From: Microbacterium marinilacus
Lineage (GTDB): Bacteria > Actinomycetota > Actinomycetes > Actinomycetales > Microbacteriaceae
Reading direction: 5' to 3'
NCBI RefSeq assembly: GCF_019753765.1
Contig: NZ_JAIJZW010000001.1
Coordinates: forward strand, 539,127-603,126
Length of the DNA stretch: 64,000 bases
The position numbers were made by a program, and so were the translations under genes. Under the pieces are notes generated by a model. That model did not search any database, had not been told where the DNA came from, and saw only the letters and a program-made list of their open reading frames with translations. Position 1 is the first letter of the stretch. The number at the start of each line of letters is the position of its first letter. Below, in pieces: positions 1 through 64,000 of this stretch.

Positions 1-45
1 CACATCAGCACGTGTCACATCAGTACATGGCGCATCAGGGCAGGG
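1..45. repeat. Three degenerate 15-nt tandem repeats at the window edge
   Basis: Three successive 15-base units begin cacatcag, cacatcag and cgcatcag and share a following purine-rich part. They may be the tail of an upstream gene: one frame stays open from base 2 to a TGA at 71-73, overlapping the next ATG as ATGA. All three forward frames are open here, so the assignment is uncertain. Confidence 0.35.
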
Positions 46-69
46 CGCCGAACACAAGGGAGAACGGGA

Positions 70-789
70 ATGAGCATCGTGGAAGCGCACGAGGGCGTCG
101 CCGAGCAGGGCGCGGGGCCGGCGTATCGGATCTCCGGCGTCACCAAGACGTACCGGCAGAAGGGACGTGAGGTGAAGGCGCTCGCGGGGGTGGACGTCGA
201 GATCGCCCAGGGCGACTTCGTCACCATCCAGGGACCGACCGGTGGCGGGAAGTCGACGTTCCTGCAGATCCTCGGTGCCCTCGACCGGCCGACCGACGGG
301 ACGGTGCTGCTGGCCGGCAGCGACATCGCCCGGGCGTCCAACGCCGAGCTGGGCCGGCTGCGCGCCCACGACATCGGCTTCGTGTTCCAGGGCTTCAACC
401 TGATCCCGACGCTGACGGCCGCCGAGAACGTCGACATGGGGCTCGAGCCCCTCGGCCTCGTCGCGGACGAGCGGTCGCGTCGCGTCTCGGAGGCGCTCGC
501 CCACGTGGGCCTCGCCGAACGCGGCGACCACCGGCCGAGCGAGCTGTCGGGAGGTCAGCAGCAGCGCGTGGCGATCGCGCGCGCGATCGCGAAGCGGCCG
601 AAGGTGCTGCTGGCGGACGAGCCGACCGGCAACCTCGACGAGAGCATGCGCGACGAGATCCTGCAGGTGCTGCAGGCGCTCAACGACGAGGGGCTCACCC
701 TCATCGTCGTCACGCACGACTCGGCCGTCGCCCGCCGCGCGAAGCGCCGCCTGCGTCTCGACAAGGGCGTGGTCCGCGAGCTCGCCTGA
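70..789 (+). CDS. ABC transporter ATP-binding protein, MacB/LolD-like
   Basis: This 239-residue ATPase would power an ABC exporter or lipoprotein/peptide extrusion complex of the MacB/LolD type at the inner face of the membrane. Visible motifs are a Walker A written GPTGGGKST (about residues 55-63), a Q-loop in FVFQGFNLIP, the signature LSGGQQQR (about 159-166), a Walker B VLLADEPTGNLD and a switch histidine in VVTHD. The wording GFVFQ.FNLIP and DEPTGNLD is typical of the MacB/LolD/FtsE group. The start is ATG at 70 behind AAGGGAG. A cognate FtsX/MacB permease is expected immediately upstream, outside the window, because the preceding frame may end in an ATGA overlap. A perfect terminator follows. 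The substrate is unknown. Confidence 0.9.
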   Translation: MSIVEAHEGVAEQGAGPAYRISGVTKTYRQKGREVKALAGVDVEIAQGDFVTIQGPTGGGKSTFLQILGALDRPTDGTVLLAGSDIARASNAELGRLRAHDIGFVFQGFNLIPTLTAAENVDMGLEPLGLVADERSRRVSEALAHVGLAERGDHRPSELSGGQQQRVAIARAIAKRPKVLLADEPTGNLDESMRDEILQVLQALNDEGLTLIVVTHDSAVARRAKRRLRLDKGVVRELA

Positions 790-799
790 CCCCGCCGAC

Positions 800-837
800 G
801 CAGAGAGGCCGCACCCGAAGGGGTGCGGCCTCTCTGC
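800..837. terminator. Strong bidirectional hairpin between convergent genes
   Basis: A perfect 17-bp stem (800-816 with 821-837) closed by a GAAG tetraloop lies between the ABC ATPase and the convergent gnd gene. It has no long T tract, which is usual in this GC-rich group. It probably ends transcription in both directions. Confidence 0.85.
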
Positions 838-853
838 GATCACCTGCGAGGCG

Positions 854-2332
854 TCAGTGCGTGTCCTCGGCCTCGATCTCGGTGCGGTCTCCCGACCACA
901 GCGTGTGGAACGTGCCCGGCTTGTCGATGCGCTTGTAGGTGTGCGCGCCGAAGAAGTCGCGCTGTCCCTGCACGAGCGCCGCCGGCAGGCGATCGGCGCG
1001 GATGCCGTCGTAGTACGCCAGCGACGACGAGAACGCGGGCGAGGGGATGCCGGCCTGCGTCGCCGCGACCACGACGCGGCGCCACGCCGCCTGGCCCGAG
1101 GTGAGCGCCTCCGCGAAGTACGGCGCGGTCATCAGCACGGGCAGGTCAGGGGTCTCGGCGTACGCGTCGGCGATCCGGTTGAGGAACTGCGCGCGGATGA
1201 TGCAGCCCGCGCGCCAGATCTTCGAGATCGCGCCCAGGTCGATGTTCCAGCCGTACTCCGCAGCGCCCGCGCGGATCTCGTCGAACCCCTGCGAGTACGC
1301 CACGATCTTCGAGGCGAAGAGCGCCTGGCGCACGTCCTCGATGAACGCGTCGGCGTCCGCGACGCGGAAGTCCTCGTCCGGTCCGGGGAGCGACGCGGCG
1401 GCCTCGCGCTGCTCCGGGTGCGACGACAGCGAACGCGCGAACGTCGCCTCCGCGATGCCGGACACGGGCACGCCGAGCGACAGCGCGGTCTGCACGGTCC
1501 AGGCACCGGTGCCCTTCGCGCCCGCCTGGTCGAGGATCACGTCCACCAGCGGACGGCCCGTCGCGGCGTCGACCTGACGCAGCACCTCGGCGGTGATCTC
1601 GATCAGGTACGACTCGAGCTCGCCGGTGTTCCACTCGGCGAAGATGTCGGCGATCTCGGCCGGGGTCTTGCCCGTGCCGCGGCGGATCAGGTCGTACGCC
1701 TCGGCGATGAGCTGCATGTCGGCGTACTCGATGCCGTTGTGCACCATCTTGACGAAGTGGCCCGCGCCGTCGGTGCCGACGTGCGTGACGCAGGGCTCGC
1801 CGTCGGGGGCGACCGCGGCGATCGAGCGCAGGATCGGGCCCAGCGTGACCCAGGACTCCTCGGGGCCGCCCGGCATGATGGACGGGCCGGTGAGGGCGCC
1901 CTCCTCGCCGCCGGAGATGCCGGCGCCGACGAAGTTGATGCCGGTCTCGCGCACCGCCTTCTCGCGGCGGATGGTGTCGGTGAACAGCGCGTTGCCGCCG
2001 TCGACGATGATGTCGCCGGGCTCGAAGACCTCCGTGAGGGCCTGGATCACCGCGTCGGTGCCGGCGCCGGCCTTGACCATGATGATCGCGGTGCGCGGCT
2101 TCGCCAGGCTCGCGGCGAACTCCTCGTAGGAGTAGGCCGGCACGAACTGCGCCTCGGGGTGGTCGGCGAGCAGCTGGTCGGTCTTCTCGCGGCTGCGGTT
2201 GTAGATCGCCACGGTGTTGCCCTCGCGGCTCGCGAGGTTGCGGGCGAGGTTCGAGCCCATCACGGCGAGGCCCACGACCCCGATGTTGGCGACGGCGACT
2301 CCGTTGTCGGAGGGGGCAGAGGTGTCGGACAC
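854..2332 (-). CDS. gnd: 6-phosphogluconate dehydrogenase, decarboxylating
   Basis: This 492-residue cytoplasmic enzyme oxidatively decarboxylates 6-phosphogluconate to ribulose 5-phosphate in the pentose phosphate pathway, producing NADPH. The N-terminal Rossmann motif GVVGLAVMGSNLARN begins near residue 18, and NRSREKT after the second strand is typical of NADP binding. The catalytic region shows IIVDGGNA, GISGGEEGA and KMVHNGIEY with the family lysine and histidine. The length is that of the long, dimeric class. The GTG start at 2332 follows AGGAG by six bases. A 38-residue membrane-protein frame ends about 40 bases upstream on the same strand, and the two could be co-transcribed. Confidence 0.97.
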   Translation of the reverse strand: MSDTSAPSDNGVAVANIGVVGLAVMGSNLARNLASREGNTVAIYNRSREKTDQLLADHPEAQFVPAYSYEEFAASLAKPRTAIIMVKAGAGTDAVIQALTEVFEPGDIIVDGGNALFTDTIRREKAVRETGINFVGAGISGGEEGALTGPSIMPGGPEESWVTLGPILRSIAAVAPDGEPCVTHVGTDGAGHFVKMVHNGIEYADMQLIAEAYDLIRRGTGKTPAEIADIFAEWNTGELESYLIEITAEVLRQVDAATGRPLVDVILDQAGAKGTGAWTVQTALSLGVPVSGIAEATFARSLSSHPEQREAAASLPGPDEDFRVADADAFIEDVRQALFASKIVAYSQGFDEIRAGAAEYGWNIDLGAISKIWRAGCIIRAQFLNRIADAYAETPDLPVLMTAPYFAEALTSGQAAWRRVVVAATQAGIPSPAFSSSLAYYDGIRADRLPAALVQGQRDFFGAHTYKRIDKPGTFHTLWSGDRTEIEAEDTH

Positions 2333-2362
2333 GCGATCTCCTGTTGCAGCGGGAAAAGGTAT

Positions 2363-2377
2363 GACTAAAGGCTAGTC
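2363..2377. promoter_or_regulatory. Small inverted repeat upstream of gnd
   Basis: GACTA and TAGTC arms separated by five bases lie between the gnd start and the upstream microprotein and overlap the latter's stop codon. This sits in an unusually AT-rich patch where a gnd promoter would be expected. It could be an operator or part of the promoter; no regulator is identified. Confidence 0.3.
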
Positions 2378-2488
2378 CTTGCGGTAGCCCGAGCGACCGA
2401 GCGAGAAGAAGGCGCCGACGACCAGGATGGTGGCGGCGATGGACATGGCGGCGATGACGCCGGTGACGATGTGCGACGGATCGATCAC
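2372..2488 (-). CDS. 38-residue predicted single-span membrane microprotein
   Basis: A GTG at 2488 opens a 39-codon frame ending in TAG. Reading from the start, the peptide has a short polar lead (IDPSHIV), a hydrophobic run of about 20 residues rich in A, I and V (TGVIAAMSIAATILVVGAFF), and a basic tail SLGRSGYRKD. This is the layout of a single-pass membrane peptide. A purine-rich GGGAGA motif precedes the GTG by about six bases. It lies upstream of gnd on the same strand. The family is not recognised and no function is claimed. The composition and ribosome-site spacing support a real gene, but conservation would have to be shown. Confidence 0.6.
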   Translation of the reverse strand: MIDPSHIVTGVIAAMSIAATILVVGAFFSLGRSGYRKD

Positions 2489-2584
2489 AGGGGCTCTCCC
2501 GGGCAGGCGGACGGCGCCCGGAGGGGCCGTGCGGGGTGGTTTTCGCGCGCGGACCGCGCGTCACAACGCTACCCGCTCGTCGGG

Positions 2585-2590
2585 TAGGAT
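2585..2590 (+). promoter_or_regulatory. -10 box TAGGAT and about 170-nt leader of rplY
   Basis: TAGGAT fits the TANNNT -10 pattern repeated through the window, and the -35 is weak. The transcript would have a leader of about 170 bases before the ATG at 2766. The leader holds arms GACGCGG (about 2644-2650) and CCGCGTC (about 2673-2679) and a possible 35-codon upstream frame (2623-2730). Confidence 0.5.
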
Positions 2591-2765
2591 GGGAAAACGA
2601 CCTCGGCGAGGGCGAGCCGCGCATGCGTGCGGCAGCCGTTATCGACGCGGACGGGCCTCGTGGCTCTCCTCCCGCGTCTCGGATCAACGGCAGACGCCTG
2701 AGTCGAGAGAAGACACAGACCATCGCGTGATCGGCTCCCCGGCGCGCGTCCACGAGGAGACACAC

Positions 2766-3392
2766 ATGTCGGAGCAGAACACGCTCAGCGCCGAGGTGCG
2801 CACCCAGTTCGGCAAGGGCTTCGCCCGTCGCCTGCGCGCCGCCCACCAGATCCCCGCCGTCCTGTACGGCCACGGCACCGAGCCCGTGCACCTGGCGCTG
2901 CCCGGTCACGAGACCCTGCTGCTCGTGCGTCACGCCAACCCGATCGTCGAGCTGTCGTTCGAGGGCAAGACGCAACTCGCGCTCGTCAAGGACGTGCAGC
3001 GCGACCCGGTGCGCCAGGTCATCGAGCATGTCGACCTCGTCGTCCTGAAGAAGGGCGAGAAGGTCGTCGTGGACGTCCCCGTGCTCGTCGAGGGCGAGCC
3101 CTTCTCCGGCACGATCGCCACGCTCGACGCGACCACGCTCTCGGTCGAGGTCGAGGCGACCCACATCCCCGAGCACCTCGTCGTGAACGTCGAGGGCCTC
3201 GAGGACGGCACGCACATCACCGCCGGCGAGGTCGAGCTGCCCAAGGGCGCGGTCCTCGTGAGCGACACCGAGACGCTGGTCGTCGCCGTGTCGGTCCCGC
3301 AGCTGGACACCACGAGCGACGCCGAGGAGGAGGCCGCCGACGAGGAGGCCCCCGCCGAGGACGAGGCCGAGTCGGAGGAGGCCGCCGAGTAA
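2766..3392 (+). CDS. rplY: 50S ribosomal protein L25 / general stress protein Ctc
   Basis: This 208-residue protein belongs to the long L25/TL5/CTC family, which binds 5S rRNA in the large ribosomal subunit. An N-terminal L25 domain (about residues 1-95) with FGKGFARRLRAA and IPAVLYGHG is followed by the TL5-type beta domain and a very acidic C-terminal tail rich in E, D and A, as in other actinobacterial members. The chosen ATG at 2766 follows GAGGAG by a short spacer and gives the conserved start MSEQNTL; the frame is open further upstream but has no support there. It lies just upstream of pth, a common actinobacterial pairing, with a terminator between them. Confidence 0.95.
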   Translation: MSEQNTLSAEVRTQFGKGFARRLRAAHQIPAVLYGHGTEPVHLALPGHETLLLVRHANPIVELSFEGKTQLALVKDVQRDPVRQVIEHVDLVVLKKGEKVVVDVPVLVEGEPFSGTIATLDATTLSVEVEATHIPEHLVVNVEGLEDGTHITAGEVELPKGAVLVSDTETLVVAVSVPQLDTTSDAEEEAADEEAPAEDEAESEEAAE

Positions 3393-3408
3393 CACCGGCG
3401 AACCGACG

Positions 3409-3442
3409 AGAGAGGGGGCGCGAGCGATCGCGTCCCCTCTCT
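3409..3442 (+). terminator. Terminator after rplY
   Basis: Fourteen-base arms (3409-3422 and 3429-3442) pair with one G-T wobble and leave a six-base loop, directly after the rplY stop. No U tract follows. pth probably needs its own promoter or read-through. Confidence 0.75.
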
Positions 3443-3512
3443 GCATGTCGACTGTCGACGGGACGCATCGGCGAGCACGTGTGAGCGCCCCCGCGCGGAG
3501 AGGATGGAGCCC

Positions 3513-4097
3513 ATGGCGGACACCTGGCTGATCGTGGGGCTCGGCAACCCCGGCCCCCGATACGAGACGACCCGGCACAACGTCGGTCAGATGGTGATGG
3601 ACGAGCTCGCCGGGCGTCGTGGCACGTCGTTCAAGCAGCACAAGGCGGGCGCCCGGGTCGCGGAGACCTGGCTGCGACCGGGAGCGGCGAAGCTCGTGAT
3701 CGCGAAGCCGAACTCCTTCATGAACGTCTCGGGCGGCCCGGTCGCGAACCTCGCGCGCTTCTACGGCATCGGCCCGGAGCGGATCGTCATCGTGCACGAC
3801 GAGCTGGACATCCCGTTCGACGCGCTGCGGCTCAAGTCGGGCGGCGGACACGGCGGGCACAACGGGGTGCGCGACGTCGCGAAGGCGCTCGGCACCCCGG
3901 ACTTCGTGCGCGTCCGCGTCGGCATCGGCCGCCCGCCGGGACGGCAGGACCCCGCCGACTGGGTGCTGGACCCGTTCAGCGCGTCCGACCGTCAGACGCT
4001 GCCGATCCTCGTCTCCGATGCGGCCGACGCGGTCGAGCGGGTGGTCGAGCACGGCCTGACGGCTGCCCAGCAGGTCGTCCACGCCCCGAAGCCGTAA
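3513..4097 (+). CDS. pth: Peptidyl-tRNA hydrolase
   Basis: Pth hydrolyses peptidyl-tRNA that drops off stalled ribosomes, recycling tRNA. The 194-residue protein shows [10 protein letters not shown] near the N-terminus, the catalytic histidine in TRHNVG (residue 22), [11 protein letters not shown], and VHDELD followed by the GGGHGGHNG loop, so all active-site residues are present. ATG at 3513 is preferred over the in-frame ATG at 3504 because GGAGAGG lies nine bases before 3513 but abuts 3504. It sits between rplY and mfd, an arrangement repeated in related actinobacteria. Confidence 0.95.
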
Positions 4098-4131
4098 GCG
4101 CCCCGCCGGGCGGTCTCTGACCGGGGGCGGG

Positions 4132-4659
4132 TCAGACGGCCCCGGAGCCCGCGATGCCGGCGGTCACGGCGATCAGGGACGCGACCGCTGCCACGATCGG
4201 CCCGAGCGCGGCGATCACGATCGCGGCGATGCCGGCGCCGCGCCCGCTGTCGCGCGCTGCGGCGACGATGCCCTGGACGAGCGCCCAGATCCCGAGCACG
4301 GTGCCGGTCCAGCCGGCGACCTCGGCGACGAGCACCCACCCGCGCACCGGGGTGAGCACCTCGAGGCCCGAGGACGGCGAGACGTTCTGCAGCTGCGGTC
4401 CGACGCCGGCGCCGATCGCGCCGAGCGCGACGGCGAGAGCCGTGCTCGCGCCCACCGTGGCCAGCAGCGCCAGCGCCAGGGCGAGCCGCCCGAGCATCGC
4501 CGAGCGGCGAGGAGCCGGCGGCTGGACGAGCTGTGCGAAGCGCGGATCCTGCGGGGCGAGGTACGGCGCCTGGGGCGCCCCGTAGGGAGGGGCGGCGGGG
4601 CCCGCGGACCAGACGGGCGCGCCCGGAGGCGTCTGGCTGGGAGGCTGCGGTTCGCTCAC
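4132..4659 (-). CDS. Small multi-span membrane protein, proline-rich N-terminus
   Basis: The 175-residue product starts with a proline/glutamine-rich cytoplasmic stretch (about residues 1-50, with PPYGAPQAPYLAPQ) and continues with about four hydrophobic segments rich in A, L and V. The layout resembles DUF4190-type actinobacterial membrane proteins, but no diagnostic motif was recognised. It is convergent with pth and divergent from mfd. Function is unknown. Confidence 0.75.
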   Translation of the reverse strand: MSEPQPPSQTPPGAPVWSAGPAAPPYGAPQAPYLAPQDPRFAQLVQPPAPRRSAMLGRLALALALLATVGASTALAVALGAIGAGVGPQLQNVSPSSGLEVLTPVRGWVLVAEVAGWTGTVLGIWALVQGIVAAARDSGRGAGIAAIVIAALGPIVAAVASLIAVTAGIAGSGAV

Positions 4660-4721
4660 GCCGCCATCGTATGACGTCTGCCGCGCACCCGCCGCGGCGG
4701 GCCGGTGTCGGACCGGCGACG

Positions 4722-4733
4722 TAGACTCTCCTG
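4722..4733 (+). promoter_or_regulatory. Leaderless promoter of mfd
   Basis: The -10 box TAGACT (4722-4727) is followed by exactly six bases and then GTG at 4734, so transcription should begin at or next to the start codon. No Shine-Dalgarno sequence is present. Confidence 0.6.
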
Positions 4734-7700
4734 GTGACTGTTCAGGGGATCGTGCGCGCCCTCGAGACCTCGGAATCGTTCAGCGACGCCCTCGCGGCCT
4801 CGGCGGTCGACGCCGACCTCTCGCTCGCCGACGGGCTGGACGCCCCCGCGCTGGCGGCGCTGCTGCGCCGCCGGATCGCGGCCGGGCATCCGGGCGTCCT
4901 GCTGGCGATCGCCCCGACAGGGCGCCGCGCCGAGAGCCTCGCCGCCGCGCTCGGCGCCTACCTGCCGGGCGCGGAGGTGCGCGACTTCCCCTCGTGGGAG
5001 ACGTTGCCGCACGAGCGCCTGAGCCCCAGCGCCGAGACGGTCGGAAGACGCCTCGCCACCCTGCGGCGGCTGGCGGAGCACGACGCGTCCGAGGGGGCGC
5101 CGCCGCTGGTCATCACCGCCTCTGTGCGCTCGGCGATCCAGCCGCTCGCGCGCGGACTGGCCGAAGCGGCGCCGATCCGTCTCGAGGTCGGCGGCACCGG
5201 CACGGGATTCGAGGGCGTCGGGCTCGACGACGTGGTGCGGCGTCTGGTCGAGCTTGCCTACGCGCGCGTCGACATGGTGTCGCGGCGCGGCGAGTTCGCG
5301 GTGCGCGGCGGCATCCTCGACGTCTTCCCGCCCGTGGCGGAGCATCCCTTCCGCATCGAGTTCTTCGGCGACGAGGTCGACCAGATCCGGGCGTTCTCGG
5401 TCGCCGATCAGCGCTCGCTGCCCGGCGAGGTGCACGGCGTCGAGCTCGTGCCGAGCCGCGAGCTGCTGCTGACCGACGAGGTGCGCTCGCGCGCCCTCCA
5501 GCTGCAGCACGAGTTCCCCGGGATCGCCCAGATGCTCGAGAAGATGGCGCAAGGCATCCCCGTGGAGGGCATGGAGTCGCTCACGCCGGTCGTCGCCGGC
5601 CCGCTCGCGTCGATCGTCGAGTACCTGCCGCGCGGAGCCGCCGTGGCGCTCGTCGATCCCGAGCGTTCGGTCTCCCGCGCCCTCACGCTCGGCGACACGA
5701 ACCGGGAGTTCCTCGAGGCCGCGTGGAGCGCCGCGACGAGCGGGGCGAGCGCGCCCCTCGACCTCGACGCCGGTGACTTCCTCACGCTGGCGCGCCTGCA
5801 CGAGGACGTGCGCGAGGCGCGCAGCGTCTGGTGGACGCTCAGCCCCTTCGACTCCGGCGCGGCCGAGACCGCAGCCGAGCTCGACGCGCTCGCCGACGAC
5901 GACGTGCGCCTCGCCCCGGACACCGGCACGGCCACCCGCATCCGCGGCGCCGCCGTCCCCTCCTTCCAGGGCAGCGTCGACGGCGCGATCGAGCACGTCG
6001 CGCGGCGGCTGGGGGACGGCTGGCGGGTCGTGGTGGCCGCGAACGGCGCGGGACTGGTGGAGCGCGCCCGCGACGTCCTGTCCGAGCGGGGCCTGGCCGC
6101 CCGTGTGGTGGAGACGCTGGACGAGGCGCCGGAGCCCGGCGTGGCGACCCTGGTCCTGGCGGGCGTCGAGCGCGGCTTCGAGTCGGAGGAGGCGCGGCTC
6201 GCGCTGCTCACCGAGAACGAGTTCTACGGCCGGACGATCGGCGGCGACGCCCGCGTCGTCAAGAAGCTCGCGTCGCGTCGTCGCAACGTCGTCGACCCCC
6301 TCCAGCTCAAGCCCGGCGACCACGTCGTGCACGCCACCCACGGCATCGGCCGATTCGTCGAGATGACCAAGCGGCAGGTGTCGAGCGGAGGGCGGAACGC
6401 CACCAAGAGCGAGCGCGACTATCTCGTGCTCGAGTACGCCCCTTCCAAGCGCGGCTACCCGGGCGACAAGCTCTTCGTGCCCACCGACCAGCTCGACCTG
6501 CTGTCGAAGTACGTCGGCGGAGAGGCGCCGACGCTGTCGAAGATGGGCGGCAGCGACTGGGCCCAGGCGAAGGGCAAGGCCCGCAAGGCGGTGCGCGACA
6601 TCGCCGTCGAGCTGGTGAAGCTCTACTCCGCGCGGATGGCCGCCAAGGGCCACTCGTTCGGCCCCGACACGCCGTGGCAGCGCGAGCTCGAGGAGGCCTT
6701 CCCGTTCGCGGAGACCCCCGACCAGCTGCAGACCATCGACGAGGTCAAGCGCGACATGGAGCGCCCCGTGCCCATGGACCGCCTGCTGTCCGGCGACGTC
6801 GGCTTCGGCAAGACCGAGGTGGCCGTGCGCGCGGCGTTCAAGGCGATCCAGGACGGCAAGCAGGTCGCGATGCTCGTCCCGACGACGCTGCTCGTCAAGC
6901 AGCACCTCGAGACCTTCAACGAGCGCTTCGCGGGCTTCCCCGTCGTCGTCAAGCCGCTGTCCCGGTTCCAGACCGCCACCGAGGCGCGCCGCACCCTCGA
7001 CGGTCTGCTGGACGGCAGCGTCGACATGGTGATCGGCACGCACCGCATCCTCACCGACCAGGTGGTGTTCAAGGACCTGGGGCTGATGATCGTCGACGAG
7101 GAGCAGCGCTTCGGCGTCGAGCACAAGGACCAGCTGAAGAAGCTGAAGACCAACGTCGACATCCTTGCGATGAGCGCGACGCCGATCCCGCGCACGCTGG
7201 AGATGGCGGTGACCGGCATCCGCGAGATGTCGACGCTCGCGACGCCGCCGGAGGACCGCCACCCGATCCTGTCCTACGTCGGTCCCCGCAACGACAAGCA
7301 GATCGCCGCCGCCATCCGCCGCGAGCTGCTGCGCGAGGGACAGGTCTTCTACGTGCACAACCGCGTGACGTCGATCAACTCGGTCGCCGCGCACCTGGCC
7401 GAGCTGGTGCCGGACGCCCGCATCGCGGTCGCACACGGGAAGATGGGCGAGCACCAGCTGGAGCAGGTCGTCGACGACTTCTGGGAGCGCAAGTTCGACG
7501 TGCTCGTCTGCACGACGATCATCGAGACCGGCATCGACATCGCCAACGCGAACACCATCGTCATCGACCGTGCCGACAAGTACGGGCTCGCGCAGCTGCA
7601 CCAGCTGCGCGGGCGGGTAGGCCGCGGGCGCGAGCGCGCATACGCGTACTTCGTCTACGACGAGATGAAGCCCCTGTCCGAGACGGCCGCCGATCGCCTC

Positions 7701-8384
7701 CAGACGATCGCCGTGCACAACGACCTCGGCTCGGGCATCCAGGTCGCGATGAAGGACCTCGAGATCCGCGGCGCCGGCAACCTGCTCGGCGCCGAGCAGG
7801 CCGGCCACATCGCCGGCGTCGGCTTCGACCTCTACCTGAGGATGATCGGCGAGGCGGTCGCGACGTTCCGCGGCGAGGACACCGAGGGCCCGGTGGAGCT
7901 GCGCCTGGAGCTGCCCGTGGAGGCGAGGCTGCCGGAGTCGTACGTGGACGCGGAGCGGCTGCGGCTCGAGGCGTACCAGAAGCTGTCCGCTGCTGCGGCG
8001 GCCACGGCCAAGGACGACGCGATCGACCTGGTGGTCGACGAGCTCGCCGACCGCTACGGCACGCCGCCCCCGGAGGTCGACGGGCTCATCGCCGTCGCCC
8101 GCCTGCGTCGTCGCGCCGCACAGGCGGGCCTCACCGACGTCGTCGCGATGGGCCGGAATCTGCGCGTCGCCCCCGCCGCCCTGCCCGACTCGATGCGTGT
8201 GCGGCTGCAGCGCCTGTATCCCGGCGCGAAGCTGCTGTCCGGCGGCGAGGCGATGGTCGTGCCGCTGCCGACCGCGGGCGGCGAGCCCCTGGGCGACGTC
8301 GAGCTGCTCGCCTGGGTGTCTCAGCTGCTGGACGCGCTGTGGCCGCTGCCCCCGAAGAGCGCGCCCGCGGCGCCGGAGGCGTGA
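4734..8384 (+). CDS. mfd: Transcription-repair coupling factor Mfd
   Basis: Mfd removes RNA polymerase stalled at DNA lesions and recruits UvrA for transcription-coupled repair. The 1216-residue length is normal. The order is a UvrB-like N-terminal region, an RNA-polymerase interaction domain around residue 523 (LKPGDHVVHATHGIGRF), then a RecG-like translocase with Walker A GDVGFGKTE (about 686-694), Walker B VDEEQRFG (about 786), SATPIPRT, the QLRGRVGRG motif (about 955) and a C-terminal TRCF domain. It is transcribed from an apparently leaderless GTG and is followed by a short acetyltransferase-like gene with its own promoter. Confidence 0.98.
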   Translation: MTVQGIVRALETSESFSDALAASAVDADLSLADGLDAPALAALLRRRIAAGHPGVLLAIAPTGRRAESLAAALGAYLPGAEVRDFPSWETLPHERLSPSAETVGRRLATLRRLAEHDASEGAPPLVITASVRSAIQPLARGLAEAAPIRLEVGGTGTGFEGVGLDDVVRRLVELAYARVDMVSRRGEFAVRGGILDVFPPVAEHPFRIEFFGDEVDQIRAFSVADQRSLPGEVHGVELVPSRELLLTDEVRSRALQLQHEFPGIAQMLEKMAQGIPVEGMESLTPVVAGPLASIVEYLPRGAAVALVDPERSVSRALTLGDTNREFLEAAWSAATSGASAPLDLDAGDFLTLARLHEDVREARSVWWTLSPFDSGAAETAAELDALADDDVRLAPDTGTATRIRGAAVPSFQGSVDGAIEHVARRLGDGWRVVVAANGAGLVERARDVLSERGLAARVVETLDEAPEPGVATLVLAGVERGFESEEARLALLTENEFYGRTIGGDARVVKKLASRRRNVVDPLQLKPGDHVVHATHGIGRFVEMTKRQVSSGGRNATKSERDYLVLEYAPSKRGYPGDKLFVPTDQLDLLSKYVGGEAPTLSKMGGSDWAQAKGKARKAVRDIAVELVKLYSARMAAKGHSFGPDTPWQRELEEAFPFAETPDQLQTIDEVKRDMERPVPMDRLLSGDVGFGKTEVAVRAAFKAIQDGKQVAMLVPTTLLVKQHLETFNERFAGFPVVVKPLSRFQTATEARRTLDGLLDGSVDMVIGTHRILTDQVVFKDLGLMIVDEEQRFGVEHKDQLKKLKTNVDILAMSATPIPRTLEMAVTGIREMSTLATPPEDRHPILSYVGPRNDKQIAAAIRRELLREGQVFYVHNRVTSINSVAAHLAELVPDARIAVAHGKMGEHQLEQVVDDFWERKFDVLVCTTIIETGIDIANANTIVIDRADKYGLAQLHQLRGRVGRGRERAYAYFVYDEMKPLSETAADRLQTIAVHNDLGSGIQVAMKDLEIRGAGNLLGAEQAGHIAGVGFDLYLRMIGEAVATFRGEDTEGPVELRLELPVEARLPESYVDAERLRLEAYQKLSAAAAATAKDDAIDLVVDELADRYGTPPPEVDGLIAVARLRRRAAQAGLTDVVAMGRNLRVAPAALPDSMRVRLQRLYPGAKLLSGGEAMVVPLPTAGGEPLGDVELLAWVSQLLDALWPLPPKSAPAAPEA

Positions 8385-8423
8385 ACGGCCGGACGGAGGC
8401 TTGAACGACCGGCCGGCGCGGTG

Positions 8424-8435
8424 TGGGATGGGCGC
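8424..8435 (+). promoter_or_regulatory. Leaderless promoter of the GNAT gene
   Basis: TGGGAT (8424-8429), six bases, then ATG at 8436. The same layout, including the GGGAT core, recurs before the methyltransferase at 19914. It supports 8436 over the in-frame upstream GTG at 8421. Confidence 0.45.
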
Positions 8436-8747
8436 ATGGCAGACAGCGACGTCCTCGCCGATGTGACCGACGACCCGGCACGCGACCGCTACGAGGCGCG
8501 GCTCGTGCGGCCGGGACACGTCCCGGAGCTCGTCGGCGTGCTCGCGTACCAGGACGCCCCGGACGGTGCACGCGTGCTGCTGCACACGGTGGTCGGCGAA
8601 GAGCACGGCGGGCACGGCGTCGGGGCTGCCCTCGCGGCGCACGCCGTCGCGGACGCGCGGCGGCGGGGAGTGAGGGTGGTCCCGGTGTGCACGTTCGTGC
8701 AGGGCTGGCTCGCGCGGCATCCGGAGCACGCCGACATCGTCGCCTGA
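8436..8747 (+). CDS. Short GNAT-like N-acetyltransferase (YjdJ/COG2388 type)
   Basis: The 103-residue protein matches the small, minimal acetyltransferase fold. After a strand-rich N-terminal half it has HTVVGEEHGGHGVGAALAAHA, in which GHGVGAAL occupies the acetyl-CoA pyrophosphate loop position, and then VVPVCTFVQGWLARHPEHAD, the C-terminal signature typical of this family. The acceptor substrate is unknown in this family. It lies between mfd and a surface-protein gene and seems monocistronic, with a leaderless promoter and a following hairpin. Confidence 0.85.
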   Translation: MADSDVLADVTDDPARDRYEARLVRPGHVPELVGVLAYQDAPDGARVLLHTVVGEEHGGHGVGAALAAHAVADARRRGVRVVPVCTFVQGWLARHPEHADIVA

Positions 8748-8794
8748 GCGGCTCGTGATCCCGCGGCCCCGGCTGAGGCGTCTGCAAGGGGAGC

Positions 8795-8820
8795 GCTGCC
8801 CGACGGACACGTCGGGCAGC
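8795..8820 (+). terminator. Hairpin downstream of the GNAT gene
   Basis: A perfect 10-bp stem, gctgcccgac with gtcgggcagc, closes on a six-base loop. It lies 48 bases after the GNAT stop and just before the presumed promoter of the next gene. Confidence 0.65.
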
Positions 8821-8830
8821 CGGTTACGCT

Positions 8831-8866
8831 GTTCTCGGAGGACCCCGGCTCGGGGCCGCCGAGAAC
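8831..8866 (+). promoter_or_regulatory. Hairpin in the leader of the Ig/FN3 gene
   Basis: An outer 8-bp stem (gttctcgg with ccgagaac) encloses an inner ccccg/cgggg stem. It falls between a TACGCT -10 candidate (8825-8830) and the GGGAGG ribosome site of the gene at 8892, so it would form at the very 5' end of the transcript. It may stabilise the mRNA or be an attenuator; nothing more can be said. Confidence 0.45.
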
Positions 8867-8891
8867 GTGCGCCCCGGGGAGGCCCAGCCGA

Positions 8892-11800
8892 ATGAGCGCG
8901 GGGTCGTGGCTGCGAGAGCGCCGCCGGGTGCTGGCCGCGGGAGCCGTCGTCTCGGTGGTCGCGCTGGGCGTGACGACGATGGCGGTCGCCTACGAGGGCA
9001 ATCCGACGACGGAGCTCGATCTGCACGACGGCTCGGTGTGGATCACGAAGACGGACCAGCAGTTCGTGGGGCATTTCAACAACGAGTCGCAGCGGTTGGA
9101 CGGCTACCTGGTGGCGCCGAGCGCCGACTACGACGTGCTGCAGGACGGCGATCGCGTGCTCGTCCACGACCGCGGCGAGGCCAGCCTGAGCCGAGTGGAC
9201 CCGGCCGGCATGGTGCTGGCCGAGAGCACCGGCCTCCCGGAGGGCGCCCTCGTCGAGGCGGCGGCGCAGACCGTCGCGGTGCTCGACCCGCGCGAGGGCG
9301 ACCTGTACGTCGTGCCGCTCCCGGGGCTCGGGGCGTTCTCTCCGGCCGAGGTCGAGCCCGTCGCGGAGCTGGGGCGCGGCGCGGCCGTGACCGTCGCGCG
9401 CGACGGCACCGTGTTCGCGGTCTCAGCGGAGCGCCGCGCGCTCGTGACGGTGGAGACCACCCGCGAGGGAGAGGCGGAAGAGCCGTCGGAGCGCGTCCTG
9501 GAGGGGCTCACCGAGAAGCCGAGCGTCGCCGTCACCGCGGTCGGCGCCACTCCCGTCGTGCTCGACCGCGAGCCCGGCGTGGTGCTGCTGCCCGATCGCG
9601 CGGTCGAGGTCGACGGTGCCGGCGGGGGCGAGGCGCGGCTCGCCGCCGACGCCGCGGACGGCGGCGCGGTGGTGATGGCGACGCGCACCGCGCTCGTCTC
9701 CGTCCCCCTCGAGGAGGGCGGCGAGCCCACGCTGACGGCGACCGAGCTGCCGGCGGCCACGCCGGCGGAGCCGGTGTGGCTCGACGGCTGCGCCTACGCC
9801 GCCTGGATGGACACCGGGCACCTGCTGCGCGACTGCGAGGGCGCCGCGAACGATCTCGCCAGCGGCATAGAAGGCTACGACGGCACCGGCGAGCTGCGCT
9901 TCCGGGTGAACCGGGACGCGATCATCCTCAACGACGTCCTGAGCGGTGCCGCGTGGCTCGCGGCCAGCACGCTGCAGAAGGTCGACAACTGGGACCAGCT
10001 CACCCCGCCGGAGGGCGACGGCGACACGAGCGAGGACCTGACGACCGAGCAGGTGCCGGACCCGCTGCCGCCGGACCGCGGGCCGGAGAACCGCGACCCC
10101 GTCGCGGAGGACGACGCGTTCGGCGTGCGCGCCGGGCAGACGACCGTCCTGCCGGTGCTCGACAACGACAGCGACCCCGACGGGGACGTGCTCACGGTGG
10201 AGGTGTCGGACGCGTCCTCCGCGCTGGGCGAGGTGCAGCTCATCCAGAACGGCACCGCGCTGCAGGTCGTGGTGCCGCCGGAGGCGAGCGGCAGCGGATC
10301 CTTCGAGTACACGGCGAACGACGGGCGGGGCGGCTCCGGAGCGGCCACGGTGCGACTGACGGTCCATCCCGATACGCAGAACGCGGGGCCCGCCCAGCAT
10401 CGAGAGCTCAGCATCGCCGTCGAGGCCGGCGGCACCGTCACGTACAACGTGCTGCCCGACTGGCGGGACCCGGACGGCGACAGCATCTATCTCGAGGCCG
10501 TGCACCCCCTGCCGGGCGACGAGGCCGAGTTCACGGCGGACGGGCGGATCACCTACCGCGCCATCTCCGGCCAGCAGGGACCGATCGAGGTGCCGATCGA
10601 GGTGTCGGACGGGGCGACGGCCATGACGGGGGTGCTGAAGCTCGACGTCCGCCCGGTCGGGACCGCCGACCCCGTCACCACCGCCGACCACGTCGTGGCG
10701 CGCGCCGGCCAGCAGGTCACCGTGTCTCCGCTCGACAACGACATCAGCGCGAGCGCCGAGCCGCTGAAGCTCACGCGCGTGGACGAGGTCGAAGGCGCCC
10801 GGATCGCACCCGACTTCGCCAACCGCACGTTCGACTTCGCCAGCGAGACGGTGGGCACCTACTACGTGCAGTACCTGGTCTCCAACGGGCCGAAGGCGGT
10901 GCCGGGGCTCGTGCGCGTCGACGTGCTGGAGCCGGCGGCCAGCGATCTGCCGCCCGTCGCGGTGCGCGACGTCGCGATGCTCCCCGCCGGCGGCGAGGTG
11001 CTCGTCGACGTCCTCGCCAACGACATGGACCCCGCCGGCGGCGTGCTGGTGGTCCAGTCCGTCGACGCGGAGGACGCCGCCGGGCTGTCGGTCTCCGTGC
11101 TCGCGCACGAGACGCTGCGGGTCACCGACCGCGCGGTCGTCACCGACCGGCTGACGATCCGGTACACGGTGGCGAACGCGTCGGGCACGGCCCAGGGCGA
11201 GGTCGTGGTGATCGCGGTCCCCGCATCGTCGAAGCTGCGCCCGCCCGTCGCGAGCGACGACGAGGCCGTGGTGCGCGTCGGCGACGTCGTGACGATCCCG
11301 GTGCTCGACAACGACTCGCACCCGAACGACGACGAGATGCACGTCGTGCCCGAGCTGGTGTCCGAGCCGGACCCCGAGGCCGGCGACATCTTCGTGGCGC
11401 AGGACACGGTGCGCTTCCGTGCGGGCACCGAGCCGGGCACCGTCTACGCCACCTACGAGGTGCGCGACAGCACGGGCCAGCGCGACGCCGGCTACATCAC
11501 CATCCAGGTGCTGCCCGTCGACGACGAGGCGAACGCGGCCCCGCGCCCGGAGGACCTGACGGCCCGACTGGTCTCGGGCGAGACGGCCACCATCCTCGTG
11601 CCGTTGGACGGCATCGACGCCGACGGCGACTCCGTCGAGCTGGTCGGCATCGACTCCGCGCCGACGAAGGGTCAGATCCTGGAGACCGGCGCCGACCGCT
11701 TCGTCTATCGCGCGAGCGAGGGCGCCGTCGGGGTCGATCAGCTCACCTATCGCGTGCGCGACGCGCTCGGGGCCGAGGGCGTGGCCACGCTGCGCATCGG

Positions 11801-14800
11801 GATCGCGCCGCCGGCGGGGACGAACCAGGCGCCGTTCGCGGTGCGGGACGACGTGTTCATGCGTCCGGGACGCGTCGTCTCGGTTCCCGTGCTCGACAAC
11901 GACAGCGACCCGGAGGGCGGCGCGATCGCGCTCGTCGACGACCTCGTCGCGCCCGAGGGGCTCGAGGCCGAGGTCACCGGCCCGAACCGCGTCGACGTCA
12001 CCGCGCCCGCGCAGGAGATGCAGGGGTCGGTGCAGTACACGATCGCCGACGAGCTAGGGGCGACAGCGCAGGGCGTCATCCAGGTCACGGTCGACGAGGA
12101 CGTCCCGCTGCTGCCGCCGGTCGCGCGCGACGACCGGGTGCGCCTCGACTCCATCACGCCGGAGCTCACCGCCGACGTCGACCTTCTCGCGAACGACGAG
12201 GATCCCGACGGCACGGTGCAGAGCCTTCAGCTCGAGGTGGAGGGCGAGCAGCAGGCGGGGTCCGACGGGCTGCTGCAGGTGACGATCGAGGAGCGGCGTC
12301 GGCTGATCGGCTACACCGTGACCGACGAGGACGGCGGCACCGCCCGCGCGTTCGTGCACGTGCCGGGGCTGGAGGACCTGCGTCCCACGCTCATCAGCGC
12401 GGAGCCGGTGGTGGTCGACAGCGGCGAGACCGTCGAGCTGCCGCTGTCAGATCACGTCCAGACCGTCACCGGCAAACCTCTGCGGATCACCGAGGCTGCG
12501 ACGGTGCGGGCCGCGCACAGCGACGGCGCCGCGCTGCTGCAGGGCGACTCGACCCTCGTCTACACGTCGGCCGACCGCTATTCCGGGTCGGACGCCCTCA
12601 CCTTCGAGGTCACCGACGGCACCGGTCCCGACGACCCCGCCGGGCGCACGGCGATCCTGTCGATCCCGATCACGGTGCTGCCGCCGGAGAACGCGCAGCC
12701 CTCCTTCGTCGACGCCCGGATCGACGTCGGCGCCGGGGACGACCCCGTGACGCTCGAGCTGGCGCCGCTGGCCTCCGACATCGACGGGGACGCCCTCGAG
12801 TTCTCGATGGACGGCGAGCCGGCGTCGGGGGTCGAGGCGCGCATCGAGGGGTCGACGCTCGAGCTCAGCGCGGACGCCGACATGGAGACGGGGCAGACCA
12901 CGAGCGTCGGGGTGCGCGTCGAGGACGGCATGACCGATCCGGTGACCGGGCGGGTCGACGTGCGCATCACGTCGTCCAACCGGCCCCTCCCGGTCGCCAC
13001 CGACGACACGGTCGCGGAGGCCGCCGCGGGCGAGGCGGTGGAGGTGCCCGTGCTCGAGAACGACGAGAACCCGTTCGACGATCAGCCGCTCGAGATCGTC
13101 TCGACCGAGGTCGAGACGGGCGAGGGCACCGCGGTGGTGGCCGGCGAGAGCCTGCGGGTGACCCCGGACGCCGACTTCCACGGGCGGATGGTCGTGCGGT
13201 ACCGGATCCACGACGCGACCGGAGACGCCGCCCGCGGCGCCGAGGGTCGCGTGCTGCTCACGGTGCACGGCCGCCCGGACGCGCCGGGCAAGCCCGTCGT
13301 CGCGAGCGTGCAGGACCGCCAGGTGACGATGTCGTGGACGCCGCCGGCCGACAACGGCTCGCGTATCACCGGGTACACGGTCACGTCCCAGGCCGGCGGC
13401 TACGAGAAGAGCTGCCCGGCGACGACCTGCACGCTGGACGGGCTGACCAACAACGTCGAGTACACCTTCACGGTGGTCGCGCACAACGAGATCGGCGACT
13501 CCGACTCCTCGCTGCCGAGCGAGGTCGCGCGGCCGGACGTCCGGCCGGACACCCCCGCGGCGCCGAGCCGGCCGGCCTTCGGCGACGGCAGCCTGCGGGT
13601 CGCCTGGACGAAGCCCGACAGCGCCGGATCTCCCGTGTCGTCCTACACCGTCGAGATATCCCCGGCGGCGCCGAACGGCGTCTCCCAGGTCGTGGTCGAG
13701 GGCGGCGGCGTCACCGAGCGCGTCTGGGAGGGGCTCGCCAACGGCACGGCGTATCGCTTCCGCGTGCGTGCGCACAACCTCGCGCCCGAGCCGTCGAGCT
13801 GGAGCGCCTGGTCGCCGACCGAGGTGCCGGCCGGTCGCCCCGAGGCCCCCGCCGTCCCGTCGGTCGCAGACCTCGACCCCGTGGGCCGCCAGGACCAGAT
13901 GCGCGTCTCCTGGTCGGCGCTCGGCCAGCAGCAGCAGAACGGCGACGCCGTCCAGGCGTACGAGGTGCAGATGAGCGGGCCGCGCACCGGCACGCAGCAG
14001 GTGGGCACGGGGACCTCCGCGACCTTCACGGGGCTGTCGGCGTCGACCGAGGGATACACGTTCCGCGTGCGCGCCAAGAACAAGGCCGGATGGAGTGAGT
14101 GGGGCCCGGCCTCCGCGCCGCGCCGCGCCGTGCAGCAGCCGGGCGGCGTGGGGACGGTGAAGGTGGAGCCGGGCGACACCCAGCTGAAGCTCTCGTGGGC
14201 GCAGGCGGATCCGCGGGGCGCCGCGCAGAGCGAGATCCGCTACGCCTACTCGGTCGACGGCTACTGGGTCTCGACCGGCACGGCGACGAGCGTCACCGTC
14301 GGAAACCTGGACAACGGCACTACCTACAACGTCAAGGTGCGGGCCGTGGTCTACATCGACGGGAGCCAGTACGGCGGTGGGGGACCCGCGAGCGACGCGA
14401 AGGGCACGCCCTTCGGCAAGCCGCTCACCCCCGCGCTGACGGCCACCCGGGAGCCGCAGGGCACCAACTCGCTGTACCGCTGGACGATCAACATCGGCCC
14501 CGCGTACAACGGCCGGACGATCGACGCGATCGAGGTCAGCAACGTCGGCGCGGGCCGGCGGACGGTGCACTACAACGGCGCTCCCAAGGCATCGGGTGAG
14601 TTCGTCGCGTCGGGCGGGAACGTCCAGGCGCGCGTCCGGGACTCCACCGGCGCGTGGGGTCCCTACGTCGAGGTCAACACCGCCGGGACGACGACCGTGC
14701 AGGGGCCGGCGGGCGGCGCGGACGACGACCGGGCCTGCAGCCGGGCGCCGTGCGAGTACATGGGCGTCCGCTCCGAGGGATGGAACCCGGGGACCTACTC

Positions 14801-14978
14801 CGCCACGTGCTACGAGGGCACGTCGACGGCCGGGCGGCGACTGGGCAGCGGCTCGTTCACGGTCGAGCCCGGCGGCGCCGCGTTCATCGCCTATCTGCCG
14901 TGCGTGTACAACAAGCCGGGCGGCACGGTCGTCGTGGACATCAGCGGCTACCTGACCAAGTCGATCGTCTGGCAGTAG
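8892..14978 (+). CDS. Giant Ig-like (cadherin-type) and fibronectin III repeat surface protein
   Basis: The 2028-residue product begins with a basic segment and a hydrophobic signal anchor (about residues 12-34). Residues 35-390 look like a degenerate beta-propeller. From about 400 to 1455 there are about eleven tandem Ig/cadherin-like units of 90-100 residues, marked by VLDNDSDPDGD-type acidic motifs of the calcium-binding kind. From 1461 onward four or five fibronectin III domains follow (MSWTPPADNGS, RVAWTKPD, RVSWSAL, KLSWAQAD). There is no LPXTG or C-terminal anchor. The start is ATG with GGGAGG. In related genomes such proteins, from memory, often precede a MoxR/DUF58/transglutaminase cluster; here nhaA follows. 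A cell-surface or adhesion role is inferred from architecture only. Confidence 0.9.
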   Translation: MSAGSWLRERRRVLAAGAVVSVVALGVTTMAVAYEGNPTTELDLHDGSVWITKTDQQFVGHFNNESQRLDGYLVAPSADYDVLQDGDRVLVHDRGEASLSRVDPAGMVLAESTGLPEGALVEAAAQTVAVLDPREGDLYVVPLPGLGAFSPAEVEPVAELGRGAAVTVARDGTVFAVSAERRALVTVETTREGEAEEPSERVLEGLTEKPSVAVTAVGATPVVLDREPGVVLLPDRAVEVDGAGGGEARLAADAADGGAVVMATRTALVSVPLEEGGEPTLTATELPAATPAEPVWLDGCAYAAWMDTGHLLRDCEGAANDLASGIEGYDGTGELRFRVNRDAIILNDVLSGAAWLAASTLQKVDNWDQLTPPEGDGDTSEDLTTEQVPDPLPPDRGPENRDPVAEDDAFGVRAGQTTVLPVLDNDSDPDGDVLTVEVSDASSALGEVQLIQNGTALQVVVPPEASGSGSFEYTANDGRGGSGAATVRLTVHPDTQNAGPAQHRELSIAVEAGGTVTYNVLPDWRDPDGDSIYLEAVHPLPGDEAEFTADGRITYRAISGQQGPIEVPIEVSDGATAMTGVLKLDVRPVGTADPVTTADHVVARAGQQVTVSPLDNDISASAEPLKLTRVDEVEGARIAPDFANRTFDFASETVGTYYVQYLVSNGPKAVPGLVRVDVLEPAASDLPPVAVRDVAMLPAGGEVLVDVLANDMDPAGGVLVVQSVDAEDAAGLSVSVLAHETLRVTDRAVVTDRLTIRYTVANASGTAQGEVVVIAVPASSKLRPPVASDDEAVVRVGDVVTIPVLDNDSHPNDDEMHVVPELVSEPDPEAGDIFVAQDTVRFRAGTEPGTVYATYEVRDSTGQRDAGYITIQVLPVDDEANAAPRPEDLTARLVSGETATILVPLDGIDADGDSVELVGIDSAPTKGQILETGADRFVYRASEGAVGVDQLTYRVRDALGAEGVATLRIGIAPPAGTNQAPFAVRDDVFMRPGRVVSVPVLDNDSDPEGGAIALVDDLVAPEGLEAEVTGPNRVDVTAPAQEMQGSVQYTIADELGATAQGVIQVTVDEDVPLLPPVARDDRVRLDSITPELTADVDLLANDEDPDGTVQSLQLEVEGEQQAGSDGLLQVTIEERRRLIGYTVTDEDGGTARAFVHVPGLEDLRPTLISAEPVVVDSGETVELPLSDHVQTVTGKPLRITEAATVRAAHSDGAALLQGDSTLVYTSADRYSGSDALTFEVTDGTGPDDPAGRTAILSIPITVLPPENAQPSFVDARIDVGAGDDPVTLELAPLASDIDGDALEFSMDGEPASGVEARIEGSTLELSADADMETGQTTSVGVRVEDGMTDPVTGRVDVRITSSNRPLPVATDDTVAEAAAGEAVEVPVLENDENPFDDQPLEIVSTEVETGEGTAVVAGESLRVTPDADFHGRMVVRYRIHDATGDAARGAEGRVLLTVHGRPDAPGKPVVASVQDRQVTMSWTPPADNGSRITGYTVTSQAGGYEKSCPATTCTLDGLTNNVEYTFTVVAHNEIGDSDSSLPSEVARPDVRPDTPAAPSRPAFGDGSLRVAWTKPDSAGSPVSSYTVEISPAAPNGVSQVVVEGGGVTERVWEGLANGTAYRFRVRAHNLAPEPSSWSAWSPTEVPAGRPEAPAVPSVADLDPVGRQDQMRVSWSALGQQQQNGDAVQAYEVQMSGPRTGTQQVGTGTSATFTGLSASTEGYTFRVRAKNKAGWSEWGPASAPRRAVQQPGGVGTVKVEPGDTQLKLSWAQADPRGAAQSEIRYAYSVDGYWVSTGTATSVTVGNLDNGTTYNVKVRAVVYIDGSQYGGGGPASDAKGTPFGKPLTPALTATREPQGTNSLYRWTINIGPAYNGRTIDAIEVSNVGAGRRTVHYNGAPKASGEFVASGGNVQARVRDSTGAWGPYVEVNTAGTTTVQGPAGGADDDRACSRAPCEYMGVRSEGWNPGTYSATCYEGTSTAGRRLGSGSFTVEPGGAAFIAYLPCVYNKPGGTVVVDISGYLTKSIVWQ

Positions 14979-15004
14979 CCGACCGGGCGCCCGTCGCGCT
15001 CCGA

Positions 15005-15116
15005 TAGGCTGGGGTCCCGCTCGCGGGAATGGTGTGCCGGGAAGTCTGTTCGGCGGCGGTGACCCGTCCCCTTCTTCCGAGACCCCGCCCGGCGTGCAGG
15101 GCGACGAAAGGCGCAC
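15005..15116 (+). promoter_or_regulatory. Structured 5' leader of nhaA, candidate cation-sensing riboswitch
   Basis: A TAGGCT -10 (15005-15010) is followed by a leader of about 100 nt. ggggtc (15011-15016) can pair with gacccc (15081-15086), closing a multi-branch. Inside it lie a tcccg/cggga hairpin (15015-15028) and a gccg/cggc hairpin (15036-15054) with the purine-rich loop ggaagtctgtt. The same gggtc can instead pair with gaccc at 15061-15065, so two exclusive folds exist. cgccc/gggcg (15086-15103) sits directly before the GAAAGG ribosome site. nhaA-I/nhaA-II leader RNAs, reported as Li+ riboswitches, control the same gene family elsewhere. Membership here is inference. Confidence 0.5.
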
Positions 15117-16277
<1,161 letters not shown>

Positions 16278-16326
16278 GGCGCATCGAGGGGCGCCGAGGC
16301 GGCGCCCGGACGGAGAGGGAGTCGGC

Positions 16327-16986
16327 ATGGCCACGGACGCGCTGAGGGAAGCGGTCGAGACGATGCGCGCGGTGCGGGACCGCTGCGTATGGACGCAGCA
16401 GATCGATCATCGGGCGCTGGTGCCGTACCTGCTCGAGGAGAGCCACGAGCTGATCGACGCGATCGAGGCGGGCGACGCCGCGGGGATGCGCGAGGAGCTG
16501 GGCGACCTGCTGTGGCAGGTGCTGTTCCACGCGGAGATCGCCTCGCGGGGCGCCGACGGCGAGGCGTTCGACGTGGACGACGTGGCCGCGTCCCTGGTGG
16601 AGAAGATGGTCCGCCGCCACCCGCACGTCTTCGGCGACGAGGTCGCCGAGACTCCCGAACGCGTGCTGGAGCTGTGGAACGCGGCGAAGGCGTCCGAGAA
16701 GCGGCAGCGCACGAGCGTCCTCGACGGCGTCGCGCGGTCGATGCCGTCGCTCGCGCTCGCGCAGAAGCTGATCGGCAAGGCCGCGCAGGTCGGCGTCGGA
16801 TCGGAGGTGGCCCTCGCGGTGCACGACGCCGCCGAGGTCGGCGCGGTGCCCGAGAGCGAGGCCGAGCTCGGCGACCTCCTGCTGACGCTGACCGCCGCCG
16901 CGCGCCAGAACGGCTGGGACGCGGAGCGCGCCCTGCGTGAGCGTCTGCGCTCTCTCGAGTCGGACATCCGCGACGCCGAGTCCTGA
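16327..16986 (+). CDS. mazG: MazG family nucleoside triphosphate pyrophosphohydrolase
   Basis: MazG hydrolyses (d)NTPs to monophosphates and pyrophosphate, sanitising nucleotide pools and affecting the stringent response. The 219-residue protein carries the metal-binding EExxE...ExxD pattern in LLEESHELIDAIE and REELGDLLWQVLFH (about residues 35-72), then the HPHVFGD segment typical of the full-length family. It has one clear MazG core plus a weaker C-terminal half. The start ATG at 16327 follows GGAGAGGGAG; the frame is open further upstream without support. It is followed by an unusual nested palindrome before hisS. Confidence 0.93.
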   Translation: MATDALREAVETMRAVRDRCVWTQQIDHRALVPYLLEESHELIDAIEAGDAAGMREELGDLLWQVLFHAEIASRGADGEAFDVDDVAASLVEKMVRRHPHVFGDEVAETPERVLELWNAAKASEKRQRTSVLDGVARSMPSLALAQKLIGKAAQVGVGSEVALAVHDAAEVGAVPESEAELGDLLLTLTAAARQNGWDAERALRERLRSLESDIRDAES

Positions 16987-16996
16987 GAACCCGCCG

Positions 16997-17069
16997 CCGC
17001 GACAATCCGTTCCCGCGCCGACAATGCGTGTGGCGGGTGCATTGTCGGCGCGAAAAGGGATTGTCGCGG
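16997..17069. repeat. Nested palindromic repeat, copy A
   Basis: Two coaxial inverted repeats are stacked. The outer 12-bp arms are ccgcgacaatcc (16997-17008) and ggattgtcgcgg (17058-17069). The inner 14-bp arms are cgcgccgacaatgc (17014-17027) and gcattgtcggcgcg (17039-17052), with an 11-base loop. Outer and inner arms share the core cgacaat, so the element is built from four copies of one half-site. A related element with aGaat in place of aCaat lies at 26804-26871. Confidence 0.85.
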
Positions 17070-17089
17070 GATGGAAGAATGGGAGCGCT

Positions 17090-18376
17090 ATGGCTTCCGT
17101 GAACGCGCCGCGCGGCATGCGCGACTTCCTCCCCGCTGACAAGGCCCGACGCGAGCGCGTGCTCGCCGTGATCCGCGAGCGCTACCGCGCGCACGGGTTC
17201 GACGAGATCGAGACGCCGGTCATGGAGGAGCACGCGCGCCTGCACGCCGGCATCGGCGGCGACAACGAGAAGCTCGCCTTCAACGTGCTGCGCCGGGGCC
17301 TCGACGCGGACGCGATCCGTGCCGCCGCGGACGAGCCCTCGGCCCTGACGGATCTCGGGCTGCGGTACGACCTGACGGTGCCGCTCGCGCGCTTCTACGC
17401 GACGAACCGCGGCGACCTGCCCGCGGTGTTCCGCTCGATCCAGATCGCCCCCGTCTGGCGTGCGGAGCGCCCCCAGAAGGGCCGCTACCGCCAGTTCATG
17501 CAGTGCGACATCGACATCATCGGCGACGCGTCCGCCCGCGCGGAGGCGGAGCTGATCGTCGCGTCGCTCGACACTCTCGCCGCGCTGTCGCTCGAGGGCG
17601 CCACCGTCCGCATCAACGATCGCCGCGCGCTCGACGCCATGCTCGACGTCTTCGGCTTCCCTCCGGAGCAGCGTCCCGGCGTGCTGATCACCATCGACAA
17701 GCTCGACAAGATCGGCCCCGCGGGCGTGAGCGCCGAGCTCCGCGAGCGGGGGGCGAGCGCCGCCGCCGTCGACGCCTTCGAGGCGTTCCTCGAGCGGCCC
17801 GCAGAGGGCGAGCCGCTCGCGTACGGCGAACGGCAGATCCGTGCGGCGCTGCCGGACGGCGTCCCCGACGAGGTCGTCGCGCACCTGACCGGCGTGGGGG
17901 AGTCGGTCGCGGCGGCGCGGCCCGGCGACACGCGCGTGCCGCTGGAGTTCGATCCGTTCCTCGTGCGCGGGATGGGCTACTACACCGGCACCATCTTCGA
18001 GCTCGCCCACCCGGATGTCGGGTACTCGCTCGGCGGCGGCGGCAGGTACGACGGCATGATCGGCCGATTCCTCGGACAGGACGTCCCGGCGGTCGGCTTC
18101 TCGATCGGGTTCGAGCGCATCGTCGACCTCGTGTCGCTGCAGGTGGCCGACGCGGCCCCGGCGGTGGTGCTGGTGCACGACCGTGACGTCGCCGTGACCG
18201 AGCTGATCGCGCTGAAGGCGCGGCTCGTGGCCGAGGGCTCGCGCGTCCGCCTCGAGCAGCGCACCAAGAACCTCAAGGGGCTGCTGGACCGTGCGTCCGC
18301 CGACGGCTTCACGGCGTTCGCGACCGTGTCTGCGGGCGCGACTCGGGAGGGTCTCGAGCTCAAGCCCCTCGCCTGA
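17090..18376 (+). CDS. hisS: Histidyl-tRNA synthetase
   Basis: This class II synthetase charges tRNA-His. The 428-residue length is standard. It starts with the family pattern APRGMRDFLP and has motif 2 in APVWRAERPQKGRYRQFMQCDID, the histidine-specific LVRGMGYYTGTIFEL, motif 3 in GFSIGFERI after a glycine-rich GGGGRYDGM, and a C-terminal anticodon-binding domain (LVHDRDVAV onward). ATG at 17090 lies five bases after GGGAG. A GC hairpin follows the stop. Confidence 0.97.
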   Translation: MASVNAPRGMRDFLPADKARRERVLAVIRERYRAHGFDEIETPVMEEHARLHAGIGGDNEKLAFNVLRRGLDADAIRAAADEPSALTDLGLRYDLTVPLARFYATNRGDLPAVFRSIQIAPVWRAERPQKGRYRQFMQCDIDIIGDASARAEAELIVASLDTLAALSLEGATVRINDRRALDAMLDVFGFPPEQRPGVLITIDKLDKIGPAGVSAELRERGASAAAVDAFEAFLERPAEGEPLAYGERQIRAALPDGVPDEVVAHLTGVGESVAAARPGDTRVPLEFDPFLVRGMGYYTGTIFELAHPDVGYSLGGGGRYDGMIGRFLGQDVPAVGFSIGFERIVDLVSLQVADAAPAVVLVHDRDVAVTELIALKARLVAEGSRVRLEQRTKNLKGLLDRASADGFTAFATVSAGATREGLELKPLA

Positions 18377-18404
18377 CCCGCCGGATCCCGTCGCCAGACG
18401 TCGT

Positions 18405-18427
18405 GCCGCGGCCGCGGAGGCCGCGGC
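18405..18427 (+). terminator. GC hairpin after hisS
   Basis: A perfect 9-bp stem, gccgcggcc with ggccgcggc, closes on a five-base loop 29 bases after the hisS stop and ahead of the gntR promoter. Confidence 0.6.
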
Positions 18428-18440
18428 GGCTCTCACTCCC

Positions 18441-18470
18441 GAACTGTTCTAATTGATATAGAATAAGTTC
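18441..18470 (+). promoter_or_regulatory. Operator and leaderless promoter of the GntR gene
   Basis: In an AT-rich island, ttcta (18447-18451) and tagaa (18459-18463) form an inverted repeat, and outer gaac/gttc arms frame it. The right half overlaps the -10 TAGAAT (18459-18464), which is followed by six bases and the ATG at 18471. A repressor bound here would block its own transcription. Confidence 0.6.
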
Positions 18471-18821
18471 ATGCTGGCACGGATCGACCCGACGCGCGAG
18501 GAGCCGGTGTTCGCGCAGCTCGCGGCGTCGATCCGCGCAGACGCCGCCGCGGGGCGCGTCAGGCCGGGCGACCGGCTGCCTTCGGCGCGCGAGGTCGCCG
18601 GAGCCCTCGGGGTGAACCTCCACACGGTGCTGCACGCCTACCAGCTGCTGCGCGACGAGGGGCTGCTGGACATGCGGCGCGGCCGCGGCGCGATCGTCAC
18701 CGATGCGGCGGCACCGCTCGCCGAGCTGCACGACGAGGCGGCGCAGCTCGTGCGCCGCGCCCAGGCCCGCGGCGTCCCGCGCGACGCTCTCGCGGCGCTG
18801 ATCCGCGACCTTCCGATCTGA
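18471..18821 (+). CDS. GntR family transcriptional regulator, YtrA-type
   Basis: The 116-residue protein has a GntR winged helix (about residues 10-75: PVFAQLAASIRADAAAGRVRPGDRLPS then REVAGALGVNLHTVLHAYQLLRDEGLL and RGRGAIV) and a C-terminal helix pair of only about 40 residues. That is the YtrA subfamily layout, usually encoded beside an ABC or membrane-protein gene. It lies 25 bases upstream of a DUF1648 membrane-protein gene. It is probably autorepressed through the overlapping AT-rich inverted repeat. The inducer is unknown. Confidence 0.92.
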   Translation: MLARIDPTREEPVFAQLAASIRADAAAGRVRPGDRLPSAREVAGALGVNLHTVLHAYQLLRDEGLLDMRRGRGAIVTDAAAPLAELHDEAAQLVRRAQARGVPRDALAALIRDLPI

Positions 18822-18846
18822 CCCGACCGAACCCGAGGAGGAGAGC

Positions 18847-19881
18847 ATGACGACATCCACATCGACCCTCAGGAGCACCGCCGGGCGCCGTTTCCGGCTG
18901 GTCGGGCTGCTCCTGCCGCTCCTCGCATCCGTCGTGTTCGCGCTCGTCCAGCTCGCCATGCTGCCGTGGCTGCCCGACCCGGTCGCCACGCACTGGGGAG
19001 CCGACGGTGGTGCCGACGGGCTCGGTCCGGCGTGGCTGTTCCCGCTGATCACCCTGGGGGTCTGCGGCGGGCTCCCTGCGCTCCTCGCCGGAGCGAGCCT
19101 GGCGGGCTTCGAGCGGGAGGGCGGGGCGCGCCGGTTCCGGCTGCCGGCAGCCGCCTCAGGGTGGCTCGTCGGCTTCGTCGGCGCGCTGTCGGTGGGGTCG
19201 CTGGCGCTGCAGCTGGGGCTGGCGGACGGGCGCGACGCGCCGAACATCCTGCCCCTGCTCGGCGTCTCGGCCGTCGTGGCGGCCGTGCTGGCGTGGGCGG
19301 CATGGCGGTCCACCACCGACGCTCCGTCCGAGGACCGTGCGCGCACCGACGGCCCCGACGCCGTCGCGGTGTCCTCGGGGGAGCGCGCTGTGTGGCTGCA
19401 GACCGTGACGATGTCCCGCGGGGGCGCGATCGTGGTCGCGGCCCTGATCGCTGTCACGACGCTGCTGGTCGTCGTCGTCGCGGTCGCCGACACCGCCGTC
19501 GGCGGGCGGCTGAGCGCCGGCAGCTGGGTCGGGCTCGGCGGCATGGCGCTCGTGGTGGTCGCGGTGCTCGCGTGCGCGGTGTTCCGCGTGCGTGTCGACG
19601 ACCACGGCCTGACGGTGCGGTCCATCGCGGGCTGGCCGCGCATCCGCGTCCCGCTCGACGACATCGCACGTGTGGAGGTCGTCTCGGTCGACCCGATGGG
19701 CGAGTACGGCGGATGGGGCTGGCGGTACGCGGTGGGCGTGGGCTGGGGCGTCGTGATGCGGCGCGGCGAGGCGATCCGGGTCACGCGGCGCGGCGGGAAG
19801 ACGTTCACGGTCACGGTGGACGACGCCGAGACGGGCGTCGCGCTGCTGCGCGGGCTCGAGGCGAGGTCGCCCTCGGCTTGA
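18847..19881 (+). CDS. DUF1648 domain membrane protein, GntR partner
   Basis: The 344-residue membrane protein begins with the DUF1648 signature: a first span, then LPDPVATHWGADGGADG, and a second span with glycine-rich turns. About six spans follow. A soluble C-terminal part of about 100 residues (RVRVDDHGLTVRSIAGWPRIRVPLDDI) looks like a membrane-edge PH-like beta domain. ATG at 18847 has GAGGAGGAG upstream. It forms an operon with the YtrA-type regulator, a pairing seen in Firmicutes and Actinobacteria where it answers to envelope stress. Specific function is unknown. Confidence 0.85.
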   Translation: MTTSTSTLRSTAGRRFRLVGLLLPLLASVVFALVQLAMLPWLPDPVATHWGADGGADGLGPAWLFPLITLGVCGGLPALLAGASLAGFEREGGARRFRLPAAASGWLVGFVGALSVGSLALQLGLADGRDAPNILPLLGVSAVVAAVLAWAAWRSTTDAPSEDRARTDGPDAVAVSSGERAVWLQTVTMSRGGAIVVAALIAVTTLLVVVVAVADTAVGGRLSAGSWVGLGGMALVVVAVLACAVFRVRVDDHGLTVRSIAGWPRIRVPLDDIARVEVVSVDPMGEYGGWGWRYAVGVGWGVVMRRGEAIRVTRRGGKTFTVTVDDAETGVALLRGLEARSPSA

Positions 19882-19901
19882 CGTCGGGCACTCCGCACGG
19901 G

Positions 19902-19913
19902 TGGGATGGCCGC
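19902..19913 (+). promoter_or_regulatory. Leaderless promoter of the O-methyltransferase gene
   Basis: TGGGAT (19902-19907), six bases, ATG at 19914. The stretch gtgggatgg matches the one before the GNAT gene at 8436 almost exactly. Confidence 0.45.
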
Positions 19914-20615
19914 ATGGCCGAATCCACTCCCGAGAACTGGGCGGCGGCCGATCGCTGGCTCGCCGCCGCACTGCTGCCGCACGATCCCGAGCTCGATGCG
20001 GCCGTGACGGCGCAGCGCGAGGCGGCGCTTCCGGAGATCGAGGTCGCGCCCGTCGCGGGCAAGCTGCTGCACCTGCTCGCGCGGCTGGTCGGCGCGCAGC
20101 GCATCCTCGAGATCGGCACCCTCGGCGGGTACTCCACCATCTGGCTCGCCCGCGCGCTGCCCGCGGGCGGGACGTTGGTGACGATCGAGGCCGAGCCCGC
20201 TCACGCCGGGGTCGCGCGCGGCAGCATCGACCGGGCCGGGGTGGGCGACCGCGTCGACGTGCGCGTCGGGCCGGCCCTCGACGTCCTGCCCACGCTCGCC
20301 GGGCCGTTCGACCTGGTGTTCATCGACGCCGACAAGGAGTCGAACACGGCCTACCTGGACTGGGCTGCGCGTCTCGGGCGCCCGGGCGGCCTCGTGGTGC
20401 TGGACAACATCGGCCGCGACGGCGAGATCGTGCGCGACGACTCGAGCGACCCGAAGGTACGCGGCACGCGCGAGGCCATCGAGATGCTCGGCTCGGACCC
20501 GCGATTCGACGCGACGGCCCTGCAGACCGTCGGCGTCAAGGGATGGGACGGCGTCGCCATCGCGATCCTGACCGGGGAGGCCGGGACCGGCGCAGTGGCG
20601 GGCGACGCCACGCCA

Positions 20616-20618
<3 letters not shown>
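19914..20618 (+). CDS. SAM-dependent O-methyltransferase (CCoAOMT-like)
   Basis: The 234-residue protein belongs to the class I methyltransferases related to caffeoyl-CoA O-methyltransferase (COG4122). Motif I is RILEIGTLGGYSTIWLARAL, the acidic second-strand residue is in TIEAEP, and the metal/SAM region FDLVFIDADKESNTAYLDWA with VVLDNI is typical of the divalent-cation-dependent group. The acceptor is unknown. The stop overlaps the -10 box of eno. Confidence 0.92.
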
Positions 20619-21950
<1,332 letters not shown>

Positions 21951-22038
21951 CGGCGGAGGGACGCGGGAGGATCGCCGGGTGCGAGGCTCTCGCGTCTTCG
22001 CGTAGGCGAAGGATGTCGTACTGCTGGAAGGGGGAGTC

Positions 22039-22590
22039 GTGAAGTCAGGATCGGCTCCCCCTTCCGCATCCCCGCGCCGTGCGCCGCGGGGTCGTCCGCG
22101 ACGCCCGAGGCGGCAGGGCGACGCCCGCGAGTGGCTGGGGGACATCCGGTTCTCGGGGTTCGCGGCCATCATGCTGGGGCTCGTGGTGCTCGGCGTCCTG
22201 GTGCTCGCGCCCAGCGTGTCGACCTACGTCGAGCAGCGGCAGAAGATCGCCGCGCTGCAGGAGTCGGTGCAGGTCACGAAGGAGGAGGTCGCCGAGCTGG
22301 AGCGCGAGCGCGACCGCTGGAACGACCCGACCTACATCATGACGCAGGCCCGCGAGCGGCTCTACTACACGAATCCCAATGAGGTGTCGTTCCTCATCGT
22401 CGACGATCTCGAGCAGACCGACGTGGCCCGTGAGCCGGAGCCCGTGAGCGCCGAGGTCGAGGAGAAGCAGGCCGACTGGATGGGCGGCATGCTGCGTTCG
22501 CTCGTCGCCGCCGGCACCGCGAAGTCGGCCGTCGAGGTGACGGTCGGCATCCCCGACGAGCCGGAGCCGGGCGAGACGCCCACGCCGTGA
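22039..22590 (+). CDS. ftsB: Septum formation initiator (FtsB/DivIC-like)
   Basis: FtsB-type proteins are single-pass divisome components that act with FtsL and FtsQ. The 183-residue protein has a very basic N-terminus (about residues 10-30), one membrane span (about 38-60, FAAIMLGLVVLGVLVLA), a coiled coil (about 65-95, QKIAALQESVQVTKEEVAELERER) and the family motif RWNDPTYIMTQARERLYYTNPNE. The extended C-terminal tail with TM-distal low-complexity sequence is an actinobacterial trait. GTG at 22039 follows GGGGGAG closely. It lies 88 bases after eno. Confidence 0.92.
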   Translation: MKSGSAPPSASPRRAPRGRPRRPRRQGDAREWLGDIRFSGFAAIMLGLVVLGVLVLAPSVSTYVEQRQKIAALQESVQVTKEEVAELERERDRWNDPTYIMTQARERLYYTNPNEVSFLIVDDLEQTDVAREPEPVSAEVEEKQADWMGGMLRSLVAAGTAKSAVEVTVGIPDEPEPGETPTP

Positions 22591-22664
22591 TCGGCGGAGC
22601 TGTCGGGACCTCCGGGAATCCTGGTAAGCGGGGTGCCCCGACGGAGCGTCGCATCGCCCGCCGG

Positions 22665-22676
22665 TAGCCTGGAAGG
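22665..22676 (+). promoter_or_regulatory. Leaderless promoter of the DUF501 gene
   Basis: TAGCCT (22665-22670), six bases, GTG at 22677. The spacer ggaagg could also act as a weak Shine-Dalgarno but is too close to the start. Confidence 0.5.
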
Positions 22677-23195
22677 GTGACGACACCCCCCTTCGAACCC
22701 GTGCGCCCGGTCGACATCGAGGTCGTCTCCGACCAGCTCGGCCGCGAGGCGCGGGGCGTCGTCGGGATCGCGGCGCGCTGCGCCTGCGGCAACCCGACGG
22801 TCGTCGCGACGTCGCCGCGGCTGCCCGACGGCACGCCGTTCCCGACGTTCTACTACCTCACCCATCCGGCCGCGACGGCGGAGATGTCGCGGCTCGAGGC
22901 CGGGCAGCTGATGCCCGAGCTCGCAGCCCGTCTCGCCGACGAACCGGAGCTGGCGGCGCGGTACACCCGCGCCCACCAGTCCTATCTCGCCGACCGCGCC
23001 GCGTTCGGGGACGTGCCGGAGATCGACGGCATCTCCGCCGGAGGGATGCCCACGCGCGTGAAGTGCCTGCACGCGCTGGCCGGCCACGCCCTCGCGGCCG
23101 GGCCGGGGGTGAACCCCATCGGCGACGCGGCCCTCGAGCGGTCGGCGTGGTCTCCCGCGAGGTGCGAGTGCGCAGAGCCGGGGAAGGCCGGATGA
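22677..23195 (+). CDS. DUF501 domain-containing protein
   Basis: The 172-residue cytoplasmic protein has the conserved core of DUF501: RCACGNPTVVATSPRLPDGTPFPTFYYLTHP, a helical middle and GGMPTRVKCLHALAGHALAAGPGVNPIGD near the C-terminus. Conserved cysteines and histidines (RCACG, VKCLH, ARCEC) could bind a metal. Function is unknown; the gene is regularly placed between ftsB and a subtilase or ppx gene in actinobacteria. Its stop overlaps the protease ATG as ATGA, implying translational coupling. Confidence 0.92.
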   Translation: MTTPPFEPVRPVDIEVVSDQLGREARGVVGIAARCACGNPTVVATSPRLPDGTPFPTFYYLTHPAATAEMSRLEAGQLMPELAARLADEPELAARYTRAHQSYLADRAAFGDVPEIDGISAGGMPTRVKCLHALAGHALAAGPGVNPIGDAALERSAWSPARCECAEPGKAG

Positions 23196-24532
23196 CGCGC
23201 GCCCCGCGCGTCCTGGCGCTCGCGATCCTCGCCGCGCTGCTCACGGGGGCCGCGCCGACACCGGAGGCGACGCCGGATCCGGTCTCGACGGCCACTCCCA
23301 CGCCGACGCCGAGCGCGACGCCGACGCCGGAGGAGACCGAGGAGCCGACGATCCGCGATCGGCAGTACTGGATCGACGACTACGGCATCAGCGACGCGTG
23401 GGAGACCTCGCGCGGCGCCGGCGTGACCATCGCGGTGATCGACACCGGCATCGTCGACGGGCCTTCGGAGTTCGAGGGCGCGGTGATCGGCGGCAAGGAC
23501 GTGTCCGGTCTCGGCACCGCCGACGGGCGCACGCCGGTGGACGTGCTCGACCGCAGCCACGGCAGCTGGGTCGCGTCGCTCGCGGCTGCCCGCGGGGGCG
23601 ACGACCCCGACGCCATGATCGGAGTCGCGCCGGAGGCGAGCCTGCTGTCTGTCTCCCTCGCCTTCCGGGCGGCGGGCGCCGCGCCGTTCGCGCAGCAGAT
23701 CGCCGACGCGGTCGTCTGGTCGGTCGACAATGGGGCCGACATCATCAACCTGTCGCTGACGACGAACGACCCGAGCTGGGACGAGTCGTGGGACGACGCC
23801 TTCCTCTACGCCATGCAGAACGACGTCGTCGTCGTGGTGGCGGCGGGGAACCGCGGCAGCGGGACCGAGTCGGTGGGCGCGCCCGCGACGATCCCCGGTG
23901 TGCTCACGGTCGCCGGCGTCGACCCCGACGGGAAGGCGAGCGACAAGGCGTCGACCCAGGGCATCACGATCGGCGTCTCGGCGCCCAGCGAGAACCTGCT
24001 CGGCGTCTCCGCCGACGACACGATCGACGAGTGGAACGGCACGAGCGGCGCGGCCCCGATCGTGGCGGGCGTCGCGGCGCTGGTGCGCTCGGCGCACCCC
24101 GAGCTCAGCGCGGTGGACGTGATCAATCGCATCGTGAAGACCGCGACCAAGCCGGCCGACGCCGACGCCGTGCCCGACGCCTTCTACGGCTACGGCCTGG
24201 TGAACGCCGAGGCCGCGGTCAACGCGGACGTCGCGCACGTGACGCAGAACCCCATGGGCAGCCTCGAGCGATGGATCGACGTCTACCGTCGCGAGGCCGC
24301 CGGACCGCAGCCGACACCCACCGTCACCCCGGTCGAGGTGGCGCCGCTGCCGCCCGCGGACGCTCCCACCGAGGCGGGGGCCTCGTACCTTCCCTCGCAG
24401 GAGGAGCTGCGCTACGGCACCCTGCCGCTCGTCGCGCTCAGCGGCGCTGGTATTCTCGTGGTGCTGGGCGTCATCGCGACTGTGCGACGCGTCCGTTCGG
24501 CCCGTGTGCGGCGGTCGCCGAGCAAACCCTGA
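23192..24532 (+). CDS. Membrane-anchored S8 serine protease, mycosin-like
   Basis: The 446-residue subtilase has an N-terminal signal (about residues 5-22), a Pro/Thr/Glu linker (about 22-50), the catalytic Asp in VIDTGIVDG, His in DRSHGSWVAS, an oxyanion-region AAGNRGSG and Ser in NGTSGAAPIVAG. It ends with another Pro/Thr linker, a membrane span (LPLVALSGAGILVVLGVIATV) and a basic tail. This layout matches mycosins (MycP) of type VII secretion, but no ESX gene is in the window. It would cleave exported substrates at the outer membrane face. It is coupled to DUF501 by a 4-bp overlap. Confidence 0.92.
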   Translation: MTRAPRVLALAILAALLTGAAPTPEATPDPVSTATPTPTPSATPTPEETEEPTIRDRQYWIDDYGISDAWETSRGAGVTIAVIDTGIVDGPSEFEGAVIGGKDVSGLGTADGRTPVDVLDRSHGSWVASLAAARGGDDPDAMIGVAPEASLLSVSLAFRAAGAAPFAQQIADAVVWSVDNGADIINLSLTTNDPSWDESWDDAFLYAMQNDVVVVVAAGNRGSGTESVGAPATIPGVLTVAGVDPDGKASDKASTQGITIGVSAPSENLLGVSADDTIDEWNGTSGAAPIVAGVAALVRSAHPELSAVDVINRIVKTATKPADADAVPDAFYGYGLVNAEAAVNADVAHVTQNPMGSLERWIDVYRREAAGPQPTPTVTPVEVAPLPPADAPTEAGASYLPSQEELRYGTLPLVALSGAGILVVLGVIATVRRVRSARVRRSPSKP

Positions 24533-24551
24533 CCCAAGGAGTTCTTCACTC

Positions 24552-25958
24552 GTGCCCAAGATCCTCATCGTCGGCGGCGGTTACGCGGGGTTCTACACCG
24601 CGTGGAAGCTCGAGAAGCAGCTGCGGCGCGGGGAGGCGGAGATCATCATGGTCGACCCCCTCCCGTACATGACGTACCTCCCGTTCCTGCCCGAGGTCGC
24701 GGCGGGATCGATCGAGGCCCGCCACACCGTGGTCTCGCACCGTCGTCATCTCAAGCGCACGCAGATGATCACCGCCAGGGTGACGGGGATCGACCACGCG
24801 AACAAGACCGCGACGATCACGCCGGAGGGCGGCGAGCCCTACGAGCTCGAGTACGACCAGATCGTCGTCACCGCGGGCTCCGTCTCGCGGACGTTCCCGA
24901 TCCCGGGCATCGCCGAGAACGCGGTCGGCCTGAAGTCGGTCGAAGAGGCCGTCTACGTCCGCGACACGCTCATCTCGAACTTCGAGCAGGCGTCCGCGCT
25001 GCCGGTCGGCGACCCGCTGCGCCAGCGGCTGCTGACCGTCGTCGTCGTCGGTGGCGGCTTCGCCGGCATCGAGACGTTCGCGGAGCTGCGCTCGCTGGCG
25101 TCCTCGCTGGTCGGCACGTACCCCGAGATCTCGTTCGACGAGACCCGGTTCCACCTCATCGAGGCCATGGGGCGCATCATGCCCGAGGTCTCGCTGCCCA
25201 CGAGCGAGTGGGTGCTCAAGGACCTCGCGCAGCGCGGTGCGCACGTGCACCTCGAGACGCAGGTCACGAGCGCCGTCGACGGCGTCGTCGAGACCTCGAC
25301 GGGGGAGTCGTACCCGAGCGGCCTGATCGTCTGGACCGCCGGCGTGATGGCGAACCCCCAGGTGGTGCGCGGCAGCGACCTGCCTACCGAGCCGCGCGGC
25401 CGCATCACGACGCAGGCCGACCTGCGCGTGGTCGACGCCGACAAGAACGTCGTCGAGGGCGCCTGGGCTGCGGGTGATATCGCCGCGGTGCCGGACAAGA
25501 CGGGCGGGCTGCCCGACGGCACCTGCGTGCCGAACGCCCAGCACGCCGTCCGCCAGGCCAAGCGGCTCGCGAAGAACCTCGTGGGGGTGCTGCGCGGCGA
25601 CGCGCCGATCGACTACTTCCACAAGAACCTGGGCGCCGTCGCGGGCCTCGGCCTCTACAACGGCGTCTTCCAGTCCGGCAAGTTCGCCCTCAAGGGCTTC
25701 CTCGCCTGGGTCGCCCACCGCGGTTACCACGGACTGGCGATGCCGACGTGGGAGCGCAAGTGGCGTGTCCTGTGGGGCTGGTGGCACAACCTCTGGCTCG
25801 GCCGCGACACGGTGCAGCTCGAGTGGGTGCAGCGTCCGCGCACGTTCTTCGAGACGTTCGCCTCGCGTCCGAAGCCCCCGGTCGAGGCGCCTGTCGAGGA
25901 CAAGCCCGCCGAGACGGCCCCGGTCGAGAACGAGAAGGTCGAGACCGCCGCTCAGTGA
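24552..25958 (+). CDS. ndh: Type II NADH dehydrogenase (NDH-2)
   Basis: This single-subunit flavoprotein passes electrons from NADH to the quinone pool without pumping protons. The 468-residue protein has an FAD-binding ILIVGGGYAGFYTAWKLE at the N-terminus, a second dinucleotide fold VVVVGGGFAGIETFAEL for NADH (about residues 165-180), the quinone-side AAGDIAAVPD motif, and a C-terminal amphipathic part (about 375-430, with WVAHRGYHGLAMP and WGWWHNLWLGRD) for membrane association. An acidic, proline-rich tail follows. GTG at 24552 lies behind AAGGAG and gives the conserved MPKILIVGGG. Confidence 0.96.
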   Translation: MPKILIVGGGYAGFYTAWKLEKQLRRGEAEIIMVDPLPYMTYLPFLPEVAAGSIEARHTVVSHRRHLKRTQMITARVTGIDHANKTATITPEGGEPYELEYDQIVVTAGSVSRTFPIPGIAENAVGLKSVEEAVYVRDTLISNFEQASALPVGDPLRQRLLTVVVVGGGFAGIETFAELRSLASSLVGTYPEISFDETRFHLIEAMGRIMPEVSLPTSEWVLKDLAQRGAHVHLETQVTSAVDGVVETSTGESYPSGLIVWTAGVMANPQVVRGSDLPTEPRGRITTQADLRVVDADKNVVEGAWAAGDIAAVPDKTGGLPDGTCVPNAQHAVRQAKRLAKNLVGVLRGDAPIDYFHKNLGAVAGLGLYNGVFQSGKFALKGFLAWVAHRGYHGLAMPTWERKWRVLWGWWHNLWLGRDTVQLEWVQRPRTFFETFASRPKPPVEAPVEDKPAETAPVENEKVETAAQ

Positions 25959-25970
25959 CAGCGAGCCTCA

Positions 25971-26004
25971 CGAGAGCCGCCACCCCCACGGGTGGCGGCT
26001 CTCG
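25971..26004 (+). terminator. Terminator after ndh
   Basis: A perfect 15-bp stem, cgagagccgccaccc with its complement, has a four-base loop 12 bases after the ndh stop. Confidence 0.85.
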
Positions 26005-26032
26005 CCGTCTTCACCGGTAGCGTGGAGGCGCG

Positions 26033-26106
26033 GCCCCCGTAGCCCAACCGGCAGAGGCAGGCGACTTAAACTCGCCTCAGTCGGGGTTCGAATCCCCGCG
26101 GGGGCA
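26033..26106 (+). tRNA. tRNA-Leu, anticodon TAA, short variable loop
   Basis: The cloverleaf is complete: acceptor gcccccg/cgggggc (26033-26039, 26099-26105), a three-pair D stem with an AACCGGCAGA loop, anticodon stem ggcga/tcgcc with loop cttaaac (anticodon TAA at 26067-26069), a variable loop of only five bases (26077-26081), T stem cgggg/ccccg with loop ttcgaat, and discriminator A at 26106. CCA is not encoded. Bacterial tRNA-Leu normally has a long type II variable arm, so this 74-nt type I form is atypical. A TAGCGT box (26018-26023) lies ten bases upstream and a 6-bp hairpin (26112-26129) follows. Confidence 0.92.
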
Positions 26107-26195
26107 CTCGACGCGGCGTCCTTGCCGCGACGCGGACGCACGATCCCGGTGAGAAGTCCCCCGTACGGCCGACGCGGGGCTGCACCTGGCGCGTC

Positions 26196-26220
26196 TAGGA
26201 TGGGTGCATCACCGAGGGGG
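26196..26220 (+). promoter_or_regulatory. Promoter and ribosome site of lemA
   Basis: TAGGAT (26196-26201) is followed by a short leader with GAGGGGG (26214-26220) six bases before the ATG at 26227. This is a conventional, leadered start. Confidence 0.55.
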
Positions 26221-26226
26221 TTCCCG

Positions 26227-26793
26227 ATGGAATGGCTGATTCCTGTTGTCATCGTGCTCGCGATCGTGGTCGTCGCCGGCATCTATCTGTGGGCCACGTA
26301 CAACTCGCTCGTGCAGCTCAACGTGCGCGTCGACGAGGCGTGGAGCGACATCACCGTGCAGCTCAAGCGCCGCGCCGACCTGATCCCGAACCTCATCGAG
26401 GCGGTCAAGGGGTACGCGGCGCACGAGAAGGCGGTGTTCGAGAACGTGACGCGTGCGCGCGCCGAGACGCTGTCGGCCGGCGGCCCCGCCGAGGCTGGCG
26501 TGGCCGAGGGGCACATGCAGCAGGCGCTCAAGAACCTGTTCGCGGTGGCGGAGGCGTACCCGGGCCTGCAGGCGAGCCAGAACTACCTGCAGCTGCAGCA
26601 CTCTCTGGTCGACACCGAGGACAAGATCCAGGCGTCGCGCCGGTTCTACAACGGTGGCGTGCGCGAGCTGAACACCAAGATCAAGGTGTTCCCGAACAAC
26701 CTCTTCGCGCGCAACCTCGGCTTCCACGAGCGCGAGTTCTTCGAGGTCGTCGACGGCGCGGCGATCGCCGAGCCGCCGCGCGTCCAGTTCTGA
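26227..26793 (+). CDS. lemA: LemA family protein
   Basis: The 188-residue protein has a single N-terminal membrane span (MEWLIPVVIVLAIVVVAGIYLW) and then the all-helical LemA domain, with YNSLVQLNVRVDEAWSDI, LKRRADLIPNLIEAVKGYAAHEKAV, YPGLQASQNYLQLQ and DTEDKIQASRRFYNGGVRELNTKIKVFPNN. These are near-invariant family segments. LemA proteins sit on the membrane with the domain outside or in the cytosol, often beside an HtpX-type protease or DUF2207 protein; neither is here. The role is unknown. A palindromic repeat follows the stop. Confidence 0.95.
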   Translation: MEWLIPVVIVLAIVVVAGIYLWATYNSLVQLNVRVDEAWSDITVQLKRRADLIPNLIEAVKGYAAHEKAVFENVTRARAETLSAGGPAEAGVAEGHMQQALKNLFAVAEAYPGLQASQNYLQLQHSLVDTEDKIQASRRFYNGGVRELNTKIKVFPNNLFARNLGFHEREFFEVVDGAAIAEPPRVQF

Positions 26794-26803
26794 CCCCGCC
26801 GCA

Positions 26804-26871
26804 GCGAGAATCCACTTTCGCGCCGAGAATGCAGCCGCCCGCTGCATTCTCGGCGCGAAGTCGTCTTCTCG
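26804..26871. repeat. Nested palindromic repeat, copy B
   Basis: The inner perfect 19-bp stem (26817-26835 with 26841-26859, five-base loop) contains cgcgccgagaatgc, identical to the inner arm of the element at 16997-17069 except that C is replaced by G in the aSaat core; the opposite arm carries the compensating change. The outer half-site gcgagaatcc (26804-26813) parallels gcgacaatcc there, and cgagaa/ttctcg (26805-26810, 26866-26871) can pair. It lies between convergent genes. Confidence 0.85.
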
Positions 26872-26904
26872 GCGCGTGGTTCGCCACGGTGAGGGGGACG
26901 GGCG

Positions 26905-28170
26905 TCAGACGGTGACGGCCCGCTCGTGGCGAGCGGCGTCCGGCATGACGAAGGCGAGGTCGGAGGTGGCGTCGCCCCAGCTCGAGATGGAGACGCGCTC
27001 GAGGCCCTGCCAGGAGGCCGCCTCGCGCAGCGCGACCGCCACGCGCTCCGCCGTCGAGGCCGCCACCCCGGCCTCCCACCAGGCCGACTGGACGCGAAGC
27101 GTCGAGGTCGTGCGATCGGCCTTGAGGTCGACTCGGCCGACGATGCGGTCGTCCACGAGCACCGGCAGCGAGTAGTAGCCGTAACGGCGCCTGTCGGCCG
27201 GCGTGTAGATCTCGATGCGGTAGTCGAAGTCGAACAGGCGCTCGGCGCGCTCGCGGAACCACACCACCGGGTCGAACGGCGTCAGCACGGCCGCCGCCCG
27301 GATGCGCCGGGGGAACGCCGCATCGCGGTGCACCCAGGCGGGCGAGGGCGCGCGCCCCCGGCTCCAGCCGTCGACCGTGACCGGCTCGAGCTCGCCCGCA
27401 TCGACGAGGTCCTGCACGGCGGTCAGGACGGCGCGACGATCCCTGATCCGGTAGTAGTCGGCGAGGTCTGAGGCGGTGGCGACGCCCGAGGCGCGTGCGG
27501 CGCGACGCATCAGCTCGCGGATCGCGTCCTGACGCGGCACCTCGGCGTCGAGCACCGGGGCGGGGATCACCTGCTCGGCGAGTCCGTAACGACGCTCGAA
27601 CCCCCGACGCCCGGCGATCGCGACCTCTCCGAAGCGCCACATCATCTCGAGAGCGCGCTTGACGGCGTCCCAGTCCCACCACGGGCCGCGCCGTGCGCGA
27701 CGGGCGTCGGACTCGATCTGGGCGGGCCGCAGCGGGCCGCGAGCGGCCAGCTCCGACCTCACCCACTCGACCGTGGCGGCGTTCTCGGCGTACCAGCCGC
27801 CCGGCGCGCCGTACCGGGCGCGCATGTCGTCCATCCGGAACCGCCACAGCGGCCAGTCGAGCGCGGGCAGGAAGGTCGCCTCGTGACCCAGGTACTCGAT
27901 GTACGAGCCGGACGAGCGGGGACGCCCGCCGGCACCGTGCCGCAGCACCAGGCGGTCGAGCTCGGCCGTGTCGTAGCCGCCGAGTCGCGAGAACAGCGGC
28001 ACGTAATGCGAGCGGGCGTACACGTTGACCGAGTCGATCTGCAGCGCGCCCATGCGCGCGACGGTCGCGTTGAGCTGCCGGGTGCCGGGCCGTTCGGGCC
28101 GGGCGCGGGCGAACCCCTGCGCCGCCAGGGCTGTGCGACGGGCCTCGGGCAGGGACAGGTGCTGCTTCAC
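26905..28170 (-). CDS. Winged-helix protein of the YcaQ/AlkZ-like DNA glycosylase family
   Basis: The 421-residue protein (COG3214 type) begins with LSLPEARRTALAAQGF and has the family hallmark LQIDSVNVYARSHYVPLFSRLG. QID matches the Q-phi-D motif of YcaQ-type glycosylases, which unhook interstrand cross-links, rather than the QxQ of the AlkZ antibiotic-resistance type. Further winged-helix repeats follow (MWRFGEVAIAGRRGFERRYGL, FDPVVWFRERAERLFDFDYRIEIYTP). I prefer GTG at 28170, which sits seven bases after a TAACGT -10 box. An in-frame ATG at 28200 would add ten residues but has no ribosome site. Confidence 0.85.
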   Translation of the reverse strand: MKQHLSLPEARRTALAAQGFARARPERPGTRQLNATVARMGALQIDSVNVYARSHYVPLFSRLGGYDTAELDRLVLRHGAGGRPRSSGSYIEYLGHEATFLPALDWPLWRFRMDDMRARYGAPGGWYAENAATVEWVRSELAARGPLRPAQIESDARRARRGPWWDWDAVKRALEMMWRFGEVAIAGRRGFERRYGLAEQVIPAPVLDAEVPRQDAIRELMRRAARASGVATASDLADYYRIRDRRAVLTAVQDLVDAGELEPVTVDGWSRGRAPSPAWVHRDAAFPRRIRAAAVLTPFDPVVWFRERAERLFDFDYRIEIYTPADRRRYGYYSLPVLVDDRIVGRVDLKADRTTSTLRVQSAWWEAGVAASTAERVAVALREAASWQGLERVSISSWGDATSDLAFVMPDAARHERAVTV

Positions 28171-28183
28171 CGGCCTCACGTTA
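28171..28183 (-). promoter_or_regulatory. Leaderless promoter of the YcaQ-like gene
   Basis: On the minus strand TAACGT (28183-28178) is followed by seven bases and GTG at 28170. This is the basis for the chosen start. Confidence 0.45.
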
Positions 28184-28252
28184 CCGACGGGCTCGGACAT
28201 CGGACCCGCGACCCGGCCGCGACGTATGTCTGACTCGCCATGGACGCGGTTC

Positions 28253-28265
28253 TAGACTGACCGGG
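28253..28265 (+). promoter_or_regulatory. Leaderless promoter of the AI-2E family gene
   Basis: TAGACT (28253-28258), seven bases, ATG at 28266. A TCTGAC at 28229-28234, 18 bases upstream, could be the -35. The divergent YcaQ-like promoter is about 70 bases away. Confidence 0.55.
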
Positions 28266-29510
28266 ATGAGCCACGACAAGCCGCGCACCGGGTTCTGGGG
28301 CGCGTTCCGCCCCCGCCCGGCCGACCCCGCGCCCGCCGCCAGCGCCCCGCCGGCGGCGCCGGCGGAGTCGTCCGTGCCCCCGGGCCTGCGCATCGCGACG
28401 GCCTACTCGTGGCGGTTCCTCGTCGTCGCGGCCGCCGCCGCGGTCGTCGTGTGGCTCGTGATCCAGTTCAAGCTGCTGGTGATCCCGCTGCTCGTCGCGA
28501 TCCTGCTGACCGCGCTGATCTGGCCGGGGCTGTCCTGGTTGCTGCGGCACCGCGTGCCGCGCTGGGCGGCGATCATCATCTCGCTGCTCGCGACCATCGC
28601 GATCGTCGGCGGCCTGGTCTGGCTCGTGGTCTGGCAGGTGACGCGCGAGTTCGGCGGCGTGCGGGAGCGCGTCGTGGGCGCGGTCGACTCGCTGCGCGGC
28701 TTCCTCGTGGGGGTGGGCATCTCCGAGGCCGAGATCAACGGATACCTCAACCAGGGCGTCGAGCTGCTGCAGCAGCAGGCCGGCTCGCTGTGGACCGGCG
28801 CGCTCGCAGTGGGCTCGACCGTCGGCCATCTCGGCGCGGGGCTGCTGCTGACCCTGTTCGCGCTCATCTGCATCCTCGCCGACGGCGGCGGCATCTGGCG
28901 CTGGACCGTGCGGCTCTTCCCGAAGCAGGCCCGCACGGCTGTCGACGCCGCGGCCCGCAACGGCTGGCGGACGGTCGTGAACTACGCGCGCACGCAGCTC
29001 CTGGTCGCCACGATCGACGCCGTCGGCATCGGCGTGGGCGCATGGGCCCTCGGCGTGCCGCTGGCGATCCCGATCGGCGTGATGGTCTTCCTCGGCTCGT
29101 TCGTGCCGCTGGTCGGCGCGATCGTCACGGGAGCGGTCGCGGTGTTCATCGCCCTCGTCTACAACGGCCCCATCATCGCCATCGCGATGCTGGCGGTGGT
29201 GCTGGCCGTGCAGCAGGTCGAGAGCCACATCCTGCAGCCGATCCTGATGGGCTCCGCGGTGAAGGTCCATCCGCTCGCCGTCGTGATGGTCGTCGCCGGC
29301 GGGTCGATGATCGCCGGGATCCCGGGTGCCCTGTTCGCCGTGCCGCTGGCGGCGTTCGTGAACGTGGTGGCGGTCACCCTCGCGTCCGGATCCTGGCGCA
29401 CCGGCGCGCCGCTTCACGGCGACCTCATCTGGGACACCGTGCCCCGCAACATCAGACTCTCCCGGAGCGCGCCGGAAGCGACGCCTCCCCAGAACGGAAG
29501 TGCACAGTGA
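28266..29510 (+). CDS. AI-2E family transporter (PerM-like)
   Basis: The 414-residue integral membrane protein starts with a proline/alanine-rich cytoplasmic tail (about residues 1-45) and has about eight spans with a large loop region between the third and fourth. Family segments include LVIPLLVAILLTALIWPGL, LVLQVTREF-like helices, and the C-terminal GLAIPIGVMVFLGSFVPLVGAIV-type run with QQVESHILQPILMG. Members move varied solutes (autoinducer-2, Na+/H+), so the name is not proof of substrate. Its stop overlaps the next gene's start as GTGA, so the two are coupled. Confidence 0.9.
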   Translation: MSHDKPRTGFWGAFRPRPADPAPAASAPPAAPAESSVPPGLRIATAYSWRFLVVAAAAAVVVWLVIQFKLLVIPLLVAILLTALIWPGLSWLLRHRVPRWAAIIISLLATIAIVGGLVWLVVWQVTREFGGVRERVVGAVDSLRGFLVGVGISEAEINGYLNQGVELLQQQAGSLWTGALAVGSTVGHLGAGLLLTLFALICILADGGGIWRWTVRLFPKQARTAVDAAARNGWRTVVNYARTQLLVATIDAVGIGVGAWALGVPLAIPIGVMVFLGSFVPLVGAIVTGAVAVFIALVYNGPIIAIAMLAVVLAVQQVESHILQPILMGSAVKVHPLAVVMVVAGGSMIAGIPGALFAVPLAAFVNVVAVTLASGSWRTGAPLHGDLIWDTVPRNIRLSRSAPEATPPQNGSAQ

Positions 29511-30775
29511 CCACTCTCGACCCCGCACAGCCGGCGCCCGCGCAGACACCGGCCATCCCGACGCTCGCGGAGATCGAGGCGGCCGCGCTCAGCCTGCGCG
29601 ACGTGGTCGAGCACACGCCGATGGAGTACTCGCTGCACCTCAGCGAGGTCCTCGGCGCGCCCGTCAGCCTCAAGCTCGAGAACCTGCAGCGCACCGGCTC
29701 GTTCAAGGTGCGGGGCGCCACCTACCGCCTCGCTCAGCTGACGGCCGAGGAGCGCGCCCGGGGCGTGGTGGCCGCCTCGGCGGGCAACCACGCGCAGGGG
29801 GTCGCCCTCGCCGCGCAGCAGCTCGGCGTCCCGGCGACCATCTACATGCCGCTCGGGGTGCCGGTGCCGAAGCTGCTCGCCACCCGCGGCTACGGCGCCG
29901 AGGTCGTGCTGGAGGGTGCGACGGTCGATGTCGGCCTGCGCCGCGCCGCGGAGCACGCGGAGCGCACCGGGGCCGTGCTGATCCACCCGTACGACCACCG
30001 CGACATCGTGATCGGCCAGGGGACCCTCGGTCTCGAGATCATGGACGACGCGCCCGACGTCACGACGATCGTGCTGGGCATCGGCGGGGGAGGGCTCATC
30101 GCCGGGGTCGCCGCGGCGGCGAAGGCGCGCGCGGCCGTGGAGGGCCGTGAGGTGCGCGTGATCGGCGTGCAGGCCGAGAACGCGGCCCCCGTGCCGCTGT
30201 CGCTCGAGGCCGGGCAGCCGGTGCAGGTCGACACGCAGCCGACGATCGCCGACGGCATCCTCGTCAACCGCCCGGGCGACGTGCCCTTCTCGGTCATCCG
30301 GGAGCTCGTCGATGATGTCGTCACGGTCTCCGACGACGACATCGCCCGGGCGCTGCTGGTGCTGCTCGAGCGCGCGAAGGTCGTGGTCGAGCCGGCCGGC
30401 GCGGTCGGCGTCGCCGCGATCCTGGCGGGCAAGGTGCACGCGACGGGGCCGACGGTCGCGGTGCTGTCGGGCGGCAACATCGACCCGCTGCTGCTGCAGC
30501 GGGTCGTCTCGCACGGCCTGGCGGCGTCCGGTCGGTACATGACCGTGAAGATCCCGCTGCCCGACCGCCCGGGACAGCTCGCGCGCGTGTCGGAGCTGAT
30601 CGCCGAGGCCGGGGCCAACGTCGTCGAGGTGCTGCACACGCGGCACGGCCAGGGCCTGCAGATCAGCCAGGTCGCGCTGCAGATCTCGGTCGAGACGCGG
30701 GGGCAGGAGCACCGCGAGCTCACGCTGCAGATCCTCCGGGACGCGGGCTTCCGCCCCGAGGTGCTGCCGGACTGA
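29507..30775 (+). CDS. ilvA: Threonine ammonia-lyase with C-terminal ACT domain
   Basis: This PLP enzyme deaminates threonine to 2-oxobutanoate, the first step toward isoleucine. The 422-residue protein has the PLP lysine in the RTGSFKVRGA motif, ASAGNHAQGVA, the phosphate-binding GIGGGGLIAG and SGGNIDP, then an ACT domain (about residues 345-420, IPLPDRPGQLARVSELIAEAGANVVEV). The single ACT domain matches the shorter allosteric form. GTG at 29507 overlaps the previous stop, with GGAAG upstream. A hairpin shared with convergent greA follows. Confidence 0.95.
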   Translation: MTTLDPAQPAPAQTPAIPTLAEIEAAALSLRDVVEHTPMEYSLHLSEVLGAPVSLKLENLQRTGSFKVRGATYRLAQLTAEERARGVVAASAGNHAQGVALAAQQLGVPATIYMPLGVPVPKLLATRGYGAEVVLEGATVDVGLRRAAEHAERTGAVLIHPYDHRDIVIGQGTLGLEIMDDAPDVTTIVLGIGGGGLIAGVAAAAKARAAVEGREVRVIGVQAENAAPVPLSLEAGQPVQVDTQPTIADGILVNRPGDVPFSVIRELVDDVVTVSDDDIARALLVLLERAKVVVEPAGAVGVAAILAGKVHATGPTVAVLSGGNIDPLLLQRVVSHGLAASGRYMTVKIPLPDRPGQLARVSELIAEAGANVVEVLHTRHGQGLQISQVALQISVETRGQEHRELTLQILRDAGFRPEVLPD

Positions 30776-30791
30776 GCCGCTCATGACATCT

Positions 30792-30832
30792 GCCGGGCGA
30801 GCACGCCCCGGGAGGGTGCGCGCTCGCCCGGC
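30792..30832. terminator. Terminator between convergent ilvA and greA
   Basis: Eleven-base arms gccgggcgagc (30792-30802) and gctcgcccggc (30822-30832) pair perfectly around a 19-base loop. Confidence 0.75.
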
Positions 30833-30859
30833 CGATGCGTTCCGGCGACGGGGCGGCCG

Positions 30860-31363
30860 TCAGCCGGTGAAGGTCTCCACCTTGACGATCTCGACCGCGA
30901 TGTCCTTGCCGTTGGGCGCCTTGTAGGACGTCTTGTCGCCCTCCTTGAGTCCGAGGATCGCGGACCCGAGCGGCGACTGCTCGCTGTAGACGTCGAGGTC
31001 GGTGCCGCCGGCGATCTCGCGGCTGCCGAGCAGGAAGCGCTCCTCGTCGCCGAGCACGAGAGCGGTCACGACCGTGCCCGACTGGACGGTGCCGTCCGAC
31101 TCGGGGGCCTCGCCGACGACCGCGTCCTTCAGCAGCGACTGCAGGTTGCGGATGCGCATCTCGATCTTGCCCTGCTCGTCCTTGGCGGCGTGATAGCCGC
31201 CGTTCTCCTTGAGGTCGCCCTCCTCGCGGGCGATCTCGATGCGCTTGGCGATCTCCTCGCGACCGGTCGTCGAGAGCTCCTCGAGCTCGCCGGCGAGACG
31301 GTCGTACGCCTCCTGCGTGAGGAAAGTGACCTGAGCGTCCTTGGACGCGGTGTTCTCGGACAC
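30860..31363 (-). CDS. greA: Transcription elongation factor GreA
   Basis: GreA reactivates backtracked RNA polymerase by stimulating transcript cleavage. The 167-residue protein has the N-terminal coiled coil (LTQEAYDRLAGELEELS, REEIAKRIEIAREEGDLKENGGYHAAKDEQG, with the acidic tip D/E residues) and the C-terminal FKBP-like domain ending ISVEIVKVETF-like. GTG at 31363 follows GGGAG by seven bases and yields MSENTASKDAQVTFLTQEAYDRL, close to other actinobacterial starts. It is downstream of a DUF4307 gene with a terminator between them. Confidence 0.96.
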   Translation of the reverse strand: MSENTASKDAQVTFLTQEAYDRLAGELEELSTTGREEIAKRIEIAREEGDLKENGGYHAAKDEQGKIEMRIRNLQSLLKDAVVGEAPESDGTVQSGTVVTALVLGDEERFLLGSREIAGGTDLDVYSEQSPLGSAILGLKEGDKTSYKAPNGKDIAVEIVKVETFTG

Positions 31364-31398
31364 TGCGGGCTCCCTTCGATCGGACGGGGATAGTGCAA

Positions 31399-31425
31399 GA
31401 CGCCCCGGCGTTCGGCCGGGGCGTC
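31399..31425 (-). terminator. Terminator of the DUF4307 gene
   Basis: An 11-bp stem (gacgccccggc with gccggggcgtc) and five-base loop lies between the DUF4307 stop and the greA promoter region. Confidence 0.75.
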
Positions 31426-31445
31426 GCGAGTTCTCGGGGGTCAGA

Positions 31446-31841
31446 CTACGTGACCCAGCAGGTTTCGACCAAACCGGTGGTCGCCTCGGCGACCGTCGGG
31501 ACGGTCTCGGTGCGGGACATCGCGTGGCCGCCGTCGCTGTCGTACTCGACGATCTTCCAGCCCACGACGCCGAACTCCTGGTCGAGCGCCTGCACCGTGC
31601 AGGCGACGGACCGACCGGGGGGAGCGGTGAGCTGGAAGGAGACCACGACGGTGTGCTCGTCGCGCACCTCGTAGCCCAGCCCGTCGACGGACACGGCGTC
31701 CATCGTGTTCGCGACCGTCGTCCATCCGAGCCAGCCGACCACGACGGCGGCGATGACGGCACCGGCCGCGATCAGCAGTCGCCGGCGCCCCGGCCGTGCG
31801 GTGCGTCCGTAGCGGTCGTCGAGCTCGGCCTGGGTGGTCAC
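31446..31841 (-). CDS. DUF4307 domain-containing membrane protein
   Basis: The 131-residue protein has a short polar N-terminus with RYGR, one membrane span (about residues 20-43) and an extracytoplasmic beta domain with the conserved pair of cysteines (VACTVQALDQEF and LVETCWVT) that could form a disulphide. VGWKIVEY is typical of DUF4307, an actinobacterial family regularly encoded beside greA and mca. Function is unknown. GTG at 31841 is preceded by GAGGAG. Confidence 0.9.
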   Translation of the reverse strand: MTTQAELDDRYGRTARPGRRRLLIAAGAVIAAVVVGWLGWTTVANTMDAVSVDGLGYEVRDEHTVVVSFQLTAPPGRSVACTVQALDQEFGVVGWKIVEYDSDGGHAMSRTETVPTVAEATTGLVETCWVT

Positions 31842-31861
31842 GTCGGGCTCCTCGCGAAAGT

Positions 31862-31882
31862 TAGGCTGGGAACTCCAGGCTA
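31862..31882. promoter_or_regulatory. Overlapping divergent promoters
   Basis: TAGGCT (31862-31867) on the plus strand and TAGCCT on the minus strand (31882-31877) are inverted copies of one -10 box, 9 bases apart. They serve the 79-residue protein to the right and the DUF4307 gene to the left. Initiation in one direction should hinder the other. Confidence 0.5.
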
Positions 31883-31897
31883 GAACAGGAGCCAGCG

Positions 31898-32137
31898 ATG
31901 CGCGTTCTTGGCGTCACCCCCACCCCCACCCCGACGGTCGCCCCGAGCCTCGTCACGCCCGGTCCATGGGGCTTCGCGATCATCGCGATCCTCGTGGTCC
32001 TCGTCGCACTGCTGGTCATGGACATGCTGCGTCGCGTGCGCCGGGCCCGCTACCGCGAGGAGGCGAACGAGGCGCTGGACGCCGAGGAGGCCGCCGCGCG
32101 CGGCGAGTCGCCCGAGGACGACCGCCCCGCCGGCTGA
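31898..32137 (+). CDS. Small single-span membrane protein
   Basis: The 79-residue product has a TPTPTPT linker at the N-terminus, one membrane span (about residues 24-42, GFAIIAILVVLVALLVMDML), a basic stretch RRVRRARYREE and an acidic end. This topology, with the charged tail in the cytoplasm, recurs in small actinobacterial proteins near greA, but I cannot name a family. ATG at 31898 has AGGAG upstream. Confidence 0.75.
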   Translation: MRVLGVTPTPTPTVAPSLVTPGPWGFAIIAILVVLVALLVMDMLRRVRRARYREEANEALDAEEAAARGESPEDDRPAG

Positions 32138-32150
32138 CGCCGGCTCCGGC

Positions 32151-32888
32151 TCAGGCGGGGCCGTTGAAGGCGGGCTGCAGCGAGATCAGCAGCGCCGCGG
32201 CCCAGTGGCAGAGGAACGCCAGCACGGTGCACACGTGGAAGATCTCGTGGAAGCCGAAGCGGCCCGGCCATGGGTTCGGCCGCTTCATCGCGTAGACGAC
32301 CGCGCCGGCGGTGTACAGCAGACCGCCGACGATGACGAGCACCATCATCGCGAGGTTCGCGGCGGCCAGGTCGCCGATGTACATCACGGCGGCCCAGCCG
32401 AGCAGCAGGTACAGCGCGACATAGAGCCATCGCGGCGAGCCGAGCCAGAAGATCCGGAACAGGATGCCGACGAGCGCGCCGCCCCACACCAGCGACAGCA
32501 GCAGGACGCCCTTCTCGGACGGGAGGGCGAGCACTCCGAGAGGCGTGTAGGTGCCCGCGATCAGCAGGAAGATGTTCGCGTGGTCGATGCGCCGGAACAC
32601 CGCCTTGGTCGCGGGCTTCCAGTCGATCCGGTGGTACAGGGCGGAGTTGCCGAACAGCAGCATCGACGAGGCCGTGAACACCGCCGCCGCCCACTTGGCC
32701 GGGGCGCCCTGCGCGAGGCAGATCAGGACGATGCCGGCCGCGACCGCTACCGGGAACGTTCCGGCGTGGATCCATCCGCGCCAGGTCGGCTTGATGTCGA
32801 CGGCGGCGTCGTGCGCGGCGGCGTCGAGGAGCGGCAGCTGGGGCACGCCGTCGGCGGAGGCGGGCGCGTCGTCCGGCGTCTGCGTCAT
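32151..32888 (-). CDS. Hemolysin III / PAQR family membrane protein
   Basis: The 245-residue protein has seven predicted spans and the family's metal-site pattern: NSALYHRIDW with SxxxH, RRIDHANIFLLIAGTYTPL with HxxxH-type context, and the C-terminal GFHEIFHVCTVLAFLCHW with H..H..H. Members are related to YqfA and the PAQR receptors; haemolysis is not a safe inference. ATG at 32888 is chosen over an upstream in-frame start because a TACTCT -10 lies six bases before it. Confidence 0.92.
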   Translation of the reverse strand: MTQTPDDAPASADGVPQLPLLDAAAHDAAVDIKPTWRGWIHAGTFPVAVAAGIVLICLAQGAPAKWAAAVFTASSMLLFGNSALYHRIDWKPATKAVFRRIDHANIFLLIAGTYTPLGVLALPSEKGVLLLSLVWGGALVGILFRIFWLGSPRWLYVALYLLLGWAAVMYIGDLAAANLAMMVLVIVGGLLYTAGAVVYAMKRPNPWPGRFGFHEIFHVCTVLAFLCHWAAALLISLQPAFNGPA

Positions 32889-32900
32889 CCTTCGAGAGTA
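32889..32900 (-). promoter_or_regulatory. Leaderless promoter of the hemolysin III family gene
   Basis: Minus-strand TACTCT (32900-32895), six bases, ATG at 32888. Confidence 0.5.
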
Positions 32901-33001
32901 CGCGGCGGCCCATGCCGTGCGGGGCACGCGTCACGGGGGCGCGAGGTGCCGGCTTGCCGCCGAGCGGCCTGCCGCGGCAGGGAGTTCGGTGCCGGCCGGA
33001 G

Positions 33002-33013
33002 TAGCGTATGCAC
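33002..33013 (+). promoter_or_regulatory. Leaderless promoter that fixes the uppS start
   Basis: TAGCGT (33002-33007) abuts an ATG at 33008, too close to be transcribed; six bases further is GTG at 33014. The layout therefore favours GTG 33014 as the translational start. Confidence 0.55.
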
Positions 33014-33799
33014 GTGCGCATCACGGGATCGACGGAGGGCCGCGGCCCGCTGTACCGGTTGTACAGCTCGCGGCTCAGGCGACAGATCGACCCCGCGAGC
33101 GTCCCGCACCACGTCGCGATGGTGATCGACGGCAACAGGCGCTGGGCCAGACAGCTCGGCTACGAGAGCGCCGCGCACGGCCACCGGGCGGGCGCGGCCA
33201 AGATGATCGAGTTCCTGGGCTGGTGCGACGAGCTGGGCGTCAAGGTGGTCTCGCTGTACCTGCTGTCCCACGACAATCTGCGCAAGCGCGACGAGCGAGA
33301 GCTCACCGACCTCATCGAGATCATCGCCGACCTCGCCGGAGAGCTCGCCGCGAGCGGCGACTGGCGCGTGCAGCACGTCGGGCGTGCGGAGCTGCTGCCG
33401 GAGCACCTGGCCGCCGCGCTCGTCGACGCCGAGGGGCGCACGCGTGAGCACGGCGGCCTCCACGTCAACCTCGCCGTCGGCTACGGCGGCCGGCACGAGA
33501 TCGTCGACGCGGTGCGGCGCATCATCGTGAAGCACGACGAGCGGGGCGGCACGCTGGAGGAGCTGGCGGAGAACCTGACCCCCGAGGCGATCGGAGAGCA
33601 CCTCTACACGGGGGGCCAGCCCGATCCCGACCTCGTGATCCGCACCAGCGGCGAGCAGCGCCTGAGCGACTTCCTGGTCTGGCAGAGCGCGCACAGCGAG
33701 TTCTACTTCGTCGAGGCGCTCGGCCCCGACCTGCGCGAGGTCGACTTCCTCCGGGCGATCCGCGACTACACCACCCGGGACCGGCGCTTCGGCGGCTGA
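33014..33799 (+). CDS. uppS: Isoprenyl (cis-prenyl) transferase, UppS family
   Basis: This family extends allylic diphosphates with isopentenyl diphosphate in cis, making undecaprenyl/decaprenyl diphosphate for cell-wall lipid carriers, or shorter Z-products in actinobacteria. The 261-residue protein has the catalytic Asp in VIDGNRRWA (residue 39), GHRAGAAK, LYLLSHDNLRK, NLAVGYGGRHEIVDA and the C-terminal DLVIRTSGEQRLSDFLVWQSAHSEFYF binding region. The basic N-terminal extension suggests the actinobacterial Z-FPP/decaprenyl synthase type; chain length cannot be told from sequence. Confidence 0.93.
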   Translation: MRITGSTEGRGPLYRLYSSRLRRQIDPASVPHHVAMVIDGNRRWARQLGYESAAHGHRAGAAKMIEFLGWCDELGVKVVSLYLLSHDNLRKRDERELTDLIEIIADLAGELAASGDWRVQHVGRAELLPEHLAAALVDAEGRTREHGGLHVNLAVGYGGRHEIVDAVRRIIVKHDERGGTLEELAENLTPEAIGEHLYTGGQPDPDLVIRTSGEQRLSDFLVWQSAHSEFYFVEALGPDLREVDFLRAIRDYTTRDRRFGG

Positions 33800-33850
33800 G
33801 CGGGCCCGGCAGGCCGGTCCGACCGGCATGCCCGATCCGCGGGCAGCTGT

Positions 33851-33862
33851 CAGAATGGCGGA
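33851..33862 (+). promoter_or_regulatory. Leaderless promoter of the class V aminotransferase gene
   Basis: CAGAAT (33851-33856), six bases, GTG at 33863. The first base departs from TANNNT. Confidence 0.4.
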
Positions 33863-34987
33863 GTGATCAGCACCATCGAGGAGTATCGGGCGACGTTCGA
33901 CGGCGAGCCCGGCTACCTCAACTGGGCGTCCTTCGGCCCGATGTCCTCCTCCGTCCGCGATGAGGTGGTCGCCGACCTCGAGATGCTGGGCACGGGGCGC
34001 GCGAGCAGCATCGCGCACGTCGGCGAGCGGGAGGAGCAGGCCCGCGCGCTCGTCGCGGGACTGCTGGGCGCCTCGCCCGACGAGGTGACGCTGCAGCCGT
34101 CGACGACCTACGGCCTCATGCACGCCCTCTACGGGATCAGCGGGGGAGTGCTCGCCTCTCCGGCGGAGTTCCCGTCGATCCCCACGGCGCTGACGCGCGC
34201 GTCCGAGGCGTTCGGCCGTGTGCTGCCGCAGTGGCTGCACGCCGAGGACGGCTTCGTGACCCCGCAGGCCGTCGCCGACGCGGTGGACGACGACACGGTC
34301 GCGCTCGCGGTGAGCCTGGTCGACTTCCGCACCGGGTACCGCGCCGACCTCGCCGGGCTGCGGGAGGCGCTGGGACCGGATCGGCTGCTGATCGTCGACG
34401 CGGTGCAGGGCTTCGGCATCGCGGACGTCGACTGGTCGCAGGCCGACGTGGTGTGCGGCAACGGCTACAAGTGGCTGCGCGCGGGCCGCGGCACGGGTTT
34501 CGCGTGGTTCGGCCCGCACGCACGGGCGACGATCGTGCCGGCGCTGTCGGGGTTCGAGGGCGTCGAGGGCGGGCTCACCATGGACGCCGTGCCGCCGCCC
34601 GCAGCGTCGTCACGCGCGTACACGGTGTCGGGGCCCGATGCGCTCGCGGCCGCCCGGCTGACCGTGGCGCTCGAGGACATCGCCGGTGTCGGCGTCGCCG
34701 CCATCGAGGCCGACATCGCTGCCCGGACGACGGAGGTGATGCGGATCGCGCAGGGACACGGGATCCGCGTGCTGACGCCGGAGGACCCGCGCCGTCGTGC
34801 CGGCATCGTCTCCCTCGTGCCCGACAACGTCGCCGCGCTCGGGGCCGAGCTCGCCAACCGCGGCGTGACGGCGACGGCGCGCTCGGGGATGCTGCGCATC
34901 GCCCCGCACGCCGGCACCGGGGACGACACCCTCGGGCTGTTCGACGAGGCGTGCGCGGCGTACGCGCAGCAGGTCTCCACCCGGTGA
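33863..34987 (+). CDS. Aminotransferase class V-fold PLP enzyme
   Basis: The 374-residue protein has the class V fold of cysteine desulfurases and related lyases. The PLP lysine is K203 in [12 protein letters not shown]. The aspartate and the preceding ring-stacking pattern are in [17 protein letters not shown], and substrate-side elements include [13 protein letters not shown]. It lacks the cysteine loop of IscS/SufS, so a desulfurase role is unlikely. Kynureninase-like or serine-pyruvate-type activity is possible, but no pathway neighbour helps. Specificity unknown. Confidence 0.88.
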
Positions 34988-35180
34988 GCGGCGCCGGGGG
35001 AATGTTCACACGCTCGTAACGAACGACACGCCTGTCATTCGTCGCGCATCCGGCCCCGTGGGTCGTAGCTTTGCCGCATCGGGCAAGGCGCCCGATCGAG
35101 TCGGCCATTCAGGATCGCGACTCGTGGCCCCCAGGTCGACTCGTCTGAAGCCGGGCAGGTTCCCGGGTCGGGAGTGGGGC
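34988..35180 (+). promoter_or_regulatory. 193-nt gap and leader upstream of phoH
   Basis: No gene is seen. Candidate -10 sequences include TAGCTT near 35066. A 7-bp hairpin atcgggc/gcccgat (35078-35096) and two copies of cgactcgt, 20 bases apart (near 35118 and 35138), lie within the presumed transcript. GGGAG precedes the GTG at 35181. Confidence 0.4.
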
Positions 35181-36596
35181 GTGACCATCAGCACAACTCA
35201 GCAGGCCAGCCGTCGCCGCAGCACCACCGTCGTTCAGAGCTCCGTCGTCGACAGCTCTGGGCAGCAGGCGGACGAGCGGAAGGCCTCATCCACGGACGCC
35301 GCGCAGGATCTGCGCACCTACGTGCTCGACACGTCGGTGCTGCTGAGCGATCCGCGGGCGTTCTTCCGCTTCGCCGAGCATTCGGTCGTGATACCGGTCG
35401 TGGTGATCACCGAGCTCGAGGGCAAGCGGCACGATCCCGAGCTCGGGTACTTCGCCCGCCAGGCGCTGCGTCATCTCGACGAGCTGCGCGTCGAGCACGG
35501 CCGTCTCGACTTCCCCGTGCCCGTGGGAGAAGGCGGCACGCTGCGCGTGGAGCTCAACAACACCGACGCCGGCGTGCTGCCCAGCGGCATCCGGCTGGGC
35601 GACAACGACACGCGCATCCTCGCGGTCGCGATGCACCTGGCGCAGGACGGCCAGGAGGTCACCGTCATCTCGAAGGACCTGCCGATGCGCGTCAAGGCCG
35701 CGTCGCTCGGCCTGTCCGCCGAGGAGTACCTCGCCGAGCAGGCGGTCGACTCCGGCTGGACCGGCATCGCGCCGCTCGCCCTCTCCGGCGACGACATGTC
35801 CGACCTGTACGAGAGCGAGGTCGCGTCGCACGACGACGTGGTGGGGCTCCCGATCAACACGGGTCTCGTGATCCAGTCGGAGCGCGGCTCGGCGCTCGGC
35901 CGGGTCACGGGCGACGGAGAGCTGCGCCTCGTGCGCGGCGACCGCGACGTCTTCGGGCTGCACGGTCGCTCGGCCGAGCAGCGCATCGCGATCGATCTGC
36001 TGCTGGATCCGGAGGTCGGCATCGTCTCGCTCGGCGGGCGTGCGGGCACCGGCAAGTCGGCGCTGGCGCTGTGCGCCGGGCTCGAGGCCGTGCTGGAGCG
36101 GCAGCAGCAGAAGAAGGTCATCGTCTTCCGTCCCCTCTTCGCGGTCGGAGGCCAGGAGCTCGGCTACCTGCCGGGCGACCAGGCGGAGAAGATGAACCCC
36201 TGGGGCCAGGCGGTGTTCGACACGCTCGGGTCGGTCGTCTCCGGCAACGTGCTCGAGGAGGTCATCGAGCGCGGACTCCTCGAGGTGATGCCCCTCACGC
36301 ACATCCGCGGTCGCTCGCTGCACGACGCGTTCGTGATCGTCGACGAGGCGCAGTCGCTCGAGCGCAACGTGCTGCTCACGGTGCTCAGCCGCATGGGGCA
36401 GAACTCGCGCGTCGTCCTGACGCACGACGTCGCCCAGCGCGACAACCTGCGCGTGGGGAGGCACGACGGCATCGCCAGCGTGATCGAGACGCTCAAGGGG
36501 CACGGCCTCTTCGGACACGTCACGCTCACCCGATCGGAGCGGTCGGCGATCGCCGCGCTCGTCACCGACCTGCTGGAGGTCGGCGAGCTGGCGTAG
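35181..36596 (+). CDS. PhoH family ATPase with N-terminal PIN domain
   Basis: The 471-residue protein combines a PIN ribonuclease domain (about residues 45-190; [20 protein letters not shown] and [12 protein letters not shown] carry the acidic residues) with a C-terminal PhoH ATPase domain (about 250-470; Walker [14 protein letters not shown] with K292, Walker [10 protein letters not shown]). PhoH2-type proteins of this architecture are RNA helicase/ribonucleases. GTG at 35181 gives the actinobacterial start; the upstream open frame lacks homology. The last codons are followed by a perfect terminator. Confidence 0.94.
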
Positions 36597-36615
36597 GCGC
36601 GATCCGCACGGCGAA

Positions 36616-36649
36616 GAGAGGGCCCGGGGAGGACTCCCCGGGCCCTCTC
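36616..36649 (+). terminator. Terminator after phoH
   Basis: A perfect 15-bp stem, gagagggcccgggga with its complement, closes on a four-base loop 19 bases after the stop. Confidence 0.85.
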
Positions 36650-36682
36650 GCGCGCCGACCTGGCCGTCGCACGAGCACTCAG

Positions 36683-36688
36683 TAGACT
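36683..36688 (+). promoter_or_regulatory. -10 box of cstA
   Basis: TAGACT gives a leader of about 55 nt with a gcggccg/cggccgc hairpin, then AAGGAG before the ATG at 36751. Confidence 0.5.
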
Positions 36689-36750
36689 CTCAGGAACGGC
36701 GGCCGCGATCCGGCCGCGTCCGTGTGCACGACGAAGGAGCCTGCGCAGCC

Positions 36751-38994
36751 ATGTCAGACAAGACGATCACCCCACCACGGGCGCTGCCGCCCGTGGCCGT
36801 GGAGGACAAGCCCAAGTGGACGCCGCTGAAGGTCGTGATCTGGGCGGTCGTCGCCCTGGTCGGCGGCGTCGCCTGGACCATGCTCGCCATCGTCCGCGGC
36901 GAGACGGTGAACGCGATCTGGTTCGTGTTCGCCGCCGTCGCGACGTACCTGATCTTCTACCGCTTCTACTCCAAGTACATCGAGCGCCTCATCGTGCGCC
37001 CCGACGACCGGCGCGCCACCCCCGCCGAGTACAAGGCCGACGGCAAGGACTATGTCGCCACCGACCGCCGGGTGCTGTTCGGCCACCACTTCGCCGCCAT
37101 TGCCGGCGCCGGGCCCCTCACCGGGCCTGTGCTCGCGGCGCAGATGGGCTACCTCCCGGGCACGATCTGGATCATCGTCGGCGTGGTGCTCGCGGGCGCG
37201 GTGCAGGACTACCTCGTGATGTTCTTCTCCATGCGCCGCGGCGGACGCTCGCTCGGCCAGATGGCGAAGGACGAGCTGGGTCGCTTCGGGGGAGCGGCCG
37301 CGATCCTCGCGACGCTGCTCATCATGATCATCATCACGGCGATCCTCGCGCTCGTCGTGGTGAACGCCCTCGGCGAGAGCCCCTGGGGCGTCTTCTCCGT
37401 CGGGCTGACCATCCCGATCGCCATCTTCATGGGCGCCTACCTGCGGTGGATCCGTCCCGGCCGCATCACCGAGGTCTCCCTCATCGGCTTCGTGCTGCTG
37501 ATGGGCGCCATCGTCGCCGGGCAGTACGTCGCCGCGACCGAGTGGGGGCAGGCGCTCTTCACGCTCGACCGCACGACGCTCGCCTGGTACATCATCATCT
37601 ACGGCTTCATCGCGGCCGTCCTGCCCGTGTGGATCCTGCTCGCGCCGCGCGACTACCTGTCGACCTTCATGAAGATCGGCGTGATCCTGCTGCTGGCGGT
37701 GGCGATCGTCTTCGTGCAGCCCGTGGTCTCCACGCCCGCGTTCAGCTCGTTCGCCTCCGGAGAGACCGGCCCCGTCTGGGCCGGCAGCCTCTTCCCGTTC
37801 CTGTTCGTGACGATCGCGTGCGGGGCCCTGTCCGGGTTCCACGCGCTGATCTCCTCCGGCACCACGCCGAAGATGATCGAGAAGGAGAAGCAGACGCGCT
37901 TCATCGGCTACGGCGGCATGCTCATGGAGTCGTTCGTGGCGATCATGGCGCTCGTGGCCGCCGTGTCGATCGACCAGGGCATCTACTACGCGATGAACTC
38001 CTCGCCGGCCGCCACGGGCGGCACCGTCGAGGGTGCCGTCGCCTTCATCAACAACCTGGGCCTCACCGGCGTGAACGTGACGGCCGAGCAGCTGACGGGC
38101 GCGGCGGCGGACGTCGGCGAGGAGTCGATCATCTCGCGGACGGGAGGCGCGCCGACGCTCGCGTTCGGCCTCGCGCACATCCTGCAGCAGTGGCTCGGCG
38201 GCATGTCGTGGATGGGCTTCTGGTACCACTTCGCGATCATGTTCGAGGCGCTGTTCATCCTCACCGCCGTCGACGCGGGCACCCGCGTGGCGCGCTTCAT
38301 GCTGCAGGACACGCTGGGCAACGTGATCCCGAGGTTCAAGGACACGTCGTGGCGTCTCGGCGCCTGGATCTGCACGGCGATCATGGTCGCCGGCTGGGGT
38401 GCCGTGCTGATCATGGGCGTGACCGATCCGCTCGGCGGCATCAACACCCTGTTCCCGCTGTTCGGCATCTCCAACCAGCTGCTGGCGGCGATCGCCCTCG
38501 CCATCGTCATGACGATCATCGCCCGCCGCCGCACGTTCCGGGGGCTGTGGGTCGTCGCGCTGCCGCTGACGTTCGTCACGATCGTGACGTTCACCGGCTC
38601 GGTCCTGAAGATCTTCTCGCCGACGCCGGCGGTGGGGTACTGGGCGAACCACGTGAAGTTCCGCGACGGGATCGCCGACGGCACGTACGTCGACTTCGCG
38701 CCGGGCGTCGACGACGCGGCCAAGCTCGCCGCCGCCGAGGCGACGGTGCGCAACACCGCGATCCAGGGCACGCTGTCGATCATCTTCCTGGTGTTGGCCG
38801 CGATCGTCATCGCCGCGGCCGTCATCCAGGTCGTGAAGGCGTTCCGTGCCACCGAGGTCGTCGACAACGAGGACGAGGCGGTGCCGTCGCAGCGCTTCGC
38901 CCCGGCGGGGCTGTTCGCCACGGCCGAGGAGCGCGCGCTCGAGAAGGAGTGGGCGGCGCTTCCCGAGGATCAGCAGCCGAGCCGTGGCCACTGA
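36751..38994 (+). CDS. cstA: Carbon starvation protein CstA, pyruvate/peptide transporter
   Basis: CstA-family proteins are large membrane transporters induced on carbon limitation, linked to peptide and pyruvate uptake. The 747-residue protein has many spans and the family's conserved blocks: YRFYSKYIERLIVRPDDRRATPA, LFGHHFAAIAGAGPLTGPVLAAQMGYLPG, DYLVMFFSMRRGGRSLGQ, HALISSGTTPKMI and GMSWMGFWYHFAIMFEALFILTAVDAGTRVARFMLQD. ATG at 36751 is better supported than the GTG at 36724. The stop overlaps the DUF466 gene by 11 bases, the usual CstA partner. Confidence 0.96.
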   Translation: MSDKTITPPRALPPVAVEDKPKWTPLKVVIWAVVALVGGVAWTMLAIVRGETVNAIWFVFAAVATYLIFYRFYSKYIERLIVRPDDRRATPAEYKADGKDYVATDRRVLFGHHFAAIAGAGPLTGPVLAAQMGYLPGTIWIIVGVVLAGAVQDYLVMFFSMRRGGRSLGQMAKDELGRFGGAAAILATLLIMIIITAILALVVVNALGESPWGVFSVGLTIPIAIFMGAYLRWIRPGRITEVSLIGFVLLMGAIVAGQYVAATEWGQALFTLDRTTLAWYIIIYGFIAAVLPVWILLAPRDYLSTFMKIGVILLLAVAIVFVQPVVSTPAFSSFASGETGPVWAGSLFPFLFVTIACGALSGFHALISSGTTPKMIEKEKQTRFIGYGGMLMESFVAIMALVAAVSIDQGIYYAMNSSPAATGGTVEGAVAFINNLGLTGVNVTAEQLTGAAADVGEESIISRTGGAPTLAFGLAHILQQWLGGMSWMGFWYHFAIMFEALFILTAVDAGTRVARFMLQDTLGNVIPRFKDTSWRLGAWICTAIMVAGWGAVLIMGVTDPLGGINTLFPLFGISNQLLAAIALAIVMTIIARRRTFRGLWVVALPLTFVTIVTFTGSVLKIFSPTPAVGYWANHVKFRDGIADGTYVDFAPGVDDAAKLAAAEATVRNTAIQGTLSIIFLVLAAIVIAAAVIQVVKAFRATEVVDNEDEAVPSQRFAPAGLFATAEERALEKEWAALPEDQQPSRGH

Positions 38995-39214
38995 CGTCGC
39001 ACGTCCGACGGGGCCGTCCCTCCTGGCGGGGGCGGCCCGGGCCTGGCGTGCATTGCGCTGGTACGTCAGGGGCCTCACGGGGGAGGCGCGGTACGACGCC
39101 TACGTCGCCCACGAGCGCTCCGCCCACCCCGGCCGGACGCCGATGTCGCCGCGCGAGTTCTGGCGCTGCGTCTACCGAGACCAGGACGCGAACCCCGGCA
39201 GCCGCTGCTGCTGA
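38984..39214 (+). CDS. YbdD/YjiX family protein (DUF466)
   Basis: The 76-residue cytoplasmic protein has the compact DUF466 core: ARAWRALRWYVRGLTGEARYDAYVAHERSAHPGRTPMSPREFW, where YDxYVxHxxxxHPxxxPMSxREF is diagnostic. Cysteine pairs (CVYRDQD...SRCC) end it. Known members are encoded with CstA and are thought to help its activity. GTG at 38984 overlaps the cstA stop, so translation is coupled. A terminator follows at once. Confidence 0.92.
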   Translation: MATDVARPTGPSLLAGAARAWRALRWYVRGLTGEARYDAYVAHERSAHPGRTPMSPREFWRCVYRDQDANPGSRCC

Positions 39215-39219
39215 CGACA

Positions 39220-39251
39220 CCCGTCCGGGCCGCTCCGTGCGCCCGGACGGG
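39220..39251 (+). terminator. Terminator after the cstA operon
   Basis: An 11-bp perfect stem, cccgtccgggc with gcccggacggg, closes on a ten-base loop. Confidence 0.8.
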
Positions 39252-39304
39252 ACCGTCGGCAACGCGTGCGGGACACGTCGGTGAACGGCACGTGAACGTG
39301 CCCG

Positions 39305-39346
39305 GCTTGCACTCATTGCAAGCGTGATTGCGCCTAGCGTGGCGGC
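39305..39346 (+). promoter_or_regulatory. Operator and leaderless promoter of the RpiR operon
   Basis: GCTTGCA (39305-39311) and TGCAAGC (39317-39323) form a perfect 7-bp-arm inverted repeat with a five-base spacer, positioned over the -35 region. TAGCGT (39335-39340), six bases and GTG at 39347 follow. The adjacent RpiR-type regulator is the likely ligand of this site. Confidence 0.65.
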
Positions 39347-40177
39347 GTGCTCATCGCAGAACTCGTCAGGGGACGGGCGGATCGCCTCACCGCGACCGAC
39401 CGCCGGCTGGTCGCCGTGCTGCAGGCGCGGCCGGCCGAGGCGGCCTTCTGGTACGCCGCCGACCTGACCGAGCCGCTCGGGCTGCATCAGTCGGCGGCCA
39501 CCCGCATGGCGCAGCGACTGGGGTTCGAGGGGTATCCGCAGCTGCGCGACGCGCTGCGGCAGGACTACCTCGCCGGGGACGGTCCGTCGCAGCGGGTGCG
39601 CGGCCGGCTGCAGCGGCACCCGGACGACGTTCTGGGCGGGTTCGTCGACGACGAGCTGGCGGCGCTCTCGGCGCTGCCCGCCCACGTGACGCAGTCCGAG
39701 ATCGATGACCTGGCCGCGCGCATCGCCGCAGCGGGGCACGTGCACCTCTTCGCCCAGGGCAACGCGACCGTCCTCACCGACCTGCTCTCGCGGCGGCTCC
39801 GCCGCTTCGGCATGCGGTCGACGCTGCTGACCGGGCCGCGCCGGGATCTGGCCGAGCGGCTGTCGACCCTCGAGCCGGGAGACCTGCTGCTGGCGTGCGC
39901 CTTCCGGCGGGTGCCCGCGGCGCTGCCGCCCGTGCTGGAGATCGCCGCCGAGGGCGGCGCGTACACGGCCCTGATCACCGACGTCCTGCTCGCGATGTCG
40001 CCCCAGCCCGACGCGATCCTCGCCGCGCCGCGCGGCGGCAGCGACGACTACCTGTCTCTCACGGTGCCGATGGCCCTGATCAACGCGCTCGTCCTGACCA
40101 TCGCCCGGCAAGCCCCCGACCGCGCGATCGGCTCACTCGACCGCCTCGGCTCGTTGCTCGAGAGATTCGACACCTGA
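39347..40177 (+). CDS. MurR/RpiR family transcriptional regulator
   Basis: The 276-residue protein has an N-terminal RpiR helix-turn-helix (about residues 1-75, with LTATDRRLVAVL, GLHQSAATRMAQRLGFEGYPQLRDAL) and a C-terminal sugar isomerase (SIS)-like domain (about 125-260, GHVHLFAQGNATVLTDLLSRRLRRFG). SIS domains in this family bind phosphorylated sugars. It is first in a run with an ABC importer and phosphatase, and no terminator separates it from them. It probably represses the operon through the 7-bp-arm palindrome. Confidence 0.93.
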   Translation: MLIAELVRGRADRLTATDRRLVAVLQARPAEAAFWYAADLTEPLGLHQSAATRMAQRLGFEGYPQLRDALRQDYLAGDGPSQRVRGRLQRHPDDVLGGFVDDELAALSALPAHVTQSEIDDLAARIAAAGHVHLFAQGNATVLTDLLSRRLRRFGMRSTLLTGPRRDLAERLSTLEPGDLLLACAFRRVPAALPPVLEIAAEGGAYTALITDVLLAMSPQPDAILAAPRGGSDDYLSLTVPMALINALVLTIARQAPDRAIGSLDRLGSLLERFDT

Positions 40178-40244
40178 CCCGGCCCTTCCCGCTCCACCCC
40201 TCCCGCCCCGAGCCTCGCCCCCACCCGAAAGAAGAGGATCCGCC

Positions 40245-41414
40245 ATGCCCGTTGCCCGTTCTCGCCTCCGTTCCCTGCCCGCACTGCTGGTGCCGCTCGC
40301 CCTCGGTCTCGGCTTCTCCGGCTGCGCCTCGCTGGCCGACGGCACGGACTCCCCGCAGCCCGACTGGGACACGCTCAGCCACGACGAGCTCGTCGAGCTC
40401 GCCCGGGAGGAGGGGCAGGTCTCGGTGTACGCGTTCACCAGCCGCATCGCCGCGATCGAGGAGTCGTTCGAGGCGGAGTACGCCGGGATCGACGTCATCG
40501 CCACGGACATCTCGTCGACCGAGCTGATCGCCCGCCTGTCCAGCGAGCACGCCGCGGGCAGCGCCACCGCCGACGTCGCGTACGTGTCGGATGCGCCGGT
40601 CGTGGTCACCGACCTGCTCGCCGAGGGCGTGCTCGTGCCCTACCTGCCGGCGCGTGTCGCGGACGTCCTCCCCGCCGAGCACCAGACCCCGCTGGTGGCG
40701 AACCGGCTGTCGACCAAGGTGCTGATGTACAACGAGGAGGCCCATCCGGACGGCCCTCCCGTGTCGAACCTCTGGGAGCTGACCGATCCCGAGTGGGCTG
40801 GCAAGGTCGTCCTCGTCGATCCGAACCTGCGGGGCGACTACCTCGACCTCGCCACCGAGCTGTCGCTGCGTGCCGACGAGATGGCGGCCGCGTACACCGA
40901 CCACTTCGGCGAGGAGCTCGTCCTCGACCAGGGCGTGGCGGACGCCGGCCTGCAGTTCCTGGCCGACCTGTACGGCAACGACGCGGTCCTCGTCGACGAC
41001 ACCGACACGGTGAACGCCGCCGTCGGGGCGACGGGCCAGGACAGCCCGCCGGTGGGCTTCACGTCCTACTCGGACCGCCGCGACAACGAGGACGAGGGAT
41101 GGGCGCTCCAGGTCGCCGACGGCGTGGAGCCGGCGAACGGCATCGTGTTCCCGGCCTACCTCGGCGTGACCGCGGGGGCGCAGAACCCTGCCGCGGCGCG
41201 GCTGCTGATCGACTACATGATGGGCGACGACAGCGAGACGGGCGGCGCGGGCTTCGCGCCGTTCTACGTCGCCGGCGACTACCCGACGCGCACGGACGTC
41301 GTCACGCCGGAGGGCGCGCTGGCCCTCGACGAACTGGGCGCCTGGCAGATCGACCCGGAGGCGTCGGCCGAGCGCCGCAAGGACGTCGCCGACTTCCTCC
41401 TCTCCATCCAGTGA
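40245..41414 (+). CDS. Extracellular solute-binding lipoprotein, FbpA/AfuA-like
   Basis: The 389-residue protein has a lipoprotein signal with lipobox GFSGC (Cys27) and then a type II periplasmic-binding fold of the ferric-iron-binding type: ELAREEGQVSVYAF, IDVIATDISSTELIARLSSE, ADVAYVSD, NLWELTDPEWAGKVVLVDP and the C-terminal YPTRTDV. Family members bind Fe3+, 2-aminoethylphosphonate, or (AfuA) hexose phosphates. The tyrosine pair expected of a true iron binder is not evident. The operon with an RpiR regulator and a phosphatase points to a phosphorylated ligand. ATG has AGAGGA upstream. Confidence 0.9.
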   Translation: MPVARSRLRSLPALLVPLALGLGFSGCASLADGTDSPQPDWDTLSHDELVELAREEGQVSVYAFTSRIAAIEESFEAEYAGIDVIATDISSTELIARLSSEHAAGSATADVAYVSDAPVVVTDLLAEGVLVPYLPARVADVLPAEHQTPLVANRLSTKVLMYNEEAHPDGPPVSNLWELTDPEWAGKVVLVDPNLRGDYLDLATELSLRADEMAAAYTDHFGEELVLDQGVADAGLQFLADLYGNDAVLVDDTDTVNAAVGATGQDSPPVGFTSYSDRRDNEDEGWALQVADGVEPANGIVFPAYLGVTAGAQNPAAARLLIDYMMGDDSETGGAGFAPFYVAGDYPTRTDVVTPEGALALDELGAWQIDPEASAERRKDVADFLLSIQ

Positions 41415-43153
41415 CGCTCCTCGCCCGCGCGGGCGCGGCGGCGCGCCGGCCGCTCACCTGGCTCGCCGCCGCCGTGCTCGCGGTGCTCATCGTGCTCGTC
41501 GCGCTGCCGCTCCTCGGCCTCGTGCGTGCGACGCTCGCCGACGGCGACGCCTGGGTCGACGTCGTCGCGAGCCCCTTGTCGGGGGCCGTGCTGTGGTCGC
41601 CGCTCGCCGGTTCGCTCTTCGTCGGCCTCGGCACCGGGATCCTGGCCACCGTGCTCGGCGCGTTCCTCGCCTGGGTCGTCGTGATGAGTGACGTGCCGGG
41701 CAGGCGTGCCATCGGCGCGCTCGCCGCCATCCCCTTCGCCCTGCCGAGCTTCGCCATCGCCCTCGCCTGGGAGAGCGTGTTCCGCAACGATCGGATCGGC
41801 GGCAGCCCGGGACTGCTCGTCGCCCTCGGCGTCCCCGTGCCGGACTGGCTCGCCTGGGGACCGGTGCCGATCGTGCTCACGCTCGTCGCACACTACTTCT
41901 CGCTCAGCTTCGTGGTGATCGCCGCCGCGCTGGCCGGTGTCGGGGGAGACCTCGTCGCCGCCGCGGAGCTGACGGGCGCCTCCCGGCTCCGGGTCGCGTC
42001 GCGCATCGTCATCCCCGCCGTCGCCCCGGCCGTGCTGTCGGGGTTCCTGCTCGCGTTCGCGGAGGGGGCGTCGAACTTCGCCGTGCCCGCGCTGCTCGGC
42101 CTCCCGGTGCGCTTCCAGACCCTGAGCACGCGCCTCTACGGCGCGATCTCGACCGGCGACGAGGCCCGCGGCTACGTGCTGTCGATCCTTCTCGTCGTCG
42201 TCGCGGGGGTCATCCTCTTCGCCGGCAACCGCGTCACGCGAGGCCGCTCGTTCTCGACGATCACCGGCAAGGCGACCCGCGCCCGCGTCACGCGCATGGG
42301 CGCCTGGCGCTGGCCGTTGGGCGCCGCCGCCTGGCTGCTCGTGATCGCCACGGCGATCCTGCCCGGCATCGTGCTCGCGGCGAGCACCCTGCTGCGCCGC
42401 ACCAACAGGCTCGACGGCGGGCTGACGCTGCACTACTGGGTGGGCGAGTCCGATCCGGCGGTGTCCCAGGGCATGCGCGGGATACTCCGCGACCCGACGT
42501 TCCTGAGCGCGCTCGGAGGCACCGTCGGGCTCGGCGTGGCGGTCGCCGTCGGCGCGGTGACGATCGGCGCCCTGGCGGCGTACGTCGTGCGGCACCGCCC
42601 GCGGGCGCGGCGCACCAACGCCGCGATCGGGCTGCTCAGCTACGTGCCGTTCCTCATCCCGGGCGTCGCGCTCGGCGCCGCGTTCATCGCGCAGTTCGGC
42701 GCGCCGGTCGGCCCGTTCGGCTCGTTGTACGGCACGTTCTGGATCATCGCGCTCGCCGGCGTCGCGGCGAGCCTGCCGTTCGCCTTCCAGGCGGCTTCGG
42801 CGGCCTTCGGTCAGGTGTCCGTCGAGCTCGACGAGGCGGCGGTGCTCTCCGGGGCCTCGCGTGTGCGGCGGTTCGGGCGGATCACCGTGCCTCTCGTGTC
42901 CCGAGGGCTCGCGAACGGCGGCGTCCTCGTGTTCGTGACGATGGTGCGCGACCTCTCGGTCGTGGTGCTGCTCGTCACCCCCGCCACCCCGCTGCTGTCG
43001 ATGATGACCTTCCGGTACGCGTCGGAGGGCTTCGCGCAGCAGGCCAACGCCATCACCCTCGTCATCGCCGTCATCTCGGTCGGGGCGACGCTGCTCGCGC
43101 GGCGGCTCGCAGACCGCAGACCCGACGGCCGCATCGACCGGAGCAGCACATGA
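41411..43153 (+). CDS. ABC importer permease with two fused membrane domains
   Basis: The 580-residue protein has about twelve spans in two tandem binding-protein-dependent permease domains, as in FbpB/AfuB. Each half carries an EAA-type coupling loop: ELTGASRLRVASRIVIPAV (first half) and VLSGASRVRRFGRITVPLV (second half). The start GTG at 41411 overlaps the lipoprotein stop as GTGA, and the stop overlaps the ATPase start as ATGA. The tight coupling supports one complex. Confidence 0.93.
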   Translation: MTLLARAGAAARRPLTWLAAAVLAVLIVLVALPLLGLVRATLADGDAWVDVVASPLSGAVLWSPLAGSLFVGLGTGILATVLGAFLAWVVVMSDVPGRRAIGALAAIPFALPSFAIALAWESVFRNDRIGGSPGLLVALGVPVPDWLAWGPVPIVLTLVAHYFSLSFVVIAAALAGVGGDLVAAAELTGASRLRVASRIVIPAVAPAVLSGFLLAFAEGASNFAVPALLGLPVRFQTLSTRLYGAISTGDEARGYVLSILLVVVAGVILFAGNRVTRGRSFSTITGKATRARVTRMGAWRWPLGAAAWLLVIATAILPGIVLAASTLLRRTNRLDGGLTLHYWVGESDPAVSQGMRGILRDPTFLSALGGTVGLGVAVAVGAVTIGALAAYVVRHRPRARRTNAAIGLLSYVPFLIPGVALGAAFIAQFGAPVGPFGSLYGTFWIIALAGVAASLPFAFQAASAAFGQVSVELDEAAVLSGASRVRRFGRITVPLVSRGLANGGVLVFVTMVRDLSVVVLLVTPATPLLSMMTFRYASEGFAQQANAITLVIAVISVGATLLARRLADRRPDGRIDRSST

Positions 43154-44226
43154 CCACCATCAGCGTCCAGGGCCTCGGCAAGAGGTTCGGCTCGTCCACC
43201 GCCGTCCGCGACGTGACGCTCGAGGTGCCCTCCGGCGCCTTCGTCGTGCTGCTCGGCCCCTCCGGCTGTGGGAAGACCACCGTGCTGCGCATGCTCGCGG
43301 GGCTCGAGGAGCCCTCGAGCGGCGTCGTCCGCTTCGGCGACCGCGTCGTCGCCGACGGCGACCGCGGGCACAGCGTCCCCGCCGAGAAGCGCGGCCTGGG
43401 GATGGTCTTCCAGAGCTACGCGCTCTGGCCGCACATGACCGTTCGTCAGAACGTCGACTGGCCCCTGGCAGTGGCGGGATGGTCGCGGTCGCAGCGGTCC
43501 GCCCGGGTGTCCGAGGTGCTCCAGTCGCTCGAGATCGACCACCTCGCCGACCGTCCTCCCGCGCAGATCTCCGGAGGCCAGCAGCAGCGGGTGGCGATCG
43601 CCCGCACGATCGCCCCGCGCCCCGAGGTGGTGCTCTTCGACGAGCCGTTGTCGAACCTCGACGCGCGCCTGCGCGTGGAGACGCGTGCCGAGCTCGGTCG
43701 CGTGCACCGCGCCAGCGGCGCGACGAGCGTGTACGTCACGCACGATCAGATCGAGGCGCTCGCGCTCGCGACCCACATCGCGGTCATGAAGGAGGGAAGC
43801 GTCGAGCAGTTCGGCACGCCCACCGAACTGCTCGAACGCCCGGAGACGGCGTTCGTCGCCTCGTTCATGGGCAACCCTCCGGCGGTGCTGCTGTCCGGGC
43901 ACGTGGCCCGCGGCGCGCTCGTGCACGCCGGCGTGCCGATCGCCCGGGTGCCCGCCGGGGTTCCCGCGCTGCACGCGATGTATCGACCCGAGGAGGTCGC
44001 GCTCGACGGGGAGGGGGCGCTGCCTTTCGACGTCGTCGAGTCGACCCCGTCGGCCGGCGCGCATCTCGTCACCGGGCACATCGGCGGCGGGGCCGGCACG
44101 GGCGCGCGGGTCACGGTCGTCAGCCGGACGCAGGCGGAGCCCGGCAGTGCCACCCGGCTCCGCCTGCCGGACGAGCCCGTCGCGTTCTTCGGGGCCGACG
44201 GCGAGCGTCTGCGGGCCGGGTCGTGA
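43150..44226 (+). CDS. ABC importer ATP-binding protein, FbpC/PotA-like
   Basis: The 358-residue ATPase has Walker A GPSGCGKT (residues 36-43), Q-loop GMVFQSYALWPHM, signature ISGGQQQRVAIART, Walker B VVLFDEPLSNLD and switch histidine VTHDQIEAL. A C-terminal TOBE-type beta extension (about 245-358) is present, as in the CUT1/ferric-iron family where regulatory ligands may bind. It overlaps both neighbours by four bases. It powers the Afu-like importer. Confidence 0.95.
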   Translation: MTTISVQGLGKRFGSSTAVRDVTLEVPSGAFVVLLGPSGCGKTTVLRMLAGLEEPSSGVVRFGDRVVADGDRGHSVPAEKRGLGMVFQSYALWPHMTVRQNVDWPLAVAGWSRSQRSARVSEVLQSLEIDHLADRPPAQISGGQQQRVAIARTIAPRPEVVLFDEPLSNLDARLRVETRAELGRVHRASGATSVYVTHDQIEALALATHIAVMKEGSVEQFGTPTELLERPETAFVASFMGNPPAVLLSGHVARGALVHAGVPIARVPAGVPALHAMYRPEEVALDGEGALPFDVVESTPSAGAHLVTGHIGGGAGTGARVTVVSRTQAEPGSATRLRLPDEPVAFFGADGERLRAGS

Positions 44227-44858
44227 CGGCCGGTCGCCCCGCCGCCCAGGACCCCGAGCCGACGACGCTGCTGCTGGTGCGTCACGGCGCCACGGCGTGG
44301 ACCCACGAGCGGCGTCTGCAGGGACGCACCGACATCGACCTGTCCGATGCCGGACGTCGCGACGTCGTCGAGCTCGGCGGCGCGGTCGTTCGGTGGCGGC
44401 CCCGCAGCATCGTCGCCTCCCCGCTGCTGCGCGCCCGCACCACCGCCGGGCTGCTGGCGGACGCGCTGGGCGCCGCCGGGATCGCCGCGCCGCGGCCGGT
44501 CGTCGACGAGGACTGGGCCGAGCACGGCCTGGGCACGTGGGAGGGACTCACCCCGGAGGCCGTCGGGGCGGACTACGCGCGGTGGCGGGCCGGCGAGATC
44601 GTGCCGCCGGGAGGGGAGACGCGCCGCGAGACGCGCGACCGGGTCGGGCGGGCCGTCCGCCGCGCGGCGGCGCTCAGCGGCCCGGTGCTGGTGGTCACGC
44701 ACGGCGGGACGATCCGCGCGGCCCTCGCCGGCTGCATCGGCCTCACCGCGGACCGCATCCATCCCGTGGCCGCGCCCAGCCTCACCGTGCTCGACGTGCC
44801 GGCCGCCGGCGCCGGCGACCTCACCGGTGGCCGGCTCCGTCAGTTCAACGCCGTCTGA
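44223..44858 (+). CDS. Histidine phosphatase family protein
   Basis: The 211-residue protein is of the phosphoglycerate-mutase superfamily: catalytic His21 in LLLVRHGATAWTHERRLQGRTDIDLS, acidic residue in EHGLGTWEGLTPE and second histidine in VLVVTHGGTIRAAL. Phosphatases of this group (CobC, GpgP-like) act on small phosphate esters. Its GTG overlaps the ATPase stop as GTGA, so it is part of the importer operon and not an incidental neighbour. No signal peptide is seen, so it would act on imported substrate in the cytosol. Confidence 0.93.
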   Translation: MTAGRPAAQDPEPTTLLLVRHGATAWTHERRLQGRTDIDLSDAGRRDVVELGGAVVRWRPRSIVASPLLRARTTAGLLADALGAAGIAAPRPVVDEDWAEHGLGTWEGLTPEAVGADYARWRAGEIVPPGGETRRETRDRVGRAVRRAAALSGPVLVVTHGGTIRAALAGCIGLTADRIHPVAAPSLTVLDVPAAGAGDLTGGRLRQFNAV

Positions 44859-44903
44859 GCGCGACCCGGCGACGGTGCGCCCGCCCCGCTCGCGTGGCGC
44901 GCG

Positions 44904-44938
44904 ACGGGGCCCGGAGGACGTCGTCCCCCGGGCCCCGT
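44904..44938. terminator. Terminator between the importer operon and fumC
   Basis: acggggcccgg (44904-44914) pairs with ccgggccccgt (44928-44938), with an additional ggac/gtcc pairing inside. The flanking genes converge here. Confidence 0.8.
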
Positions 44939-44965
44939 GATCCGCGTGCGCGGTGGCCGAGGGCC

Positions 44966-46375
44966 TCAGCCGGCGTGCGTCATGGAGAGGAGATCGAGCT
45001 TCTCGTCCAGCTGCGCCTCGGTGAGGTCGCCACGCTCGACATAGCCGAGGTCGATGACCGCCTCACGCACCGTGATGCCCTTGGCGACCGCGTGCTTGGC
45101 GATCTTCGCGGCGGCCTCGTAGCCGATCAGCTTGTTGAGCGGCGTCACGATCGACGGGCTCATGCCCGCGAACGCGGCGGCGCGCTCCACGTTCGCCTCC
45201 AGGCCCGCGACGGTCTTGTCGGCGAGCACGCGCGAGGCGTTCGCGAGCAGCCGGATCGACTCGAGCAGGGCCGTTCCCATCACGGGGATGGCGACGTTGA
45301 GCTCGAACGAGCCCGAGGCGCCGGCCCACGCGACGGTGGCGTCGTTGCCGATCACGCGCGCCGCGACCATCAGGACGGCCTCCGGCACGACCGGGTTGAC
45401 CTTGCCCGGCATGATCGACGAGCCGGGCTGCAGGTCCGGGATGTGCAGCTCGCCGAGACCGGTGTTCGGACCCGACCCCATCCAGCGCAGGTCGTTGTTG
45501 ATCTTGGTGAGCGACACGGCGATCGTGCGCAGCGCGCCCGACGCCTCGACGAGCCCGTCGCGGTTGGCCTGCGCCTCGAAGTGGTCCACGGCCTCGGTGA
45601 TCGGCAGGCCGGTCTCGGCGGCGAGCAGCTCGATGACCTTCTGCGGGAAGCCGAGCGGGGTGTTGATGCCGGTTCCCACGGCCGTGCCGCCGAGCGGCAC
45701 CTCGGCGACGCGGGGGAGCGCCGCCCGGACGCGCTCGATGCCGAGGCGCATCTGACGGGCGTAGCCGCCGAACTCCTGGCCGAGCGTGACAGGGGTGGCG
45801 TCCATCAGGTGGGTGCGGCCCGACTTGACGGCGTCCTTCCACAGCTCGGCCTTCGTCTCGAACGCCTGGGCCAGATGGTCGAGGGCCGGGACGAGGTCCT
45901 CGATGAGCGCCTGCGTCACGGCGACGTGCACCGAGGTCGGGAACACGTCGTTGGACGACTGCGAGGCGTTGACGTGGTCGTTCGGGTGCACGTCCGCGGG
46001 GGACTCCGTGGCGCCGAGCTTCTGCGTCGCGAGGGTGGCGAGCACCTCGTTCATGTTCATGTTCGACGACGTGCCCGAGCCGGTCTGGTAGGTGTCCACC
46101 GGGAAGTGCGTGTCGTACTCGCCGGTGATCACGTCGTCGGCGGCCGCGGCGATGGCGTCGGCGATGGCGCCGTCGAGCGTGCCGAGGTGCTTGTTGGCGA
46201 GGGCAGCGGCCTTCTTGATGCGGGCCAGCGCCGCGATCTGCGTGGACTCGAGGCCCTTGCCGGAGATGGGGAAGTTCTCGACGGCGCGCTGCGTCTGCGC
46301 GCGGTACAGCGCGCTCGCGGGCACGCGCACCTCGCCCATCGTGTCGTGCTCGATGCGGTACTCGATCTCGGTCAC
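44966..46375 (-). CDS. fumC: Fumarate hydratase class II
   Basis: FumC interconverts fumarate and malate in the TCA cycle. The 469-residue protein has the superfamily signature [12 protein letters not shown], the catalytic loop, plus [34 protein letters not shown] and [17 protein letters not shown] at 46375 follows GGAGG by eight bases and starts the conserved [27 protein letters not shown]. It is last in the minus-strand run that starts at xseA, with a 35-base gap to the carbonic anhydrase gene. Confidence 0.97.
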
Positions 46376-46410
46376 TTCGTTGTCCTCCGGGTTGGGATCG
46401 GGGCTATGGG

Positions 46411-47064
46411 TCAGGCGGCGTCGTTCTCGGTGCCGAGGATGACGTCGGGCACGACGGAGCCCTCGGCCAGGCGGTAGTTGGCGCCGACGATCGCCAGGCG
46501 CCGCTCGGCGATGGCCGTGCTGATGAGCTCGGAGCGCTGGAGCAGGGCCGTGACGGTGTCGCGCAGGTGCTCGCGTCCGACCAGCTCGGCGTCCACGGTC
46601 TCCGGGGTGACGCCGTCGGCGGCGCCGCCGCGCAGCACGCGCCGCACCGCGGGCACGATCGGCGCGATGAGGCGCCAGATCGACGGCGGCAGGACCGGCG
46701 CGTCGGCATGGGTGCTCTCGATCGCGGCGCGCACGGCCCCGCACTCGTCGTGCCCGAGCACGACGATCAGCGGCACCTTGAGCACCTCGACCGCGTACTC
46801 GAGGCTGCCGACGATCGAGTCGCCGGCGACCTGGCCGGCGTTGCGCACGACGAACAGGTCTCCGAGGCCCATGTCGAAGATGATCTCGGCGGAGAGCCGC
46901 GAGTCGGAGCAGCCGAACAGCGCCGCGCGCGGGGTCTGCGCCGCCGCGACCTCGTTGCGGCGCTCGACGTCCTGGTGGGGATGCTCGGGCGAGCCGGCGA
47001 CGAAGCGGGCGTTGCCCGCCATCATCTCGGCCCAGGCCTCGCTCGGCGTCACGTCCCTCGTCAT
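46411..47064 (-). CDS. Beta-class carbonic anhydrase
   Basis: This zinc enzyme interconverts CO2 and bicarbonate. The 217-residue protein has the zinc ligands in FGCSDSR (C52, with D54 and R56) and LGHDECGAV (H and C, about 106-109), plus VVRNAGQ and [20 protein letters not shown]. This matches the beta class that includes actinobacterial mtCA-type enzymes. Its ATG overlaps the DUF4245 stop as ATGA. It sits upstream of fumC in a common actinobacterial arrangement. Confidence 0.95.
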
Positions 47065-47717
47065 CCCTGCTCCTCCGTCAGCGCACGCACCTGCGGCGCG
47101 ATCATCTCGGCGACCTCGGCGGTCTTCTCGGCGCTCGACGTCCCGTACAGCAGGATGTGGTCCGAGCCGGCCTGCGTGCCGAGCGCGTACGTCACGTTCG
47201 CGTTGGTGCGGGGGTCGACCTCGTACTCCTGCCATTCGACGCCGTCGACCACGACCTCGCCCGACGGGGCGGTGCCGCCCAGCTGCTGCGACGCCCACGT
47301 CTCGTCGGCGTCGAACCCCTGCACGAAGCGCAGGAAGCTGTCGTCGCCGGGCACGTAGAGGATCTCCCATGCGGCCGGCGAGCCCGGCACCACCTTGGCG
47401 GCGTTGACGAACCAGCCGTTGCCCTCGCGGCCCGTCGGCTCCGGCACGTCCGGCACGATCACCGTGCGGTCGTACGACTCCGCCGCGAGCTCGGCCGCGG
47501 GCTTCGGGTCGACGCTCTGCTCTGCGGCGGGGCCGCCGCGCGGCACGGCGAGGAAGATGACGGCGACCACCACCACGGTCGCGAGCAGAGCGATGATCAG
47601 GCTGCGGAAGCTCTGGCTCTCTCGGTAGGCCTTCGAGTTCGCCGCCTTGCGGGCCGCGGTCTCCTCCGGCGTCTCCGGCCGGCCGAGCTCGGCGACGATG
47701 CGGGGCTCGCGCGCCAT
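47061..47717 (-). CDS. DUF4245 domain-containing membrane-anchored protein
   Basis: The 218-residue protein has a basic N-terminus with [19 protein letters not shown], one membrane span (about residues 48-65) and an extracytoplasmic beta domain with [34 protein letters not shown] and [19 protein letters not shown], as in DUF4245. The family is almost always between xseB and a carbonic-anhydrase or glpX gene in actinobacteria, but its function is unknown. ATG at 47717 overlaps the xseB stop by one base (TGATG). Confidence 0.9.
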
Positions 47718-47983
47718 CAGTCGTCGTCCCCGGTCTCCGCCTGGGCCTGCTCGAGCCGGCGCTTCGCTCCGAGCAGCCACTCGTCGCAGCGTGCCGCCAG
47801 CGCCTCGCCACGCTCCCAGAGCGCGAGCGAGTGCTCGAGCGTCGGTGCGCCCTGCTCGAGCTCGGAGACGACGCGGACCAGCTCGTCGCGTGCCTCCTCG
47901 AACGAGAGGGAGGCGACGTCGGCCGGCGCCGGCGCTGCAGGCGCCGAGGAGGAAAGGTCGGGCTCCGGGGTCACGGCTCCCAT
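47717..47983 (-). CDS. xseB: Exodeoxyribonuclease VII small subunit
   Basis: XseB forms exonuclease VII with XseA, degrading single-stranded DNA to oligonucleotides. The 88-residue helical protein has the core [40 protein letters not shown], with LExGxxxLExSLxLWERGxxL diagnostic. A proline/alanine-rich lead precedes it. It begins one base after the xseA stop. Confidence 0.95.
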
Positions 47984-47984
47984 C

Positions 47985-49304
47985 CTACTTTCCGGGCTCC
48001 GACGTCTCCGACGCCCCGGCGGGGTGCCCGCCCGCCTCGGCGAGCTCGCCCGTGGACGTGGCGCCGATCGAGCCGCGATCCAGCGTCACCACGAGGCGCG
48101 TGCCCTCCGGGGCCTGGGCAGCGTCGCGCAGGATGACGCCTCCGTCCGCGTGCGCGATCGCGTAGCCGCGCGCCAGGGTCGCCGCCGGCGAGAGCGCGCG
48201 CAACGAGGCCCGCAGCTCCGCCGCCCGCAGCCGGCCCTGGTCGATGCGACGCTCGACCAGGTCGCGGCCGCGCGAGACGAGCTGCCACACGTCCTGCGTG
48301 CGCGAGCGGACCATGTGCTCGGGCGAGCGCAGCACCGGGCGCGAGCGCAGCTGCTCGAGCTGCGCGATGTCGTGGGAGATCCGTTGCGTGAGGCGCGTGG
48401 TCAGGCGCGATCGGAGCTGCGCCACGATCGCGCGTTGCTCGCCCACGTCGGGCACGACCCGCTTGGCGGCGTCCGTGGGAGTGGACGCGCGCAGGTCGGC
48501 GACGTCGTCGAGCAGCGGATGGTCGTTCTCGTGCCCGATGGCGCTGACGACGGGCGTCTGCGCCGCGGCGACCGCACGCAGCAGACGCTCGTCGCTGAAG
48601 CCCAGGAGGGTCTGCGGGTCGCCGCCGCCGCGGGCGATGACGATCACGTCGACCTCCGGGTCGGCGTCGAGCCGCTGCAGCGCGGCGAGGGTCTCGGGCA
48701 CGCAGCGGTCTCCCTGCACGGCCGCGTGCACGGTGCGGAAGCGCACCTGCGGCCAGCGCAGCTCGGCGTTGCGGTGCACGTCCTTCTCGGCGTCGCTGCG
48801 CTCGCCCGTGATGAGGCCGATGCAGTGCGGCAGGAACGGCAGCGGCCTCTTGCGGGCCGCGTCGAACAGGCCCTCGGCCCGCAGCTGGGCGCGCAGCCGC
48901 TCCAGGCGCTCGAGCTGCTCGCCGAGGCCGACGTGCTTCATCGCCGAGACCTGGAAGGAGAAGTCGCCGCCGCGGACGTAGTAGTCGGCCTTCACGCAGG
49001 CGACCACGTGGTCGCCGACCTTCAGATCGGCGGGGATGCGCCCCCGGGCGCTCGACCAGATGCGGATCGAGATCTGCGCGTCGCCCTGCAGGTCCTTCAG
49101 GCGCGCGTAGACGGCGCCGGCCCGCACGTTCCAGGACGTGATCTCGCCCTCGACCCAGACGGATCCCCACCGCTCGATGAAGCCCTTGATGGTCTGGTTG
49201 AGGCGGCCGATCGACGTCGGCGCGTCGGCGCGGGAGTCGCGCGGCGAGACACTGTCCGGGGGCGGTGCCTGGCCGGGCACCTCGGCCGGCTGGAACGTCG
49301 TCAT
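47985..49304 (-). CDS. xseA: Exodeoxyribonuclease VII large subunit
   Basis: The 439-residue catalytic subunit has an N-terminal OB-fold (about residues 35-120, [24 protein letters not shown]) and the nuclease domain with [65 protein letters not shown], a long coiled coil and the C-terminal LARGYAI tail. ATG at 49304 follows GGAGGTGG. It is divergent from ispH and heads the xse-DUF4245-carbonic anhydrase run. Confidence 0.96.
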
Positions 49305-49369
49305 GCCACCTCCGGTCTCGTGTGCGTTGCGGTCCGGTCGCGCTCGGGCCTCGTACAGGGGGCCGACCG

Positions 49370-49381
49370 TAGAATCGAGAT
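49370..49381 (+). promoter_or_regulatory. Leaderless promoter of ispH
   Basis: TAGAAT (49370-49375), six bases, GTG at 49382, with no ribosome site. The divergent xseA start is 66 bases away. Confidence 0.6.
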
Positions 49382-50458
49382 GTGAGCGCAACCGCCATCT
49401 CGCTGCCCGTCCCGGCCGTTCCGGCACGCCGTCTGCCGGCGCGGACCGAGCCGCTTCAGGATATCCCGGTGCCCGGACACAAGCGGGTGCTGCTGGCGGC
49501 GCCGCGCGGGTACTGCGCGGGCGTCGACCGCGCCGTCGTCGCCGTCGAGAAGGCGCTGGAGCGCTACGGGGCGCCGGTGTACGTGCGCAAGCAGATCGTG
49601 CACAACATCCACGTGGTCACCGAGCTCGAGGCGCAGGGCGCGATCTTCGTCGAGGAGGTCGACGAGGTCCCCTCCGGCGCGCACGTCGTGTTCAGCGCGC
49701 ACGGCGTCTCGCCCGCGGTGGTGAACGCCGCCTCCGACCGCGGGCTGCAGGCGATCGACGCGACCTGCCCGCTGGTGACCAAGGTGCACCGCGAGGCCGT
49801 GCGCTTCGCCCGCGACGACTACCAGATCCTGCTGATCGGCCACGACGGGCACGAGGAGGTCGAGGGCACGGCGGGCGAGGCGCCCGATCATGTGACGATC
49901 GTGAACTCGCCCGAGGAGGCCGACAGGGTCGAGGTCGCCGACCCGAACAAGGTCGTGTGGCTGTCGCAGACCACGCTGTCCGTCGACGAGACGATGGAGA
50001 CCGTGCGTCGCCTTCGCACGCGCTTCCCGCAGCTGCAGGACCCGCCCTCCGATGACATCTGCTACGCCACGCAGAACCGGCAGGTCGCGATCAAAAAGGT
50101 CGCCAAGGGCGCGGACCTCGTGATCGTCGTCGGCTCCGCGAACTCGTCCAACAGCGTGCGCCTCGTCGAGGTCGCGCTCGAGCACGGCGCCAAGTCCGCC
50201 TACCGCGTCGACTACGCGGACGAGGTGCGCCAGGAGTGGCTGGAGGGCGTCGAGACCGTGGGCGTCACGAGCGGCGCCTCCGTGCCCGAGGTGCTCGTGC
50301 AGGAGGTCCTGAACGATCTCGCCGGCGCCGGCTACCGTGACGTCGAGCAGGTCCGCACGGCCGAGGAGGACCTGATGTTCTCCCTGCCCAAGGAGCTGCG
50401 TCAGGACGCCGCCGGGCGTCGCGACGAGCGGGCGCTCGGAGGACGGGGCAGGGCATGA
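49382..50458 (+). CDS. ispH: 4-hydroxy-3-methylbut-2-enyl diphosphate reductase
   Basis: IspH is the last enzyme of the MEP isoprenoid pathway, a 4Fe-4S protein that makes IPP and DMAPP. The 358-residue protein has the three cluster cysteines in [13 protein letters not shown] (C45), [11 protein letters not shown] and [11 protein letters not shown], and the conserved HxxxxE-type elements VFSAHGVSP and HDGHEEVEG. About 30 N-terminal residues precede the conserved core, as in other actinobacteria. It overlaps the next gene by four bases. Confidence 0.97.
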
Positions 50459-51006
50459 GCGACGCGGCGTCGCCTGCGGGGGAGCAGCGTCCCCGTCCGC
50501 AGTACGGCGAGTACGCGACGCCCGATGAGCAGCGGGCGCGCATCCGCCAGCCGCTGCCCGAGCCCGTGCCTCCGGTGGCGCCGGCGCCCGCCGCTCCGCC
50601 CACGACCGGCCGCCCCGGCCGACAGGCGGGCGCGGTCGCGCCCGGGCGCCTGTTCGACCGCGCCGCGGCGGTCGCGCTGCTCGTCTACGGCCTGCTCAGC
50701 CTGACGAGCGCCATCCCCGCGCTGCTCGATCCCACCCCGCTGCTCGCGGCGATGGGGCTCGACGCGGGCGATCTCGGCGTGACCACGACCGGGGGCTGGG
50801 GGATCGCGTCGGCCGTGCTGCTCGTCGGGGGATGGCTGCTGACCGCGTGGCTCACCTGGCTCGCGCACCGTCGCGGATGGATCGTCTTCTGGATCCCGCT
50901 GGCAGGCGGCATCGTCTTCAACGGCCTCGCGGGCGTGCTGGTCGCGGTGGGACTGCTCGGAGACCCGGGCGTCTTCGACGCGATCCTGCGTCAGAACGGC
51001 GGCTGA
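50455..51006 (+). CDS. Membrane protein, DUF6264-like
   Basis: The 183-residue product has a proline-rich N-terminus containing [15 protein letters not shown], a sequence that recalls the Microbacteriaceae family DUF6264, then about three or four membrane spans ([72 protein letters not shown]). The family name is from memory and not certain. It is coupled to ispH by an ATGA overlap. Function unknown. Confidence 0.8.
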
Positions 51007-51113
51007 GTCCCTCCGGGAGCGCGCGGCGTCCGGATGTCCGCGCACGGCGACTGGGCGCCTGGCGGTGAGTCGTCCCGTCCGAACCGCTCCCACTCTGTGA
51101 GACTGGGTGTCGC

Positions 51114-52058
51114 ATGAGTCCCTTCAGCAGTCGTCGCCGGCAGCGCCTGGCGCGCTTCCTCTCGTTCGTCGTGCTGGCGGTCGTGCTCGGCGCCGGCATC
51201 GCGACGTTCGCGAACTCCGCGGTCGGCTCCCGGGACACGGAGCAGGCGGCGGGAGGCGGCGGGGCGGGCGCCGCTCTTGCGCTCGAGTCCTCCGACATCC
51301 CGTGGCCCGCCGAGGGCGGTGCGGCGATCGCGGTCGGCGACGGCGACGTCCTGACCCACGCCGACGACCCGCACGCGATGGCGAGCATCACCAAGCTGCT
51401 CACCGCGCTCATGGTGCTCGAGGAGAAGCCGCTCGCGGTGGGCGAGGCCGGGCCGGACTATCGCTTCGTCGAGCGGTGGAACGACTCGTACGAGGAGTAC
51501 CTGGCCCGCGACGAGTCGGCGCTGCCGGTGCCTGTCGGCGGTGTGCTCACGCAGCATCAGCTGCTGCAGGGGATGCTGCTGGGCTCTGCCTGCAACTACG
51601 CCGACATCCTGGTCGCGGACGTCTGGGGCGACGACGCCGCCTACGCGCGGGCGGCCGAGGCCTACCTCGCCGAGAAGGGCCTGACCGGGATCGAGGTCGT
51701 CGAGCCGACCGGGATCGACCCCGGCAACACCGCGACCCCGTCGGCCCTCATCGAGCTCGGCAGGCTGGCGATGGCGAACCCCGTCGTCGCGGAGATCGTC
51801 GCGACGTCGGAGGTCGAGCTGCCGGGGGCGGGGCTCGTGGAGAACACGAACGACCTGCTGGCGGACCCGGGGGTGGTGGGCATCAAGACCGGCACACTCG
51901 ACGGCAGCAACCTGCTCTCGGCGAAGGACGTCGCGGTCGCCGGGGGCGTCGTGCGGGTCTACGTCGTCGTGCTCGCGCAGGAGGACGACGACGCCCGGTT
52001 CACCGAGTCGCGCGCCCTCTACGCGGCGGTCGAGGAGAGCCTGACCGCGGAGCGCTGA
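51114..52058 (+). CDS. D-alanyl-D-alanine carboxypeptidase (PBP5/DacC-like)
   Basis: The 314-residue protein has a signal anchor (about residues 15-33), a short alanine/glycine linker and the serine peptidase fold. The catalytic SxxK is SITK (S91, K94) and the KTG box is IKTGT (K258-G260). The usual SxN is seen as SACNYAD (S158-N161), so the Asn is one place later than expected; SxxN may align with a shifted loop. It trims cell-wall pentapeptides outside the membrane. A truncated C-terminus lacks the amphipathic helix of PBP5. Confidence 0.9.
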   Translation: MSPFSSRRRQRLARFLSFVVLAVVLGAGIATFANSAVGSRDTEQAAGGGGAGAALALESSDIPWPAEGGAAIAVGDGDVLTHADDPHAMASITKLLTALMVLEEKPLAVGEAGPDYRFVERWNDSYEEYLARDESALPVPVGGVLTQHQLLQGMLLGSACNYADILVADVWGDDAAYARAAEAYLAEKGLTGIEVVEPTGIDPGNTATPSALIELGRLAMANPVVAEIVATSEVELPGAGLVENTNDLLADPGVVGIKTGTLDGSNLLSAKDVAVAGGVVRVYVVVLAQEDDDARFTESRALYAAVEESLTAER

Positions 52059-52121
52059 GCGTCCGGCGCGGTGCCGCATGTGCGCGCCGGCCGGCCGTCG
52101 GGCGAGGGAGGGCAGAGGTGA

Positions 52122-52134
52122 TAGATTCGCATCC
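52122..52134 (+). promoter_or_regulatory. Leaderless promoter of the FecBCD-like operon
   Basis: TAGATT (52122-52127), seven bases, GTG at 52135. The transcript would start at the start codon and run directly into the Fur-type box. Confidence 0.5.
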
Positions 52135-53163
52135 GTGCAAATGAGAATGAGAATCATTAGTGTCGGAGGTGCGCTCGCCGTCGGAGCCCTCGTGGCGGGC
52201 TGTGCGCCCGCGGCGGACGCTCACGGGGACACGGCGGCGACGGCATCCGGCTATCCGCTCGAGTACGACAACTGCGGGGAGACCGTCGAGGTGCCGCAGG
52301 CCCCGCAGCGGGTCGTGTCGCTGAACCAGTCGGCCACCGAGCTGCTGATCCGCCTGGGAGCGGCAGACCGCATCGCGGGCACCGCGTACCAGACCGACCC
52401 GGTGCCCGACGACATCCGCAGCGAGTACGAGGCCATCCCGCTGCTGAGCGACGGCATCCTCACGCACGAGGGGCTGCTCGAGGCGCAGCCCGACTTCGTC
52501 TACTCGTCCTACGCGTCCTTCCTCACCGCCGACAACGCGGGGGAGCGGTCCGAGCTGCACGAGCTCGGCGTCCCGACGTACCTCACCGAGTTCGACTGCA
52601 CCTACCACGCGTCCGTCGCCGACGCCTCCTTCGAGCTCCTGAACGACGAGATCCGCGACATCGCGCGCATCCTCGACGTCGTGCCGGCGGGCGACGAGCT
52701 CGTGGCGCAGCAGGAGCAGACCGTGCAGGACGGGCTCGAGATCGCCGAGGCGATCGACGGCGAGCCGTCCGTCGTCTGGTTCTACTCGACCGCAGCCTCC
52801 GCCGCGACGCCCTCCGTCGCCGGGCCGGGCGGCCTGCCGCAGCACGTCTCGGAGCTGCTGGGCGTGCGCAACCTCTTCGACGACGCGACGAACAAGTGGC
52901 CCGAGGTGAGCTGGGACGAGGTCGCGGCGCGGCAGCCGGACTACATCGTCCTGGCCGACCTCACCCGCGGATACCCCGGTGACACGGTGGAGGAGAAGGT
53001 CGATTTCCTCACGAGCGACCCGCTGATGTCGCAGCTCGAGGCGGTGCGCGAGGAGCGGTTCATCGTGGTGCCCGGCCAGTACATGGACCCGTCGATCAAC
53101 AGCGTCAAGGCGGTCCCGGCCGTCGCGCAGGGCATCGTCGACCTCCAGGAGGCCGGCCGATGA
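52135..53163 (+). CDS. ABC transporter substrate-binding lipoprotein, FecB/BtuF type (putative F420-0 or metallophore)
   Basis: The 342-residue protein has a lipoprotein signal with lipobox LVAGC (Cys23) and a helical-backbone binding fold: APQRVVSLNQSATELLIRLGAADRIAGTAYQTDP, then the C-terminal VSWDEVAARQPDYIVLAD. It matches, from memory, the actinobacterial cassette annotated as putative F420-0 transporter substrate-binding protein. That name rests on genome-context arguments. GTG at 52135 follows the -10 box by seven bases; the ATG at 52141 is an alternative. It is first in a four-gene overlapping operon. Confidence 0.85.
   Translation: MQMRMRIISVGGALAVGALVAGCAPAADAHGDTAATASGYPLEYDNCGETVEVPQAPQRVVSLNQSATELLIRLGAADRIAGTAYQTDPVPDDIRSEYEAIPLLSDGILTHEGLLEAQPDFVYSSYASFLTADNAGERSELHELGVPTYLTEFDCTYHASVADASFELLNDEIRDIARILDVVPAGDELVAQQEQTVQDGLEIAEAIDGEPSVVWFYSTAASAATPSVAGPGGLPQHVSELLGVRNLFDDATNKWPEVSWDEVAARQPDYIVLADLTRGYPGDTVEEKVDFLTSDPLMSQLEAVREERFIVVPGQYMDPSINSVKAVPAVAQGIVDLQEAGR
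52143..52161 (+). promoter_or_regulatory. Fur-family box across the first codons
   Basis: The 19-mer GAGAATGAGAATCATTAGT agrees with the classical Fur consensus GATAATGATAATCATTATC at 15 of 19 positions, and contains AATGA-gaa-TCATT with perfect 5-bp arms. It is the only long AT-rich stretch in the area and spells AGA, ATT and AGT codons that are rare in this genome, so the DNA sequence seems selected. It does not resemble a DtxR/IdeR box. A Fur or Zur-type regulator bound here would block leaderless transcription. Confidence 0.7.
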
Positions 53164-53918
53164 GCGTCTTCTCGTCGCTGGTGCGCCGGTGGGACGCCCA
53201 GCAGGCCGCCTACATCACGGATCGGGACGAGCGCTTCCAGGTGATGCTGGACGTCCTCGCCGCCGGCCCGGGCAAGGACGGCGCCCTCGTCGTGGTCGAC
53301 CTCGGCTGCGGACCGGGCAGCCTTGCGGCGCGCATCCTCGAGCGCTTTCCCGATGCCGTGGTCGTCGGGGTGGACTACGACCCGGTGCAGCTGCGGCTGG
53401 CGGCGATCGCCCTCGAGCCCTTCGGCGATCGCTTCATGCCGGTCGACGCGGACCTCGCGTCGCCCGGCTGGTCGTCGGCGCTGCCCGTCGAGCGGATCGA
53501 TGCCGCCGTCTCGTCCACGGCGCTGCACTGGCTGCCGCCGGCCGGGCTCGTCGCCGTGTACGCCGAGCTGGCGGGCCTCGTGAGGGAGGACGGCGTCGTG
53601 CTGGACGCCGATCACCTGCGGTTCGACGAGGCGACCCAGCCGTTGCTGAGCGCGCTGGCCGCGGGAGACGACGCGCGCACACAGGAGGCCGCGCGTGCGG
53701 CGGGCGTGCCGACGTGGGACGAGTGGTGGTACGAGGCGCTCACGGTGCCCGAGCTCGCCGCCCACGCGGACGAACGCGACCGGCGTTTCCGCGACCGGCC
53801 CGCCCCGCCCGACAGCCCGCTCGCCCTGCACCTGGAAGCGCTGCGCGCCGCCGGGTTCCGCGAGACGGGCACGGTCTGGCAGCTCTACGACGACTACGTC
53901 GTCCTCGCGCGACGATGA
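53160..53918 (+). CDS. Class I SAM-dependent methyltransferase in the ABC operon
   Basis: The 252-residue protein has motif I VVVDLGCGPGSLAARIL (about residues 45-60), the acidic motif II in VVGVDYDP, and SSTALHWLPPAGLVAVY near the third strand, the pattern of ubiE/trans-aconitate-type methyltransferases. Its target is unknown. It overlaps the lipoprotein stop and the permease start by four bases each, so it is translated with the transporter. It could modify the imported ligand in the cytosol. Confidence 0.9.
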   Translation: MSVFSSLVRRWDAQQAAYITDRDERFQVMLDVLAAGPGKDGALVVVDLGCGPGSLAARILERFPDAVVVGVDYDPVQLRLAAIALEPFGDRFMPVDADLASPGWSSALPVERIDAAVSSTALHWLPPAGLVAVYAELAGLVREDGVVLDADHLRFDEATQPLLSALAAGDDARTQEAARAAGVPTWDEWWYEALTVPELAAHADERDRRFRDRPAPPDSPLALHLEALRAAGFRETGTVWQLYDDYVVLARR

Positions 53919-54988
53919 CCGTCGCGACCGCCGTCGCCGCGGAGGCGGTGACCGCGCATCCTCGGCGGGCGAGGGGGCCGGCGGTGGCCGTGCTGGCCTC
54001 GGCGGGCCTCGTCGCGACGCTCGTCGCCGCGGTGCTCGTGGGAACGGCCGACATCGGGCCGCTGGACGTCGTCGGGATCGTCCTGCGGCACCTCGGGCTG
54101 GAGGCGCTGGCGCCGAGCCCGCCCGCCGCTCCGCTCGTCGACTCGCTCGTGTGGCAGTCGCGCGTGCCGCGCGTGCTGCTCGCGGGCGTGGTCGGAGCGG
54201 GCCTCGCGGTCTGCGGCGCGGTGCTGCAGTCGGTCACGCGCAACCCGCTGGCGGAGCCCTACCTGCTCGGTGTCTCGTCCGGCGCGTCCACCGGAGCCGT
54301 GGCGGTCCTGATCCTGGGGTGGGGGACGGGCGCCGTCGCGCTGTCGACCGGAGCCTTCGCAGGCGCCGTGCTCGCCTTCGGCATCGTCCTCGTGCTGATC
54401 GGCGGCGGGCGCGTCGCCAACCCCGCGCGCGTCGTGCTCACGGGCGTCCTGGTCTCGCAGTTCTTCTCCGCGGTGACCTCGCTGGTGCTCATGCTCGGGG
54501 GCGATGCCGACTCGACGCGCGGCTTCACGTTCTGGCTGCTGGGCTCGCTCGGCGGCGCGCGATGGCCGCAGACCCTGCTCGCGGCCGGGATCGTGCTCGC
54601 CGGCTGCGCGGTCTGCGCGGCGCTCGCCCCCGCCATGGACGCCTTCGAGCTCGGCTGGGACGCCGCGGCGGCGCTCGGCATCCGAGTGACGGCCGCGCGG
54701 ATCACTCTGATGACGGCCGCGGCACTGGTCACCGCCGCCGCCGTCGCGGCGTCCGGAGCGATCGGGTTCGTGGGGCTGCTCATCCCGCACGTCGTGCGGA
54801 TCCTCGCCGGGCCCGGGCATCGCCTGCTCATCCCGCTCTCTGCGCTGACCGGCGCGATCTTCCTCATCTGGGTGGACGCGTTCGCCCGCACGGCGTTCGC
54901 ACCGCACGAGCTCCCGGTCGGCGTGATCACCGCCCTGCTCGGGGCGCCGGCGTTCGCGATCGTCCTCCGAGGGGCGGCGGCGCGATGA
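53915..54988 (+). CDS. FecCD family ABC transporter permease
   Basis: The 357-residue permease has about nine or ten spans and the family pattern VPRVLLAGVVGAGLAVCGAVLQSVTRNPLAEPYLLGVSSGAS and GAIGFVGLLIPHVVRILAGPGHR, where GFVGLxxPHxxR is the coupling loop of siderophore, haem and cobalamin permeases. It overlaps both neighbours by four bases. It transports the ligand of the preceding lipoprotein. Confidence 0.94.
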   Translation: MTVATAVAAEAVTAHPRRARGPAVAVLASAGLVATLVAAVLVGTADIGPLDVVGIVLRHLGLEALAPSPPAAPLVDSLVWQSRVPRVLLAGVVGAGLAVCGAVLQSVTRNPLAEPYLLGVSSGASTGAVAVLILGWGTGAVALSTGAFAGAVLAFGIVLVLIGGGRVANPARVVLTGVLVSQFFSAVTSLVLMLGGDADSTRGFTFWLLGSLGGARWPQTLLAAGIVLAGCAVCAALAPAMDAFELGWDAAAALGIRVTAARITLMTAAALVTAAAVAASGAIGFVGLLIPHVVRILAGPGHRLLIPLSALTGAIFLIWVDAFARTAFAPHELPVGVITALLGAPAFAIVLRGAAAR

Positions 54989-55767
54989 CGGCGCCCGGGG
55001 CGCTGCGCGCCCACGGGGTGACGGTCGCCGTGAAGGGACGCGCCCTGCTCGACGAGGTCGACCTGGAGATCCGGCCGGGACGCTTCCTCGGCGTGCTCGG
55101 CCCGAACGGCGCCGGCAAGACGACGCTGCTGCGCGCCCTCGCGGGCGTCACGCGCCCGGACGCGGGGCGCGTGACGCTCGACGGACGCCCCGTCCACGCC
55201 GCCATCCGCCGCGCGACGGCCCGCCGGGTGGCCGTCGTCGAGCAGCACCACGACCTCCACACCGACCTGTCGGTCTTCGAGATCGTGATGCTGGGGCGGA
55301 CTCCCTACCGGCGCGCGTTCGGCGCCGCGAGCAGAAGCGACTCCGCCGCCGTGGAGACGGCGCTGGAGACGATGGGGCTCGCGTCGCTCCGATCCCGCCG
55401 ATGGTCGGGGCTCTCCGGCGGCGAGCGGCAGCGGGTGCACGTCGCGCGCGCCCTGGCCCAGGAGCCGGACGTGCTGCTGCTCGACGAGCCGACGAACCAC
55501 CTGGACGTGCGGTTCCAGCTCGAGATCCTCGCATTGCTGCGCGGGCTCGGCATCACCGTCGTGGCCGCGCTGCACGAGCTGAACCTCGCCGCGCGGTTCT
55601 GTCACGACGTCGCCGTGCTGGAGGCCGGGCGAGTGGTCGCCGCGGGGCCGGCGACCGAGACGCTCGACGCGCGGCTCATCGAGCGCGTCTACGCGGTGCG
55701 CGCCGTGGTCGAGACGTCCCCGCACACGGGCGCCCCGACGGCGACGTTCCTCGCCCCCACGGGATGA
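54985..55767 (+). CDS. FecE/BtuD-type ABC transporter ATP-binding protein
   Basis: The 260-residue ATPase has Walker A GPNGAGKTT (K45), Q-loop AVVEQHHDLH, signature LSGGERQRVHVARAL, Walker B VLLLDEPTNHLD and switch histidine AALHELNLAARFC. The wording is that of the iron-siderophore/cobalamin importer ATPases. It is the last gene of the operon and is followed at once by a bidirectional terminator. Ligand undetermined. Confidence 0.94.
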   Translation: MTAPGALRAHGVTVAVKGRALLDEVDLEIRPGRFLGVLGPNGAGKTTLLRALAGVTRPDAGRVTLDGRPVHAAIRRATARRVAVVEQHHDLHTDLSVFEIVMLGRTPYRRAFGAASRSDSAAVETALETMGLASLRSRRWSGLSGGERQRVHVARALAQEPDVLLLDEPTNHLDVRFQLEILALLRGLGITVVAALHELNLAARFCHDVAVLEAGRVVAAGPATETLDARLIERVYAVRAVVETSPHTGAPTATFLAPTG

Positions 55768-55768
55768 G

Positions 55769-55811
55769 ACGACGGATGCCCCGGGCCTTGCGGCACCGGG
55801 GCATCCGTCGT
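55769..55811. terminator. Terminator between the ABC operon and fbaA
   Basis: A perfect 16-bp stem, acgacggatgccccgg with ccggggcatccgtcgt, surrounds an 11-base loop; the two operons converge here. Confidence 0.9.
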
Positions 55812-55818
55812 GGCGGCG

Positions 55819-56847
<1,029 letters not shown>

Positions 56848-56882
56848 GACGACTCCTTGAGTTCGGTCGATGAAGCCCGGCC

Positions 56883-56888
56883 AGTCTA
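56883..56888 (-). promoter_or_regulatory. -10 box of fbaA
   Basis: Minus-strand TAGACT gives a leader of roughly 30 nt with AAGGAG. Confidence 0.5.
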
Positions 56889-56947
56889 TCGGCGCGGCGC
56901 CGGCGTTCCACCGAGGCCGCCGCGCCCCGTCCCGCCCGGCACGAGAT

Positions 56948-56961
56948 TTTCGATTCCGAAA
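56948..56961. promoter_or_regulatory. AT-rich inverted repeat between fbaA and glpX
   Basis: TTTCG-attc-CGAAA is a perfect 5-bp-arm repeat in a short AT-rich island between two divergent central-carbon genes. It could be an operator shared by both, or part of a promoter. No regulator is assigned. Confidence 0.35.
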
Positions 56962-57013
56962 GAAACGGCAATCCTGCCGGGCGGCGCGCCGGGCCGATCC
57001 GGCTCGCCCGGCT

Positions 57014-57025
57014 TAGCGTGGAACC
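57014..57025 (+). promoter_or_regulatory. Leaderless promoter of glpX
   Basis: TAGCGT (57014-57019), six bases, ATG at 57026. Confidence 0.55.
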
Positions 57026-58006
57026 ATGCAGACCTCTGACATGTCCCCCCTCCACCCGGATCGCAACATCGCCCTCGAGCTGGTGCGCGCCACCGAGGCC
57101 GCCGCGATCCGCGCGGTGCCGTTCATCGGCCGCGGTGACAAGGAGGCGGCGGACGGTGCGGCGGTGGACGGCATGCGCGCGTTCCTGTCGACGGTCGACT
57201 TCGACGGGGTGGTCGTCATCGGTGAGGGCGAGAAGGACAACGCCCCCATGCTCTACAACGGCGAGCACGTGGGCACGGGCGAGGGGCGCGCGTACGACAT
57301 CGCGGTCGACCCGATCGACGGCACGTCGCTCACCGCGGCCGGACGGCAGAACGCCCTGTCGGTGATCGCGATGTCCGACCGCGGCACGATGCTGGACGCC
57401 TCGACCGTCTTCTACATGGACAAGCTCGTCACAGGCCCCGCGGGCGTCGGCGTCGTCGACATCCGCCTGCCCATCGGCGAGAACATCCGCCTGCTGGCAG
57501 GGGCGCTCGGCAAGCCGGTCGACGAGCTGGTCGTCTCGGTGCTCAACCGCCCGCGTCACGAGCAGCTCATCCGTGAGATCCGCGAGGCCGGGGCGGGCAC
57601 GCGCCTGATGAGCGACGGCGACGTGGCGGGCGGCATCAACGCGGCGCGGCACGACGCGCGCATCGACATGTGCGTGGGCGTGGGCGGCAGCCCGGAGGGC
57701 ATCGTGACCGCGTGCGCGATCAAGGCCCTCGGCGGGCACATCCAGGGGCGGCTCTGGCCGCGCGACGACGAGGAGCGCCAGAAGGGGATCGACGCGGGTC
57801 TGCGGATGGACTACGTGTACGAGGCCGAGGAGCTCGTGGCCGGCAACAACACCCTGTTCGTCGCCACGGGCGTGACCGACGGCCAGCTCGTCGCCGGCGT
57901 GCGCCGTCAGGGCGACTACGTCTACACCGAGAGCGTCGTGCTGCGCAGCCACTCGGGCACGATGCGGCGTGTCTCCTCGGACCACCTCGTCTCGAAGTGG
58001 CTCTGA
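57026..58006 (+). CDS. glpX: Fructose-1,6-bisphosphatase class II
   Basis: GlpX hydrolyses fructose 1,6-bisphosphate to fructose 6-phosphate in gluconeogenesis. The 326-residue protein has the metal-binding VIGEGEKDNAPML and DIAVDPIDGTSL, SDGDVAGGINAARHDARIDMCVGVGGSPEG and GRLWPRDDEER, all class II hallmarks. The N-terminus NIALELVRATEAAAIRAVPFIGRGDK is normal. It is apparently leaderless and divergent from fbaA. Confidence 0.97.
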   Translation: MQTSDMSPLHPDRNIALELVRATEAAAIRAVPFIGRGDKEAADGAAVDGMRAFLSTVDFDGVVVIGEGEKDNAPMLYNGEHVGTGEGRAYDIAVDPIDGTSLTAAGRQNALSVIAMSDRGTMLDASTVFYMDKLVTGPAGVGVVDIRLPIGENIRLLAGALGKPVDELVVSVLNRPRHEQLIREIREAGAGTRLMSDGDVAGGINAARHDARIDMCVGVGGSPEGIVTACAIKALGGHIQGRLWPRDDEERQKGIDAGLRMDYVYEAEELVAGNNTLFVATGVTDGQLVAGVRRQGDYVYTESVVLRSHSGTMRRVSSDHLVSKWL

Positions 58007-58028
58007 GCCCACGCGCGTCCTGAGCGCC

Positions 58029-58062
58029 CGCGCCGCCGCATCGGAGGCGTCGGCGCGGCGCG
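58029..58062 (+). terminator. Possible terminator after glpX
   Basis: cgcgccgc (58029-58036) and gcggcgcg (58055-58062) pair perfectly around an 18-base loop, 22 bases past the stop. Confidence 0.45.
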
Positions 58063-58167
58063 CCGTGTGATGCACCTGTGACCGACTTCGGAGGTTCGGT
58101 CTGGAAGAATGGTTCCCGGCTGAGAACGCCCCCGGACGGGGCGCACCGACACGGCAGGGGGCGAGGC

Positions 58168-58389
58168 ATGTCCGTACAGCATGCGCCGGTTCAACGCGTT
58201 CAGGCGCCGCGCCAGACGGCGCCGCGACCTGCCGCTCAGCCGACGGTCACGGATCCGGCTCGCCGGCCCGACGTGCTGCTGCGCGTCCGCCGCCCTCCGG
58301 GCCAGGAGGCCAGCGCCTGGTGGTTCGTCGGCGCCTTCCTCGTCTTCTCGGGCGCGGTGACCGCCCTGCTCAGCTTCTTCCCCGGCTGA
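58168..58389 (+). CDS. Small protein with C-terminal membrane segment
   Basis: The 73-residue product has a Pro/Gln/Arg-rich soluble part (about residues 1-45) and a single hydrophobic segment near the end (WWFVGAFLVFSGAVTALLSFFP). ATG at 58168 is preceded by a GGGGGCGAGG ribosome site. An in-frame GTG at 58078 would extend it by 30 residues without support. Family unknown. Its 3' end overlaps the convergent rmuC by 20 bases. Confidence 0.65.
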   Translation: MSVQHAPVQRVQAPRQTAPRPAAQPTVTDPARRPDVLLRVRRPPGQEASAWWFVGAFLVFSGAVTALLSFFPG

Positions 58390-59683
58390 CCGACTCGTCG
58401 TCGCCGAGTCGCGACGGGTCCAGGAGCTCGCCGATCGACTCCGCGTTCGCCGTGTCGACGACCGGCTCCGGCTGCAGTCCCTCGACCAGCTCGGGTGCCG
58501 CCATGCGTCGCGTGGAGGTGTGGATCGGCGAGGGCGCAGCCGCCGCGTCGAGCTTCGTCTGATCGATCCCGGGGAAGCGTCGGGCCGTGACGAGCACGCG
58601 CGACTCCAGCGATCCGGCGAAGCGGTTGTACGCGTCGACCGTGCGATCGATCGAGCGACGCAGATCGTCGGCGTGCTGAGCGAGCGTGCCGAGCCGCCCG
58701 TACAGCTCGTTGCCGAGGGCGAACAGCGTGCGCGCCTCGTCGGACACCTCCTGCTGGGTCCAGGCGTAGGCGACGGTCTTCAGCACGGCCCAGAGGTTCA
58801 CGGGAGAGGCGAGGGCGACGCGCCTGGCGAACGCGTGCTCGAGCAGCGTCGGGTCCTCATCGAGGGCCACAGCCAGGATCGACTCGCTGGGCAGGAAGCA
58901 GACCACGAACTCGGGGCTCGAGGGCAGGCCCTCCCAATAGGCCTTCTTGGCGAGGGCGTCGACGTGCGCGCGCACCGCCTTGACGTGACGGCTCAGCAGC
59001 TCCCGCCGTCGTCGCGCGTCGTCGCCGGTGGCCGTGTCCGGGATCGCGGCCGCATCGAGGAACGCGTCGAGAGGAGCCTTCGCGTCGATCGCGATCGCCT
59101 TGTCTCCCGGCAGCCGCACCACCATGTCGGGGCGGCCGGCTGATCCCTCGGTAGTGAGGGACGCCTGGACGTCGAAGTCGACGTGCCGGAGCAGGCCTGC
59201 GGCCTCCACCACGCGGCGGAGCTGTGCCTCGCCCCAGACGCCGCGGACGGTGGTGGAGCGCAGTGCGCCCGCGAGCGACTCGGTGGTGGCGCGCAGCGCC
59301 TCGTCCGACGCCTGGGCGCGACGCAGCTGCTCGGCGATCGAGCCGAACTGGCCGTGTCGCTCGCGCTCCATCTCGTCGACGCGCTGCTGCATGCGCTGCA
59401 GGCTGTCGCGCACGGGGGAGAGGGCCGTCAGCACGGCGGACTCACGCCGTGCCCGCTCCTCCGCCGAGGCGCGCTCGGCCTGCGCGTGCGCGACGGCATC
59501 CCGCCGCAGGTCTTCTTGGCGGTCGACAGCCTCGCGCAGCGCGACCACCTCGGCGTCGCGTGCCGCCAGCGCGGCGCGCGTCTCGGAGGCCTCGCGGGTC
59601 GAACGCGCGGCGCGCGCGAGCCAGCCCAGCGCGCCGCCGGCGAGGAGGGCGACGGCCAGCGCGATCAGTGCGAGTGCGTCCAT
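58370..59683 (-). CDS. rmuC: DNA recombination protein RmuC
   Basis: RmuC limits inversions at inverted repeats and is a nuclease-fold protein. The 437-residue protein has an N-terminal membrane span (about residues 5-22), a coiled coil (about 30-135, with RDAVAHAQAERASAEERARRESAV and RMQQRVDEMERERHG) and the RmuC domain (about 140-390) with RGVWGEAQLRRVVEAAGL, MVVRLPGDKAIAIDAKAPLDAF, VVCFLPSESILAVALDEDPTLLEHAF and NLWAVLKTVAYAWTQQEVSDEA. The end has a short acidic tail. The gene is 28 bases from the exonuclease upstream. Confidence 0.95.
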   Translation of the reverse strand: MDALALIALAVALLAGGALGWLARAARSTREASETRAALAARDAEVVALREAVDRQEDLRRDAVAHAQAERASAEERARRESAVLTALSPVRDSLQRMQQRVDEMERERHGQFGSIAEQLRRAQASDEALRATTESLAGALRSTTVRGVWGEAQLRRVVEAAGLLRHVDFDVQASLTTEGSAGRPDMVVRLPGDKAIAIDAKAPLDAFLDAAAIPDTATGDDARRRRELLSRHVKAVRAHVDALAKKAYWEGLPSSPEFVVCFLPSESILAVALDEDPTLLEHAFARRVALASPVNLWAVLKTVAYAWTQQEVSDEARTLFALGNELYGRLGTLAQHADDLRRSIDRTVDAYNRFAGSLESRVLVTARRFPGIDQTKLDAAAAPSPIHTSTRRMAAPELVEGLQPEPVVDTANAESIGELLDPSRLGDDESVSRGRS

Positions 59684-59711
59684 GGCCTCAGCATGCCCGG
59701 GGCCACCGACA

Positions 59712-60296
59712 TCATGCCGCGACGGCGGCCGGGGCGAGCTGCGAGGTGCGTACGCCCAGCGCCGCGGCGAGGGCGCCGACATCGGCTGCGCCGGCGCGAC
59801 GTGCGGCGTCGATGACGATGTGCGCGCACGCGAGGGCGTCGGCGATCGCGTCGTGGTGGGAGAAGCCGACGAAGCCAGCGGCCTCGGCCGCCACCGGCAG
59901 GCGGTACGACGGCAGCGTGTACGCCTTGCGCGCGACCTGCAGCGTGCAGAGATAGCGGTAGGAGGGCAGCGCGAAGGCGGTGACCTCGCAGGCCGCGCGC
60001 AGCACGCCCATGTCGAAGCTGGCGTTGTGCGCCACCAGGACATCCTCTCCGGCGAAGCCGATGAGGTCCTCGATCTGCTCGTCCCAGCCGAGGGCGTCGA
60101 CGACGTCCTCGGCTGTGATGCCGTGGATGCGCGTGTTCCACTCCTGGAACAGGTCGTGGCCGGCCGGCGGGCGGATGAGCCACCCGGCCGTCTCGACCAC
60201 GCGGCCGTCGCGCACGCGGGTCAGGCCCACCTGGCACGCCGAGGCCCTCGATCCGTTCGCTGTCTCGAAGTCGATCGCGGTGAAGTCCAGCGGCAT
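59712..60296 (-). CDS. DEDDh 3'-5' exonuclease, DnaQ epsilon-like
   Basis: The 194-residue protein has the DEDDh catalytic residues: FTAIDFETAN (Asp, Glu in motif I), HNASFDMGVL (motif II) and HHDAIADALACAH (motif III, His and Asp). It lacks any polymerase-binding or BRCT extension, so it is a stand-alone proofreading-type nuclease. ATG at 60296 gives MPLDFTAIDFETAN. It is upstream of rmuC on the same strand and divergent from the TetR operon. Confidence 0.93.
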   Translation of the reverse strand: MPLDFTAIDFETANGSRASACQVGLTRVRDGRVVETAGWLIRPPAGHDLFQEWNTRIHGITAEDVVDALGWDEQIEDLIGFAGEDVLVAHNASFDMGVLRAACEVTAFALPSYRYLCTLQVARKAYTLPSYRLPVAAEAAGFVGFSHHDAIADALACAHIVIDAARRAGAADVGALAAALGVRTSQLAPAAVAA

Positions 60297-60370
60297 GTGC
60301 CCAGCGTCCGTCCGCCGACGCTCCGCGGGCGGGAGGCGCGCCGCGGCAGCTGGCAGATCGCCGAATGAAG

Positions 60371-60405
60371 TTGCACGTTAGTGTGCAAGTTATTACGCTG
60401 GCCTG
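60371..60405 (+). promoter_or_regulatory. Operator and leaderless promoter of the TetR operon
   Basis: TTGCAC (60371-60376) and GTGCAA (60383-60388) are perfect 6-bp arms with a six-base spacer. TTGCAC is also an ideal -35, 17 bases from the -10 TACGCT (60394-60399), which is followed by six bases and GTG at 60406. A repressor at this site would cover the -35, so autoregulation is likely. Confidence 0.7.
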
Positions 60406-61050
60406 GTGCCCACGCCGACCCGCCGACCCCGCCGCGACGCTCTCGCCAACCGCGAGGCGATCCTTTCGGCCGCCGCCGCCGTCATGCGGCGGGACCCGGA
60501 CGCGTCGATCGACGCCGTCGCCTCGGCGGCCGGCCTCAGCAGGCGCTCGGTCTACGGGCACTTCGCCTCGCGCGACGAGCTTCTGACCGAGCTGGCGAGC
60601 CGCGGAGCGGCGCGGATCGCCGAGGCCCTCGCCGACGTGGGCGACGACGACCCCGCCGTCCACGTCGCGAAGATCGGCTCGGCGCTGTGGACCGAGGTCG
60701 CGCACGTCAAGCTCGTCGCGCGCATGGTGGTCGGCGGTCCCCTCGAGCACACCGTGGCGCGCGGGCTCGAGCCCATCCGAGCCTCCCTGCGCGCGGCGGT
60801 CTCGCGTGGCGTCGAGCGGGGCGTCTTCCGGGCGGACGCGGACGTCCAGACGGTCTCGCGGCTCATCGAGCGTCAGGCGCTCGACGTGCTGGACGAGGTC
60901 GTCCGGCAGGAGGCGGACGACGCTGCCGCCCGTCGCCTCGTGATCGTGATGGCCCTCGGCATCGCCGGCCTGTCGTGGCGCGACGCGGCGGCCGTCGCCG
61001 ACGCCGTCGGCGCGGAGCCGCGCACGTCCGTGCGCCGGGGGAGGCCGTGA
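60406..61050 (+). CDS. TetR family transcriptional regulator
   Basis: The 214-residue protein has the N-terminal TetR helix-turn-helix (about residues 12-58; ANREAILSAAAAVMRRDPDASIDAVASAAGLSRRSVYGHFASRDELL) and an all-helical ligand domain with a variable pocket. The operon continues with a pseudo-ABC ATPase and a YhgE/Pip protein, so the ligand may be the substance this system handles. Its stop overlaps the next GTG as GTGA. It probably binds the TTGCAC/GTGCAA repeat in its own promoter. Confidence 0.93.
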   Translation: MPTPTRRPRRDALANREAILSAAAAVMRRDPDASIDAVASAAGLSRRSVYGHFASRDELLTELASRGAARIAEALADVGDDDPAVHVAKIGSALWTEVAHVKLVARMVVGGPLEHTVARGLEPIRASLRAAVSRGVERGVFRADADVQTVSRLIERQALDVLDEVVRQEADDAAARRLVIVMALGIAGLSWRDAAAVADAVGAEPRTSVRRGRP

Positions 61051-61919
61051 GGCTTTCGGCGCGTGGCATCTCCAAGGGGCGCGCGCTGCCCGAGACCACC
61101 GTGCACGTGCGCGGCGGTCAGGTGCGCGTGGTGCCCGTCGAGGGCGGCCAGCGGCCCACCGTGCTGGGCCTGGTGCTGAGCGGGCGGATGAGCCCCGACA
61201 CCGGGGAGGTCACGATCGACGGCGAGGCCGACCACCGTCGGCTGCGCAACGCCGTCGCGCTCGTGGACGCGCCCGACGTGAGCGCGCCGCCCGACGACCT
61301 GCGCCTTGCGGACGTCGTGCGCGAGGAGCTGCGCTACGCCGGAGTCCGGGGCGCACGCGCGGCCACCGCCCGGCTGCTGTCGCAGTGGGGCGCGGCGGGC
61401 GAGGCCCGCACACGCGTCCACGACGTGCCCGCCGCCGTGCGTCTGCGCGTGCTGGCCGAGGCGGCGACGCTGCGCCCGGGCGTCGAGGCGGTCGTCATCG
61501 TCTCGCCGGACCGCCACGGCGGCGACCCCGTCGCATGGCGCGCAGTGGCCGACGACCTCGCGAGCCGGGGACTGGCGGTGCTGGTGCTCGCGGGACGGGC
61601 GGCGATCGAGGCGCTCGGGGTGGACGTCGACACCCGGCCGTTGCCGCATGCCCTCGACCTGGACGCGCCTGGCCGTGAGCCGGCCGCCCCGGATGAGGTC
61701 GCGTTCGAGGAGGCCCCGCCGGAGAGCGGCACGGCGACGGTCGCGCCGGACGCGGCTCCCGAGGCGCTCGGCGACGACGCGCCCGACGCCCGAGACGAGG
61801 AGGACGACGCACCGGACGACGAAGGCCGCGCCGCCGACGCCCCCATCGAGCAGAACAGCACGGACGGCGTCGCCGACCCCGCACCGCCGCGCACCGACCC
61901 CGAGGAGGGGACATCGTGA
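61047..61919 (+). CDS. Degenerate ABC-type ATPase-like protein, acidic tail
   Basis: The 290-residue protein retains the ABC ATPase outline (strand pattern, MSPDTGEVTIDG, VIVSPD) but has lost the active residues. The Walker A position reads VPVEGGQRPTVL with no GxGKS/T lysine, the LSGGQ position reads VPAAV and Walker B lacks the catalytic DE. About 75 C-terminal residues are acidic and proline/alanine-rich, with no ATPase homology. It is unlikely to hydrolyse ATP and may serve as a scaffold for the neighbouring membrane protein. GTG at 61047 overlaps the regulator stop. Confidence 0.8.
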   Translation: MRLSARGISKGRALPETTVHVRGGQVRVVPVEGGQRPTVLGLVLSGRMSPDTGEVTIDGEADHRRLRNAVALVDAPDVSAPPDDLRLADVVREELRYAGVRGARAATARLLSQWGAAGEARTRVHDVPAAVRLRVLAEAATLRPGVEAVVIVSPDRHGGDPVAWRAVADDLASRGLAVLVLAGRAAIEALGVDVDTRPLPHALDLDAPGREPAAPDEVAFEEAPPESGTATVAPDAAPEALGDDAPDARDEEDDAPDDEGRAADAPIEQNSTDGVADPAPPRTDPEEGTS

Positions 61920-63847
61920 CGTTCCTCACACTGGTCCGTACCGAGCTCAAGCGCCTCGTGGCGACGCCCATGGCGGCGGTCGCGCTGACGGCGCTCATGC
62001 TCGTGCCCGTCCTCTACGCCGGCCTCTACCTCTGGGGCAACGACGATCCGTACGGCAACCTGCACGACGTGCCGGTCGCCCTCGTCGTGCAGGACGAGGG
62101 CACCACGAGCAGCGACGCCGAGCTCGCCGGCGACGGATCGGACGAGTCCGACGACGAGCTGGTCGTCTACGGCGACGAGGTGCGCGACCAGCTGCTCGAC
62201 GACGGCACGGTCGGCTGGGACGTGGTGTCGGCGGACGCCGCCCGCGACGGGCTGCGCGTCGGCACGTACGACTTCGTCGTGACGCTCGGCCCCGAGTTCT
62301 CCGACGACCTCGTCTCCGCCGCCGGCGACGATCCTCGCCAGGCGGTCATCGAGCTGACCACCAACGACGCCAACAGCTACCTCGCGGGAACGATCGCCGA
62401 CCAGGTCACCGCCGCGGTGAAGGCGAGCCTGACCCGCGAGGTCGGCGAGGAGGCCGCACGCACCCTCCTGGACGGCATCGCGACGATCCGGTCGAGCATC
62501 GCCGACGCCGCGGACGGCGCCCGTCAGCTCGCCGACGGGGCCGACTCGGCCAAGAGCGGCGCCGACACGCTCGCCGACGGCGCGGGCACCGCGGCCGACG
62601 GCGCCGCCGCGCTCGCCGCGGGGCTCGCCACGCTGGACGACAACACCCGCGACCTGCCCGCGCAGACGCAGCAGCTCGCCGACGGCGCTCGCCAGGTCGC
62701 CGACGGCAACGCCCAGCTGTCCGGCACCGTGCAGCCCATCGCCGACGAGGTGGCCCGCGCCGTCGCCGACGCGCCCAGCGACGACGACATCCGCTCCCGC
62801 CTCGACGGCGTCGGGCTGACGTCCGACCAGGTGAAGGCCGTGCTCGGCATCGTGACCCCGGTGCGCGACGACCTCGAGAGCGCGAACGATCGCGTGCAGT
62901 CGGCGGCGGACGATATCGCAGCGCTCGCCGACGGCAGCGCCGCGGTGGCGGACGGGACCGCGCAGCTCGCCGCGGCGACGCCGGCGCTCGCCGACGGCAT
63001 CGCGAGCGCCGATCAGGGGGCGGCGTCGCTCTCGAGCGGCACGCGGCAGCTGGCCGACGGCAGCGACACCCTCGCCAGCGGTCTCGCGGATCTCGACTCC
63101 GGCGCCGCGGAGCTGCGCGACGGTCTCGCGTCGGGGCTCGACCGCATCCCCGACCAGGACGAGGACGAGCGGAGCACCGCTGCCGCGGCGATCGCGGATC
63201 CGGTGCGGGTGCAGGACGCCGACGTCGCCGAGGCCTCGTCGTACGGCGCAGGGATGGCCCCGTTCTTCATCAGCCTGTCCGCCTGGATCGGGATCTACGC
63301 GCTCTTCCTGATCGTCAAGCCGTACTCCAAGCGCGCGGTGACGGCGCTGCGCCGGCCGCTGCCGATCGCCGCCGCCGCGTGGACGACGCCGGCCGTGCTG
63401 GGCGCCGTCCAGATGGTGGCCGTGTTCGGCATCATCACCGTCGCGCTCGGCTACTCCGTGGCGCACCCGTGGGGGATGGTGGGGTTCATGGCGCTGACGT
63501 CGGCGACGTACGCGGCGATCATCCTGACCCTCAACCTGCTGCTGGGCAGCGTCGGACAGTTCCTCGGCCTGGTGCTCATGGTGCTGCAGCTCGTCAGCGC
63601 GGGCGGCACGTTCCCGTGGCAGACGCTGCCGCCGCTGCTGCGCACGCTGCACGAGGCGCTGCCGATGAGCCATGCCGTCGACGGCATCCGCCAGCTGATG
63701 TACGGCGGAGACCTCGAACGGGCGCAGGCCGATGCGCTGTTCCTGGCGGTGTGGCTGATCGGGTCTCTGGTGGTCGCCTACCTCAGCACGCTGCGGATGA
63801 CCCGCACCCGGACGATGCGCGACCTGAGGCCGTCGCTCATCGGCTGA
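61916..63847 (+). CDS. YhgE/Pip domain-containing membrane protein
   Basis: The 643-residue protein has a first span (about residues 15-40), a long extracytoplasmic region (about 45-440) dominated by ADGA/LADG heptad-like repeats predicted to form coiled coils, and five or six C-terminal spans with SYGAGMAPFFISLSAWIG, the hallmark of the Pip/ABC-2-type family. Relatives include phage-infection protein and ESX-type EsaA. GTG at 61916 overlaps the preceding stop. The transported substance is unknown. Confidence 0.92.
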   Translation: MTFLTLVRTELKRLVATPMAAVALTALMLVPVLYAGLYLWGNDDPYGNLHDVPVALVVQDEGTTSSDAELAGDGSDESDDELVVYGDEVRDQLLDDGTVGWDVVSADAARDGLRVGTYDFVVTLGPEFSDDLVSAAGDDPRQAVIELTTNDANSYLAGTIADQVTAAVKASLTREVGEEAARTLLDGIATIRSSIADAADGARQLADGADSAKSGADTLADGAGTAADGAAALAAGLATLDDNTRDLPAQTQQLADGARQVADGNAQLSGTVQPIADEVARAVADAPSDDDIRSRLDGVGLTSDQVKAVLGIVTPVRDDLESANDRVQSAADDIAALADGSAAVADGTAQLAAATPALADGIASADQGAASLSSGTRQLADGSDTLASGLADLDSGAAELRDGLASGLDRIPDQDEDERSTAAAAIADPVRVQDADVAEASSYGAGMAPFFISLSAWIGIYALFLIVKPYSKRAVTALRRPLPIAAAAWTTPAVLGAVQMVAVFGIITVALGYSVAHPWGMVGFMALTSATYAAIILTLNLLLGSVGQFLGLVLMVLQLVSAGGTFPWQTLPPLLRTLHEALPMSHAVDGIRQLMYGGDLERAQADALFLAVWLIGSLVVAYLSTLRMTRTRTMRDLRPSLIG

Positions 63848-63893
63848 GTCAGTCGCCCGAGGTGCGCACGGGCGCGAGGCGCGGCCTGTCGGT

Positions 63894-63974
63894 GAGTGCC
63901 ATATGGCACTCGCCGAGCCTGCCCGAGTGCCATATGGCACTCACGGATCCGGTCCGAGTGCCGAATGGCACTCG
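63894..63974. repeat. Three copies of an 18-bp palindrome
   Basis: GAGTGCCATATGGCACTC is perfect at 63894-63911 and 63925-63942, and a third copy at 63956-63973 has GAAT at its centre with intact GAGTGCC/GGCACTC arms (extended by one pair to 63955-63974). The centres are 31 bases apart. The array occupies a gene-free end after the YhgE gene. It has no T tract and no gene within it. Confidence 0.9.
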
Positions 63975-64000
63975 CGAGGGGCAAGCGGCGCGGGGAGGGG

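Follow-up and report, generated by a model that had tools for sequence, protein, structure and literature searches.

Gene organization of the locus

The window, i.e., the whole stretch of 64,000 nt of the Microbacterium marinilacus genome that was analyzed, contains an operon of four genes, all coupled by ATGA. Its features are the following:

52122..52127, + strand: -10-like element TAGATT, 7 nt before GTG 52135 (predicted leaderless promoter)
52135 (GTG) or 52141 (ATG)..53163, + strand: FecB-type lipoprotein substrate-binding protein (SBP), lipobox LVAGC, PF01497
52140..52161, + strand: predicted Zur operator AATGAGAATGAGAATCATTAGT, overlapping the start codons, in two overlapping registers (52140 and 52146)
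53160..53918, + strand: class I SAM-dependent methyltransferase, PF13649
53915..54988, + strand: FecCD permease, PF01032 (TIGR03869 320.5 bits, cut-off 437.35)
54985..55767, + strand: ABC ATPase, PF00005 (TIGR03873 303.7 bits, cut-off 372.4)

A PF01497 lipoprotein, a PF01032 permease and a PF00005 ATPase are thus encoded in one operon, and with the ATGA coupling they bear out the preliminary description of the cassette as a FecBCD-type importer accompanied by a methyltransferase. Zincophore synthesis or export genes do not lie beside the cassette, and no paper on it was found among open-licence publications.

A Fur-superfamily box on the start codons

The preliminary description also placed a Fur-type 19-mer on the start codons of this overlapping operon, and the match stands well above chance. 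The 19-mer GAGAATGAGAATCATTAGT (52143-52161) agrees at 15/19 positions with the Fur consensus and is the sole such match in the window when both strands are scanned; among 100 first-order Markov sequences as long as the window, scanned in one orientation, the top match was 13. It overlaps ATG 52147, its first base is the last base of ATG 52141, and GTG 52135 lies just upstream. The exact core AATGANAATCATT occurs a single time in the genome, at the operon start; with up to two mismatches it was counted genome-wide 14 times on the forward and 16 times on the reverse strand (the reversed pattern giving 0 and 2), many places being counted on both strands because the core is nearly palindromic. 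By hand count, TGAGAATGAGAATCA fits 10 of the 11 positions specified in the Zur motif of S. coelicolor, tGaNNatSatNNtCa (PMC5472717); the right half-site of the box is imperfect.

The early SBP codons are rare ones, namely AGA (twice; 0.9% of Arg codons), ATT (1.1% of Ile), AGT (1.1% of Ser) and CAA (2.4% of Gln). Over codons 2-10 the gene is the rarest (-10.65) among 247 genes called with a home-made gene caller, some of whose starts are rough, the next gene being nearly as rare (-10.60). Such first codons argue for selection on the DNA, beyond the signal peptide alone, and the Markov controls, the rare codons and the clade conservation described below led to the rejection of chance or a signal-peptide constraint as the source of the box.

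Probable control by zinc rather than iron

Seven other places in the genome carry the box with at most one mismatch. These are found at znuA-like and znuC-like genes, with permease and Fur-family genes downstream; in the gap from aztA to aztB, whose products both score over their NCBIfam cut-offs; at a COG0523 GTPase gene and at the flavoprotein gene with which it has its intergenic region in common; and at the genes of two choice-of-anchor-M surface proteins. A matrix built from six of these seven sites, with the cassette site left out, scores the cassette site at 28.5 bits, the best in the window. By this Zur-type palindromic box at its promoter or start, the cassette would belong to the Zur regulon.

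Fur-superfamily boxes for iron and for zinc resemble each other. Four Fur-family proteins are encoded in the genome, and a Fur-family gene directly follows the boxed znu-type genes; neither of the two proteins scanned reached a curated Fur or Zur cut-off, and the assignment to Zur therefore rests on gene company. Given the genes at the other best sites, the regulator reading the confirmed Fur-superfamily box is best taken as Zur (zinc) rather than Fur (iron). Where a response to iron or zinc had been proposed earlier, the zinc part is favoured by the company of the box, while the iron (Fur) part probably falls away. It is indeed unlikely that the cassette is a Fur-controlled ferric siderophore or haem importer whose box is read by an iron-responsive Fur paralogue. 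The nearest solved folds of the SBP include siderophore and haem binders, the number of Fur-family proteins speaks for such a paralogue, and a sister clade (clade B) bears DtxR-like boxes in 16 of 20 loci; however, the same type of box flanks zinc genes, with no iron gene seen at the box sites examined in the genome, and the cassette is without a DtxR-like box. Its best site for control by DtxR/IdeR, which was rejected, matches at 11/19 and lies within background, being reached by 250 of 2413 background windows.

Conservation of the box and of the methyltransferase

Conservation of the box at orthologous cassettes, which the preliminary description proposed to check, was found. In a tree of 89 rows, from which L052 and L119 were left out as too short, the boxed SBPs group into a single clade (support 99/95). 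An SBP 80% identical to that of the cassette occurs in M. album. At a threshold of 10.5 bits, chosen after the scores were seen (29 of 2413 background windows reach at least 10), the box is present in 26 of the 31 clade loci, the window included, as against 0/60 other relatives; it lies on the start codon in 22 of the 26 and just upstream in 4. At 14 bits or more the counts become 23/31 and 0/60. The totals of 31 and 60 leave out L053 (a 60-residue hit), L135/L150 were set aside because, with a contig of equal length, they were taken to duplicate the Jiangella locus L046, and the 31 include near-duplicates (L050/L051, L151/L153, L046/L152). A clear box is missing in five clade loci (L044, L122, L123, L154, L155), of which L123 has in its place a DtxR-like site (17/19), suggesting that the regulator can be swapped.

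The predicted promoter shows a similar distribution. While a consensus scan at the operon start matched no sigma-70 promoter, TANNNT stands 6-7 nt ahead of an in-frame start codon in 27 of the 31 clade loci and in 0/50 controls, made up of 30 F420-0 loci (0/30) and 20 clade-B loci (0/20). The SBP gene is accordingly predicted from its sequence to be leaderless, with the operator inside its first codons.

The methyltransferase gene accompanies 20 of the 31 clade loci and 0/60 others, and in three of them (L045, L160, L161) it is divergent across the boxed start. It was not found in the remaining 11, some of them partial loci, which include L048-L052 with their synthesis-type genes: L050-L052, and L048 in part, adjoin metallophore-type synthesis genes. 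L103 carries a boxed SBP and a methyltransferase without clade-type permease and ATPase genes behind them. The "low-score" relatives, tried as a single family, did not hold together, 18 of 25 loci falling in a separate clade without a Zur-type box. In the clade-B locus L111, a 14.0-bit site was observed at -350, outside the range of the conservation scan.

The cassette and F420-0 transport

The preliminary description considered the cassette annotated elsewhere as an importer of F420-0, and a good test of that claim. The NCBIfam models for a putative F420-0 transporter, which belongs to the same FecBCD superfamily, are the best matches of the SBP, permease and ATPase, yet all three scores stay below the curated cut-offs (TIGR03868 208.1 vs. 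392.4, TIGR03869 320.5 vs. 437.35 and TIGR03873 303.7 vs. 372.4 bits), and F420-0 appears in none of the source-given names among the 120 SBP relatives listed of 220, many of which are nameless. In the 89-row tree the SBP lies outside the clade of over-cut-off F420-0 proteins, whose loci had neither a Zur-type nor a DtxR-type box in 30/30 examined (the best 30 of 97 over-cut-off genomes), the Zur-type box being absent both near the SBP and across their ~3.8 kb. That the cassette, with its Zur-type box and in another clade, is a good test of the F420-0 claim is not supported. The absence of fbi genes noted earlier holds in the window but not genome-wide, as CofD and CofE score over their cut-offs and a CofGH homologue reaches 905 bits (cut-off 1018), its CofG part scoring 465, over the CofG-model cut-off of 213, and the protein 240 against the CofH model, below cut-off.

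The models presumably describe a host without F420 synthesis except CofE, whereas this genome encodes CofD and CofGH homologues. That the lipoprotein brings in F420 without its glutamate tail is therefore highly improbable: the three models being the top matches and CofE being encoded speak for it, but the sub-threshold scores, the position in the tree and the unboxed F420-0 loci speak against it, and CofGH and CofD homologues would make import needless. A loosely labelled transporter family is in this way split three ways by its regulators, into a zinc clade with Zur-type boxes, a probable iron clade with DtxR-like boxes (16/20) and an F420-0 clade with neither (30 loci), and the split guides annotation and ligand tests.

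Candidate ligand and possible role of the methyltransferase

With a probability of roughly 70%, the locus is an operon with a predicted Zur operator whose FecBCD importer, encoded together with a methyltransferase, would import a zinc chelate (zincophore) under zinc starvation. This reading draws on the box, its sharing with zinc-uptake genes, its conservation at the SBP start throughout the clade and the co-occurrence with the methyltransferase gene, all of them observed by sequence and comparison. Zinc-loaded Zur, sitting on the first codons of the leaderless gene, is predicted to block transcription, and the operon would be expressed as zinc falls; at the cell surface the lipoprotein would then capture a chelator loaded with zinc, which the permease and ATPase would take inside, and the methyltransferase may modify the chelator. 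The earlier suggestions that the cassette may import a metallophore and that the methyltransferase may modify the ligand are kept, the former as a likely and the latter as a possible reading. A Zur-controlled importer of cobalamin or corrinoids, supporting B12-dependent enzymes when zinc is scarce, is very unlikely. Against BtuC models the permease reaches a good score (221 bits, with a cut-off of 461), and "vitamin B12-binding protein" is the name given to some of the 120 SBP relatives listed of 220, but the cassette contains no B12 gene, some sister loci adjoin metallophore-type synthesis genes, and a B12 ligand would leave the methyltransferase unexplained.

For a zinc-chelate importer, first candidates for the ligand are zinc complexes of opine-type or aminopolycarboxylate (EDDS-like) chelators, and the imported chelate is possibly foreign-made. 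Of the actinomycete zincophore clusters described in PMC7438024, the ones having FecCD importers alone are also the ones having an additional methyltransferase, and such methyltransferases are proposed there to decorate zincophores. The cassette, with its FecCD importer and PF13649 methyltransferase, resembles these opine-zincophore clusters in its FecB, FecCD and ATPase genes, extra methyltransferase and zinc context, but differs in that its genome is without CntM and no synthesis or export genes adjoin it. The CntM cluster at L166 contains, flanked by two FecBCD sets, a methyltransferase of 40% identity, while the SBPs there are 25-28% identical to that of the cassette; the six-site matrix finds no strong box there (best 13.0).

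This relative, in the G623 cluster, and the decoration proposal (PMC7438024) favour a methyltransferase that finishes a home-made zincophore, the other genes lying elsewhere in the genome and the importer recovering the product. Such an arrangement is conceivable but doubtful, as the opine synthase CntM (PF10100) is absent from this genome at E 1e-20, on which ground opine synthesis here was rejected. Across 394 genomes of the class the one match to CntM was in G623, a genome outside the ten that carry the SBP in the equal-size class sample. Since the methyltransferase has been retained without CntM, a part in opine synthesis is less likely than action on the imported ligand, for its release, inactivation or re-use. 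More speculatively, and with low probability, the cassette may be a pirate "import and disarm" system, in which other microbes' zincophores are taken up under Zur control and, once in the cell, lose their zinc as the methyltransferase made along with the importer methylates one of their chelating groups; the pairing of importer and methyltransferase would then have come under Zur on at least two occasions in this genome, with the operator lying within the opening codons of a leaderless gene. Chelator methylation is hereby pointed to as a little explored step of bacterial zinc uptake.

Comparable gene classes occur under Zur in M. smegmatis, where the regulon (MSMEG_6049-6055) comprises ABC transporter genes together with that of a class I methyltransferase (PMC7174638); the latter has two predicted Zur boxes, is listed as 498-fold up in a zur mutant and is classed as Zur-dependent, though with a q value given as 1.00. 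[S,S]-EDDS and coelibactin are likewise Zur-controlled actinomycete metallophores (PMC6103462, PMC9252823), whereas the cassette has no synthesis genes. Dap-type synthesis genes adjoin sister importers; lyase-type (PF00206) genes, present in 6/6 genomes searched, do not discriminate as to EDDS synthesis by the L050 cluster. The nearest solved folds of the methyltransferase are the carboxyl O-methyltransferases CysG and BelI (PMC11408123). Of their His-His-Asp metal motif, H123 aligns to the first His and W124 to the second, the Asp being unplaced by the alignment; with the His-His motif half kept, a carboxyl-methyltransferase mechanism is suggested by the fold only.

Further hits of the six-site matrix

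No site of 14 bits or more was found in the stretches examined at five further two-mismatch places (C23:213775, C23:424666, C28:40160, C29:64080, C30:20617). The weak hit upstream of L28-L33-S14 (15.4 bits, C29:141134), with the sequence AAGGAG...ATG, probably represents a ribosome-binding site and was left out of the boxes, and that at C1:400390, adjoining LacI and sugar-binding-protein genes, is probably false. In favour of the zinc reading, by contrast, the same matrix marks the gene of a Cys-free L36 at 24.3 bits.

Results and Discussion

The cassette (52135-55767, forward strand) is read from the sequence as a four-gene operon, an ATGA overlap coupling each neighbouring gene pair:

Gene 1 (+): FecB-type lipoprotein, the substrate-binding protein (SBP), PF01497
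Gene 2 (+): class I methyltransferase, PF13649
Gene 3 (+): FecCD permease
Gene 4 (+): ABC ATPase

A Fur-like 19-mer (52143-52161) lies on its start codons with 15/19 matches and is the sole match so strong within the window. The Fur-type box of the preliminary description was borne out: in a one-orientation scan, 100 first-order Markov sequences gave at best 13 matches. A genome search found the exact core AATGANAATCATT as a single copy in the strain's own genome, at the window site. The same search placed the core with one mismatch at seven other places.

Genes at the one-mismatch sites
znuA-like gene
ATPase-permease pair, then a Fur-family gene
Between aztA and aztB, both above NCBIfam cut-offs
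COG0523 GTPase, ZigA-like, under cut-off
Flavoprotein, intergenic region in common with the COG0523 GTPase
Two choice-of-anchor-M surface proteins (two sites), above that domain's cut-off and below the TIGR03773 cut-off

Eleven more places carried two mismatches, one at a second FecBCD set with a CobW GTPase and another at a further COG0523 GTPase, while several of the rest look like chance matches. A matrix built from six of the seven one-mismatch sites, the window site being left out, scored the window site at 28.5 bits and also flagged a gene for Cys-free L36 (24.3 bits); TGAGAATGAGAATCA matched, by hand count, 10 of the 11 positions that the S. coelicolor Zur motif specifies as it appears in PMC5472717. 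Judged by the genes at its fellow sites, the predicted regulator of the window box is Zur. Of the iron-or-zinc response suggested earlier, the zinc side was supported by the sites at znu, azt and COG0523 genes and the iron side was not, a DtxR-type box having been looked for at the cassette and not found. Neither of the two Fur-family proteins scanned in this genome reached the curated Zur or Fur cut-off. Zur-type boxes preceded choice-of-anchor-M surface protein genes (L054 6138-8857 and L058 2020-5549), one of the proteins being about 1100 aa long.

Conservation of the box was scanned at 91 loci, window included, with a threshold of 10.5 bits. In the window's clade 26/31 loci had a box of at least 10.5 bits, which overlapped the SBP start codon in 22 and lay about 40-100 bp upstream of it in 4 (L044, L122, L123, L154 and L155 had none), as opposed to 0/60 others (30 over-cut-off F420-0, 7 intermediate, 20 of sister clade B and 3 distant loci). 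At least 10 bits was reached by 29/2413 random windows, some of these perhaps real sites, and the 30 F420-0 loci, scanned over their entire length, reached at most 7.0 bits. In a tree of 89 rows every boxed row fell within a single 30-row clade (support 99/95). Two further clades stood apart from it, the F420-0 clade with 35 rows (100/96) and clade B with 20 rows (100/100; L100-L102, L104-L117, L121, L163, L164). DtxR-like boxes (13/19 or more; background 5/2413) occurred at 16/20 clade B loci vs. 0/30 F420-0 loci, which suggests that the clade B sets are iron siderophore importers. Because the Zur-type and DtxR-like boxes follow the tree clades, the family splits by regulator into zinc, probable iron and neither. 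L123 (genome G239), a member of the Zur clade, has a 17/19 DtxR-like site at about -195 from its SBP match, a possible regulator swap. Matches to the SBP, the window's own genome included, were found in 4/398 family (E 1e-65), 10/394 class (E 1e-70) and 4/396 phylum genomes (E 1e-65); by these counts the window's SBP type is a patchy accessory.

The cassette had been weighed as an importer of F420-0. The TIGR F420-0 models (TIGR03868, TIGR03869, TIGR03873) were its top matches, yet SBP, permease and ATPase all remained below cut-off, the window's SBP reaching only 208 bits; an over-cut-off F420-0 SBP was present in 97/396 genomes of the order sample. Among 120 listed of 220 SBP relatives, many of them nameless, no source name contained 'F420-0', and a genome-wide search for F420 genes recovered CofGH, CofD and CofE. 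With its models under cut-off, its SBP outside the F420-0 clade and these genes encoded in the genome, this identity was wrongly suspected.

A TANNNT motif 6-7 nt ahead of an in-frame start codon was found in 27/31 clade loci, and at that spacing in 0/30 F420-0 and 0/20 clade B loci; the four clade loci lacking it are those whose box sits upstream of the start. Such spacing is typical of leaderless mRNAs in high-GC actinobacteria. The transcript is thus predicted to start at the SBP start codon, which would place the box at about +1 to +25, within the first codons. In the window's SBP these are rare spellings, each 0.9-2.4% of its own synonyms.

The methyltransferase gene accompanies the cassette, within it or next to it, at 20/31 clade loci (divergent across the boxed start in L045, L160 and L161) and at 0/60 non-clade loci, of which the F420-0 loci were seen with only about 1.5 kb flanks. 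According to PMC7438024, the zincophore clusters of actinomycetes with FecCD importers only are those with an extra methyltransferase, and in PMC7174638 an M. smegmatis methyltransferase with two predicted Zur boxes is 498-fold up in a zur mutant and classed as Zur-dependent, though with a q value of 1.00. CntM, the opine synthase of zincophore synthesis, was detected in 1/394 class genomes, G623. There, a methyltransferase with 40% identity is flanked by two FecBCD sets and adjoins MFS and CntM genes; the best site of this cluster scored only 13.0 bits with the matrix of the window's genome. In the window's genome, which pairs importer and methyltransferase, CntM was not found. Since, moreover, the ten class genomes with an SBP match (10/394) do not include G623, the methyltransferase appears to be kept without opine synthesis, which favours its acting on the imported ligand, a step we infer. 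On sequence grounds, the cassette belongs to an ordinary type of transporter but combines its parts in a new way, as a putatively Zur-controlled FecBCD importer with a methyltransferase and without an opine synthase.

By structure comparison, the nearest solved folds of the methyltransferase are CysG and BelI, described in PMC11408123 as O-methyltransferases of 3-isopropylmalate-type acids; the first His of their His-His pair is kept, while an invariant Trp stands opposite the second in the alignment. In the Kribbella locus L047 a second PF13649 methyltransferase (9820-10663, about 32% identical) lies downstream of the cassette at its own Zur-type box (37.9 bits).

The pairing of boxed importer and methyltransferase occurs twice in the window's genome, as the second FecBCD set also has both. 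On contig C12 a box of 29.8 bits (C12:21533) lies between the CobW-type GTPase and the divergent FecCD-ATPase-SBP set (L056 12534-16757), followed by a 214-aa TPMT-like methyltransferase without BLAST similarity to that of the cassette at E 1e-5, and by an HTH-cupin regulator. The same contig carries an Opp/Nik-type importer (L056 20-3383) with a Zur-type box of 21.9 bits (C12:12364) and an SBP_bac_5 protein, NikA/CntA-like but under cut-off, which is maybe another metallophore or nickel importer.

Some clade importers without a methyltransferase adjoin metallophore-type genes, which offers a hint at the ligand. L050 neighbours SbnA-, SbnB- and LysA-like genes (each below cut-off), a HisC-like aminotransferase and a MATE exporter, a set that by clustering is partly in common with L051 and L052; L050 and L051 have weak boxes, of 10.7 bits. 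L048 has a decarboxylase-like gene by clustering and, from first residues only, SbnB- and HisC-like genes. In L157 a Zur-type box separates the FecBCD set from a divergent MFS-type gene, and SbnA-like, GHMP-kinase and DUF364 (heavy-metal chelation) genes follow; in L162 such a box lies between the FecBCD set and a gene of MFS type by length and order; both loci are a possible undescribed metallophore cluster. By analogy alone, EDDS, an Amycolatopsis chelator reported to be under Zur control (PMC9252823, PMC6103462), is a candidate ligand of the importer.
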